Part shown: piece by piece, positions 1 through 64,000 of the stretch | Layout of the letters: every line of letters starts with the position of its first letter | Numbering within the stretch: the stretch's first letter is position 1 | From: Plumapathes pennacea | Lineage: Eukaryota > Cnidaria > Anthozoa > Antipatharia > Myriopathidae | Assembly: GCA_964036295.1 (NCBI GenBank) | Contig: OZ038466.1 | Span: 3,782,001-3,846,000, forward strand | Length of the DNA stretch: 64,000 bases | Reading direction: 5' to 3' | Program-made: the position numbers and the translations under genes | Notes under the pieces: model-generated | The model's input: the letters and a program-made list of their open reading frames with translations, nothing else | What the model was told of the DNA's origin: nothing | The model's database searches: none

Positions 1-2078
1 CTTGCTCGAATGGCGGCGGTTTCTCCTCGATCAGTTCCCCCAAGTTAGTCTTGACGTAGTCTCGCACGACCGTTTTAAATCGGTCTGAACGCAGGCATCG
101 AACCATCAACAAACGTTCCAGATCGCCTAATTGTGCTTCATCGTCTTTAGCCGAGTCACTGTTCCCACTTTCAAATGGCAGAGGTGCCATTTCAGGTCTG
201 TCGCTGTGATACCATTCGCGCCACTCGGACGGACTGGACGCCAGGCGCGTGCACACGCTCTCCAGAGGCCCTTTTACGGTAGACAAGGCCAAGAGCGAGT
301 TCCAGGCTCCCCGCGGAATCCAGTTGGGCTGGAGCAGAGTGGGATCGAAGTCCGAGAGAGTGAGTCCGTGTGATTCCGGTAAATCTGCAGAGAATGAGAG
401 GAGGGATATCAAGCAAAATTTAGTCACGAGTAAATGGAGCATGTGTAGCAGACGTCGATTTTTGAGAGCGAGACAGGTCGACAAGCGATTGGGGTGAGGG
501 GACGAGGGAACGCCTGCAAGAATTCTACCGTTTTCTCCGTTCCACCAACTTGGTTTCGACAAAGGCTGTCATCTTTATTTCATATTATGAAAGGCCACGG
601 AGATGGCAAAACAAAATTGTAAAATCCCTTCCGACTTTCACGTTCGAAAAGGAACGTGCCACATTCTACTCGACTAGAATCAAGGCAAATGTTCAACTTC
701 CTGTTCGGTCATCCACTTCGGTCGACGTCAACACACTTGTATGGCACTGGTGCCACTCACTTAATATTAATAAAATGTTTAAAGAACAAACACCTATGCC
801 GAGTTCAACGCCGTAAACATGACTAAACCTCTGTCGGTTACTGATTAAACTTGACTACAACCCGACTTGAGGGGACAGTTGTGATTTGTACTTCGTACCT
901 CCGTATAGAAGCAGGCTCGCCTCCTCGGCAGTGAGTGTGTCTCCGTTCTGCTCCCCAGACTTCATTTTCACTGTTAGTAATGTGGCAAGAAGCAAGCGGT
1001 CCCGAGTGTACATGCTCCTGCAAGAAGTGATTAGTTAAGAAAGAGTGATCAGTTGGTTCAAACAGTACAATTCATCTGTGACACTCAATATACTCGACAA
1101 CTCACCGACTGACGTTGTGGTAGAAGGATTTAGTGAGTGAGTCCAGCAGTTGGCTTGACTGCTCTGTTGTCAGCTCAGTATATTCCACGCCAGGTGTCGG
1201 CAGCTGTACTTCAGTTGGCAGGATCACGGACAGCTTCTTACGAACTTTACCACGCGATGTGCTGCGACTTACAGGTTGGCTTACACCTGTTAATCAAGAG
1301 TAGAGAGAACACTGCTGTCACAGTGAACTCACTGAGACTTTCGTTTGAATGATCACATGTTTACGTTGCACTTCACAATTAAGGGATTAGAAGCTTTCCA
1401 GAATGTGTTAAATCCGACTTTTGTCGTGAAAGTGTCAATTCCGCGAGCGTAAGATCACGTGGTAGGCCCGTTCACACATTTCAATGTCTCCTGTGATACA
1501 AGCCACGATACACACGTGAAGTGGTCTTCAAGCATCGAGAAGATACAGTAACAAACAAATGGTTCTTACCATCTACGATTGTGGTGGCATGTTCGCCTTG
1601 TTCGTCCACAACTTTCACCACCACCGAGGTCTTGGAACCGACCTTTGCACCAGGCTCCTCACCAGTCCCCTCGTCGTCGGAATCATACTCGTAGATGTCT
1701 CGGGGAGGTTGAAAGTCCTTTCCGACCGCTTGTCGGAAAATAGAGAGGAAGTACCCTATCGAGAAATAGCAGACCAACACATCAGTACAGCAGCAGGTCA
1801 CAGGGAGTGCGCGACATCTTTATCTATGGTGGTCGAATAAGCGTGGAATAACTCCACTTACCACTGAAAACCAAGGATTTGGATCTGGATCTGATTTTTC
1901 GTGCATTTCAGGATTTCTAATGCCTACCTAGAGAAAATCGGTACTCGTGCTGAACAGAGGAGAGAGCTCTGAGCAGCGACAGCAGCATCACCGCTCGTTT
2001 GGACAGTGGTCGGAAACGCTTTCTCAGACTCATCAGATTGTCGAAGTTCGACAACACTCTGGCGAGGCGCTCCGAGAC
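1..2078 (-). CDS. DNHD1: Dynein AAA5/AAA6 exons running off the left edge
   Basis: Exons 2078-1928, 1755-1570, 1286-1106, 1017-899, 384-1 (incomplete). Landmarks are EYRFSLGYFLSIFRQAV (matching YQFSL--FL-LF), FYHNVSRSMYTRDRLLL (matching Y-NVCRGLFEKDKLLF), NWIPRGAWNSLLALS and LERLLMVRCLRSDRF (matching L-RLL-LRC-RPDR before the AAA6/C-terminal part). An Asp/Glu-rich spacer in the 1570 exon separates the first two. The C-terminal domain and stop codon are not in the window. The non-coding remainder is intron; the stretch 385-898 shows nothing recognisable. Confidence 0.87.
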
Positions 2079-5000
2079 CTGAAAAAAACAAAAATATCCT
2101 CAAGTAAAACTAAACGAATTTAATAAAAGAGGCAAATAAAAGCGAGTGCACACGGACAAATCGAGGTAGTGTTTTGACGTTGTTCCATAACGGTGCTGTA
2201 TTCAAGTTACCGTAAAATATTTTTAGGAAAAGTTTGGTTGCAATATGGTGTTAGAAAATGTCTTAAGTTAGAAAGAGTACGGGAGGGAAACAAAGACAAT
2301 AAAGGAGATAGAGACGGGACGGGGTGAAAGCGGGGATGAAAACGGAAACCGGCATGGAAACCGACATGGAAACGGGGACGGGGACGGGGACTGGGACGGG
2401 GACTGAAACGAGGAGAGGGACGGCCATGGCCGCGCCAACGAGGACACACAGGGAGACTGGAACGAGAACGGGGATAGCGGCGGGAATGAGGACAGGATCA
2501 AGATCAGAAAAGAAGCAAAAAATTGACAACTCACTTCAGTTCTGCAGCGAACTAAATCAGCAATGAGCTCAGTCTCTTCCCAGATGTCAGTTCCTTCTCT
2601 GGAGGTAATGCGCTCCATGAGTTTAGCGTCGATGCTCTCCAGAAGTTTCAACTGTTCCATCATGGTAGTGAGCGTCTTTCTCGTCTCCACGTACAGCGCG
2701 GGCTGCACGCGACTGAATGCTTCTATCTGAATCTCTTCCGCCAGCGACTCGTCGTCGAGTTTGAAGTTGATGAGCGTCGTGACGGACGCGACCTCGGTGC
2801 TGAACGCTGCGCAGGAACTGCGCGACACAAGGTACAGGCGGAACATGGGGTGGCACATTACACGACGGCTACCGAACTTCACCACTTGAGCGTCTGAAAT
2901 ATGTTTACAAGCGTAAGTGAACTGTATTTTAGTAAGTAAGAAGTGCATAACGGGAAGAAAGATGCAGAAAATAGATGCCACTCACAGAGACAGGGGTAGA
3001 CATACAGCCATAAAATTGAGACAGACAGAGATGACACACAAGCAGAGGCAGCGACAGCGCACAAATATATATCAACTAAGAGACAGGGACAGAGGCAGAG
3101 AAAGGAACTAAGTGAGGAATACGCTGCCAACAGATGGAAGCAAGACGAGACAAACGAATGGACACATACACGGCAATCTGCAGTTCGCTGTTACGCTAAA
3201 GCTCAGGTTACCTTTCTCCGTCTCATCACTGGTCGCTGTCGTCAAATGATAAATGAGCGGCATGAACAAGGAATCGATCTCACGGTCCACGTTGTACAAA
3301 ACAAGAGCCGTGCCGCTCGAGATAGCTTTCTCAATCTTCAGCACGGAGGAAGGGTCGCTAAAAAAACAATGCACAAGAAGGTAAGTTAACACGCTCTCGG
3401 CTCGCCCTAATCGAGGATGCAGTGGAGTGTTAGTCCTTGTGAGAACAAGTCTTGAAACGTACGATGTGTCGACCAAAGGTTGATGTTCATAAGTGTCACG
3501 CTGTAAAGGTGGTTTAAGCTGACGTTTCAAGCGTTAGCATTTGCTCTAAGAGACCCTCTCACTGTAGATAATTGGGCGCCCATGTTTATATTTACATCCG
3601 GAGCTCGATTTTCCCGAGGCACCCGAGTTATGACTGATCAATCTGACTGTCGCTGTTTGCCGTATTCAATACACTTCTGAGTTTTCTGCTGATTTATTTC
3701 GCAATAAAACGTAGAAAAACAAGAGAATTCGCCATTTTCGTATGATACGAAAATGGTCGCCGTCAGTCACTGGGCGCGCAAAGCATCTACGGTGAGAGGT
3801 CTCTTTAACACTTGAACAACGCCAACCTAGACCTGAGCAACTCCTGTGATCAAAGCATAGTTTCCCCTTTCAACGCCCTACAACAAACATTGTCTATGGT
3901 AAGGAGAACCTAGAATATATCAGAATGGCTGGCAGAGGTTGAGTTGTAATATTAGGAATAAGAGAAATTTAGACGACGGGTCAAGCTTTGTGTACATTGT
4001 ATACAAGTAAAACCTTAGACTTGCCTTTCAGCGAGATCGATCTCCAACAGATTCTCTCCATCTGCAATCGTTCTGATCAGCTCCAGGCTCCTGTTATTCG
4101 GGTCGATCAACAGTGGGGCTCGTTGCCATGACGACTTCGCCAACATGGCATTCTCAATCTTCCGCGGTCCCATTCCCTTGGTCAGCAGTCTGCGGATGTG
4201 CCTGTCGCCTAGCAACAGCTTAGCAAGAGCTAGAGTGAAGGCGTCGTACTCGGAGAGTTTGGGGCGCTGAAAGCTTCGCGACGAAACTGCGCTGCCCCTT
4301 TTATTCACGTACTTCTCGTTTGTTTCCGTGTCCTGTTTCTCCACGGCCTCAGTGGCTTCCTCCTTATCAGCCTCCACTCCTTCTCCACCTCGCTCCTCTT
4401 CTTCCCCTTTGTTGCCACCATAATTCACGTTCTCGTCCGCGCCTTTCTCTTCCGAGCGCAGCATGGCCACGGTTTTCTCGGTCAGTTCGCTCTCTTTCTT
4501 TCTCAGACGTTCTAACTCGAACTCTTCCGCGTTGGGATAAGGCGCCGTGCTGTCCACCACAAGGGGCACGCCTCGCTCATCCAGACACTGTGGCCAATGA
4601 ACGGTGATCATGGCTCGGCGGAACGTGTAGCTGTAAGGGCCCAGGTAAGTCGCGAAGGCAGTCGCCATGGCAACACCACCGGCGATGGCTCTCTCTCGCG
4701 TGCTGATCGCCTGTAGAATCTCAAGCCACTTCTGGCGGCCGCTCGACAACACCTGCAAATAACAGATGAATGGTAAGTGAAACAAAGAGGTTTTGTGTTT
4801 CTCATGGCTTTTCCATGCTCGCAATTTAACAAACATTGTTCTTAGAAGCGAGATTCTTACTGGAACTACGTACACATGTAAAGAATATCAGTGGCAAAGA
4901 TCTTCACAGTGGTAAAGCTATTACAAAGAAACGTCGGCTACAAACGAATTTGAGTCCATGACGCTCTCTCTTCCACGAATCGACCCACGAAAATAAAACC

Positions 5001-8000
5001 TTGAGGCTTCAACAACAGAATTTGAATCCATAACGCCCAGTCTAACTACACTACAGGAACCGGCCGAATATGACTATTGCCTTCAAGCAGCGTTAACTAT
5101 TTACGGACCTCTTCAAAGTAGGCGGCCTGGGACAACTGGGACTCGAGTGTTTGAGTCAACTCGTACTGGCGACACTTGTCGATGGACGCGTCTTCGTACG
5201 CTGTGGATAGAGACTTGAGGCGCTCGTCCAGATCGTGCAGCTTACTGTCCAGAGAGGAGAGCTTGCCAACAGCTTGTTCCACGGCGGACGAAGTCTCGGC
5301 CACTTTGCCATGCAGCGGCTTCACGCGAGACTGCATCATACGATGATACCTGAAAATAACCCACAAGGTGACAAGGACTCCTTTAGGACTCTGGGGAAAA
5401 CCAAACTAACTTGTTAAAGTTCTAATTATAAAAACCGTCGCGGACGGACGAACTGACAACTGACTAATATGCACCGATGGTGACTGCGAGTTCAGTGTCC
5501 TATCTTGTCGAAGAGATAAAAAATTAAAATGCACGAGGAATGGTAGAAGACGAAGAGTACTCCAGTACTTTAAAAGCGAAACGTACGTTGTCGAAGCAAT
5601 TCACTGGGTTCAAGCTTGCGGTCGGGAAAAGCACAGGATACAAGAAAAGGAATAAACAATACAATATGATATGACACAGAGTAAATACGATATGATATAA
5701 CACGATGATCACGATACGATACACATGACACGCCACGACACGACATAAAACGATCAGTGCCCTGATATAATACGATATGATACGATACAATACGATATAC
5801 CTACACTTATTGACTCAGATTGGCTACACTTACTTGACGACTCCTCTGACCCACAGCATCAGCGAGCCCACGGCTGGGTTGTTGGTTTTCTTCTCCAGGT
5901 AATCCCCGGCGAAGTGTGGCTTCTTCAGGTAAGGCTCAACCACATCGAGTGTGCTCTCCGGCAACTCCATCTCGTCAAAGGTAGCGAGCTCCTCGCGGAA
6001 CCTACAGCGGAGTGTTAGGAAAAAAAAAAAAAAAAAAAAAGATTTAGTGGTTTCGTGGTTCATAAAACAGACTTGAGGAGGGGGGGAGGGTGGGAAGACT
6101 GGGGAACTAGAAATTGACTTTAATTTTACAACGGAGCGGAAAAGGAGTAACATGAGCCACACGATGCATGGTAAACGCAGCTGTTATCAGACAAAGATTT
6201 TAGGGAACTGTAGTCGTAGTAGAATTGAAACTTCCAAATATTCAAGGAATGCCAAGTACAGTCAGTAAGAAAGTTGTTACCTGTCTAAATTAGCCATCAA
6301 CCGCTTTGCTCCTTTGTTCCACGTCAAGTCAGATGTCGGCGACTTGACTGTGCGGCAGATAGAGAAAAAGGTGAATGTAGAAGAAGCAAGACAGAAAGGA
6401 GATAACGAGGAGAGGGGGTCGATAACAACAACGACAATAAATTCAAAGAGTTTCCTTAGGATGCTGACATAGCATACAAGTCGCATTGGCAAAATTTGTG
6501 GTACGGCAATCTTTCACAGCAAAAAGATCTGCTTTCAACTTCTCCATACCGTACAACACACATCTGATAATGAGTAGTAAGGAGAAAATTGCTCTTGATC
6601 AGCGCTGTACTACAGGCTTATATTAAGCCTCACCGATAATGATGATAGCGGCCAGTAGGTCCTCGATCTCGCTGTCTGGTTTCTGCATGGCTCGCAGCTC
6701 GGCCAGGCCTTGCCCGTCCAAGTGCTTTAACACTCTCTTTGTATCCGATACGACCGCTGCCGCCTTGTACACCGCGCGCTCATGCGCGATCTGGTACTCA
6801 GGGAGAGCCTGGGGAGACAGTTTATCTCGAGTTAGAAAAAACTTGGAGAAAAAAAGCAGTCGCACACACACAAGACTCTAATTCATTTACTAAGTTATTG
6901 TACCCCCTGTACTTCAAACCAAACAGAGCAACAACACAAGAGGTAGGAAAGTAGTCAAAAGCATGGAGAGATTTCCTGAAAATTTTGATAAAAGAACCTG
7001 TTGTTTCAACATTCACTTAAACATGTCCACGTGGGAAAGGAGGGCGTGCAATGCGCAATGCATGCTAGTAAGGCTGTTTGCGCGCAAAGCACAAGGAAAC
7101 TGGTAAAAGCAGTTAACACAGATCGCCCTACGTTTATAGCCGAAATCGTGAAGACTATGTAAGACAAACTAAACTAACCTCTGTCCTTCAGGCCACTCAC
7201 CTTTTTCAGTTTCTGAATCCTCTCCTCTTGTCGCTTGACCAGTTTGACCTGTTCTACAGTTATCGCTTTATCCTACAAAAGACAAGGAAGTTCAACGCAT
7301 ATTTCTGATTTATCTAAATTGTAACTTTTCGAAATGACATTAAAAAGAAATTAAACAATAAGTTAAGCTTTACGGTGCCAGTGGAAGGTGAAAGGCGAGT
7401 TGAACAACGAATTATGATGAGTATTAAGGAATAATTTCTCTCCTGAAACATTTCACATGACCTTACCTGACCAATCTGCATGAGAAGTTGCAAATTACCC
7501 TGAAAATATCAAGAAAGAAACATGTTTTAAGTTGACGACTTATCAAAAGCCTACTGGAGTTTATAAAGCCACAATAAGTCTGTGTACCTCCTTCTTCTGT
7601 TGTAGGACAGTCTTTTCGTGTTCAAGTTGTTTTTTGAGTTGTTCAGCCAGCTTGGTTCCTCTCTCTATCGTCTTCAGAGCAGCCTCCATCTGAGTGTGTT
7701 CCTCTCGGAGCGCCTGACGGCGTTTCTTGACCAAACATATAAACCTGACGAGAAATAGCGTGTGAACACGTTACGATATGTGACGTTACGATGGTGAAGA
7801 AGATTACGTTGCCGCATTGAAGTTAGTTAGCACTCGAATTAAAAACAAAACCGCGCAAATGTTAACAACACACAAGACGTGAGACGAGGTACAAGCCCGG
7901 TTTAGAGGAAGAATTTCTGCTGAACAACAGCAAATAATGAGCACTGTTTGAACTAATTTACAGCGAATTTGACACGGTAGAAATTCAGCCTTTTTAAGGT

Positions 8001-10621
8001 GCTAATACATCTATTAGCTTTGGCTGACGTTCCTTTTATTTTCGTTTTTAAAAAGCTACGCCTAAGCAGGAAGTGGCCAGAAGGGCTGAATGCCTTAGGT
8101 CTTCTGATGGCTTCCTGACCTTCGCACAAACATCTCAAAGCTGGTGTTTGTGATGTGGCCAAACGATCCCGCCTCCTCGCTCTCGGCGCTGTCCTGTTGA
8201 CGGATGGATAAATGCATGGAGGCCAACAGATGGGCCAAGTTCTCTTTTTGAGTATCATCAAATATATCCAACTCTAGAAAAGAAAGAAGGCAAACATTGA
8301 TCAGAATTATATAACAAAAAATATATAACAAAATAACAGGATAAAAAGCACACTGAGCCCATTTTAAATGTTTCAGTGATGAGCTTCTGTCTTCCCGTTC
8401 AGTTTCTGACAAGAAATTTTTATTACATGGGAAACCTAAATTTTGAAAGCTCGCTAAGACAAAAGCTGATTAAACTATCAATTTTCACAACACTGATCAT
8501 ATATTTTCTTTTTAAATTATTGGAAGAAATGGGAGACGAGTGAAAAGGATACGACTTGGCAGCCGCCAACGGCGAGGCCGAGTATAAGCTTGCGGCTTCC
8601 GTAAAATCTCGGGGCCACAGAGCTAAACCAAGGTATCAGTGAAGTTATACTCGTACCCACCTTTAAGTAGATAATAGGTATGCGATACTAAGGCCTCCTT
8701 AGACCAATGAGGAAGCAAGATGATAGAAACAGTGTTGGCGAGCGCGGGAAATTCTCGGCAGCGTTTTTGGAACCTTGGGCCCAGGGACGACACAGTCAAA
8801 ACGACGCGGAGATTCTCCCGCACGGTTCTGAAAATACAAGAGGCGCTTTATTGAGACACAAGAAGAAACCCAAGATGCTATTGTGTTGTTCAACTGACAA
8901 ATAAAAAGACCACTAATACTTACAATCCACATTTGTTAGACGGTTCCAAGGTTGTATTGGAACCAGTGAAACAGAAGTATACAGACAGCGAGGGAAAGAA
9001 AATAACAAGGACTTTAACTTGGACAGAGACGAAAGCCGGAGAACGACAGGAAGAAAAACGAGGGCAAGGCGAAAGCAAGGCGAAGGCAAGCCGAGGACAA
9101 GACGAGGACAAAACGAAAACAAGCAGAGGACAAGACGAGGACTCGGTAAACTCACTTGAGGAAGAAGTCCCAGGCCACATCACGTGTGTAAGCCAGCCCG
9201 GCCTGCGTGACTTCAGTTCGAACAGCGTTGATGACTGACGTCTGCTCCTCTTCTGTGAAGAGATGAGAAATGGAGCAGGACACCAGGAACTCACTCACGT
9301 GCACCAGGAAATCCTCGTCGACGATGTCCGCTTCAGGAAGCAGCAGCAGCAGGTGCTCACCCTAAAATAAGGAATACGGTTGTGATAATACGTAGAGCTT
9401 TCTTTTTGTGTCCAACCTTTCATTTTTATTTTTTTGTGGCATGAATAAATATAAGTAAAACAAGAACCCAGGCAGAAGCGACAGAGCATTCTGATTACTT
9501 TTGTGAACAGAATGTGCGAGCTCGAAAGCGCGCAATCAAAACGGTTTATCGAAGAGAAGAATGCAACGATATGGTCTTTTTTGTTCAGTTTCAACCATTC
9601 ACTTCTTGAATCTGTTTTGAAGTAGCATTACTGAAGGTATCCTGGGCAGTTTCATCATTCGATAAACGAACATTCACAATAGTGAACTGTTATCAAGTGT
9701 AACTTTCAAGTACATACAAAAATGGTTGACACGGGATATCTCGACCAACAACAATATGCAAAACAACAATAACAACAACAACAACAACAATTGCGACTGA
9801 AACAGCCCAGAAACGACAGCAGCAACAACAAACTCATAGTGAAAATAAAAAGAAAGAGACAAAGAAGGAATTGTAAGACTGAATAAGGAAATTCCTTGGT
9901 GAGTACACATACCTTGACACCGGCTCTGGTGTAAGCGGACACTAGATCCGCCTTGAAGTTGTCCAGAGTGTACCTATATGTGCTGGACACGGCTGACGGG
10001 TTGATACGGAACACGGAGTAGTCACACAGATGCGCCACCAAGTTGGCCAGCGTGGTGCTGAGTCCAGGGGAACCCTGGGATACTATCATGGCGTGACCAC
10101 ACTCGTGAGGAGACTGGACTACTCGCACCAGTCTACAGATGGTCTCCATCACGGCCTGGTTACAAATAGTTAGAAAGACTAAGTTAGATATGAAGAAAGG
10201 AAGAAAGACAATCGTGTACAACAAAAACTACACTGGTCAACACGGTACACATTGTCTACGGTATTCCTGGATTATAAATAGTTCAATAGGCTTTGTTCGT
10301 GACTGAGGTCACAGTTTTTCGAAGAATGAAGGAAGGAATTAGGGCAAAACATAAGAAAATCCCAAGTACATAAATCTCGGCTCAGCTTGCCTTGTAAAGA
10401 ATTATCCTGATTCTGGGGAAATCTTTGTTGTATTCCTCTATCCCATGTTCCAGGACCGCTCTGACCTGGCAGGAGAAACAGCAGTACAAGTGGCTCAGAC
10501 AGGAAGGTTATATGTGCTACATACAGGCAGCGATATGTATCTATATTTATTACGGATCGACACTCAGACTAAGCGATACCTTATGGTCTCTTGGCGATAC
10601 GTACAAAAACATGCGATTATG

Positions 10622-10670
<49 letters not shown>

Positions 10671-13600
10671 AAAACAAATTACAAAGACGACAAAAATAAG
10701 AACAAAACACCCTTAACCTAAGTACGATGACAAGAAAGAAATACCCCCACGCAATTTAGAGCTACACGTTGGTTTCTGTAGCCGTTTCTTTGTATTTCCT
10801 TCATTCTTGAAAGCGCACGTACCTTGTTCAGGTCCTGTACGTGTCTGTAGGACAAATGCACGTCGTCTTCGTTGCTCTCGGAGGATCCGCCGCCGATCAC
10901 TTCTCCAAACGTATCCTCCGTGTCCACCAGGTTGGTGAAGAATGGCGTGTGACCGGTCACCACGGACAACTGGACGAAACAAATTCACAACGATAAACAC
11001 GTGCGTCAGAGCTTCGTACGTACATCACCGCTTTTCTCTACACTGTATGATCTTATAATGAGCTCTAATTAACTTAGAGCTTGATGTATCTTTATCAAAG
11101 TTTCCTGTTATGGTCAAACGTCGTTGGGACGCTTTGCTCCGAGTATCAATGATTGACAGCTGGAACACAGTCTTCACGCTATGATGAAAAGGGACTCAAA
11201 TTGTTAATTACCAGGTTCACATTCCATCCCCTCCTCGTCCATGTAATTTTGGTTCCAAGAATATGTAAAGCAAGGCTAAAGCCCCACAATGAGTTGACGG
11301 AAGGCGGGGATAATTTTTTAATATTTAGTTGAACTCCACCAGCATCTCACAAACTCTTTTATGTGACTCTTCTACGTCTCTATTACGCGGCTAACTTTAC
11401 TACACAGGTCCAGGTTTTGTATTTCAGAATTTCGTCTGACCGCAAATGCTTATCTTATGTCTTATGAAGCAACAGGCTTCGTATTCGTCACACTTCTCAG
11501 AAAAGGAAGTGAATCTGACCTGCTCTTCGTCTGAAAACCTCTTTTTGGCCGCCGTCAGAAAGGCCTGCTGGAAGCGTTCTTTATCAACCGAGTCAACGAG
11601 TCGGCGGCCGAACACCCAATCACACTCGTGTTTCCATAGCAACAACAGATCCTGCTGCGTACATCCCGGACGCAACGTCAAACAGATGTTCCTGGGGAGA
11701 GGGGAAGGGAGGATAATTCGATGAATTGTTGAAGTGTAATATAGTTATGAGCGTAGCATTGAAAACCACCCAAGTAACCAACCTGAACACCATGGTGAGA
11801 TCTGTCATGGTGAATATGTAGTGACACCGTTGGGCTGTCGGTAGGTACATAAACCTCAGGTGGTCCTGCAGTTCCAGGGTCACAAACGTGACCGCGCTCA
11901 GGACGTCCCTCATCCAACAATCCTGGTCTCCAGTCCCCACCGCCTGGAAGTGGACGTCACCAGGCTCCTGGGAGGAGCCGTCGCTTGCGCCAGCCTGGGT
12001 CTGGTGCATGTTAAGAATGAAGTGTTTCTCCAGCTGCTGAGTGTAGATGTAATGCAGCTCGCTGATGCTGGAAAAATAATCGAGGAGACGTGAGCGCTGT
12101 GCAACGGTATGAAGACCATTACAGGGGAAAAGGAAAGGACAAGAATTTTGGAGAAGAGAAGAGAAGAGAAAGGAATTCACACCAGTATAAATGGTAACCC
12201 GTGCAGAGAGCACGTATTGACCAACCAGGATTGATTGTTGGATCATCTTTTATCTGGGCAGGCTATCAAAAGCCAACTTTCCCAATTCTCCACTCTCAGG
12301 GTTAAAACAGTAACCATCGTGGTACAAGAAAAGTCTCATTTTCGGACGGGATAAATCTCGCATCTCGTGTAAGCAGAACTTAGGCCCGGCTCAGACGCCA
12401 CTCCTCACATGCATCAAGCCTAAAGCAAATTAGCTCAAACAATGGCTTTTGTTTATTTGCATCAGATCGGCGCATGTGAGGAGCGGCGTCTGAACTGGGC
12501 CTTAGAGCCCGTAAACTGGGCCTTAGAGCCCAAAGAAAGCAAACACGTACAAACTCGCGTATTATTGAAGACAGATTAGAGACCTTGAGGAGACCAACCT
12601 TGGATAAGACACGCTGAAAAGCGCAAAATGTCTGAGTAGCCTGTTGCTGAGCTTGGCAGTGGCAGGCGGCGTGAACGGGTTGTAGGACGACAAATACGTG
12701 ACATTGTTGACCTCTCTCCACTGGTGCGAGTCAGGATCTAGCACGCCTCCGTGGTCGATGTGCTGACGGACCAGCTCGCACGCCGACTGAGTCTCAAACT
12801 CGTTCACCTGGAAAACACGATGAAGGAGGACGATGAAATTGAACTTTACAGATATGAAGCAACTTTGCAACTGCAAAATGTTCCACGTTCATTCATAACT
12901 GCGATGATCACTATGGTTACAACAGCTACACGAATAATGCATTCATGCTGTTCACCTTGCTCAAATTCAAATCGTCCATTAAACACGTCAACCTCTTGTT
13001 GCCTCTCGGTACGAAGGTCCTGGCGTGTTTCCACTCCAGACAGTTGGACATCTCTTTCCACATCGCTCGAGATGTCGTGAATTTATTGCAGAAGACTGTC
13101 AAGCTCAGAACCTCCCCGATGTCCCCGCCATGTTGTTTTAGTCGATGACGCAAGATCGAGGTCTTTCCACAACCAGCTTCGCCAACCAGTAAAACCGGTT
13201 TACCTGCATCACTCAACAGACCTACTAGATGCGAGATACGCTGCAGAGACACGACAAAAAAAGATGCACAAAGTCATGTTTGTGAGTCTAGTAGCAGTTC
13301 CTTAATTCAGGATATATCGACATAAACTTTCTGTGCTGTGAACAAATCCTTGTTTTTATGCTCAATATTCAACTAAAATTCAGACACAGTCCGCCATGCT
13401 TTGAACTACTGGGCCCTACTGAACAGAAACTCGCTCTCTGTATTTGAGCTCACACATCGAGGTACTTCTACAAGAACTAAAACAACAAAACGACGTCTTG
13501 CATTTTCGGTGCACCTAACGTCTTACTGACCCCTAGTAATGTGCCAGTCACCATCTCTCGCCTTCGCAATCTTTCAAACTCAGAAAATTTAAACAAACCC

Positions 13601-16600
13601 TAAGGGATCCTTGACTTCATAGACATTTGACCACAAACATTTCTGATGGCCAGATGAGTGTAATAGTATACTTGTCAGAAGCGAAAAGATTATAACTGAT
13701 TATACCTCATTCTGAACCGTGTGCACGTAAGCCTCGTTAGGGATTCCTTCTGCCGCAGTCTGGGCGTATGGAGGCACGGACTCTTTCCAGTTCATGAACT
13801 CGTGCGTCTCTGGAAATACGTAGTAGTTCCACACCTGACGTAAAAGACGCGAGGAAGATGATTAAACCAACGACGTATTCTTTTTCCATCTTACGTTCAG
13901 TTTCTCTTGCTACTCCTCTGTCTGTACTTTCCACATCAGTCTGTTTTGTGTCTCTGTCTTTCTGTCTGTCTGTCTTTTTGTCTGTCTACCTCATTCACTC
14001 TCTCGCTTTCGATAGTTCTCAGTACTCTCTCACCTCTTCCTCTCCTGGTAACATCACATGATCTTTCCACTGCTGTCTCCACCAATGACTGAAGTGCGCC
14101 CGGTGATCAGGAACCAGCGTGCCACCAAATGCCCACATGGCCGCGTAGCAGAAATAATTCTCGAACTCAGACGGCATTAGGTCTTGATAATTGGTGATAA
14201 TGGCCTAATAAAAAGTAAATACAAACAGCAAACTCAGCAAAACAGACGCCTGGACGAGAAACGCTGTGCTACTATGAATACATCTTAACAGTGACTGTAA
14301 CAGTTCTTTGAAAATCTTTCGAAAACATCTCTATGCGTACAAACAAAAGTTCATACAAATGTTAAAACACACAAACATGTTTACTTACATAGAGCCATTT
14401 TCGGATGACTGTCGAAAACCAAAACCAAAGTAATCACACAGGCCAATCACTGAGACTGGGAGAAAACAGTTCAGCCAATTGGAAGCCAAAGTAATTCACG
14501 TTTGGTCTTGCGTTTGGTTTTACTTTCCAATCAGCAGTGCGAGTACACGCCATCGCTTGCGTGAGAAGTGTTTGGTTTTGGTTTTGGTTTTGTCTCTGAT
14601 TGGCTGAGCATGCTGACAAACTAGTGTGGACCAATCCGAAAGCGAAGCAAACGCAAAACCAAAGCAATCACACAATTACTTTCGACAGTCATCCGAAAAC
14701 CGCTCTAAGTCTAACCTAATAAAGGTTTGTGTATTACAAAAACACACTTAATAGATACTTACATACGTACAAACAAAAGTTCATACAAATGTTAAAACAC
14801 ACAAACATGTTTACTTACATAAGTGTAACCTAATAACGGTTTGTGTAGTACAAAAACACACTTAATAGATACTTACATACGTACATACAATCAGCACACA
14901 CACATACATTGATACATAGACACAATCTAACAAACGAAACACAAAGTGATGCCCATTTAACAGAGCTGTACTTTTTCTTCTTGAGTAAGCAGACATTAGT
15001 TTAGAACATAACCATAGGTCGCAGTCTAGCTGAGTGGAGCACCGCTATAAACCACTTACTCACACCCACTTACCTCCACAAGAGTCAGCAGCGTGTTCAC
15101 CATTCCCATCTGGGTCACAGACACCACGTGACGGAGCTGTGAAGGTTTGTCCTGTGTGGGCGGGGCACCAGAGGCCGGAGGGACAGACGATTTACACGAG
15201 AGATACGCCAACGTTGGGCCAATATAACGGTCGCACAACTCCTTCAGGTCCTCTTGCTCACGCTCGGGGCGTCTGCTGAGCCAGCAATCCACGAGTAGAG
15301 GCCAGCTGACGTCGGATGTGTTCAAAGATAACATTCCAACGGAAGACAAGACTGAGGGACTGAGGTTTTCTAGGGATTCCATCTAAGAAAGAACGACACA
15401 AGATACACCTCTCAGTAAAATGTTTACAGCGGTTCTTGTGCTTCAAGGAAAAGCAATTCTGTATGATGAAGAGTTAATTCAGCGTGATATCGCTCAAGTC
15501 AATTTTGATGTCAGGAAATTGTGATTCGCGGCTAGAATCAAATAGCAATAGCACTGTAGATGGCTTATCCAAAGGTTGTCGGTGGATAGTCGGTGGGTCG
15601 TCGGTATGTTGCCGGTTTGTTGTCGGTAAATGTCGGGAAGTTATCAGTAGGTTGTCGAGTGCCATGTGTCGAAAGTTAGTCATCGGAAGAGTGCCGTGTT
15701 AGACGACGGAATGTTGTCAAACTAGGTATAATAATTGTTCAAGTTGACTCACCTCCCACACGATCAGCAGCGCCTCAGGAAGCTTGATCCGCTCGTTGTT
15801 GGCGAGTACAACAGTGCCTGAAGTCCAACAAAAAATGTAAGAATCTAAAAAACAGACACTGCTCTTTGAAAACGTATAACGCATACAAGTCTAGCCTGGT
15901 TCCCATAGCTTCTCTCTGTCTCGGTCGGAGGACTGAGGCCGAGGACACGAAAAGATTTGTCGGCCATACCTCAAGAGGAGCACCGATAACCAGGGTACAT
16001 AGAGTTCAAGTGTTTCGTCAAATATCTCGGACACTTTGGACAAGTGATACGTTAGCATGGTGTTTGTAGTGGTTCTTAGGGATACCTACCAGTATTCTGG
16101 ATAACTGATCCAAATATTTCCATCTGGTCTGGATCAACCTGCAAGATAATACAGGAAAAGAACATCTGAGGTCTTGAACAATTCCCTTGCTGGGTAGTAA
16201 TTATGACATGCCGTTTCTCATGTCAGGGTTTTTAGGTGCTGATATGTTATATCATATCATGTTATACAAGTTACGCTGTTACTTTATGCAAACTTGTACC
16301 CTCATTTTACGTCATGTTATTATCTGTGCTGATTTATGCTGTCACGTTGTCCTATCGTGTCGTGATATTTCCTCTCGTGTTCCTTCGAATTATCGTGTAG
16401 TCTCAAAGGAGTGGGCACGGGAAGGCTTGTTACCTTTCCATCAAGGTGCAGCCATTTCATCAAAGGTTTCCCCTGGGTCTTCTTTCCCACATCTTGAGTG
16501 CGGAGCTGCTGAGCTTGTCTCCGGAGTAACACTGCCAGCACACCGTCTCTCCATTCTCTGCACGAAAAACAACAACAACAACGACAACAACAGCAAAACG

Positions 16601-19600
16601 TTCTGAACAAAATATCGACTATGGCTTTACAAAAACTCATCAGCAAAACTTATTACTCTAACGACGAGAAAAGAGTTACGTTACCAGAAGTCAGGCCAAA
16701 AACGAAAAAAAAAAAAGAAAAGACAAATCACAAAGAAGCGATGTTCACTTCAGTTCAAGGACTGAGGGGGTGGGGGTCGGGAGCAATGACTGGGCAATGA
16801 GCTGACCTCGTGTCCGGGTCCACGTATCCCAGCAACTCTTGCGATTCCATGGCTTCAGTGCAGATGACGTCAGACTTGACCAGACGTCCCATTTCTCTGT
16901 GTGCCGCTGCAAGTGTCTTGATACACTCAGTCTTACCGCATCCACTTGGACCCGCGACGCAAACCTAAACCAAACTTACAACAATTAATAACACAACAAC
17001 AACAACAATGTTAATCTATCCGTGCTGGCCACGAGAACGAGGGGTTTCTGTCAGATTTATGACGACACGATTGCAAAAGGAGTTTCCTTAATAACAGAAA
17101 GCGCTCTGGTCAGGATTCGTGTGAAGGCCTGGCTCCAGGATACAAATCCAAACTCTGTCCCACAAATAGCAGTGAGTTTTGAACTTCGTTGACACAGAGT
17201 TAGGGCTCGCTGTTGCGGACTAGAAAATAGTAGTTCCATTTATCACTAAAATAGTTTGGTTTGAAACTGGTTACTAAAATATCATCAACTATTGTTGAAT
17301 CTTAGCGAAGGTACCAAAACAATCTGGAATGTCTATAAAACTACTGGGCAGGCCCAAAAAAAAAAAAAAAAAAAAAAAAAATACACACAGCCTAATTGAA
17401 CTCAACCAAGAGAGGAGGGAAACTGACCACTTTGTGTGCGGACACTAGTTCTGCCAGCTGTGCTACTCTGGCCTGAAAGGCGGCTCCTGGTTGAAGCCTC
17501 AGTTTGCTCGTGGCGACTCGAATGGCTGCCTGCATATCGTCCAACACTGCAGTAAAATCACGAGGACGAAACAAATTTGAAACCGATAGCTGTGACCACG
17601 TTCGCTTTATGGCATTGATGATGAGTGTGATCAAACAGCTGAAGCACGCAGCACGAGAAAACGAGAGCGTTCAAGTTACAGACCAGTCTGTTTTACACAA
17701 ACACTAAACAAAAAGAACCACTCAAACAAAACCAAGGACAGAACAAGCACACAAACCAAGTAACGAATGGTTGAAATCTTGCACAAAACAGCATTACGAT
17801 AAAAACATTTGTTTGCATACAAACAGCAATCATGACTTCAAAACAATCTTTATATAAACAAGCCCACAACATCAAATAGGGAACAAACCATTTGCTTGGT
17901 CAACCGCTGAGGTTGTTCGACTTGTAGGCAGCAAGGGGATTTCCTCCAAGTTGCAAACTTGGTCGTTCATCTGCATGCGTCCTTCCTGTACGCCGGCATA
18001 TTCAAAGATCATGGGAACCTGCACATTGGGAAACAGGTCCGCCAACAAGGTGGCAAACATGACGGCATCGCTTTCAGAAAGCCCTGGCATGAACGAATCC
18101 CTCAGGGACAACACGACTGCTTTCTGCTCCACCTGCAGAACCATCGCCAAGTCTTCCTCCCGCTGAGCATCTTGGGTACCATCTTCGGGAGCCGCGGTGC
18201 CTGGAGGACAGTTTTAACAGTTTGTTTGATTTAATAATAGCGTTACATGCACTAAAGACTAACACTGGTGTCAGACGAGTAAACACAAATACTTAGTAGA
18301 TAGAGAAGGGAAAGCAGACAAAAAAGAATCGTGGATTGTACGAACGAAAGCGCTTCGTCTTAAAAAAGGAGCCATGTCGTTATAAAATTCAACCTTCTGT
18401 GGCTACAACGCAGACCAGCACGGACGGACAACTCACGTACCTTCGTCTCCGGACTGTTCTTCCTTGACGTTTGTGGTCGTCTCTTCCCCTCCTGGGGATG
18501 CCGGGTTTTCCTCCAGCACCAGAGTCTCCACACGCACGGCTTTCTTCGGTGCCTTCAGCTCACCGAACACCTCAACTTCACACGTGGTCAGGTGTGAACC
18601 CGCATCCGCCACAATCCTCTTGAGACACTGCATTCCCCAGCCCATGCACTTGTGAAGGCACCCGCACAGATCCCCGGGAAGAGCGGAGCACGAGTGAGGC
18701 AGCATCTGCTGACAAAGGTCCCTTAGGATCACAATAGAAGAGGCCAGAGAGGCAACCTGGGTGAAGCCCTGGCTCAGAAGCCAGACCTCCAAGATGACCC
18801 CCGTGTCCGGGCCCATCAGAGAAACGGGCCGGAACATTTCCAGGAGTTCTTTGGGTAAGTACGAAGCCGGTGACTGTAAGGATGGGAAGAAATCGACGTT
18901 GGAAGAGCGCTTGGCGTATGATCTGTTTGTCCAGCTGTTGAGCGTCGCAAAACACGCGCCCGTGGCAGCTAGCGCGACTTCATCGTCTTGGATGACGACG
19001 TTTGTTTTGTTTGCGCGCAGCCCGTCCAGCACTGCCTGCATGACTTGCGTGACGACCGTAAATAAGGGCGGCTGGATCACGGAGATGTTGTTCAGGCACA
19101 ACCAGGCACCTGCGGATCAACAAATACGCTGTTATTCCATAGAGACTTGTAAAAAGGTTTACTAAACTTAATGCAACACGACGACACTTCCCCGCTCATA
19201 ACGTGTTTGTTAGCTGATTGGCTGAAGTCTTACCAGAGCTGGCCAGGCCTTTGAACACGTCCACCAGTATGGACCGGTTCAGACACGTGGTGCAGTTGAT
19301 GGAGTAGAGCGGCCAGCCCACGATTTTAGAGAGTTCAGACACTGTTTCTGTTTTCCCAGAATCCTGAAATGAGAACAAAAACAAACAAATGAAACAAGAG
19401 TAAACAAGAGTATGAAAAACAAGAAACTTTCACTCTGCCCTGTTTTTTTTTTCTTTCAATTAACAACAATAATGTTATCACGAAGTATATGTCAGTCATG
19501 TTCAGTAAACTTGACACACGGTGTAAGTGGAGTTGCGTGATCAAAGAAGTCACGCATGGCACACAAACACTGTTGTGAAAACAGAGAATTGCCACTTGAA

Positions 19601-22600
19601 TCTGCGACACTAGCACGTGTCGAAACTAACAAGTAGGTACTCACCGGTGCACCAGTGCAAACTCCAACCAACTTGCCCTTGATAGCCTGGGCGAGACCAA
19701 GGAAACAGCGGTCCGTGGTGGGACTGAGCACGAGCCTGGACGAGGTGCCCTGGTACTCAAAACCGTAGTCAAACACGTGATTTAAGATCTCCACCTTACA
19801 CGCCTGGTCTTGCTCAACCCAGCGACAGCGCGAATGACACCGCCAGTCAAACGTATCGGCGAGGTTCTTGAGCCCCTCCGGGCCCTGGGCCTTGTCTATG
19901 AGTTTCTTCACCACGTCTCTCTTGTGTGACAATAAAGCGATGATGTTGCTGATCTTCTGAACTTGACTCGGGAACAGCAGCAGCTTAGAGTCTCCCTGGT
20001 CATCCTCCTCCGCTTCCTCCACTGCTGGTTTGTCCTGCTTTTCACCTTTGCGAGACACGCTTGAGATGTCGGATGACGCATCCAAGTCTATCCCGGTGCC
20101 GGGCCGCGCTTGACTGGCACTAGTGTTGCGGCTCGTCTTCTTGTCTACACTCTGAACTGTCCCATCATGCACCTCGCTAGAGCCGCTGTCGTACCCGTCA
20201 TCCGGCGCTCCTTTCGTGTTTTTTCCCGCTCCCTTCAGCATGAGTGCCGTGGAGTCCAGAATTTCTGTCAGCTTATCATAGACCTCCTGTAACGCGGCTC
20301 TGTTTTCGCCGCTCGCAACTTGGTTCAAGGATTTCTCGATTTTCTTGCAGAGGTCAATCTGGGTCGCCAGCAAGACGACTTCAGAACAGTTTTCCAATGT
20401 AAAGGAGCATTCCACTCGGCCCATGCTGTTCGCGGTCGGTGGAGGTTTGTCTGGTTTATCACCCTCGTTAGGCACCAGGTCTTTCTTCTCGGGAGGTGGA
20501 GAGTTGAGCACTTCAGACAACTGCTCCTGCAGGGTTTGCCTCAAGGTGGTCATCACACTGGCGAGCCAGCCGTCTATAGCGCCTTCACATAAAACAGGCT
20601 ACAGAGACAAAAGACAGAGAGAGAAAGAGAATGAGAGAGAAACACAGCGACGGAGAAGGACAGAGAATAAAAAAGTATAAAAAAGACAAGAATAAGACAA
20701 TGAGACAATAAATAAAAAAGAAAATACAGAGGTAGAAACAGAGGTAGAAACAGAACCAGAGAGAGCGACACATAAACCACGGAAGACGAGACATCCAGAG
20801 ACATCCAGAAACAAAGGGCAAGAAAGAAATGGAAGAGAACTAGACGAGCAAGATAGAGAGAGCCAGCAGTTTTACGTGGGGTCTCAGTTGGACTGACCTG
20901 TTTCAGGGCAAGTCTTTCTCCATGGCCGCTTATCACACCAGTGATTTGGAAAAACGCCTGCCCCTCCTCCTCGAATGCCTCGTAATCCAAAGCACCAAGA
21001 TTCTCCAGCACTTTAAACAGGTACGGGTTTACGAGCCCAGGATCATAGCCTGCACAGACAAGATGGACAGTTCAAGGGTTACTTTTTCTGACTTGGAAAG
21101 AAAAACTTGTAGGGATACCAAAGGTGCCTGGGATAATAACACAAGTCAAGACGTCTATTCACAAGCAATACTTGGAATTCTTACCGTTACAGACCACGTG
21201 AAGGACGTCCTCAATGGACAAGAAGTAAAACCTTGGGAACTTCTGTCGCCTTCTTTCCAAGTGATTCAGTAGAGATCTCCAGCACTGCTGGAGGTTCATG
21301 TTCAACTTCTCTAACTTGGTCTGGATATCTATAAAAAGAAAATACATCAGGAGGAATCGAACCACGATTCAAACGCTATCACCAAAGAGAAGGAGAAAGG
21401 GAAGAAAGAAAGTCAATTGACCAAAGTTACAGGAGGAGGAAAAAGAGGAGGAAAGGAGGACGATGATGCAGGTGGTGGTGATGGTGATGATGGTGCGACA
21501 CGACAATGGTGAAGATTATGAGCCCGTGGTAGTGTTAGTTTAGCGATGCCTTCAAACTTAACGTGCAACTCACTTTGCCTGGAGCAGGCCTGTAGAACAT
21601 TCGGGTTTTTCTCTGTGGCTTTCATGAGAATCCTAAAGTCACGATTAACAGCTGAAAACAAATTGGATTCATGCGGCATGGCGATGCGGATTTCCAAGCT
21701 TGAGAAAACCTGCATCAACAAGAAAAAGAACCATCAATGGTGGAATGGACTCTGTTTTTTGTTTGTTTCCCTCTGCCCTTCCTCCTGCCGCACAGGGAGT
21801 GGAGGAGTTCGCTTGCTTGCCATTATGTAAAACCCTATATAGTGACTTACATGAAGGATACCGCAGGACTTATGCGATCGCGCGCTCGCGATGAAATCGT
21901 CTTGCGATATCCTTCATGTAGGTCACTATATAGGGTTTTACATAATGGCAAGCAAGCAAACTCCTCTGCGCCCTGTGCTGCCGCGGCGACTGATACGTTT
22001 TGGTGACTCGAAGAAACTTTTTCTACTTATCACTTACTACATACATTCACCAAAACACATATTCTCATACTAAAGATTGAGTTTAACATACGTCCTCAAG
22101 TTCGACCCATTTGTCTTGCACTTCAAGCCACACTGTTAAGACGGCTTCAATAGTCTGCAGTCGCTTCTGCCACTTCATTATGTCATCAGCAAACGAGCCA
22201 GCGGCACTACCACTGAGCATGCTCTGTAGAGATACCTGCGAGACAGGACAAAGTGGATTAAGTTGCTCTCACACTCCTCACTTCCACTTCTACATCCGTG
22301 TTTACATCGCCATCTTGCATTTTAATAATAATATGTGTTGAATTATATTTTATTATATAGACACGAGTGTTTTACTGGAAAATATACCATGCGTAAAATC
22401 CATACGAAACTACATCCGGGACCCGAGTGACGTATTTTCCATATCCTCACTAGTGAGGATATCGTTTGCTTCATTTCCTGCTTTTGCACGGTTGTTTGTA
22501 CAATCAGTCTCTTAAAACACTCATGTCTAATATAATAAAAAGAAAATTACATGGCGACTTGAAGATATGGATTTTATTTTCTCGTGGTAAAAACAATATT

Positions 22601-25600
22601 TTTACTCACTCGCGAAGCGCTCGTTCGTAAAATATTGTTTTACCACTCGAAAATAAAATTCATATCTTCGCGCCGCCGTGTAATATCCTCTGTCGATGCA
22701 GCACACAAAAAGGAAAGCAGATGGTTGACTGGGAAGCTTCAGTGTGTCTTTACGTACTTGGTGTTCCTCAAGCTCTTCAAAGATTGGCTCACAGTTGTTC
22801 AGCAGACACAATGGCCCCGTGTCCTGGCGTGAATACAGTGGACTCATGAGCATTTTGTTCGCTTCCACAAAGACAACACATATCACAAGACCTTTTCAGA
22901 ATAATGCTGAAATCAGGACAAAAATGTCGTATGGTTTGCCTCACCTGAGTTAAGTTGATGAGTGAGTGCGAGAAGGTTGCAGAGGCAAGAGAAGTCTTGC
23001 GGGTCTTGGCTCCGTCCTTGACGCTGAATCCTCCACTACCGTGACTCGTGACGGACACGCGACTCGACAGACCTCGGTGACCGTGCACGTTCACTTCCGA
23101 GTCATTCCCGAACTCGCTACCTGGGGTCTGGAGAACAGACAATAATGTCAGTAGAGAGCGAGAGCAATTGACGTAATTCAGGGAGGGAGGGGTTCGGAGA
23201 GGTCTTGAGATCCGTACCTCGTGAGTGGCTGCTGCAGCTGAGGACGGGCTCTTCATTCTCAATCACGTGTCAAACACACAAATGACACTTCTGTCGGGGT
23301 AGGGGGAGGGGGAGGACAGTGCTTATGTGAGAGCGTTTGAGTAGTCACGTGTCAAGTTTCGTACCTCGTGAGTGGCTGCCGCAGCTGAGGACGGGCCCTT
23401 CATTCTCGTGTGAGAGCGCACGTCAAAGATCTTGCTCAGCCACACCTCCTCGTACGTCTTGAGAGAGCTCTCGATAGCCACGTCTTTTGTCGCTCTCTGG
23501 ATAATGGCCCGAACTTCATCCGCATGATCTAAAACAACACGATTATGTAAAAGATAAGAAAACCAGGACAATACAAAGACACTATCGATTCCCTCCCTTC
23601 TTCCCACAATGCTTCACTTCAGTTAAAGTGAAATCAGTGTATCACAAACAGTTCTTTCTTGTTCCAGTTTTAACGGTGAGAATTCGATATCTTCTCGATG
23701 CTTGAAATACTTGAGAACGATTTCAATTTGCTACTGAACATGAAAATCAAATATCAATTAAAATCATCCGATCTTCCTGCGTTTCCGAGATCAAAGTTAA
23801 AGATTTCTGAAAAGAATGTAAGATCTTCAAAACAGCTTTGTATTTAGAGCTCTCAAGCACATAGTAACAGTATATAACGATTGCGCATGCGCTTCTCTAC
23901 ATTGTTCTAACTTACTGTGCAGGCCCAGGTCCAGCAGCTGACCGAGTGTCATGCGCGTCAGGCCCTCGTTACTGATCTGCACTGCACCTCCAGTCAGCCG
24001 AACCAGTTGCTTCCAGTGGCGCGGTCGCATAGCCGACTTACTCAAGTCGTCGATGATTGGCAGACACGCCTACCGACAAAGAAACGGGAACATTTGAGAG
24101 AAGGGACTGGGCTTTGGAGACTGGGCAGGAATGACAGTGATTTTGATTTGCATCAACTGCGTTCGGATTTCAAGATTTGTGTCGCGCTTGTCGACTGTCC
24201 ATTTTAGCCTGATAGCTTTGCTGTAAACGTTTGAAAGTGAGTTTTTCTGTCGCATTATTTTCCCTTCAAACTCACGATATTTTTCACTGTTCAACTGCAC
24301 GAGCTACACTCGAGGAATCCCAAACGGTTTCAAGCCTCTTGATATAAATTATCCCCAACAGCAATAAGGAAAATCTGCGCGGATTAGTGCACTGATGAGA
24401 GATGAGCTAACCACAGCAAACCAGCGCTCGACATTAAAGTTTTAGGTTGGTTGCCCTTCGGACTGTAGATTGATTCAAACAATAGAAAGTTTCATAATTT
24501 CTGGTTGCCTGGCCCTAAATTTACGAGCAACCGTTAATGTCGAGCACTGCAAACTTTAGATTCCTGAATGTCTGGCGTTGTCAACTACGTGAACCAAAGC
24601 AGTCGCCGCACCTGTATGTCTACGATGGAGTTGTGCATGCCAATAAACACGTCCCACACATGCGCATCGGACGGTAACGACTCCACCACGTCCACCTGGT
24701 TCTCTGTCGCTTTCCTCATCAGTTTCGTGTTGATTCTCTGCCAACGACCTCGCTTCCATTCCGTGTGCTGCTCCTGTACTGACTTGAATGTGTTCCAAAC
24801 TTGGCGAAGACACTCCAGGTCCGAACGCAGCCTGAAGACACGAGGAAACGTTTTAAAAAGCCTGGTTTTTACGAGTGATGCAAGCACAAGCGCACGCACA
24901 ACAGCTATGCGTCCGTGAAAACGAGGGACCCAAGCGCAAGAGATTTGCGTCCGTAAAAACAAAAGACGCAAGTTCAAGAGATATGCGTCCGTGACAACGA
25001 GGGACCCAAGCGATTTGCGTCCGTAAAAACAAAAGACGCAAGTCCAAGAGATATGCGTCTGTGAAAATGAGCAGCGCAAATGCAAGAAAAAGGAAAAATG
25101 TTTATCCTTGTGCTAGCCCTTTTTTCACTGAGGAGTAAGAACTCTTGTGCTTACGTGGAGGCGGTATGGCAAAGTCAAGGAGATAAGAAACTGGAAAGGA
25201 GGAGGAGAAATAAAATAAAAATATAAAATAGAATAGAAGGGGATAGGACCATGGATAATGGAGAAATTGCTAAGTGGATGGATGGAAAGAAGGAAGGCGC
25301 GCAATATAAAAATATAAATGAGAGCCAAGCAAATTAAAATGGATGCAATTATAACAAAATACAACTGCCTCTGATACTTACTGAGGCAGGACCGAAAAGT
25401 TCACAACAGCCTTCTCAAACAACTCTTGCAGTTCGATCAGATCCTGTAAGCACAAGAAAATGAAGTAAGATGTCAGGCAAATGGAAATCTACAAAATATG
25501 AAGAACATTTTGTTAGAATAAACTGAGTACACATCGTAGAAAGGTTCGCACCTGTGCCTCGCTCTCTGTGCTCTCCAGCTTCTTGCTGAATGAGTCCATG

Positions 25601-28600
25601 ATTGTGAACGCAGCGTAAATACCACACGTTCTGTTGAATGCCTCAGAAGCGGCGAACTCACGAGCAAGGCTCTCACATCGATCACCAAATGCTCGAAGCT
25701 CCTGCAAATTAAACACAAGAAAGTCTACATTCATACCTGCACAAGCAGCAGAAAGACCATAATCACAGTGGTGACGTTTCGTACAATCACGCAACAAGGT
25801 GGCACGTTCCGCACATCTTAGTTATAAGCGCAAACGCCCCTTCTATCAGTCAGTCAGTTCATTCAATGAGATTTTTATTTTGGGGTGGGGGGGGGGGGTG
25901 GGGGGATGGGGGGATGGGGGGGGGGAGAGGGAGGGGGAGGGAGGAGAAAGGGACGACTGATTGTTTGTGCGGTTCAACGACTCACCTCAGTCACGCTCTC
26001 AGCTTCAGCTTGAATTCTTGGTCCAAGCCTCTGCTTGGCTTGGTTCACCTTCATCTTCAAATTATTCCACCTTTAAAACAAAGACAACTTCAGTCAGAAC
26101 GTGACGTGCTGTTACGCGACGTGACGTGATCAATATTGTGACGCAACGTGTCACGTCATGTAAAAAATACCCTTTATGTCATGTGACGTTTAATGACGCG
26201 TTTCAAGAAAGAAACGATATAAGTTAGATCGTGACGTGTCGTTATGGGACGTGTCGTGCCCAGGTCTTTCTCTGAGATGTGCTAACAAGTCCACAAAGTT
26301 GCAAAATATAAAAAATAAAACACTAAAGTTGTTGGCATTTATCCTTCCAGTGTCGAGTGCCGTGGTAAGTGCGAGAGAGCATGATGTGCAAAACGTACAA
26401 AGTCTTTGCACCACCTTGCACTCTTACTGCCTTCGTGTCTCTCTAAAAACTTTATAAAGCACGTGTACGGTCACAAGTTGTAAGTTGATAATCATATGGC
26501 GCATTTACCTCTGTGGAGCAGCGGTGTAAAACTTCTGGGTCATCTCTGGCAGCTTCTGCCCATATTTCTCCAACAGAGTGATCGTTCTCTTCATGGCTAC
26601 GAACTTGCTGTCCATCTCCGCCTGCTGTGTGCTCACCTGATACAGAAACAGTTTATACTCACACGGAAGAAAGCGTTGAAACAACGAAATGAATTTAACA
26701 ATGTTGACACAGATACAGCGGAAATACGTTGTCCAACCGTGCAATCACCTTACTTACGAGTCAGCGGTCACTACACAAAACTGCGGGTTAGTACTTGGTG
26801 TAAGCCTATTATAGTGTATTCACAGGTAAATGTGGATATGCTTAAACTTGACCCCAGAAATTTAGTGACTGAGCTCACCTCGTTGAACACACGCATGAGC
26901 CTCATGAACGAAGCAATGTCCTGCTCTTCCCCAGTGATTGCTTCTATGCCAGGCTCGATGCGTTTGAGGAAGGAATCCAAGTCATTGAGCGTCAATGACA
27001 CCTAAAACAGCACAAACAAATACTTGACGCATCAAAATCTGGGAGAGGGGAGGGGAGGGGAAGGTGGTTTCCCCTGCCCACATAATCTTCAGAAGACTTA
27101 CCTGGTCCGACAAGTATTTGGTGTATACAAACATCCATTTGCTGGCGTAGGTGCCAAGGACCTGTTTAATGGGTCGCATGTTCACTCGCATCCAACCCAC
27201 GTCACACCAGTCCTGCAGAGCCTGAATCTCGTCACGAGCCGTCTGAAGCAGAAGACAGAAGGTTAAAACTAGCGAGAGAGAATGAAGAACGAGAGGACCA
27301 TGCAGCTTCTTTTTCTGGCCAATCGTATGAGCAAGTTTTGAAGCCAAGGTCTGAGACACGAGGACACTCGCGTGTAGACCTCACTCTGTTTCAAATCACG
27401 TTCATTTTCACTCGCGCATACGATCTTTAGCCAAAACCCCACGTACCTCGTAGATCTCGATCTCTTTATCAAAGTCGTCCAACGACGGTACGTTGTCTTC
27501 CCTGCGCTCCTTGGACGCCGTCATCTTCTTAGGATTTAGGAATGTCTTCTCAGACAGACCCATGGCGCCACTTGTGGTGAGTGTAGAGGCCGCCAAGGAA
27601 CTGCGGCTGGAGCTGCAACACAAAATAAGCAAAACATCAGCCTGCTGTAACCTTGTTTTATTCATGAAAAACCAACTTCAGACACTTCAGTGTGAACAAC
27701 AAGGCGTTATGCCGTAAGAGTAACAGTAGCTGACGTTTCGAGCGCTAGCCCTTCGTCAGAGCAAATCATACATGCCGAACAATACATGCCTGGCTTCAAA
27801 GTGGAAACCATAACCCATTTTTGAATTATTGAAAAACCAAGCTGCCATAGCCGAGTATACTTCGATTGTGCTTGGCTTTCTAAACTCATAACATCGTCCG
27901 TTAAAAGGTTAGCAATTTATCTACTCGACTCGGGGTCCCCAAACAGGATCAAACCAGCAAACCGAAGCTAAAGTACGTGTTATTTACGACCTTCGGTGAC
28001 GATGTTCATTCAACTACATTAGTAGCAAAAACGCCCTTGACATTAAACCCTTCAACTTCTGAGTAAATATCAGCGTTCTTTTTTTATTGTCATCTGGGCA
28101 ATTTAGCACTTTATAGTTTACTCAAACAATGGTTGATGAAATGATTAATTCTCACTTCGTCACTCATACCACATGTTCTTTATAAACGGTTAGTATAAAA
28201 TCACATTTCTTACCAGCGTGTCTCCTTCTCTCGGTCTCGTTTAGATTTTTCAGACGTCATGGAGGCTCGTGAACGTATGAGTTCAGAGCGGTTCATTTTA
28301 CGAGGATGCGCCACGATATTCCCAGCAAGAAACTCCTCAAACGTGCGCTGTACATCCTGCATCCAAAGGAAGGCGTATTCCCGAAAATTGGCCAGAAAAC
28401 TCTGCAAGGAGAAGAGATTCAGAAAACATATACAGAGAAACTCGCACACACGGCGGCAAAGGTTTATTGAGGACACTTCAATGAAATCATTCAGTGCAGA
28501 AAACACAAGACGCTAGAAATGCACAGACAATACACCGCGGGTACTAACCTTGCACTCGGAAGCATTCTGTTCCACCACGTCTTGAATCTGCTTCAGAAGT

Positions 28601-31600
28601 GACTGCACGTCTTCATCTTCAGTGATGCCTTCTTTGTAAGTCTGTTACAAAGAATGAAGCATCATCGACCGTTTAATGCTCTGTTTGTCACTCTACGTCA
28701 ACTTATTCTTATTCTAATCTGAGAATTGGTATTGAAACTCGCGTACTTACAGTGATGCCAAGGATTCATTATATAATGCTGAACTGATCAAAGAATATAC
28801 AAAACCTAACGAAGCAGTAAGGTGTACAGGCTGAGCGGAAATGTCAGGTTTTTAAAAATAACTGATGCAGTATCTCATAAGGCCTTGAACAATCGCTTTT
28901 AAAACAGCACTGTCGGATTCTAACATTAAATCGGACGGGGAAGGGAAGTTCCTTCTTTTGGCGTGAGTGCATGCTAATTGTGTCACCTTGGTTTCTGCGT
29001 CAACAGGTTTAACCAGTTCTCCTCTGTTGATAAAGTCGTCAAGCCAGCGTTGTACGGACTCCTGGACACTGCGCGAGGAGGAGCTCTCGTCCAGCGTCGG
29101 GTTGAACAGAACTTGAGATCCGATCAGCTCTAAGCGGATGGTTAATAGAGGAACAACGCCAGGATACTGCAAAGCCGACAGCAACAAAATCAACTTACAA
29201 CACATTGACAACAAATTCAAGCAAAGAAGGTTTTCAACTAAGACACTTTTCTCCTCCAGCTGCTGGTTGGTCGAGAGCACAGAGGTGCTACTCTCATTGG
29301 TCGAAAGCACAGACACTCTACTCCCATTGGCTGAGAGCACAAAGCCTGCACTTCCATTGGCCAAGAGCAAAACGCTCCTAATTTCATTGGTTACAGAGCA
29401 TTTCAAAGCTTGGTTGAACCAATCACAAAGCTAGTAACGGAGAACTTGAGCAACAATGCAATTACGTTCAAGAGTTATCGGAACACACAAATATCGATTA
29501 AAATTCGCATTAGTAGCACAATTTAAATGTAACTCTCGTTGAAAACGCGAATGCTTACACTGGACAGGTTGGAGAAGACTATCTGGTTAAGCATGGACTT
29601 CAGCGAGGCCAGCGTGGAGTTTTTCAACCCGTCCAGCACAACTCCGCTAACGTGTGTGATGTACCCCTGCCATGAGGGAGAGGCACGGCTGATCTGCACC
29701 GCCTGAAACAGAATAAAAAAGGATAACGCACTAAACTGTATAACGCACTAAAGGCCATGTCACACAAGGCAGTTTTCCCTGCAACTTGTCACGCAATGCT
29801 GACGACAGCACAGTACATATCATACGGTGCAACAAGACCAAGCAACGTTGTGAAAAGTAGAAGACATTTTCTCAAAAGAAATATTTCTAATTACACCTCC
29901 CGGGCATCGCAGCTCGTTCACCCTGATTCTCGCCTTCTAGAAATCGAGGATTCTCCACCAAAAACACTTCGTGTGATTACAGTTTCCCTGGTTGAAAAAA
30001 TGCTGTTATTATTTACCTCAAAAGTTGATTGGAGCAGGCCATGGATTCTTTGTCCTCCGATAATAATGGAGTGCTTATGAGCTTCGTAAATCTCACTGAA
30101 TAGAGAACGTTAATATGAGTCTCTTGCTCACTGAAGCAATGTAAAGGGAAGAGTACCTTTGTACCAGCAACTAAGTATCGAATTCATTGCAGCACAAACT
30201 CACACGTTAACCAGAACAAGACTACATCTGAGCACAAGCGAGTACAAGCAAAAGCAAGAACAACAACACACTAAAAGAGACAGAGAGCCGAGCCCCAGGG
30301 AGAAGACAGAACAAAAGAGCGACTGGTGGCGACATAAGCATAAGGATCAAACACGTCCGTTCTTTATGCTTACGCTTATGTCGCCACTGTCGCTCTCTTG
30401 TGCTATGATTCTGACTAAACATAAGAAACACAAGTTTCCAGACTACAAACAAAACAAAATACGGAGTTGTCTTAATCCTGGGCCTGCTGCCTGTTAATAT
30501 TTGAGTCAGTTCAAGTGTCTTTATTTACCAGTGCTGATCGTGTAGCTTCTCCATGGGAAATGTTTTGTTGGAGTCGCGGGGAGAGAAGACGTCCAGTTGT
30601 CCTGCTTCCGACCAACACCTCGCCAAGTGACAGATCTCACGGAAGTTGCTCTGCACCACACCCAAGCTGTAGTGCACGTCATCACACACGAGGTATGACG
30701 CGTGCTCCACGAAATCCGCAGACTCGATTGTCTTCCACGTGTACACGTTCAGACCTTGATCCAAGAGCTAAGAGAAAGGAGTAGACGTTGTTAGCTGAGA
30801 AGCCATTTCGTCACAGCAACAGTTTCTCACACAAATTTTGGTAATATTTTTGAATTTCAAAACGCTGCCAAATACGTTCTATAAATGCTATGAGCCTGAA
30901 ATTTTGCATTCCCGCCTACATATCGTTTCACGCTCTTTCCATTTCTGACACTCAAAACTTAAGTGACGATTTTAGGTCACGTGGTAGATTTTAGTCATGA
31001 GACTAGCCTGATGCAAAGAGCCTATTACCGATACCCCGAGGTTAAGAGCTCTTACCATCTTGAGTTCAATAAAGATCGTTTATACTGTAAATTGTTTGTG
31101 ATTACCTCGTCAATTTTCGCCAGCTTTCTTTCAAACAGCGGCCTCTCAAAGTCCTTCATGTTCTTCATGATGCTGTTGTAGCGTGACACGATGGTCTCCA
31201 GACGGGTCGCCGTGGATCTCAGCAAGCTGTCGTCGGTGGAGCGGAGCAGAATTCGCGCGGGATCAGGCAGACGGATGCTAAACGGCGCGCCGCCAAGATA
31301 GTGCACTTCTCGCAACAGCAACATCAAGTCCGGGTCAAAGTTCACGTGAAGTGTGGCTGGCTTTCCGTCGCTCTCACGCTCTGCAATCTGAATTGGTGAT
31401 CAAATCCACTCAAGGTGATTCCCTGGTTTTGCATTGCGCATCTTTACTGCGCATAACACTTTCACGACAGTGGAATACACTCATACTGGAACAATGCGCG
31501 AGTGTTCTACTCTTAGCAGCTACTTTTTCGCAAGTAACTAGGGGCCATTTTCCTTCGGCCACGATCAATTTATAGTCCTAATCAAAAGCTGGAAATTGAC

Positions 31601-34600
31601 AGTTGCATGGAAATCGATCTTTTTCAACAAACTTTCAAACCTGGGTGGAAGGCCAGCAAACGAATGTTCAATGCCTGTTGATTATTCCAAAGGTGAAAAC
31701 AGAGGAGTTTTGCCTAAACAAAGGATTAATAAAGAATTCGCAGGTCTGTATCCTGTTCACGTACCAGTAGTGGCTGCTTGAGTTTGGTCCTTAGTTCGGA
31801 CTCCATCTGGTTCTGCCACTGGCGAACTGTCTCAATCTCACACCTGAAAATAAAACAGACGATTTCAAAACATCTCACGTCCCTCAAAGGTACATTGCAC
31901 GTACACTTAAACTGGTACTAAACCAGTGGAAGGTTTACACAGTGGATTTGTATGAAACTTTAGTGTGTGTTTTAAACATCGCACTGCCCGCTCTCCTGGA
32001 CAGCTGACGCTGATGCATACTCACTCACAGCCATCAGAAAACAAAACGTTAAGAGATTTAGGAAACACCTTTGCGAACTCTAGTTGACAGTTCAGGAGTT
32101 GGGAGTAATCTAGGTTGAATCAGATACGCCCTGCGCAATAAAAGGGTCAAAATTAAGACCCTCTCACCGTAGATGCTTTGCGCGCCCAGTGACTGACGGC
32201 GGCCATTTTCGTATCATATGAAAACGGCGGATTCTCATGTTTTTCTACGTTTTATCGCGAAATAAATCAGCACAAACTCAGAAAGCGTATTGAATACGGC
32301 AAGCAGCGACAGTCAGATCGATCAGTCATAACGTGGGCGCCTCAGGAAAGTCGAGCTACGGATGTAAATATAAACATGGGCGCGCAAAGCGGTGAAAGGA
32401 ACTCTTTAAAAGCCGGTCCGACTAAATAAAGCACCTGTTGTGGCGTTGCTGTCGCACCTACCACCCAAAATTCAATCGTAATACAATCGAGTTTAGCATA
32501 AACTGCGGTAGCGCACGATTCACTCACCGCTCGATGTCCTTTATCAGATCTGAGAAAGCGTCTCTCATTCGCCAGCCGTCATCCCCCTTCAGGGATGCAG
32601 GTGAAACGCGACGTAACCGAGACATTGGCTCCTGTTGAACACGAAAAAACTGATGTCAAAGAAGAAGACTGTACTCATTCATAGTTTGTAATTGACGCCA
32701 CTGCTCAGCATGACTTTCCTATATTTCTGTTTCTCCCCAACCCTTGTTTCTGATTCAATGTTTCATGATGTTTACTGGACGAACGTTTTCGGTTGACATT
32801 CGGCAAACATGCAAACAAGCTGACGAGAAGATAACAATCTGCCAATACCAATAACCTCCCGACACTCTACCGACAACCAGCCGACTACACCAACCGACAG
32901 TTTACTGATAAACTATCGACAACCTACCGATAACTTACCTGGATATGCATCTTCAGTCCTCGAAGCCACAGCAGTTTGCTCGCCACGGGTGGCAGGTGCG
33001 GGTATGCGGGCGGGCTGTCCGCCTGAGCTTCAAACGACAGTCGCAGGCTCAGCAGCTCGTTGGTGAAATCTTTGACGAGCACCTCAAAGATATCGCGCAA
33101 ATTAGCCTGAAAAATATTATAACAATGACGTACAGTTCAGTATAAAAAAAAAAAAAAAAAGACTCGCGCTTTGAAAAACAAACCTTTTGCAGTACTACTC
33201 TAAATATTACGATCTGAAAACCTTTCAGAATGAGTACTTTCTGACTACATCCTAAACTATATCTGTCCTTTAGACGATTCACAATGGCGGAGAGCAAGTA
33301 CTCTGTACAGCCTGTGAAAACAACTGCCTCATGCCGTGCAGCCGGATTCAAACACTCACACTCTGCGCAACATATTCGCTAAAACAACTTTAAAATACAA
33401 GAGAAAATAGTTTATGTATACTTTAAGGCACGTTTTTTCAATGTTTCAAGATCGCACCTGAACAAGATCGCGTCCACTGATTCCTTCAAAAACTTCGAGT
33501 AGTCTCAGTTTAGCTCTTGTGTCCCAGCACTGTTTAAAACTCTGTCTCATAACGTCCGCAAGGTTGTATTCCAGGTCCTGTTATTGAGATTCACAGGTCA
33601 AAACTACAGCAACAACACAACAAAACAACAAAATAAGAACAGAACTACGCAGCTAACAAAGATAAAAAACTAATTCGTAGAAGAGGAGCAGTAATTGATA
33701 TAAATAACTACGGCGACGGAACCAACACCAACAAATATACCACCAATATATGGTTATATATAACGTACTGAAAAATCGGGGAAGGCAGGACATTTCTTAA
33801 CACAATACGGTAGCAAGAGCAGTATAGCTACAAACACATTACAAACTGTAGCACAGGGCGTGACGTGCTGTATTATATGTGGAGACGCATATTTACCCTG
33901 ATTACGGAGCGAAATGCAAAAAATTCCCTCTCAAAGTTTTGGGTTTCATCCGGATCTAAAACATCCTGCAAGTACAAGGCAACACGAACAAGAATAAGAG
34001 CACGAACGAGAGAAAGAAAAAAGCGACAGCAAGAACAAGAGTAAGGACAAGAGAAAGAAAGTGTAAGAGCAATACCTATACTGTAGCAAGAACAAAAGCA
34101 AAAACAAGACTCCAGGAAGCACACGAGAAGATCAATGCCATCAAGAATGAGAGCGAGAGCAAAAACAAGAGTAAGACAAAGAACAAGCGCAAGTCAGCAC
34201 ATGAACATGAACACGAACAAAATCAGAATGTTTATTCCAACAGTGTTATGCAGTGTGTCCTTCACTCTTATCACAGCTTGCGAAACAGGCCCATGTGCGT
34301 ATTTGGCAAGCGTGTTCGTCCCGGTATCGATCAGTTGGCCGGCACGGGACGAACAAACTTGCCAAATACTGTTTCGCAGGCTACTATTATCAACACTCAC
34401 GTGCGCCATTTGTTGGAAAGACCTGACAGCTTGGCAGAATTTGGTATGGATCTCTTTAACCAGACAGTCGAGTCCATTTCCACCGGCTCCGCCGACCTCA
34501 GCAGCACACGTGAGCAGCTGAAAGTGTCGCGTGGTCTGCACCAGCTCCAGCACATCGTTACACCTCTCCATGAACACATTCAGAGAAGCGAAGCACGAGT

Positions 34601-37600
34601 TGTTCCTGGCAGGCCACGGCGAGTCAGTCCAGGAGTTTAGCAAGTCCAGATTGTTGGTGCTGTCGGAGAGGCTATTTCCCTGGTTGTACAGTTTAATTGC
34701 ACGCGGAGTGAGGCTTTCGTTGTACAGCTTGCTGTGCCACACGATGCCGCCGCTGTCGAGGCTGAAACAAGGAGGAAAGAAGTGGGAAAAATACTTAACA
34801 AAAATGAACAGCACATGCCCTACACGTCTTGGTATTAAATTTTGCTTCTTCATATTGGGATGTGAGTAAAGCGAGAAATGGGAAATATGATCAAAGAAGC
34901 CGAGAGAGCTGCAGTGTACAGGTTTAACGCCTTGGTTTACGGTTAAACATCAGAACACAACAAATCGCCCTAGCCCTAAATCTAATCCTAAACCTACACC
35001 CTGGTCCCGGAGGTTTTCTAAATCCGCTGCTCGGAGGATGTAGAAAACCTGTGGGACCAGGGTACCCTAAACCTGACCGTACAATATTTGGTTCTGTCGG
35101 CTTCTTTGATATCATTTCCTATTCTTTGTTTTAGTAACATCCCTTCTTCTGAAGTATTTTCTTACCCTGTTGTCTATGTTTACAGTACCCAACGTAAAGT
35201 AATATTCTGTGGTGGCACTTACTTGGTTCCTGACAGTTCAGACAAACGTTGTTGGTTCAGCTCGTCGCCTTTGTCTTTCTTGTCCAGGTAACAGCCTCGG
35301 AATGCTGCACAAACCCGAAGTGCGTCCTTTAAACTGGTGTAGGACTGAAACGCACAAATACTCGTCATTGTACGCAGGTTTGGACTGCACTAAATTGTGT
35401 TCTCTTACGAGAAGTTTAGTGAAGTACGCACAGAGCACGCTTGGTTAATATTTAGTTTATGTGACGTGCAGTGATGTTATGTAATGTGATAAAACGGGAT
35501 AGTGTGACGTGATGTGATGTGTTGTGATGTCAGTGACGCATTGTGTGAGGCTGTGAACTCGATTTCTTAAACTATAGGTTTTGCTCCGCTGACTGTTGCT
35601 TTCTTATGGTTCGTTTTTCATTTGAGTTGTTATATTTTGTTGCATTTGTGTTTTATCCCACTGTACTGGGTTGCGCTAGCTCTGAATGGATTTAGAATTT
35701 ATAAAGGTATAACTAAGCTTGCTACATGTAAAGTGACACGGAGTCTTGTTTCAGCATTTCAAAATAGTTTACTGTTCATAGTGTTGCACAATTTCTTTGT
35801 ATATTTATTCAGATAAAGAATGTTTAAATTTAGTGACAGAAGAAGTTAAGAAGTTAGTATGTTACTTACAAAGTCGAAATTCAACGGTTCAGTTAAGTCT
35901 GGAGAACTCTTTGGAAAAAAGAAATAGCACATTTTATTGTGTTAGCAATTAGACTTCAATTCAATGTCATTCTTGTCATTTAGTAGCCTTTGCAGCTGAG
36001 CATCTATTGTAGAATGTGTATTACAATTGTATAAAACATCCTTCAAAATTACGAACTATGCGTTATGAACTAGAGTCTAGCGTACGCTCTGTAACTTTTA
36101 AAATGTCTTGAACTTGTTAAAGTCAAGTAAGGAAAGTGTATCTTGTACACTGGTGTTGCACATCTCAAAATAAATGCACACACGACACAGATATTCAAAT
36201 AAATACGTAGGTACTGTAGATCTCTCTGAAAAATGCAATAGTAACACAGAATTCCGCGTGAAATGCGATGTCTACGTACTAAACAAATCAAAGTTTTAAA
36301 ACTGATCAGAATATAGTGCCGTTATCAAAACACTCACCTCCAACAAATTATCCAATACACTCTCACCAACAAGCTGCCTGGCACGTGCAACAACCTCATT
36401 TGACAGCATGGTCAGGAGTCGGGTGAAGTGTCTGTGATCGTGATAATACCTGGAACGTCATTAAAGAAGGGCCAGTCGTTAAAATATGGATTAAATAAAT
36501 CAGTGACAGGGTAAATGTGATGCGGACAGTGAGGCACTGCTTGAAATAAAACTACTGCTTGCAAAATTTGCAGCGCCATGTACGGTCTTCAAGTATATTG
36601 GAAGCCAAATGCAACCAACACTAAGTTTCTCCAGCTGTCCGCTGTTGACCACAGCTAATATAGACAAGGTTTTCTTGCACCTGAGCTGTAATGCACAAAC
36701 TAAACGAAGTTATGATGCAGTAATCTGAGGTAATAAGAGGTTATTACACGGGAAGGAGTGCAATATAAAGAGGTTATTACACGGGAAGGAGTGCAATATG
36801 GCGGAGTATTTTTACGAGTCGGTTTTATTTTTTCGAGCTTGCTTCAGAAAAATAAAACTGACGAGTAAAAATACAGCCGTATTGCACGACTTTTCGTGTA
36901 ATAAATTGTTTATTAAACGACAAACGAAGCAGGGCAAACGTTCTCGTCGCGCGCAACATGGAACAAAAAATGACACGTTCGTAAACTTTGCTTGCGAAAA
37001 TTGATCACGTAAGCTAATAAACCAGTTGATCTGGTTCCTGACGAGTGCAATACGCTCCCATCTTTGCACTCGTTTTGGCCCGTATTTGCACTCGAAAATG
37101 TGAAGTCGTGTAATAATAAGCTGTATCTCACGACAGCAGCAACAGTGCACCTGCTGCCACCTGCATCTGGTGGTGATACAAGTTTAGAGTATCCCCGACA
37201 GACAGTAGCAGTTGCTTGACAGGTTACCTGGAGTGAACCCACACTAGATAGACCGTGTGCATCAGAGGAGGGAAGATAGACACCATAGCAGCAGGGTTGG
37301 TGGCATAGTGAAGCTTCTCAAACCATGGCAGCAGCGTGCTCAGGAACTGGAGATTGTCATTGGTTTCTGTTTCAGCCTACAACATTAAGAGGTTTAGAAA
37401 TGTGTTAAGAAAAGCACCTATGGTAAACAACATAAAGGCACAAACAAATAATGTGATTTACATTAACTGTTAGTAAGTCCTGCAGTAGCAGCTTTCAAGT
37501 TCAATGTTCTCTTCTCAGTTTCTCACAAGTATATCATACATCCTTCAGTATAAAATGGCATTTGATTGATAAGTTGTAGCCTACTCAGATGAAGGCTGAT

Positions 37601-40600
37601 AAATCTATCAAGTCTATAATAAAACACTCATATATTTTCTCTTGACTCATTTGGAGAATTTACGTAAACATATGCATGCACTTCAGTAACTGCCAGTCTG
37701 GAATCTCCCAAAAGTCTGAGACTTTAGGCTGGAGTCAACAAACCTTAGTAATCTCCCGTTTGACCAGATGAAATGACTGAGAGTAGGTGCTGTGGGCATC
37801 CTCCAAGTTCATCATCATATTCAGTGCCACACGGGAACACAGCTGCTCATTTATTGAAGTGAGCTTCTCAAGACGCTCAGACCACATCTGTAGAATTGTA
37901 AACTATTAGTAACTACATGTAACTCAGACAAACTTTCTGTTAAAATATGTACATGCATATATTGTTCCCCATCTCCTATAATGGACCATACCTTGCTGGG
38001 TTACCTGGTAGCAATGAGTTGGTAAATACTAACACATAACTTACAGTACAACTAGTGAGAAATATTTGTATGTTCCAATTGACAGTTTTTGTAAGCATTC
38101 CCCGGAGTTTCAGAATATAAATACATTGTAGCTATTGTAGCCATGTTGGAGTCACATAAAAATCAACTATAGGCAAATGACTGCAGTAACCAAATCTACT
38201 GTGTATGCTAAAAGCATGGAGTATTTCAGTTGCTGTCAATGCTGTTTGCTGCTGCTTTCATTGTTGTGGTTTCCGAGAGTCCAATCTGATCAAAAAGTAC
38301 AATTTATCAGAAACTCTATGCTGGTCCATCTCTCTCTTATTCTTAAATCACATGTGGCCATACTGTACCTCTATCTCATCCAACGGTCCAGGTCTCTGTC
38401 CAAAGTGTCGAGCAGCTTCTACATCCGGGTCCAACTTCAGGGTGTTCTGCACAGTGCACATAACAAGTTGAGAATGTCACATTATAACTTCTGCTGTTCT
38501 CAGTATAGCTACTGGTTAATATGTAGTATTACGTATTATGTACAGGTGTATGGAGTGCCAAAATGATGCGAAATTATCATTTTTTAGATTTGTGATAATC
38601 AGGTCAAAGATAAAGCTATAAAATATATATTTTCATGGATACAGTACGAGTGTGCAAAATGCAGGACTGAAAGTTGCAGACAGAGGTAAAGTATATGCTT
38701 GACACCACACATTATTCACCTATAGCATAACGCTTCCTAGTAAGTAAGCATAAGTAAAGAAATTAACAAGTTACAAACTTTTGAATGCTCATACCTTTAT
38801 CTGTTTGATCCAATTAACAACAGCTGTCTCTAGAACATGGATGATGGCCGGTCTCCTGCTGCTATAAAGAGCTGCCTCAGATAACACTTCAATAGATGGC
38901 ATGGGAAGAACAACCTGGTCCTGAGATGATGGAATATAATATATTATCTACTGTATTGCTGGGAATATATGTACAAGTAGCAAAGTCTTTGATCAAAACA
39001 CATGTGGTCAACAAAAAACACTGCTCTAGACATGGGAAAAAATATTTGCTATAAAACTACTGTGCTAAGGGGTGCACTACACACAGCCCATGACTTAAAT
39101 AAAGTATTATTACTTTCTGAACATGTGCTTACTTTAGCATAGCCCTCAGCAGCCTGCAAGTTTGCCACCAGTCTATGAACCAAGTCCATCAATTTGTCGG
39201 CACTCACACCACCTCCCATCTCAATACTCAAGAGCGGCAGATACACCTCCTGTGTCAACATACTGACGTGCTCCAGGGGCTTGTTGGAGCAGTCACAGTA
39301 AGCCACGCTGTCAGCCACATTGTCACGTGTAATCTTTGTTGTTGCACGAGCCTTCACAAAGTACATGGCCTTCTCTCGGAGGGTTTGAGGTGGAGTCAGG
39401 GAAGCCGTCATACCACCGCCGCCGGAGGAAGATGAAGAGTAAACAAACAACTGCTTCACCTCTTCATTGTTGCAAAACTCAAACATTGCTTCTCTGTAAC
39501 ATAGAAGTGTTAGAGTAAATAATAGATTCAATTGAATTTGAAATGTGCTCTTAGTACATATATTGAATTATATCTTTTCTGATTTCCAGAAACTTTAACT
39601 TAGAATATAAGGTAAACAATGGAGGTTATAGTTTGATATTAAACATGAACCCATCACTCATAAAGGAGGTTTTATATTGTAACTGTCAGTAAGCATCTTA
39701 TCTTGCTTTAGGCATTTACCAGAACTAGATCAGCCAGCTGCCATGCACAAATAAGTGCTCACTTTATTCGTCATAGCTTTAGGCATATGCAGGGCACACT
39801 GTAGCTATGAGTCATGTCAATTTTTTTCCTTGGTAATAATTAACTCCACTAAAAATAAAAATGCACTACTAAATGTATGGCATGGCACCCCCAAAAGTTA
39901 GCACGTGTGCCAACACTTTTTTGTAACAGCACCTCCAATATTCATCCCATGTGAATGGGGCACTCCAAAAACTATTGATGCACTGGTGCCTAAAACTTTA
40001 GGGGTGCTGAAACTACATGTACGCAGAACAAGGTGCCAACCAAAGCATTGCCTTCCTTGCATACTGCCATTCTTATTCATACTGTAATAGTTATAGTATT
40101 ATATAATATTACAATTACAATAATATTACACTTATCAATTATTCGCCAAAGTGGAGGTGAATAGCGGTGGATATTTACCGAGCCGTTGAATAGGCGAGGT
40201 AAATATCCACCGCTATTCACCAACACTGAGGCGAATAATTGTTTTAGTATATACCACATAAGTTTAATAGCCAACTCCCAAATAGCTACTTTATTTCCGA
40301 CAAAAGTGGGCAAAAACTGGGTTCGCGCGCCATTAGCCACCGGGAGGTGAATAGTACTTGATATTCTGAGATGGAGGAGCCAATCAGAGCACGCGAAAAG
40401 CACTATTCCCTTGTGTGGTATATACTAATGGTCATTATACACTAGCTGTACCTGTTTTTCTCATTTGTAAACAAATACTTCAGCTCCTCTGCCCGTGGTT
40501 TGAGAGAGGAAGTCACTCTGATCTCTATCCATCTGAGCCTATCATCCAACTCCATGTTCCAACCTGATTAATAGACAAGTCAATGATGTAAAGAAACAAT

Positions 40601-40841
40601 ATAATGACTTAACTCTTTCACCTCCTTGCGTTGATAAATAAATGCAGATTCAGGTCCAACCATCTTTTAAAAAACATCTAAATATATATGTATACTGTTT
40701 TCTACTGTAATGGTAAATAAACTTTACCCGTTATGCATCTTCATTTCTTCATTAAATTAATCCTAACTGAACATAATCTAGTCATAAAGTAGTCTACTAA
40801 CAAGTCAATTCTGACATCTCACTGATCAGGGCTTCAGACAT
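1..40841 (-). CDS. DNHD1: Divergent dynein heavy chain, DNHD1-like (76 coding exons, C-terminus beyond window)
   Basis: Very large multi-exon gene read right to left. Splicing 76 exons from the ATG at 40841 gives about 4,635 codons. Cumulative exon lengths match the splice phase at every checkpoint I tested (after the exons ending at 19645, 18441, 3212, 1106 and 899). The product has the dynein order: tail (about residues 1-900), linker (900-1870), AAA1 (1871-2557), AAA2 (2558-2889), AAA3 (2890-3249), AAA4 (3250-3580), stalk with microtubule-binding tip (3581-3885), AAA5 (3885-4295) and AAA6 (4296 to the window edge). Canonical dyneins power flagellar or cytoplasmic transport through ATP hydrolysis in AAA1. 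Here AAA1 keeps a P-loop but its Walker B acidic pair is Asn-Asn, and AAA4 lacks a P-loop. Axonemal and cytoplasmic classes keep these, so I assign it to the DNHD1-like family by elimination. Exon lists are in the block entries below. Confidence 0.85.
2320..2500. repeat. GGGGAC/GGAAAC minisatellite
   Basis: Imperfect six-base units (GGGACG, GAAACC) in the dynein intron after the 2535 exon. The proline/valine-rich frames read through it are by-products. Confidence 0.75.
2535..4752 (-). CDS. DNHD1: Dynein post-stalk and AAA5 exons with acidic insertion
   Basis: Exons 4752-4025 (728 nt), 3357-3212, 2893-2535. The large exon encodes GRQKWLEIL, then VAMATAFATYLGPYSYTFR (matching LLAAAFLSYLGPF---YR), a Glu/Lys/Gly-rich insertion of about 60 residues, then QRAPLLIDPNNRS (matching RWPLMIDPQ). 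Its intron begins with GC (GAAAG then GCAAGTC, donor at 4024-4023); a GC donor is needed to keep phase with the next exon. The 2535 exon carries HPMFRLYLVSRS and INFKLDDESLAEEIQ, matching HP-FRLYL and INF-VT-EGLE-QLL of AAA5. Confidence 0.87.
3550..3804. mobile_element. TTAA-flanked MITE, copy 1
   Basis: 255 bp in a dynein intron. Ends are GAGACCCTCTCACTGTAG and, inverted, CTACGGTGAGAGGTCTCT. The right flank is TTAA and the left is CTAA. It is the same family as 32157-32405, in opposite orientation. A TTAA target fits piggyBac-type elements (inference). Confidence 0.75.
5109..7744 (-). CDS. DNHD1: Dynein stalk and microtubule-binding tip exons
   Basis: Exons 7744-7588, 7499-7467 (33-nt microexon), 7272-7201, 6808-6634, 6347-6281, 6001-5834, 5349-5109. 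The first four encode a Lys/Glu/Gln-rich outgoing coiled coil. The 6281 and 5834 exons give SDLTWNKGAKRLM and then a segment ending LMLWVRGVV, matching the tip pattern W--AK--L and L-LWV-A---Y. The 5109 exon is the returning coiled coil (heptad-like Val/Leu, Ser, Glu). The stalk is close to family length, so microtubule binding is probably retained despite the damaged motor sites (inference). The donor of the 5109 exon is weak (GAG then GTCC) but the only one in phase. Confidence 0.83.
8120..10969 (-). CDS. DNHD1: Dynein AAA4 exons, P-loop lost
   Basis: Exons 10969-10823, 10465-10391, 10155-9913, 9361-9156, 8827-8661, 8273-8120. The site that normally reads VGVGGSGRQS reads VSQGSPGLSTT, with no Gly-Lys pair. 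Conserved landmarks remain: LVRVVQSPHECGHAMIV, then LRVVLTVSSLGPRFQKR (matching LHVVL-MSPVG--FR-R), FPALANTVSI and ITNTSFEMF (matching VTP-SYLE). The intron after the 75-nt exon starts with GC (AAG then GCAAGC on the minus strand, at 10390-10385) and the phase fits only this donor. The exon ending at 8120 uses a GTCAG donor. Confidence 0.87.
10623..10668. repeat. CA microsatellite
   Basis: Uninterrupted run of about 23 dinucleotides in a dynein intron. Confidence 0.95.
11520..13834 (-). CDS. DNHD1: Dynein AAA3 exons, Walker A and B intact
   Basis: Exons 13834-13706, 13240-12956, 12807-12599, 12067-11783, 11691-11520. Walker A is LLVGEAGCGKTS (near 13185) and Walker B is CLMDDLN (near 12980), both complete. 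Later landmarks are LLRHFALFSVSYP, LPTAQRCHYIFTMTDL (matching the PTP-K-HYxFNLRDL stretch) and LLLLWKHECDWVFGRRLV (matching L-RLW-HE--RVF-DRL). AAA3 is the best-preserved ATPase module of this protein. In ordinary dyneins AAA3 gates the motor, so its survival when AAA1 is degraded suggests retained nucleotide-dependent conformational control (inference). Confidence 0.88.
12383..12501. mobile_element. Short foldback MITE
   Basis: 119 bp in a dynein intron with arms GGCCCGGCTCAGACGCCACT and CGGCGTCTGAACTGGGCC, extended by CCTCACATG and CATGTGAGG. Confidence 0.7.
14034..17546 (-). CDS. DNHD1: Dynein AAA2 exons, P-loop intact
   Basis: Exons 17546-17428, 16964-16807, 16557-16434, 16138-16090 (49 nt), 15817-15753, 15382-15074, 14204-14034. 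The P-loop AGPSGCGKTE is complete, near 16950. It is followed by TREWRDGVLA, then HLDGKVDPDQ in place of the DGPVD-WIE signature, then LANNERIKL and LSPSVLSSVGML for the LTLANGERI and SPATVSRCGMV motifs. The late LDDN triad of AAA2 is not conserved. In normal dyneins AAA2 binds ATP structurally, so this module looks competent to bind. Intron 15073-14205 contains the 314-bp MITE and a local tandem duplication. Confidence 0.87.
14327..14884. repeat. Local tandem duplication, one copy interrupted by a MITE
   Basis: Segment 14327-14390 plus 14706-14763 repeats as 14764-14884 (CGTACAAACAAAAGTTCATA ... CTTACATACGTAC). The first copy holds the 314-bp element at its TA; the second is uninterrupted. 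Confidence 0.8.
14392..14705 (+). mobile_element. 314-bp TA-insertion MITE, copy 1
   Basis: Flanked by TA at 14390-14391 and 14706-14707. Ends are GAGCCATTTTCGGATGACTG and its complement. The interior is rich in AACCAAAACC motifs. The empty sequence at about 14820 (TTACTTACATAAGTGTAACC) shows the site before insertion. Confidence 0.85.
15555..15705. repeat. Degenerate GTCGGT minisatellite
   Basis: Short imperfect repeats of the type GTTGTCGGTxG in a dynein intron. A related array in the opposite orientation lies at 32845-32935. Confidence 0.6.
17889..20598 (-). CDS. DNHD1: Dynein AAA1 exons with degenerate Walker B
   Basis: Exons 20598-19645 (954 nt), 19363-19234, 19109-18441 (669 nt), 18200-17889. 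The 954-nt exon starts with the end of the linker, contains a long Lys/Glu/Ser/Pro-rich insertion, then reaches RLVLSPTTDRCFLGLAQA, matching the RLVITPLTDRCY stretch before AAA1. The P-loop GAPDSGKTET is split between the first two exons and keeps Lys and Thr. Walker B, normally W-x-C-F-D-E-F-N, reads WLCLNNIS, so both acidic residues are Asn. The sensor-1 loop is TLNSWTNRS, and the arginine-finger stretch MFRPVSLMGPD is kept. The 669-nt exon ends in an acidic tail insertion. This site may bind nucleotide but should not hydrolyse it normally (inference). Confidence 0.88.
20898..30095 (-). CDS. DNHD1: Dynein linker exons (DHC_N2-type)
   Basis: Twenty-one exons: 30095-30017, 29702-29559, 29166-28987, 28641-28549, 28401-28214, 27612-27447, 27242-27102, 27001-26879, 26636-26509, 26070-25986, 25701-25552, 25443-25382, 24831-24612, 24069-23916, 23528-23365, 23127-22945, 22823-22758, 22235-22092, 21709-21574, 21328-21185, 21049-20898. 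Landmarks are RPRHWKQLVRLTG (23916 exon), the W-x-x-x-Q-x-x-W stretch in the 22092 exon, and RRRQKFPRFYFLSIEDVL (21185 exon), which matches the KR-FPRFYFLS signature at the end of the linker. The linker is the mechanical arm that swings over the AAA ring. The 22945 and 23365 exons add a Ser/Ala-rich insertion not seen in canonical dyneins. Confidence 0.85.
21788..21983. mobile_element. Long near-perfect palindrome (foldback MITE)
   Basis: Arms of about 75 bp (21788-21863 and 21902-21983), sharing GCTTGCTTGCCATTATGTAA and CCCTATATAGTGAC, around a spacer of roughly 40 bp rich in CGCG. It lies in the intron between the 22092 and 21574 exons. Confidence 0.8.
22354..22537. mobile_element. Outer MITE with GACACGAGTGTTTTAC ends
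   Basis: Same family as the outer copies at 55367-55850. Ends are GACACGAGTGTTTTAC and TAAAACACTCATGTCTA. Confidence 0.75.
22546..22684. mobile_element. Foldback MITE adjacent to the outer MITE
   Basis: Arms ATATGGATTTTATTTTCTCG and AAAATAAAATTCATATCTTC, with CTCACTCGCGAAGCGC at the centre. Same family as 55523-55662. Confidence 0.75.
23214..23262 (-). repeat. Partial tandem copy of a dynein exon end and its donor
   Basis: Repeats the last about 43 nt and splice donor of the exon 23528-23365, with a few changes (distance about 146 bp). No acceptor of comparable quality lies upstream, so it is probably not spliced in. Confidence 0.65.
24880..25075. repeat. Minisatellite of alternating GCGTCCGT units
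   Basis: Repeats of ATTTGCGTCCGTAAAAACAA and ATGCGTCCGTGA(A/C)AACGAG in a dynein intron, period about 60 bp with internal variants. Confidence 0.75.
25882..25952. repeat. G-rich tract
   Basis: Runs of up to about ten G with interspersed T and A on the plus strand, inside a dynein intron. On the transcribed minus-strand RNA it is C-rich. Confidence 0.8.
29277..29395. repeat. Minisatellite of about 33 bp with an ATTGG core
   Basis: Four to five units of CATTGG(T/C)CGAGAGCAC type in the intron upstream of the exon 29166-28987. Confidence 0.7.
30310..30403. mobile_element. Hairpin element
   Basis: Arms GGCGACATAAGCATAAGG and TTACGCTTATGTCGCC, extended outward by GAGCGAC and GTCGCTC. Similar to the MITE at 61300-61443. 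Confidence 0.6.
30529..40841 (-). CDS. DNHD1: Dynein tail exons (DHC_N1-type N-terminal region)
   Basis: Eighteen exons: 40841-40802, 40563-40452, 39493-39133, 38920-38795, 38446-38369, 37887-37744, 37376-37228, 36449-36338, 35908-35870 (39 nt), 35344-35223, 34761-34401, 33965-33897, 33577-33458, 33106-32939, 32631-32528, 31843-31765, 31387-31106, 30767-30529. Family landmarks are GPLDEIEMW (38369 exon), PPVASKLLWLRGL (32939 exon, the PPVAG-W-R-L signature), HVNFDPDLMLLLREV (31106 exon) and GLNVYTWKTIE (30529 exon). In dyneins the tail dimerises and binds intermediate and light chains. The 39133 exon holds a short Ser/Gly-rich run. The first Met could instead lie in the upstream exon (see 40944-41230). 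Confidence 0.8.
32157..32405. mobile_element. TTAA-flanked MITE, copy 2
   Basis: 249 bp in a dynein intron, flanked by TTAA at 32153-32156 and 32406-32409. It shares ACGTTTTATCGCGAAATAAA-like and GCCATTTTCGTATCATA segments with copy 1. Confidence 0.8.
32845..32935. repeat. Degenerate ACCGACA minisatellite
   Basis: Imperfect repeats such as CTACCGACAACC, the complement of the motif at 15555-15705. Confidence 0.6.
36735..37125. mobile_element. Probable foldback MITE with a duplicated end
   Basis: The start GAGGTTATTACACGGGAAGG occurs twice (about 36735 and 36772). The right end near 37110 reads CGTGTAATAATAAG, its complement. GAGTGCAATA and TTGCACTCG also pair across the element. Confidence 0.5.
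40138..40240. mobile_element. Palindromic element
   Basis: Two arms of about 43 bp, with GGTGAATAGCGGTGGATATT and its complement, around a short GC-containing loop. Confidence 0.75.
40245..40427. mobile_element. MITE abutting the palindrome
   Basis: 183 bp with ends TAGTATATACCACA and TGTGGTATATACTA, starting immediately after the palindromic element. Confidence 0.7.
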
Positions 40842-40943
40842 CTCTGAAAAACATCATTGTAGCTGGCTGTGAAGTGAGCAACAACACAACTTCCAACTGG
40901 AAAGTGACAGGTTATATAAAGAGTCAAAAATGACCGCACTTAC

Positions 40944-41230
40944 TTGCTTGATAGCTTTGCTGACCGCAGTAAGAATAGGCGATTCAGAATTCGCGCGGAA
41001 AGGCAGATGACTTTTGCAAGTGGATCGACCTCCAAGGAACGCACCCAGCCGATATTGAGGCGGAAGGGGCGTAAATGACACTTAATCTTACAGGCTGTAA
41101 TTGCTAAGAAGCATTTTTGAAGCAGTATTTTGGAAACTTCAAGGTCTTCAACTCTAGCAACAAGAGGTGAAGTACCGCCATCTTTGTTGACTTCGTTGCT
41201 AGCTTTTGCAGTCACGTGACCTTGAAACAT
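40944..41230 (-). CDS. Candidate leader exon of the dynein gene (5' UTR or alternative N-terminus)
   Basis: Open from ATG 41230 for 96 codons. It crosses an excellent donor (CAA then GTAAGT, at 40943). Spliced to the strongest acceptor before the next exon (TTTTTCAG at about 40844), the frame would break, making this a 5' UTR with an upstream ORF and leaving ATG 40841 as the start. Using an acceptor inside that exon (GATCAG then TGAG, near 40822), the 96 codons would join in frame and give a longer N-terminus. I recognise no domain in the 96 residues. It sits 43 bp from the FLAD1 start codon. Confidence 0.45.
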
Positions 41231-41280
41231 TGTATGTTGTCTTACATGAACTTATCAGCTGTTGTTGGCCAAGATGGCGG
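41205..41280. promoter_or_regulatory. Compact bidirectional promoter between dynein and FLAD1
   Basis: The two divergent open frames start only 43 bp apart (ATG 41230 minus, ATG 41274 plus). A palindromic E-box context TCACGTGA lies at 41212-41219. The FLAD1 start codon is embedded in CCAAGATGGCGG (41269-41280), the YY1-type motif common at initiator codons of TATA-less genes. No TATA box is visible. The assignment as a shared promoter is inference. Confidence 0.5.
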
Positions 41281-43451
41281 ACGGTGGATGTAAAGGAGAT
41301 GATAAATTTAATTCCTCTTTTTCAACTCAAACTGTGGGGGTAATTATAATCGGAGATGAGATTCTAAAAGGCCACACAAAGGACACCAATTCCTATTTTC
41401 TTGTGCGAAGACTGTGGTCTTTGGGAGTGAAAGTTGGCAGAGTTTCCGTCCTTCCAGACGATGTCGAAACCATAGCAAGCGAGGTGAAGCAATTTGCAGG
41501 ACAATTTTCCTTCGTTGTGACAACGGGAGGGATCGGTCCTACACATGACGACGTCACAATGGCGGGAATAGCTAAAGCCTTTGACGATGATTTGGTTAAA
41601 AATCAAGAGCTAGAAACACTGATTCGCCAAGCCTATATTGACGTCGAAGAAATCAATGCTGCTCATTTGAAAATGGCCCAAGTGCCGAAGTGTGCGAAGC
41701 TTGTCTACGGCACGGACAAAATCAGCAAGAAGAAAAGCAAGTTCCCGATTGTGGCTGTTCGTAACGTCTACGTCTTCCCTGGGGTTCCAAGGCTTCTTGA
41801 AAAATATTTTGATATGCTGGAGAGTTTGTTGGTGCCCAACAAGAAGCAATTCTTCCTGCACAAGGTTTACTTGTCTGTAGACGAAACAGAAATAGCCTCG
41901 ATTTTAGACGAGGCAGATCTCACTTTTCGGGAATCCGTCCATCTTGGTTCATATCCAAATTTTTCAGGTGCTGGATTCAAGGTGAAGGTTACGCTTGAGT
42001 CAGAATCCCATGATAAACTGAGGAACGCATGTGAGTTCCTTTTGTCAAAGTTGCCCCAAGAATCTGTTCTGAAAAGTGAAGGCAATTGCGATTGTTCTGA
42101 TGTCAAAGAGGGTAGGTAACCGAAAACTGTATTGCCATAATTATGGCCTGGCAAAACGAGGACACATTGTGGCGGCAACATTGCGTCCTTCGATGTTTCC
42201 AGGGTGGCAAAACGTGCGGCAACATTGTTGCATTCCGCATGGACACAACAAATGTTTCTGAAGTTTTTCAGAAACATTTTTGTGTCCGCAAAACGGGGCA
42301 ACATTTGGGAAACATGTGCGCGCTAGCAATGTTGCCGCCACAATGTGTCCTCGTTTTGCCAGGCCTTTATACTGTACTGTATATAATGTAGTGCTGCAAT
42401 CAAGTTTCTTTTTAGTACAGAAACTCAGTGCACACAGGCTAGGTTTACTATACTGGACAGTGCTTTTTGTGTCTACAGTCAACTCCCTCTAAGACAGACC
42501 CTCAGGATCAGCTCCGACTGTCCGTTTTAGAAGTGGCCGTCTCATAAAGAGTTCAGTTACAGTAAATGACTGAAGAAACAGCTGGAATAGGGTGCAATTA
42601 GGGTGAAGGTTCATGGAAGTACAGTGTAGCTGTTTCTCAGGTTTTGGGGCCAGACCAGGGAAATTAAAATGACTGCACCTGAATTCCAGAGTCAAAATCA
42701 AATTGTGGGTCACTTGCTGAATCTGGTTTGTCTGTTCTGTTCCTCTTTAGGTTTGAACAGTTTTTCCTCAGTCAATGTCCAGAAAATAAACTCTCTCATG
42801 GACCCCAAAGATGAGTCTAAACTGAGTGCTTGTGTAAAAGGAGCTTGGGCCATCATCCAGGAGACACTGCAACTGTACTCTTTGGATGAACTCTGCATCA
42901 GTTTTAATGGTGGGAAGGACTGCACGGTACTTCTGCACATCATCCATGCAGCAATACTTAAGCTTTCACCATCCTCTACACAGCTAAATGCAGTGTACAT
43001 TCAGTGCAATTCCCCATTTCCCGAGGTGGAGGAATTTGTCAAGGAAACTGTATCAAGGTATGGACTAAATCTGATCACATTGACCGGAAACATAAAAGAC
43101 GCTCTGGAGAAGTTGAAGACATCTCACCCAAGCATTAAAGCCATCATGATGGGAACAAGAAAGCACGACCCCTTCTCTGGTACACTGCATAATTTTTCAC
43201 CCACAGACCCAGGCTGGCCCCCATACATGCGAATCAACCCAATCTTAGACTGGAACCATGGCGATGTGTGGCATGTACTCAAGGAGTGTCATGTCCCTTA
43301 CTGCTCTCTCTACGATCAAGGATACACCTCTCTTGGTAGCCAGCACAACACAAAGCCGAATCCTGCCCTGAAAACAGATGGGGATGAATCAAGCTACAAG
43401 CCTGCCTACCTACTGGAGGATGGGAACCTGGAAAGAGCTGGACGGTATTAA
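41274..43451 (+). CDS. FLAD1: FAD synthase (bifunctional FLAD1), two exons
   Basis: Exons 41274-42111 and 42751-43451 join in phase 1 (donor GTAGGT, acceptor CTCTTTAG) to give 512 residues, close to animal FAD synthases. It transfers AMP from ATP to FMN, making FAD for flavoproteins in cytosol and mitochondria. The N-terminal half is a MoCF/CinA-like domain: VIIIGDEILKGHTKDTNS and TTGGIGPTHDD. The second exon is the PAPS-reductase-like FAD synthase domain: SFNGGKDCTVLL (ATP-loop type motif), GTRKHDPF, DWNHGDVWHVL and YCSLYDQGYTSLGS, ending near AYLLEDGN as in animal homologues. Start chosen at the ATG inside a good Kozak context; an upstream TTG reading is not a start. It shares a promoter region with the dynein gene. 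The intron carries a 221-bp foldback MITE (42145-42365). Confidence 0.95.
42145..42365. mobile_element. MITE in the FLAD1 intron
   Basis: About 221 bp with near-perfect terminal inverted repeats of about 38 bp, starting GGCCTGGCAAAACGAGG and ending in its complement. The middle holds a smaller inverted pair around TTTCTGAA. It codes for nothing. Confidence 0.75.
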
Positions 43452-44627
43452 CGATTTCTTAATCTTGTATATCCTATCTAAATTATATTTTATATTTTAA
43501 AGGAAACTGAATGAGTGATGTACAGTAGCAAGATTTCATAGTTTAATTTCCAGTGTAATAGACACATAATGTTGACATTTACAACATTTCAATTGCAAAC
43601 AGCATTTTGCAGATACAGATATGTCACACAGTAAGTCACTCGTCTCACTCTCAATGCAAAGTTAATATTAGCTAGCCAGTCCAGTGTAAATGGGCCCAGT
43701 CACATATCTCTAGATTTTAACAAGGTATGGTGTACACTATTTCTGGTGAGAAACTGAACAAGAACACTTTAATCTGGAAAATCTATTAAATCTATTGCTC
43801 TTGCAATTCACAATTATTCAAGATCTCCCTGCCACACAAAGGGAAAATCTATAACACTCAGTGATGTGGTCAGTAACCTGTGATCAAGCCCCTCCCCACT
43901 CTCCCTCTTTTCCCTTCTTCTCATTAAAGACTTACATTATAGGTGAGACTAGGGAGAGACTTATCACAGGTTACATAATATGTAGGGAATATTATTATTA
44001 TTATCAAATTTTTTTGTAAGTCATTACAAACAAACATTTTAGCCTTAACCTTATGGGCCCGGCTTTTCAAAAGCCGATTAAGCTAATCCAGGATTAACGA
44101 AATTCTTTCTCTCAACCTCTCTGCCAATAAACTGCAGAGTTTTGTTTGAAGATGGATTAAAAAGCTTGTTCCAGCTTAAAAACGCATAAAGGAAGTTGTT
44201 GTGGATGAACCTTCACATTTGCAGGCATATAAATGACATGAAAGTTTAGACCTAATCCAGGATTAGCCTAATCCTGCTTTGAAAAACCGGGCCATGATGG
44301 GCAATTTTCTTTACAGTTAGTTGAATGTGCATGAACAGTGCATAGTGCAGACACATTCATTACTTTTCATTTCACACTACAGCTGCCTAAATTAACAATG
44401 CAGTCTGTGCACCTCTGGGATTGCAAATTTAGAGCCTCTGATCTAAGGCATTCACCATATTCATACAATGTAATAACTTTATGAAGATACAATATGGACC
44501 TTTATACACTAGATCATCAAGATGCTGGAGTGTGTAAGTGCGCCTTATTACATCAAACAATTCCAGTCAATTTACTCCCTGGCTTTATGGCCATGTGGAA
44601 TACAGTACCGTAACAAACCTAGATATA
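43452..44627. other. Intergenic between FLAD1 and the TRIM cluster
   Basis: Apart from the MITE at 44056-44293, nothing recognisable. An ATTAAA at about 43924 could serve as a FLAD1 poly(A) signal, but this is weak. No ORF here looks coding. Confidence 0.5.
44056..44293. mobile_element. MITE with GGCCCGG termini
   Basis: 238 bp starting GGCCCGGCTTTTCAAAAGC and ending in the complement GCTTTGAAAAACCGGGCC. The subterminal pair AATCCAGGATTA occurs on both sides. No coding content. The superfamily is not settled because the target-site duplication is unclear. Confidence 0.7.
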
Positions 44628-44941
44628 GAGCGGTTTTCCGATGACTGTTGAAAGTAATCGTGTGATTGCTTTGGTTTTGCGTTTTCTTCGTTTTCGGATT
44701 GGTCCACACGAGTTTGTCAGCATGCTCAGCCAATCAGAGACAAAATCAAAACCAAAACCAAACACTTCTCACGCAAGTGATGGCGTGTACTGGCACTGCT
44801 GATTGGAAAGTAAAACCAAACGCAAGACCAAATGCAAACTGCTTTGGCTTCCAATTGGCTGAACTGTTTTCTCTCAGTCTCTGTGATTGGCCTGTGTGAT
44901 TACTTTGGTTTTGGTTTTCGACAGTCATCCAAAAATGGCTC
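44628..44941 (-). mobile_element. 314-bp TA-insertion MITE, copy 2
   Basis: 314 bp flanked by TA on both sides. Ends are GAGCGGTTTTCCGATGACTG and its near-complement AGTCATCCAAAAATGGCTC. It is the same family and length as the element at 14392-14705 but in opposite orientation. The TA duplication fits a Tc1/mariner-type non-autonomous element. The open frame inside it occurs in both copies and is an accident of the repeat. Confidence 0.8.
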
Positions 44942-45000
44942 TATTGTCAATCAATGCAGGTTAATGAATTTTTTACCCACAAAATCCAGTGATCCTGTAT

Positions 45001-47186
45001 TTATACCAGCAAACTGACACACTCTGACATGTAATACAAAAAGAATGCAGGAAAAACTTCACCATCAATATCTTCAAAAGAATCAGATTTGCCAGAACGC
45101 TGGTTGTAGATCGATAGTTTCCCTTTCTCACAGTCCAAAAGCAGTTCTAGAATATCCCCTGTTGCCAAGCTGGTGATTGAACTTTGGACTCCAAACCCAT
45201 CTGCAGCCTGGTACTTCTGTCCATTACTTAGCATCCACTGATTGCCACGGTTCCAGAAAGTCAACTTCCCCTTTGCTCTTTGTTCTGCACCAATGATGCC
45301 AACTGCAACATGTCCTAGTGTACTGCACATGTTCACCTTCCACAAGTGCCGACCTCTGCTGAATCCACAAGTACCAGAGATATTTTGGTACCCCAGTACG
45401 GTTGATCTAACTGTCATATTCTTGTTTGAAAATTGAGCCCCACTTTCCTTCGACACTTGAGTAAGGGCCCAAGTTTCAACATTCCAAACAAGAGGAGCTC
45501 CCTTAACAACTTGTCCATTCAGTGTAACTGACAAGCGATGCAGACCGGCCACCTGAGGATTGAATGTAAAAGTGTAGGTTCCATCTCCATTATCTGATGC
45601 TGTACCAATCACAGGTGCATCTTGCTGCCCAGGAAGTTGAACTGCAACTTGAAAAAGATCACCCCCTTCTTGCAGCTTCTTGCCATGATAATCCCGAGCC
45701 ACAATGTGGAATTCGATGGGCTGTTTGCACAGTGTACTATAGGAGAGCCCCTCTTCCTTATTTCCCATTGAAACTGTAGACTGCGAAGCAAGTGCTTGAT
45801 CCACCTTGATTGAGCCGAACTGCAGGATTCCCTCGTGCAACTGGTGTTCATCAGCTTGGAATTTACAGGTGTCACCCACACATGGCTGCAGCTTCCACGT
45901 TGCTGTGCTCAGTTCCTTCAGCCGAGAGGCCATTTGTGGGATCATCTGTAACAAGTTCATGTGACTTCCATCCTTTATGGCCTGCACAGTGAAGTTTACA
46001 CTGCTCTGCATGCTCCCTAAAGCCAGCTCCAGCTCCTTCTTCTGTGTCTGCAGTTCCTTCATCCTCATACATTTGGCTTTGCTGATTTCTGAAAGGAGAT
46101 TCTTGCCACGATCTTCCATTTGTTTGGTCAGACTGTTGATGGAGTCATTGACTGTCTTTTCACATTTCATAGCACTGCTATCCACACATTTCATCATGTC
46201 AGCAACCGATTTCACTGCATTCTTCAAGACAGGAATTTGTGTTTTAGTTGCTACAAGAAGATCTCTCAAACCACCAACTCTCTTAGCATAAGCATCTTTG
46301 GCAAATACATACTTGTGATCACGATGCTCAACAATAGTACAGTCCCGACAAATGGCCTTGTCACAGCTCTCACAAAACAACTTCAGACTTTCTTCTTCAT
46401 GTTTTTTACACATCAAAGGCTTGGCAACAGCACTGGCTCCTTCCAACTTAACTTCACTCATTGACATCAACTTGTGAGACTTGGTTTTCCGGCCTCGGCG
46501 ATGAGCTTCCTCACAAAACTTACAAAGGAACAGAGAGCAGGAGGTGCAGCGAGAGACAGCGGGGTCGCCGCTAACACAGTTGTCACACTCAAGCTTGTCA
46601 GCCTGTGAGTCATGAAGAGCGACCAGAGAAATCAAGTTGTCGACAAAGAAGTTTGGCTGTAAACAACCAACATTTCCATTGGCAATCTGTGAAATTGAAG
46701 CAAAGATGATACTTTAAGTTTTTTAAAAGTTCTATATATAATTATATATATTTGACCTCAAACAGAAGCAAAGCCAGGGTTTATATGTGGTAACAAAAGC
46801 AATGACTCAACCTCTCTCTGCATTAACGTTTTGTTGCCAAGCACAATAATATTTATCCAAAGAAACAAATCAAGGTATATGATAAAATGAAATTGGCAGA
46901 AAACCTATACTATAATGTAAATCCAGCTAACAAATAAACATTAAATTGTGAACTGATGAAAATTTGTAGATTATAGACATATTCCTTGTACCTTCGCAAC
47001 TTTACGACAACTGGGGCAAGCGATTGTCCAAGTTCTTCCATCTTTGTCTTGCACCAGGACGCCCTCAAGGCATGTTTTACAGAAGGTGTGCAGACAAGGA
47101 AGCACTTTGGGTTCTTTGAACTCCTCCAAGCAAACCGGGCACACCAGCTGCTGTTTCAGATCTTCTGTCAGTCCAGATGCTGCCAT
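45001..47186 (-). CDS. TRIM-family E3 ligase: RING, two B-boxes, coiled coil, filamin repeat, SPRY (copy A)
   Basis: Two exons, 47186-46992 and 46686-45001, joined in phase 0 (donor AAG-GTACAAG, acceptor TTTCACAG), give 626 residues. Order: C3HC4 RING (residues about 16-62, CPVCLEEF...CPSC), B-box 1 (from CDNC), B-box 2 (HEEESLKLFCESCDKAICRD), a coiled coil of about 130 residues, a filamin-type immunoglobulin repeat (SDNGDGTYTFTFNPQVAG, then GAPLVWNVETW), and a C-terminal SPRY-like domain (GRHLWKV to the stop). RING TRIM proteins are ubiquitin ligases, and the C-terminal domains choose the target. RBCC plus filamin resembles TRIM45, but TRIM45 has no SPRY, so I give no symbol. A duplicated paralog is at 58352-60077. 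Confidence 0.9.
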
Positions 47187-47664
47187 CGACTCGACGATGT
47201 GTACCTCAAACTAAAGAAAAAATCGCGAAAGCAGGGAATTATTAATTAAAACTGAAATAATTTCATTTCGCCTTCAACTCACAAAATTGCCAAAAAAAGG
47301 AAAGCAACAGAGCTGAGTAGAGCATTGGAGTAAACAAGTCGGACTCACTGTACTAAATCCCTGCACTTGTGCACGAAGAGCAAGCAAGTATTCTTCTCCG
47401 AAAAAAAACAACGACACACCAAAAGTCGCTGAGATTCATGCGTTGTTGGCCTCGCGCACACTATACAGCTTTGAACCACTGTTAATTCTTATCATTCAGC
47501 ATTACTAAAAGAAAAACAACAACAAGCAAAAGAGCTCCACGCAACTCAAACCACCTTTGGAGACTGACAAGCCGACTCACAACTGTTCCGCGAAATGACG
47601 CCACGTGACTAGGCACTAATCTCTCGGGACGAGTGATTTGGGTGGGGTTTTCACGGGCAAAGTC
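47187..47664. promoter_or_regulatory. Upstream region of TRIM copy A
   Basis: Shares a block with the region upstream of copy B: 47410-47472 and 60344-60401 both contain CGACACACC(A/G)AAAGTCG followed by GAGATTCATGCGTTGTTGGC. Conservation of this block when flanks have drifted suggests promoter or first-exon sequence (inference). No TATA box is obvious. Confidence 0.45.
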
Positions 47665-50600
47665 AAGCCAATAGCTTTCTTCTCCTAAATGGCTGTTGTT
47701 GACAAATCATTTTACCACCACGTACAAAGACTTCCTTGCCAATATTCATCAGTTATGGATTGGATTACACAACGTATGATATATATCGCAAAAGAAACAG
47801 TGAAACTTTAAAAAGAAAAAAAAAAAAGACAAATTAAAAAACCGAGTATTTAACCCGGCCCGATGACAACACACCGGCGGGTCGGGGGAGAGCTGCCCGG
47901 CCCCCAAGCCAGATCGAGGAGCAACTCGCCAACACCCGCGAAACTTCCAGACCGAACGGGGAGAGATAATCCGGCCCCCAAGCCATGGTGAATTATCCCT
48001 TGCCCAGAAGAGTGCGATAGTGGTGTCAGCCTAACTTGTTAGTAATATGTATCCAACCAGCTATATAGCCTCCGAGACACCAAGCCCTTCATCCATATGG
48101 GATGTACCTTTGTATCGTCGCTTCTTCTATTACAAATAATTGCAACGGTGGCTCCCATGCTTTAGCTCCCTTCACATCCCATAATCATTTAATATCCGAG
48201 TTTTGCGCTCAGAGTTTATATTTAATGCCGCGTCAATAGCGACTTGCAAGCTGTGATGTCAGCGCATGCGCTTCTGAGTTTTTGGGCTGATGGCCTGATT
48301 GGTTGAACTTGTGTTTACTGCTATATAAACGTTTCATGCGAGTCTAGTTTTGGGCACAAAAGGAGTATTTTCCTATAACAGAAATGCACAGGCTGCCATA
48401 GCTCTTTTTTCTGTTGTTTTTTTTTTTGTTGTTGTTTGATTTTTTGTTTTTTTATTTGTTTAAATGGCCGATGTTGGCGATTGTTTTCTCCACAGCGCAG
48501 CAAGAATTTCTCTGCTAATATTAATCGGTTTGACCTGAAAGTCACTAAGAACAATTGACAAGCATAGATCTGCGCATTGACTTATGGATTTGATTAGAAA
48601 GTAAGGATTTACGGAGATATAGCAAGAAACAACGCAATTGGCTTGAAGCTCTTCTATTTAGAACACGTTAACTGTTGGTCGATGATCTGCTCGTACGGTC
48701 GGTTGTCTAAAATGTTGAAGATTTCACACAGATATTTTTGTCATATAGCATTAGAGAGCCTACTTGAATGTTTCATGCGAGTCTGACTTAGGCCAAAACA
48801 TAATGGGTAATTTCCGACAAATGAAAACTGAAGCCTATAGCTTTCTTCTCCTAAATGGCTGTTGTTGACAAATCATTTTACCACCACGTACAAGGATTTC
48901 TCTGCCAATATTCATCAGTTATGGATTGGATTATAAACTTATGATATGTGTCGCAAAAGAAACAGGGTGAAACTTTAAAAAGAAAAAACAAAAAGAAAAA
49001 TTAAAAAACCGAGTATTTAACCCGGCCCGATGACAACACACCGGTGGGTCGGGGGAGAGCTGCCCGGCCCCCAAGCCAGATCGAGGAGCAACTCGCCAAC
49101 ACCCGCGAAACTTACAGACCTAACGGGGAGAGATAATCCGGCCCCCAAGCCGTGGTGAATTATCCCTTGCCCAGAAGAGTGCGATAGTGGTGTCAGCCTA
49201 GCTTGTTAGTAATATGTATCCAACCAGCTATATAGCCTCCGAGACACCAAGCCCTTCATCCATATGGGATGTACCTTTGTATCGTCGCTTCTTCTATTAC
49301 GAATAATTGCAACGGTGGCTCCCATGCTTTAGCTCCCTTCACATCCCATAATCATTTAATATCCGAGTTTTGCGCTCAGAGTTTATATTTAATGCCGCGT
49401 CAATAGCGACTTGCAAGCTGTGATGTCAGCGCATGCGCTTCTGAGTTTTTGGGCTGATGGCCTGATTGGTTGAACTTGTGTTTACTGCTATATAACGTTT
49501 AATGCGAGTCTAGTTTCGGGCCCAAAAGGAGTATTTTCCTAAAACAGAAATGCACAGGCTGCCATAGCTCTTTTTTCTTTTCTTTTTGTTTTGTTGTTGT
49601 TTGATTTTTTGTTTTTTTATTTGTTTAAATGGCCGATGTTGGCGATTGTTTTCTCCACAGCGCAGCAAGAATTTCTCTGCTAATATTAATCGCTTTGACC
49701 TGAAAGTCACTAAGAACAATTGACAAGCATATATCTGTGCATTGACTTATGGATTTGATTAGAAAGTAAGGATTTACGGAGATATAGCAAGAAACAACGC
49801 AATTGGCTTGAAGCTCTTCTATTTAGAACACGTTAACTGTTGGTCGATGATCTGCTCGTACGGTCGGTTGTCTAAAATGTTGAAGATTGCACACAGACAT
49901 TTTTGTCATATAGCATTAGAGAGCCTTCTTGAATGTTTCCTGCGAGTCTGACTTAGGCCAAAACATAATGGGTAATTTCCGACAAATGAAAACTGAAGCC
50001 TATAGCTTTCTTCTCCTAAATGGCTGTTGTTGACAAATCATTTTACCACCACGTACAAAGACTTCCTTGCCAATATTCATCAGTTATGGATTGGATTACA
50101 CAACTTATGATATATATCGCAAAAGAAACAGTGAAACTTTAAAAAGAAAAAAAAAAGACAAATTAAAAAACCGAGTATTTAACCCGGCCCGATGACAACA
50201 CACCGGCGGGTCGGGGGAGAGCTGCCCGGCCCCCAAGCCAGATCGAGGAGCAACTCGCCAACACCCGCGAAACTTCCAGACCGAACGGGGAGAGATAATC
50301 CGGCCCCCAAGCCGTGGTGAATTATCCCTTGCCCAGAAGAGTGCGATAGTGGTGTCAGCCTAACTTGTTAGTAATATGTATCCAATCAGCTATATATCCT
50401 CCGAGACACCAGGCCCTTCATCCATATGGGATGTACCTTTGTATCGTCGTTTCTTCTATTACGAATAATTGCAACGATGGCTCATAATAACCATGCTTTA
50501 GCTCCCTTCACATCCCATAATCATTTAATATCCGAGTTTTGCGCAAAGAGTTTATATTTAATGCCGCGTCAATAGCGACTTGCAAGCTGCGATGTCAGCG

Positions 50601-53404
50601 CATGCGCTTCTGGGTTTTGGGCTGATGGGCTGATGGGCTGAACTTGTGTTTACTGCTATATAAACGTTTCATGCGAGTCTAGTTTTGGGCCCAAAAAGCA
50701 GTATTTTCCTATAACAGAAATGCACAGGCTGCCATAGCTCTCTTTTCTTTCCTTGTTTTTTTTTTTTTTTTTTTTATTTTTTATTTTTTATTTTTTTCTG
50801 TTGTTCTTTTTTTTGTTTAAATGGGCGATGTTGGCGATTCTTTTCACCACAGCGCAGCAAGAATTTCTCTGCTAATATTAATCGGTTTGGCCTGAAAGTC
50901 ACTAAGAACAATTGACAAGCACAGATCTGTGCATTGACTTATGGATTTGATTAGAAAGTAAGGATTTATGGAGATATAGCAAGAAACAACGCAATTGGCT
51001 TGAAGCTCTTCTATTTAGAACACGTTAACTGTTGGTCGATGATCTGCTCGTACGGTCGGTTGTCTAAAATGTTGAAGATTGCACACAGACATTTTTGTCA
51101 TGGCATTAGAGAGCCTTCTTGAGTGTTTTATGCGAGTCTGACTTAGGCCAAAACATAATGGGTAATTTCTGACAAATGAAAACTGAAGCCTATAGCTTTC
51201 TTCTCCTAAATGGCTGTTGTTGACAAATCATTTTACCACCACGTACAAGGATTTCTCTGCCAATATTCATCAGTAATGGATTGGATTATAAACTTATGAT
51301 ATATGTCACAAAAGAAACAGTGAAACTTTAAAAAAGAAAAAAAAAAGACAAATTAAAAAACCGAGTATTTAACCCGGCCCGATGACAACGCACCGGTGGG
51401 TCGGGGGAGAGCTGCCCGGCCCCCAAGCCAGATCGAGGAGCAACTCGCCAACACCCGCGAAACTTCCAGACCGAACGGGGAGAGATAATCCGGCCCCCAA
51501 GCCGTGGTGAATTATCCCTTGCCCAGAAGAGTGCGATAGTGGTGTCAGCCTAACTTGTTAGTAATATGTATCCAATCAGCTATATATCCTCCGAGACACC
51601 AGGCCCTTCATCCATATGGGATGTACCTTTGTATTGTCGCTTCTTCTATTACGAATAATTGCAACGGTGGCTCATAATAACCATGCTTTAGCTCCCTTCA
51701 CATCCCATAATCATTTAATATCCGAGTTTTGCGCAAAGAGTTTATATTTAATGCCCGGTCAATAGCGACTTGCAAGCTGTGATGTCAGCGCATGCGCTTC
51801 TGGGTTTTGGGCTGATGGGCTGATTGGTTGAACTTGTGTTTACTGCTATATAAACGTTTCATGCGAGTCTAGTTTTGGGCACAAAAAGGAGTATTTTCGT
51901 ATAACAGAAATGCACAGGCTGCCATAGCTCTCTTTTCTTTCTTTTGTTTGTTTGTTTTTTCTTTTTTTTTGTTTAAATGGGCGATGTTGGCGATTGTTTT
52001 CACCACAGCGCAGCAAGGATTTCTCTGCTAATATTAATCGGTTTGACCTGAAAGTCACTAAGAACAATTGACAAGCATAGATCTGTGCATTGACTTATGG
52101 ATTTGATTAGAAAGTAAGGATTTATGGAGATATAGCAAGAAACAACGCAATTGGCTTGAAGCTCTTCTATTTAGAACACGTTAACTGTTGGTCGATGATC
52201 TGCTCGTATGGTCGGTTGTCTAAAATGTTGAAGATTGCACACAGACATTTTTGTCATAGCATTAGAGAGCCTTCTTGAATGTTTCATGCGAGTCTGACTT
52301 AGGCCAAAACATAATGGGTAATTTCCGACAAATGAAAACTGAAGCCTATAGCTTTCTTCTCCTAAATGGCTGTTGTTGACAAATTATTTTACCACCACGT
52401 ACAAGGATTTCTCTGCCAATATTCATCAGTTATGGATTGGATTATAAACTTATGATATGTGTCGCAAAAGAAAGAGTGAAACTTTAAAAAGAAAAAAAAA
52501 AAAAAGAAAAATTAAAAAACCGAGTACTTAACCCGGCCCGATGACAACACACCGGTGGGTCGGGGGAGAGCTGCCCGGCCCCCAAGCCAGATCGAGGAGC
52601 AACTCGCCAACACCCGCGAAACTTCCAGACCGAACGGGGAGAGATAATCCGGCCCCCAAGCCGTGGTGAATTATCCCTTGCCCAGAAGAGTGCGATAGTG
52701 GTGTCAGCCTAACTTGTTAGTAATATGTATCCAACCAGCTATATAGCCTCTGAGACACCAAGCCCTTCATCCATATGGGATGTACCTTTGTATCGTCGCT
52801 TCTTCTATTACGAATAATTGCAACGGTGGCTCATAATAACCATGCTTTAGCTCCCTTCACATCCCATAATCATTTAATATCCGAGTTTTGTGCTCAGAGT
52901 TTATATTTAATGCCGCGTCAATAGCGACCTCCAAGCTGTGATGTCAGCGCATGCGCTACTGGGTTTTTGGGCTGATGGGCTGAACTTGTGTTTACTGCTA
53001 TATAAACGTTTCAGGCGAGTCTAGTTTTGGCCCCAAAAGGAGTATTTTCCTAAAAAAGAAAATGCACAGGCTGCCATAGCTCTTTTTTCTTTTCTTCTTC
53101 TTCTTCTTCCTTGTTTTTTTGCTTAAATGGCCGATGTTGACGAATCTTTTCACCACAGCGCAGCAAGGATTTCTCTGCTAATATTAATCGGTTTGGCCTG
53201 AAAGTCACTAAGAACAATTGACAAGCATAGATCTGTGCATTGACTTATGGATTTGATTAGAAAGTAAGGATTTATGGAGATATAGCAAGAAAACAACGCA
53301 ATTGGCTTGAAGCTCTTCTATTTAGAACACGTTAACTGTTGGTCGATGATCTGCTCGTACGGTCGGTTGTCTAAAATGTCGAAGATTCCACACAGACATT
53401 TTTG
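47665..53404. repeat. Five-unit tandem array, unit about 1.16-1.19 kb, dimeric
   Basis: The marker GCTTTCTTCTCCTAAATGG recurs at 47674, 48840, 50005, 51195 and 52351. Units are nearly identical apart from homopolymer length. Each unit has: (a) a segment starting AAATGGCTGTTGTTGACAAA; (b) an A-rich run and a GC-rich module (starts 47841, 49009, 50171, 51361, 52520) holding CCGGCCCCCAAGCC twice; (c) about 300 bp ending in ATTGG and a TATATAA box (about 48323, 49491, 50661, 51848, 53000); (d) a T-rich run; (e) a second diverged version of segment a, starting AAATGGCCGATGTTGGCGAT. Segments a and e and their surroundings are homologous, so each unit is a dimer of an older subrepeat. No long ORF is conserved. 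Confidence 0.88.
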
Positions 53405-55176
53405 CTCGCGGGGGCCTGGGGCCCACGAGAGCTTAAGAATGGAGATTTTTATTTTTTTTTTTTTCCTTTTTGTGGGTCGAGGATCAGCACACGGTGATTG
53501 GTTCATATTATCACGTGCTGGGCGATGACGTAATTGACTTCGCTAAACAACTCGAGATGTGGCCACTGAATTGCTCGTTACTTGTGTGTAAAAGTTAACT
53601 GCATCCCATCCAAACTCAACACCATTTGGCTCTGTGGAATAGGCACGGATAAACTGGATTTTCGGGAACGATTTTGGCTCGCGTTCACCGCGGAAGCTTT
53701 GAGAATAGCCGTAAACAAATATTTGATGGTACCGCTGTCGCCGATAAATATTTAGTCCCGACGAAACTTTCTGTGGCGACACGAAATACTTTTGGGAAGA
53801 TAACAGGGCGAAAGCAGAAACCAAAGCTACGGTGAGCTTTAGCCGTAAAACAATGACGCTTTATGCTTTACTCTGTACATGACATCTGTTGCCTCATAAA
53901 ATTCTTCTGCGTATCGTACATTGCCTGTTGAAGTGTTTCTTTCATTCGATCATGTAGCCTTTGTTTCGCAATGGTCAGTGAATACCAGAAATGAAAAATA
54001 CACCGAAATAATTCTGAGGATTGAGTTTGCAGTCACAAATGGACTGAACACACTGTGAACAAAAGCGCAATAATATTGTAAACATCTCTCGTGTGACATT
54101 CCTCGCTGTCAATTTTATATTTCTTACAGAGCACGAATACTCGAAAGCCTGATAGAAAGAAACGTATTGAGTTAATAAAAGAAAACATATAAGTAGTGAA
54201 GCGAAAAAGTAAACTGCATCCCATTCAAATTCAACGCCATTTGGCTCTGTGGAATAGGCATGGATAAACTAGATTTTAGGAAAAGATTTTGGCTCGCGTT
54301 CACCGCACAAGCTTTGAGAATAGCCGTAAACAAATGTTTGATGGTACTTCTGGGGTATTGCAAATATCTCTGTCGCCGATAAGTATTTAGTCCCAACGAA
54401 ACTTTCTGTGGTGACACGAAATACTTTTGGGAAGATAACAGGGCGAAAACAGAAACCAAAGCTACGGTGAGCTTTAGCCGTAAAACAATGACGCTTTATG
54501 CCTTACTCTGTACATGACATCTGTTGCCTCATAAAATTCTTCTGCGTATCGTACATTGCCTGTTGAAGTGTTTCTTTCATTCGATCATGTAGTCTTTGTT
54601 TCGCAATGTTCATTAAATACCAGAAATGAAAAATACACCGAAATAATTCTGAGGATTGAGTTTGCAGTCACAAATGGACTGAACACACTGTGAACAAAAG
54701 CGCAATAATATTGTAAACATCTCTCGTGTGACATTCCTCGCTTTCAATTTTATATTTGTTACAGAGCACGAATACTCGAAAGCCTGATAGAAGAAACGTA
54801 TTGAGTTAAGAAAAGAAAACACATAAGTAGTGAAGCGAAGGCTGGATTAATCGTGGCCTCTGATTAGAAATATGAGTCAAGGTCAAACTGTCAAAATCGA
54901 TTGTGCATAAAACGATATGTCACGCATTCTCAAGATGCAGGGTCGCTCAACCTTTAAGAAGCAAGTGTATGAGTGTTGTAATAATAATTTTTAGTTTAAT
55001 CAAGGTGTCAAAAGAGCAAGGTGTTAAAAGCCAAGTTCTCTATACTGTGTGATATTTTTATGGTGAGAAATTGGAAGTCTCTCTTGGGAGTTCCGCTCTT
55101 GTCCCCTACTTTCCATTTTATATTCTGGTCTCGACCCAACTCACGCCGCGAGCTCACTGGCAAGGCCAGTCTAGTT
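53405..55176. mobile_element. 1.77-kb insertion splitting the last array unit
   Basis: The array sequence breaks after ACAGACATTTTTG at 53404 and resumes with TCATAGCATTAGAGAGCC at 55177, matching the continuous order in other units. The inserted DNA is unrelated to the array. It may be flanked by a 3-bp TTG repeat, but no terminal inverted repeats or coding domain were recognised. It contains a 615-bp direct duplication (separate entry). Confidence 0.65.
53595..54838. repeat. 615-bp direct tandem duplication inside the insertion
   Basis: Copy 1 about 53595-54209, copy 2 about 54210-54838 (marker GCATCCCAT at 53601 and 54216). The copies are clearly alike and copy 2 has a small extra segment near 54345-54365. 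Each carries a minus-strand open frame of about 93-95 codons that begins alike (MVSxFALLSSQKYFVSPQKV) but then diverges by frameshift, so coding is doubtful. Confidence 0.75.
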
Positions 55177-55275
55177 GTCATAGCATTAGAGAGCCTTCTT
55201 GAATGTTTCAGCGAGTCTGACATTAGGCCAAAACATAATGGGCAATTTCCGACAAATGAAGACTGTGGTGTGAAC
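55177..55275. repeat. Displaced end of the last array unit
   Basis: Contains TCATAGCATTAGAGAGCC and GGCCAAAACATAATGGGCAA, which in complete units lie directly before the unit boundary. It ends where the next unit would start, so the array once continued to here. Confidence 0.75.
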
Positions 55276-55366
55276 TGAAAATTCTTTTCGGCTGCATGCA
55301 TTAAAAGAGAATTGATTTCTGTTCGCTACTGTTTTAGCTGTTCGCCATATGGCGCATTGGCATTTA

Positions 55367-55850
55367 TTATATAGACAGGAGTGTTTTACTGGAAAATATA
55401 CCTTGCGTAAAATCCATACGAAACTACATCCGGGAGGATACCGTTGGCATCATTTCCCGCTTTTGCACGGTTGTTTGTGCAATTTCTCGTAAAACACTCG
55501 TGTCTATTATAATAAAAAGAAAATTACACGGCGGCTTGAAGATATGGATTTTATTTTCTCGTGGTAAAAACAATATTTTACTCACTCGCGAAGCGCTGGT
55601 TCGTAAAATATTGTTTTTACCACTCAAAAATAAAATTCATATCTTCGCGCCGCCGCGTAGTATCTTCTATATTATATTAGACACGAGTGTTTTACAAGAA
55701 ATTGCACAAACAACCGTGCAAAAGCGGGAAATGATGCCAACGATACCCTAGTGAGGATGTGGAAAATACGTCACTCGGGTCCCGGATGTAGTTTCGTATG
55801 GATTTTACGCACGGTATATTTTCCAGTAAAACACTCGTGTCTATATAATA
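55367..55850. mobile_element. Composite MITE: inner foldback flanked by two inverted outer MITEs
   Basis: Outer copy 1 (55367-55513) and outer copy 2 (about 55670-55850) share GACACGAGTGTTTTAC ends and run in opposite orientation. The inner foldback (55523-55662) has arms ATATGGATTTTATTTTCTCG and complement around a centre CTCACTCGCGAAGCGC. The same outer-plus-inner pair occurs at 22354-22684 without the second outer copy. Confidence 0.75.
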
Positions 55851-56429
55851 AAATGTATTATTAATTGGTCCGGCGCTCGTTGCCCATGTTACAAACGCTA
55901 ATGGCACGGAGTTGAACTGTTGGGAAAGCCGGCTATCATGGAATTTTACTCTTTCATTCTTTACTTGGACCCCCGTATGTAGGAACCGAGTCTCGAGGGA
56001 TCAAGTAACGTATACGTCACCGCCACCCCAAAATAAATCAAAAAGAAAACGAAAAACATATCCCGCAAACACTAGAATTAAATCTAACTCGACTAAAATT
56101 TGCAAGCACAAGCCAGCACAAACTAATACTATACCTTCTATATTTTCAATAGAAGTCCAACGCTAATGAGCGATTTGTTTCAAAAAGGAGGTGGAAGAAT
56201 GAGGAATTGGCCATGTGATTTGCCGCGATTTGAGAAAATGATGTCACAACTGAAATTGGTAACCAGATCGCAAGAACATTGCGGCGGGAAAATACAGAGG
56301 TTTCGAACGCAGAGAAAGCTCGCTTTCCTTCATCGTATGAGAAAGCACTTTGGTGAGCTCTTCATTTAGGGTGTTAACTACCGATTTGGGAGAAAAAGTA
56401 TCTATTGATCGATTTGATCGTAGTAACAC
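55851..56429. other. Intergenic, nothing recognised
   Basis: Low-complexity AT-rich sequence with short unremarkable open frames. No homology to known genes was recognised. Confidence 0.5.
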
Positions 56430-57010
56430 TTTAAATAGAAGACGTTCAAACTATCGCGTAGCTTTCTTGCTATATTTCCTTAAATCATAAATTTATAAAT
56501 CAATAATTCATTGCACAGGCTATGCTTGTCAACTCTTCAAACTGATGAATGTTTGCAGAGAAATCCTTGTTATCAGGTAGTAAACGTTTTCGCTAAAAAT
56601 CGGCCAGAAGATTTGAAGAATTGAGAAGAAAGCTTTAGCCTTTGCTTCTTCCGGAAAATGCTCATTTTTGCGGGCCTAATGTCAGACTTGCATGAAACTT
56701 TCAGGAAATCTTCTTGGGACTATAATTAAACTGTCCTTATGCAACTTTTGATAGTTTAGACAGGCGGGAGTGAGAAATATGAGCACATCCTCGACCAACA
56801 CAACGCTTCTTACAGTAAAGGAGGTTCAAACTATGCGTAGTTTTTTATACTATCTCCATAACTAATCATAAGTTTATAATCAAATCCATTGTACAGAACT
56901 ATGCTTGTCAACTGTAGTGATTTTAGGGCCAAACTGAATGTTGGCAGAGAAAACTTTGTTACTAGGTGGTAAAAAGTTTCGTCAAAGTCGGCCATTTCTA
57001 ATAAAAGAAT
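56430..57010 (-). repeat. Two decayed inverted relatives of the array subrepeat
   Basis: Read on the minus strand, about 57010-56780 and 56720-56430 repeat the array order: TGGCCGA(C/T)TTT segment, (A/T)TTTCTCTGC, GTTGACAAGCATAG, GATTTATAA, a TATAGCAAGAAA block in one copy, and GTTTCATG(C)AAGTCTGAC before the next copy. Divergence is far higher than among array units, so these look like older monomers. Confidence 0.6.
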
Positions 57011-57884
57011 TGAAATTGAAGTTGTTTGTGCAGTGCAATTATTACCATTGATCGATTAGTGGACAACATTTCTTCATGTAAACACTTTGGCTCGAGGGTG
57101 GGGGTGGGAGAAACAACTCGAGTTTACGGAAGCAAACAAAAACAAAATTGCGGCATAATCGAAAACACAGGAGCACAGAACTAATCAACGATAAGACGAT
57201 CTACCTTCATCCATCATCCGTGGGCTTTATAAAATGAGTTTTAAAAATTCTTCCCAGTCTCCAAACCGAGAGGGCCAGCTTTAACCCGGTTTATCCGGGA
57301 TAACAACGCCCGGAAAAATTGTCTTGGGTAGGACATTTCAGTTTAGTTTAAAACTAGCTCCAGAAAGGAGAAGACAAAGTAGGATAATGATTAGGGAGGG
57401 GGGTGGGGGCCCGGTTAGCGAATATCGGTTTGGTATAAGGTATGAAGTCGTACTGATTACATTATTTCCCTAAAGCGCATTACAGTTGGCTGTGTGAAAG
57501 TGCTCTGAGCTATAGAGAAAATCTCTTGAGTTTTAACATCAATGTCTGGCAACAGAACATCTATTTGCAAAACATGACTTACACAAGTTGGCTCTGACGT
57601 AACATTCAATGCAGCCGCCAGTAAGGTTACTGGCAATAGGAGTCATAAGTTATATATAGTTTCTACTACGAACAAAACATTAACTTTATTAAGAACCTCA
57701 TTTGTGGATACGGTGTTCTACAATATTCATGAAACTCGGCTGGTGTGTACAGGTGTATTATGCTGATTAAAAATATACTCTGTAGCTTTTTTGACTGACT
57801 ATAAATTCACTAACACCATCCAACAAAGTATGGATAGTCATAGCAACAAACTAACAGACCCACTTGCATAATAAAAATACATTG
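57011..57884. other. Intergenic, nothing recognised
   Basis: A short G-rich run (about 57398-57415) and no supported gene, RNA or element. Confidence 0.5.
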
Positions 57885-58351
57885 CAGGAAAAGGTTCACC
57901 TTCAAATGTATCTGATTCCTAAGAACGTTGGTTGTAGATTATCAGTTTCCCTTTCTCACAGTACAAAAGGAATTCTAGGACATCATCTGTTACCAAGCTG
58001 GTGTTTGGTGTGCTTTGAACTGCAGTCTCCCGTTTGAAAGGCTGGTACTTTTGTCCATTACTCTGCATCCACTGTTTGCTATGGTTCCAGCATCAGAGTT
58101 CCCTCTCTCAACAATGCCAGCTGCAACATATCCAGACGTCTTGCATATTTTCACCTTCGCCTCAGATACTTGAGTGATATATCAATGTGATAACATCTCC
58201 AACAGCTCTAACCTTCATTATTATCATCTGTAAAGGAAATTCTATTTTCTATTTGCATATTTTCACCTTCCACATGTGCTGACCAGTGCTGAATCCACGA
58301 CTGCCTCAGATACTTGAGTGATATATTGATGTGATAACATCTCCAACAGCT
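57885..58351 (-). pseudogene. Decayed SPRY remnant of TRIM copy B
   Basis: Matches the SPRY-coding part of copy A (45041-45420) in order, but with in-frame stops and indels right after the copy B stop codon. It also carries an internal duplication: an approximately 142-bp segment ending AAAGGAAATTCTATT occurs at about 58146-58246 and 58254-58390. It cannot encode a full SPRY domain as it stands. Confidence 0.7.
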
Positions 58352-60077
58352 CTAACCTTCATTATTATCATCTGTAAAGGAAATTCTATTAGATTTCCTC
58401 TTCACTAAAGCATGAGACCAAGTTTCAACATTCCAAACAAGAGGAGCTCCTTTGACATCTTGTCCATTCAATTTAACTGACAAGTGATGCTCACCATCCA
58501 CCCAAGGTTTGAATGTAAATGTGTATGTTCCATCTCCATTATCTGTCACTTTATCAATCACAGATGCATCTTGTTGCCCAGGAGCTTCAACTGCAACTGT
58601 AATGAGATCTCCCCCCTCCTGGCGCGTCATGCCACAACAGTTCCGAGCCACAATCTGGAAATCAATTGGCTGATTGCACAGTGTATTGTACATGACTCCC
58701 TCCTCCCCATTTGCCATTGAAACTGTTGACAATGAAGGATTTGTGTGATCCACCTTGATTGACCCAAACTGAAGGATTCCCTCGCATTCACATTCATCAG
58801 CTTGGACTTTACAGGTGTCATCTACACAAGGCTGCAACTGCCATGTTGCTGTGCTCAGTTCCTTCAGCCGAGAGGCCATTTGTGGGATCATCTGTAACAA
58901 ATTCACATGACTTCCATCCTTTATGGCCTGCACAGTGAAGTTTACGCTACTCTGCATGCTCCCCAAAGCCATTTCTAACTCTTCCTTCTGAGTCTCAAGT
59001 GCCTTTATCTTCGCAACTTTAGCTTTGTTGATGTCTGAGAGCAGACTAGTGCGATGATCTTCCAGTTGTATGATTTGACTGTCAATGGAGTCATTGACTC
59101 TTTTTTCAGACTTCTCAGCACTGCTACCTACACATGTTATCATCTCTGCAACTGATTTCACTGCATTCTTCAAGACAGGAATTTGTGTTTTAGTTTCCAC
59201 TAGAAGATCTCTCAAACCACCTACTCTCTTAGCATAAGCATCTTTGGCAAATATATATTTGTGATCACGATGCTCAACAATAATACAGTCCCGACAAATG
59301 GCCTTGTCACAGCTCTCACAAAACAACTTCAGACTTTCTTCTTCATGTGTTTCACACATCAAAGGCTTGCCAACAGCACTGGATCCTTCTAACTTAACTT
59401 CACTCATTGACATCAACTGGTGAGACTTGGTTTTCCGGCCTCGGCGATGAGCTTCCTCACAAAACTTACAAAGGAACAGAGAGCAGGAGGTGCAGCGAGA
59501 GACAGCAGGGTCACTGCCAACACAGTTGTCACACTCAAGCTTGTCAGGCTGCAAGTCATGAAGAGCGACCAGAGAAATCAAGTTGTTGACAAAGAAGTTT
59601 GGCTGTAAACAACTAACATTTCCATTGGCAATCTGTGAAATTGAAGCAAAGATGATACTTTATATTAGTTTTTTCTAAAGTAATATATATAATTTCATTT
59701 ATTTTTGACCTGAAACAAGCAAAGCCAGGGCAATATTAGTCTACATTAACTTTTATTGCCTGAAGCACATTAATATTGTCCAAAAAGTAGGACTTATGTA
59801 TACTATATGTAAATCTAGCTAATAAAATAAACATTAAATTTTGAACTGAAGAACATTTTGTAGATTATAGACATATTCCTTGTACCTTCGCAACTTTTCG
59901 ACAACTGGGGCAAGGGATTGTCCAAGTTCCATCTTTGCCTTGCACCAGGACACCCTCAAGGCATGTTTTACAGAAGCTGTGCAGACAAGGAAGCACTTTG
60001 GGTTCTTTGAACTCCTCCAAACAAACCGGGCACTCCAGCTGCTGTTTCAGATCTTTTGTCAGTCCAGATGTTGCCAT
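58352..60077 (-). CDS. TRIM-family protein: RING, two B-boxes, coiled coil, filamin repeat, SPRY lost (copy B)
   Basis: Exons 60077-59886 and 59632-58352, joined in phase 0 with the same splice sites as copy A, give 490 residues. The RING (CPVCLEEF to CPSC), both B-boxes, coiled coil and filamin repeat (DNGDGTYTFTFKPWVDG) are intact and closely match copy A. The frame ends about 20 residues after NVETW, where copy A continues into SPRY. It could still be a functional ligase with altered target choice, a TRIM45-like layout, or an early pseudogene. Promoter and intron homology with copy A shows duplication of the whole gene. Confidence 0.85.
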
Positions 60078-60501
60078 CGGCTCAAATATACGTCAGACTA
60101 AAGAATAAATGAAACGAACGGGAAATTTTGTAATATTAAAATTGAAACAGTTTCGTCTTTAACAAAGTAGTTTGCTTTCAGTGGTTCGATCGTAGTATTT
60201 TGGCTCAAAATGTCTTTTCCTAAGTACTAATATCTTGCTTATCATTATGCATTGTCGAAAAGGCTGAAAATTTGCTAAAAAAAAAGAGAAACAGCAGAGT
60301 ACTTGAGCAAAGAAGGGTAACACGAATTGAGAGGAAAAAAACGAACGACACACCGAAAGTCGTTGAGATTCATGCGTTGTTGGCCTCGAACACACTGTAC
60401 AGTTTTCCAATTACTGTTCTAAAGAATTAAAACTCTTTAGCATAATTATCAAACTACAAAAAGGAAAGCAAACAAAAAGAAACATACTAGAGCTCTATCG
60501 C
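60078..60501. promoter_or_regulatory. Upstream region of TRIM copy B
   Basis: Carries the same conserved block as copy A (60344-60401). It ends at the 9-bp target sequence CTCTATCGC (60493-60501), where the long-TIR element inserted. Confidence 0.45.
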
Positions 60502-61157
60502 GGTCGACACTAGATAACATAGGGTGGAGGACCCCTGAGTTTTCGGAATGTTTCCGACTTTACGATGACGTCACACGAAACCACAATTCGGAAAAACAAG
60601 ATGGCGGACATGCGAGCGGTTTGAAGCGATGCCCAACGGACGGTATTTTCCAGAGTATTTCACCTTGTTATTCACTCATTCTTACTGTTACCGATTTCTA
60701 TATACCGATGCATACGAATCGGCATTTAATAGTCCGTGCAAAAACCTACAAAGACTCTCAAGTGGTATGGGTTACCTGACTGGGTGTTAACGACGCGAAA
60801 CAGCGGCACTTTAGAACATAGGTTGAGGTAACCAATAATATTTTCCCGAGTGTTTCGCCTTGTTCTTCACTCATTCTCACTGTTACCGATTTCTATGTAC
60901 CGATGCATATGAATCGGCATTTAATAGTCCGTGCAAAAACCTACAAAGACTCTCAAGCGGTATGGGTTACCTGACTGGGTGTTAACGACGCGAAACAGAC
61001 TACAAGACACTTTACAACATAGGTTGAGGTAACCGATAATATTAATTAAGAAATTAAGAAATAAAAAGAAATTCACGCCAATCGCGCTGTCCTGTCTATG
61101 TCACATGTATTTTTGGAGAGAAATTTAGGGTGATCGAGATGCAGAGATAGATGAACA

Positions 61158-61926
61158 ATGGTTGACTATGGCTTCGTAAACTCAGCAGAAGAGGCCTATA
61201 AGTTCATTTCAGAATACGAAGTAAAGCACGCAGTAAAGTTTGCCTGCTACAAGGATGACAAAGGCTTTGGAAACGCAGGTAAGCGAATTATTTCACCCTG
61301 CCTGGTTTTCACTAAGTGGCATATGTAATGATATACAAGCATCAGATAAGCATAAACATAACAACCAATCGAGCATAAGAATCTTAAGGTTCTTATGTTT
61401 ACGCTCATCATATTTATGCTTATGTCAGTAGTGAAAACCAGGCTTTAATTGACCTTGAATAAATAGTTCCATGCCAGACAAAGGAAAACAGTCACTATGT
61501 ACAATACACTTCTTTATGAAATGTCTTAATTTTTTTCAAGGAACTCAAATTGAATAACTGTGTCCAGATAATGCTATAAACTGACCGGTTAGAAGCAAGC
61601 TGGAAGAGTAATTGGGATGTCAACAGTGCTAATAAAAAAGGCTTAAATTAGGGATGCTCATAATATTATTTACCATGGTGTGGGGTGGGGGTTGGGGTTG
61701 GGATTAGGGTCTCTCTTTTGATATGGAGGGGAGGGGCATGAAATTTTCAAAGTTAAAGCAGGGGAGGGGGCAGAGGCAGGGGCTATGACATGCAGTTTAG
61801 AGAACCCCAACCTGCTACAAGAGAGGAAACCACACCAAACAAGTGGAGACAGATGACTTCAGATGACATCACATTTACTCACTGCAAAGGAAGGTTCATT
61901 TCCTCCCACAACTGAGTTCAAGTAAT

Positions 61927-61969
<43 letters not shown>

Positions 61970-62902
61970 TCGCTTTATTCATAACCTTACAGTAATATAA
62001 AAAAATACAGAGTAACAATCAAAGATAAACTATTTGTTAAAACAAGTTATTTGCACTTGGATTATTTGCACTTGAAACAGAACTTAGATGCTATGCAAAT
62101 AAAATCTTGCTGAGCAACTTAAAGTGTTGCTAAGACAAAAATGGCCTCAATCTCATTACTCTTATTTGAGAACCATTACAAAATGAGGAAGAATGGCGTT
62201 TTCTGTTTGTCAATATCTCATCTCGTTCGAGAGATATTCAAGATTTTGCAATAATTATGCTAATGAGCAGAGCTATGATGTTATTTGGTTGACAGACAAG
62301 AGGGAAATTTCAAAGTGTTGAATATTTCCACAAATATTAGATAAAAAGGATTGAAACTTTACATGCTCATGACAATTGAGGACTTGCACATGATCATGAT
62401 CATGTTGCCATGGAAATATTTTCCCCTTGTTACCTTTTTTTATTTTTCAGAGTTCACGGCTCTCTGTGATGGGAGCAGAAGTCATGGAAGTATTTAGCAT
62501 TTGTAGATGGAGTTCCTTTGCTTCTACCAGTTAGTTTGGGTGGTGCAGCAGAGGGTGTGGAAGATCTACCACACATTTTGAAAGAACAGGGTTACAGGTA
62601 CATGCCTATAATTCCAAAGGAAAAAAAAAAACAGCCAAATACATGTAAATTTGAAATAATTTAGTGCAATGATGTATACTGTTCCTCTTTCTATCTTGTT
62701 TGACACTAAAAGGTATGAGCTAGAGGCTGCAACCCTTTGGTCACCAGTTGGACATTACACCACCTGTTTCAAGTTTAAGGGCCAGTGGATGTTCTATCAT
62801 GGGATGGCAGTGAAGTATGGAAGGGGACTAAGACCATACAATGGAACACTACAGGGATACCATTTGTCCCATTGCATCTATGTTAATAGGCTACTGAAAT
62901 GA
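61158..62902 (+). CDS. Spliced gene inside the long-TIR element, with USP-like C-terminal part
   Basis: Exon at 61158-61278 (ATG; donor GCAG-GTAAGC) encodes about 40 residues, including SAEEAYKFISEYE and ACYKDDKGFG. A middle exon, start uncertain (about 62477), ends at 62598 and reads LAFVDGVPLLLPVSLGG then LPHILKEQGYR. The last exon, 62713-62902 (acceptor CTAAAAG), gives YELEAATLWSPVGHYTTCFK, then QWMFYHGM, GYHLSHCIYVNRLLK and stop. The pattern Y-L-x-A...GHYTT...W-x-x-YHG recalls the His-box half of ubiquitin-specific proteases (C19 fold). This is a family-level guess. The phase between the first and middle exons does not fit directly, so exons may be missing or the gene decayed. Confidence 0.5.
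61300..61443. mobile_element. Small MITE inside the long-TIR element
   Basis: 144 bp with ends GCCTGGTTTTCACTA and complement TAGTGAAAACCAGGC. Internal ATAAGCATAAACATA and its complement form a hairpin. It resembles the hairpin at 30310-30403. Confidence 0.7.
61925..61969. repeat. AAC microsatellite
   Basis: Trinucleotide run of about 15 units with two interruptions. Confidence 0.9.
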
Positions 62903-63776
62903 GAAACTGTGTCAGCTGAATGCACTAGATGTAAAGCCCTGGCCAAATGAGCTGTGTCCATTTGGCCACCCAGCTGTTGCATGAGTTTTGATCTTACTCA
63001 AAATTTTGTGCAACATTTGTTTTGTCTGGGGTGTTGGTTTTGTTTTGCAGTCATTTGGCCACCTTAATATGCAACATTGTAGTACACTGGAGCAGGTGCA
63101 TCTTCCAAGAATTCTTATAGTATGATCTTCTATGTTACACGAAACATGTTTGCTGATTTGGCCACCTCCATAAAACATCGCTTTCTATTGTTACCTATTG
63201 AACTCTTGTAACAAATAACTGAAAGTTCGTTGCCTTACCTCAACCTATGTTGTAAAGTGCCTCGTAGTCTGTTTCGCGTCGTTAACACCCAGTCAGGTAA
63301 CCCATACCACTCGAGAGTCTTTGTAGGTTTTTGCACGGACTATATTAAATGCCGATTCGTATGCATCGGTACATAGAAATCGGTAACAGTAAGAATGAGT
63401 GAAGAACAAGGCGAAACACTCGGGAAAATATTATTGGTTACCTCAACCTATGTTATAAAGTGCCGCTGTTTCGCGTCGTTAACACCCAGTCAAGTAACCC
63501 ATACCACTCGAGAGTCTTTGTAGGTTTTTGCACGGACTATTAAATGCCGATTCGTATGCATCGGCATATAGAAATCGGTAACAGGAAGAATGAGTGAATA
63601 ACAAGGTGAAATACTCTGGAAAATACCGTCCGTTGGGCATCGCTTCAAACCGCTCGCATGTCCGCCATCTTGTTTTTCCGAATTGTGGTTTCGTGTGACG
63701 TCATCGTAAAGTCGAAAATATTCCGAAAACTCAGGGGTCCTCCACCCTATGTTATCTAGTGTCGACCCTCTATCGC

Positions 63777-64000
63777 ACCTCACCGTCCATCGAACAACGT
63801 GACAAAATGACCACACGTGACTGGTCACCAGTCCAGTGGTTGAGATCAGTCAACTTTTTGAGAAACACGTGGCTGGGCAGCTGCCCCGTTTATGTGGACA
63901 AAAGTTGTGCTGGGAACCTGGTTAGGGTTAGTTCAGAGTTAAGTGGAACTTTTTTTTAGATCTAATACACAGGCCAGCTATTCATTCGCTTTGCTTAGGG
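63777..64000. other. Right flank of the element
   Basis: Nothing recognised. It would be continuous with 60493 in the absence of the insertion. Confidence 0.4.

Follow-up and report, generated by a model that had tools for sequence, protein, structure and literature searches.

The question raised by this locus is what kind of mobile element lies near the end of the window (the whole stretch of 64,000 nucleotides from Plumapathes pennacea that was analysed), and whether the gene carried by it includes part of a ubiquitin protease. The original prediction was of a Mutator-like element (MULE) with long inverted arms, the spliced cargo of which would include half of a C19-type protease, in parallel to the Ulp1-type proteases carried by Mutator-like elements of plants. 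The element comprises 3,266 bp (60502-63767); the span first given for it, 60493..63776, is the element plus both 9-bp duplications. Its features, in positions of the window, are:

60493..60501, no strand: target-site duplication, left copy (CTCTATCGC)
60502..61043, plus strand: left arm, the outer ~115 bp of which are common (98%) to an 11.4-kb MULE at C3:6020105-6031479
60644..61043, no strand: two tandem 195-bp subterminal repeats in the left arm
61158..61278, plus strand: exon 1, homologue of exon 1 of a MULE transposase gene, with the donor GT at 61279
61279..62450, plus strand: intron 1, with no match inside to a transposase or to a protease Cys half
62451..62597, plus strand: exon 2, the in-frame part of which is 62498-62597
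62598..62712, plus strand: intron 2, with GT..AG kept in 23/23 aligned copies
62713..62902, plus strand: exon 3, with GHYTT..W..YHG, a C19-like His-box piece, and the stop codon at 62900-62902
63235..63767, minus strand: right arm, carrying the same 195-bp repeat
63768..63776, no strand: target-site duplication, right copy (CTCTATCGC)

The outer structure is as had been predicted. Inverted arms of about 530 bp are present (531 against 533 bp in alignment, 97.2% identity), which a repeat search recovers as ungapped inverted pairs of 425 nt at 98% and 109 nt at 96%. The repeats described inside the arms have a period of 195 bp, with 2.0 copies at 60644-61043, and the repeat is found in the right arm too. 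The 9-bp duplication CTCTATCGC is exact. The element begins and ends with GGTCGACACT...AGTGTCGACC, and the terminus of its family is GGTCGACACTAG.

The genome searched is a 290-Mb assembly in 24 contigs. The left arm matches at least 50 pieces in it, and the 21-bp terminus, at most 2 mismatches being allowed, is present 43 times in forward and 43 times in reverse orientation, compared with 0 occurrences of a reversed-pattern control; thus, these matches are not due to chance. Exon 3 is matched at 37 places (a few of them partial), and exon 1 is matched at 88% or more in 39 places. The window element belongs to a non-autonomous family of about forty copies, and since relatives with both the arms and the cargo exist, the prediction does not fail for want of them. 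Target-site duplications were checked in 25 copies (the window element and 24 that were fetched), and 21 have a perfect 9-bp duplication, all 21 different in sequence. In the other four, the terminus has been altered (L015), the flanks are similar and unequal (L022), the aligned right arm ends 86 bp before the terminus (L026), or the end was called inside a shortened arm, the flanks having 8 visible letters in common (L025). When seven copies were compared by segment, every segment was 97.5-100% identical to that of the window (gaps uncounted): the family is young and multicopy. Paired termini at C1:14447086-14447961 and C10:14606641-14608332 point to short derivatives, and in the 340 bp of C3:6020105-6020444 two arms enclose part of exon 1. 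Additional DNA is present in some copies (4.2 kb in L021, for example), and in some, e.g., L021 and C2:33996346-34004693, exon 1 is separated from the cargo by 5-7 kb. The 4.2-kb insert of L021 was considered as a candidate for a transposase and rejected: its frames resemble what we take to be a Harbinger-type transposase, and it is therefore read as a nested insertion.

Exon 1 connects the element with MULE transposase genes. It is 54% identical to exon 1 of L065 and of L066, and 38% identical to that of L075. At distances of 1.7-3 kb upstream, each of the three best matches of the genome to PF10551, the MULE transposase domain, has a homologue of it (53-55%), the pairs of exon 1 and PF10551 match being C2:18170331/18172117, C3:5862270/5864048 and C5:15629028/15625807. 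The first of these pairs (C2) belongs to a MULE of ~7.0 kb with perfect terminal inverted repeats (TIRs) of 58 bp (L065:1153-8145). Its frames contain exon 1, ZSWIM1-3_RNaseH-like (6.5e-15), ALS2CR8 (2e-11), MULE (2.2e-10), SWIM (1.8e-5), Peptidase_C48 (1.3e-6) and a PHD finger (2.4e-5), all domain matches being above their cut-offs.

A transposase core was not found in the window element: transposase pieces from L065 and L068 have no tblastn match there, and the best phmmer value for their transposase and C-terminal pieces is 0.6, compared with 4.1e-11 for exon 1 of L065 finding exon 1 of the window, which served as the positive control. With no match inside to these transposase pieces, the element is classed as non-autonomous. 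It has the 9-bp duplication (9 bp, within a range of 8-11 bp, being typical of MULEs), TIRs, and termini in common with an element that has a transposase; a DDE transposase of its own was not detected in it. Together, the duplications, the long arms, an exon 1 homologous to that of a MULE transposase gene, and the presence of a MULE transposase in an element with the same termini support, at the level of sequence, its assignment as a non-autonomous MULE, as had been proposed.

That element with the same termini is on C3. By eye, one of the 13 PF10551 matches in the genome (C3:6027877) was found between termini of the window type; the other 12 lie outside such termini and were set aside as mobilisers. 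The element has 11,375 bp (C3:6020105-6031479), over 115 bp its two ends agree at 97.4%, and it is flanked at both sides by the 9-bp duplication ACCTTCCCA (in minus-strand reading). The outer 115 bp of the window element are matched by the high end of the C3 element at 98%. On its minus strand there are an exon-1 homologue (38%, E 2.8e-7), a MULE match (28.8 bits in one search, which is above the cut-off, and 26 bits in another, which is below it) and, both above their cut-offs, ZSWIM (1.8e-13) and Herpes_teg_N (PF04843, 4.6e-7). This last, a viral-tegument-like deubiquitinase (VTD) domain listed for L068, matches PDB 8add at 6e-11, with the catalytic Q-C and D-S-H kept; we take 8add to be the VTD of a zebrafish Helitron. 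The PDB entry itself is listed as an ATP-dependent DNA helicase. Three further frames of the C3 element (L068/L075) contain, by eye, Ulp1 motifs (HLGYHWALGVSI, VIDTRKQEILYFDSMHG and PKQGNGFDCGMFAC), i.e., HW, YFDSMHG and Q.NGFDCG, which hold the His, Asp, Gln and Cys. Peptidase_C48 is matched at 3e-11 when the exon pieces are joined by hand, whereas the Cys exon alone gives 0.007, below the cut-off. The closest other place to the C3 transposase, among the whole-domain matches listed, is 48% identical. The C3 element is therewith the likely source of transposase for the window family, as far as can be judged from the sequences. As the two have no more than the outer 115 bp in common and their first exons are 38% identical, simple deletion from the C3 copy does not account for the window family. 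Common termini with unlike interiors would be the usual picture for non-autonomous MULEs that are served in trans.

The cargo was searched for relatives next. The piece in exon 3 is YELEAATLWSPVGHYTTCFKFKGQWMFYHGM, and the pattern GHYTT...W..YHG for which the cargo was singled out is read in the frame of the last exon, at 62750-62803. The piece aligns with the C-terminal domain of the YqaJ protein of locus L064 and of its relatives L072, L073 and L074, and in this alignment ATLW, GHY, F, W and Y are invariant. L064 has a YqaJ match (6.3e-10) and an adjoining DDE_Tnp_4 gene (2.7e-40). The His half of its domain finds exon 3 by phmmer at 7.8e-9 among the 122 peptides of the element and at 2.2e-4 genome-wide, and on this comparison the homology of the L064 His half to the window exon is firm. 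The nearest relatives of the cargo in the genome are thus like the C-terminal part of a transposon protein with YqaJ, not like host USPs. No relative of the cargo or of the L064 domain was found in the viral contigs.

These relatives bear on another origin that might be proposed, namely that the element is a Pack-MULE, the last two exons having been captured from a true USP gene of the host and then multiplied by the element. MULEs are known to acquire fragments of host genes (available text of PMC6446971), an intron is retained in the cargo as it would be after capture at the DNA level, and there is a weak cargo match at C6:22793666 (E 0.64). However, apart from copies of the family, the cargo search at E<=1 gave four places, three of which are L064-type transposon domains; no host parent was recognised in the genome search, no cargo place is among the 48 UCH matches listed, and exon 1 comes from a MULE gene rather than a host gene. 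Capture from a host USP is thus regarded as unlikely.

Is the cargo related to C19 proteases at all? An HMM search of the window piece gave 0 Pfam families at E<=10, so that this check did not yield the expected assignment, and phmmer gave 0 PDB matches; the L064 domain had two matches in PDB, both put down to chance, and no others. A match to UCH at 0.16 was seen for one of the five members of a first alignment, and for none of the six members of a second; the whole-domain profile found no USP in PDB. It is quite conceivable, although we lean away from it, that the cargo is unrelated to C19 and that its GHY..W..Y arose by convergence in another fold. The lack of a significant match in Pfam and PDB is what this reading would predict, and the best PDB match of the cargo-family profile is an unrelated phosphatidylethanolamine-binding protein (E 0.15), above USP46 and USP12. 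Against it, in six of the seven matches at E<=10 this profile aligns at GHY with the His boxes of USP46/USP12 (E 1.1-2.6). Furthermore, hhalign against a USP His-box profile gave a probability of 29%, P 0.0006 and a score of 23.1, higher than any of 200 column shuffles (best 20.6), the profile being a small control chosen for the claim, consisting of a consensus that we typed and one stretch of USP15; against a Ulp1 pair there was no such match (0.1%). In addition, L064 has upstream NTCPLDNWLMIFQAL, which we take to resemble a USP Cys box. The resemblance of the exon 3 piece to a C19 His box is suggestive. An AlphaFold2 model of exon 3 alone (63 aa) had a pLDDT of 58, which made it unfit for a fold search.

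The Cys half is a different matter. In a tblastn search of the window, the L064 domain did not recover even the His piece. The Cys half was therefore retested by phmmer, with the L064 His half on exon 3 as positive control: the best value for the L064 Cys half in the window element is 0.26. In the genome search with the L064 domain, 31 copies of the family were matched, all at the His part alone. At the acidic position after the His box, 21 of the 23 aligned copies have His and two have Tyr; all four relatives of the cargo have in this column the Asp of YDG. With the Cys half not found and the acidic residue changed, the piece would hardly be an enzyme, and it is most likely a remnant without protease activity. 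Thus, of the predicted C19-type cargo, the likeness to a His box stands as suggestive, whereas significant Pfam and PDB matches, the Cys half and the acidic residue do not.

The cargo is spliced, as had been predicted. In 23 aligned copies (L021 and L026 were left out for length), the GT donor after exon 1 is present in 20 and replaced by AT in three, and intron 2 has both GT and AG in all 23. Exon 1 ends in phase 1. With the canonical acceptor at 62450/62451, translation would stop after 15 residues of exon 2 (62495-62497), giving a product of about 55 aa; the frame of exon 1 continues only with the other AG, at 62496-62497, which gives an open product of 136 aa. It could be argued that this short product, of either length, is a functional regulator, e.g., a dominant-negative N-terminus of transposase, since the start codon is present in 23/23 aligned copies and the splice signals of intron 2 are intact in as many. 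A function of this kind is very improbable: the exon 1 donor has been lost in 3/23, the frame is changed in L023 (exon 1) and in L012 (exon 3), and the older copies have no clear excess of exon conservation. In these, L063 and L069, exon 3 is absent or misaligned, and the comparison is of exon 1 (94.1% and 92.6% identical to the window, respectively) with intron 1 (92.3% and 93.7%). As exon 1 is not clearly above intron 1, selection on the remnant is not seen.

The explanation that we favour, and consider probable, is that of a family of non-autonomous animal MULEs which is mobilised in trans and may be the relic of an internal deletion. The copies would move by cut-and-paste, by means of a transposase that recognises the common outer ~115 bp and most likely comes from the single 11.4-kb element on C3. 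With less certainty, the interior may be what an internal deletion has left of an earlier, full MULE. The lost gene, like the genes of its relatives, would have ended in a domain of the ubiquitin/Ubl-protease type, here C19-like, and what remains of it would be exon 1 and the last two exons. Following a hypothesis in the literature, the protease of a full element would target ubiquitin or SUMO marks in connection with transposition or silencing. A copy with both a transposase and the C19-like piece was not found among the copies of the family. A wider, tentative proposal, which we would not yet back, is that, in the MULEs of this genome, the 3' end of the transposase gene takes up ubiquitin/Ubl proteases as exchangeable modules: C48 plus PHD (L065), VTD plus C48 (L068/L075) and, possibly, a C19-like domain in the lost parent of the window family. 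If this were so, what the transposon needs would be a protease activity, of whichever class, and not a specific enzyme.

There are several known systems with which these elements can be compared. The 9-bp duplications and long inverted arms are like those of the Mutator superfamily (MuDR, Phantom, Ghost and others; available text of PMC6446971), as are the MULE/ZSWIM transposase in relatives of the window family and the SWIM domain in L065. The window element is an ordinary non-autonomous MULE, unlike others in its arms of ~530 bp with an internal 195-bp repeat and in its C19-like remnant. Mutator elements with Ulp1 have been described from plants, hydra and lancelet, and the same report, in the text available, has OTU in animal Helitrons and a C19 domain with transposase_11 in Trichomonas (PMC2836005). 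L065 and L068/L075 are like these in that the 3' part of their gene encodes C48 or has motifs of it; unlike them, the window piece is C19-like rather than C48, and L068 has VTD in addition. Thus, the predicted animal parallel is real in the relatives (C48 in L065, VTD and Ulp1 motifs in L068/L075); it is not itself new, since Ulp1 in Mutator elements of hydra and lancelet is already in print.

VTD deubiquitinases are described from Helitrons and from cnidarian genes with transposon-associated domains, in text available of PMC9741609 that has 0 occurrences of "mutator" or "mule". The VTD of L068, with its Q-C and D-x-H, is like these; unlike those of Helitrons, it lies beside a MULE transposase within termini that have a 9-bp duplication. 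ISL2EU elements with YqaJ (PMC4482050) are like L064, with its YqaJ and adjoining DDE_Tnp_4 and a C-terminus related to the cargo, and unlike the window element, having a different class of transposase; the available text leaves a C-terminal C19-like domain unmentioned ("protease" and "ubiquitin" 0 occurrences). Likewise, "protease", "peptidase" and "ubiquitin" do not occur in the available text of PMC6446971, which gives an OTU motif for MuDR-6_HM (Cnidaria), and C48 is reported in Cryptons of oomycetes (PMC3212892, in the part available). Among the titles and abstracts listed from the open-access literature, no MULE paired with VTD or C19 was found; the MULE with VTD plus Ulp1 and the MULE with a C19-like remnant look new. 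The reason for deubiquitinase or SUMO-protease domains in DNA transposons of several superfamilies is a question posed in PMC2836005 and PMC9741609, as far as their available text goes. Here, one superfamily in one genome offers a single-copy element with proteases of two classes, another type of element that is arranged differently, and some forty non-autonomous copies that have their termini in common with the two-protease element, a set which would let the need for each protease be tested in one system.

The C19-like domain related to the cargo of the window element, a C-terminal domain bearing the pattern NTC...GHY, belongs to a YqaJ protein encoded by an ISL2EU-like element (L064:465-2120); this protein also has a series of near-identical CPHTSDVLVSD repeats in its middle part. 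The open translation of the window element's arms, at 60504-60776 (+) and 63493-63765 (-), weakly matches the middle of this domain (phmmer, 0.003-0.004; tblastn, 0.003 and 0.026), a likeness that is probably due to chance.

Exon 1 of the window element also occurs at L063 (an older copy), C12:5073967, C12:5636317 and C8:8365729, and a genome search with the cargo piece gave no match at these four places. The MULE sequence in L063 stops at about 2060, ahead of frames that we take to resemble reverse transcriptase, and its exon-1 frame continues into sequence resembling an insertion in intron 1 of the window element. Insertions were found in the window element and in one copy of its family:

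window 61299-61443: inverted-repeat insertion CCTGGTTTTCACTA..TAGTGAAAACCAGG, near the 5' edge within intron 1, recognized by eye
L021:2298-6569: 4.2-kb nested insertion within one window-family copy

The first looks like a MITE; the frames of the second resemble a Harbinger-type transposase and a Myb-like partner.

In the 11.4-kb MULE, the likely transposase source, the right end (L068:106-607; C3:6020105-6020606) includes a second, inverted copy of the element's own end, accompanied by the flank in inverted form (CCTGGGAAGGT), and also 47 bp of exon 1; this arrangement resembles the outcome of a fold-back rearrangement. Close to both ends of this MULE are clusters of palindromic repeats of about 50 bp containing TGTCCTTCCCGCTGGTACG:

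L075:1816-2376: palindromic repeat cluster
L068:1610-2121: palindromic repeat cluster

This 19-mer was not found in the window, with up to two mismatches allowed.

Beside the window element lies a gene that we assign, as an assumption, to a RING/TRIM-like family, and a similar frame is present elsewhere in the window:

58352-60077, minus strand: RING/TRIM-like gene, apparent start codon some 416 bp away from the left target-site duplication of the element
45001-46713: frame similar to this gene

Near another copy of the window family (L019, C4:13558692), at a distance of 1.6 kb, the minus strand has two matches to the UCH domain (C4:13553198-13557068), a closeness that probably reflects coincidental insertion near a gene.
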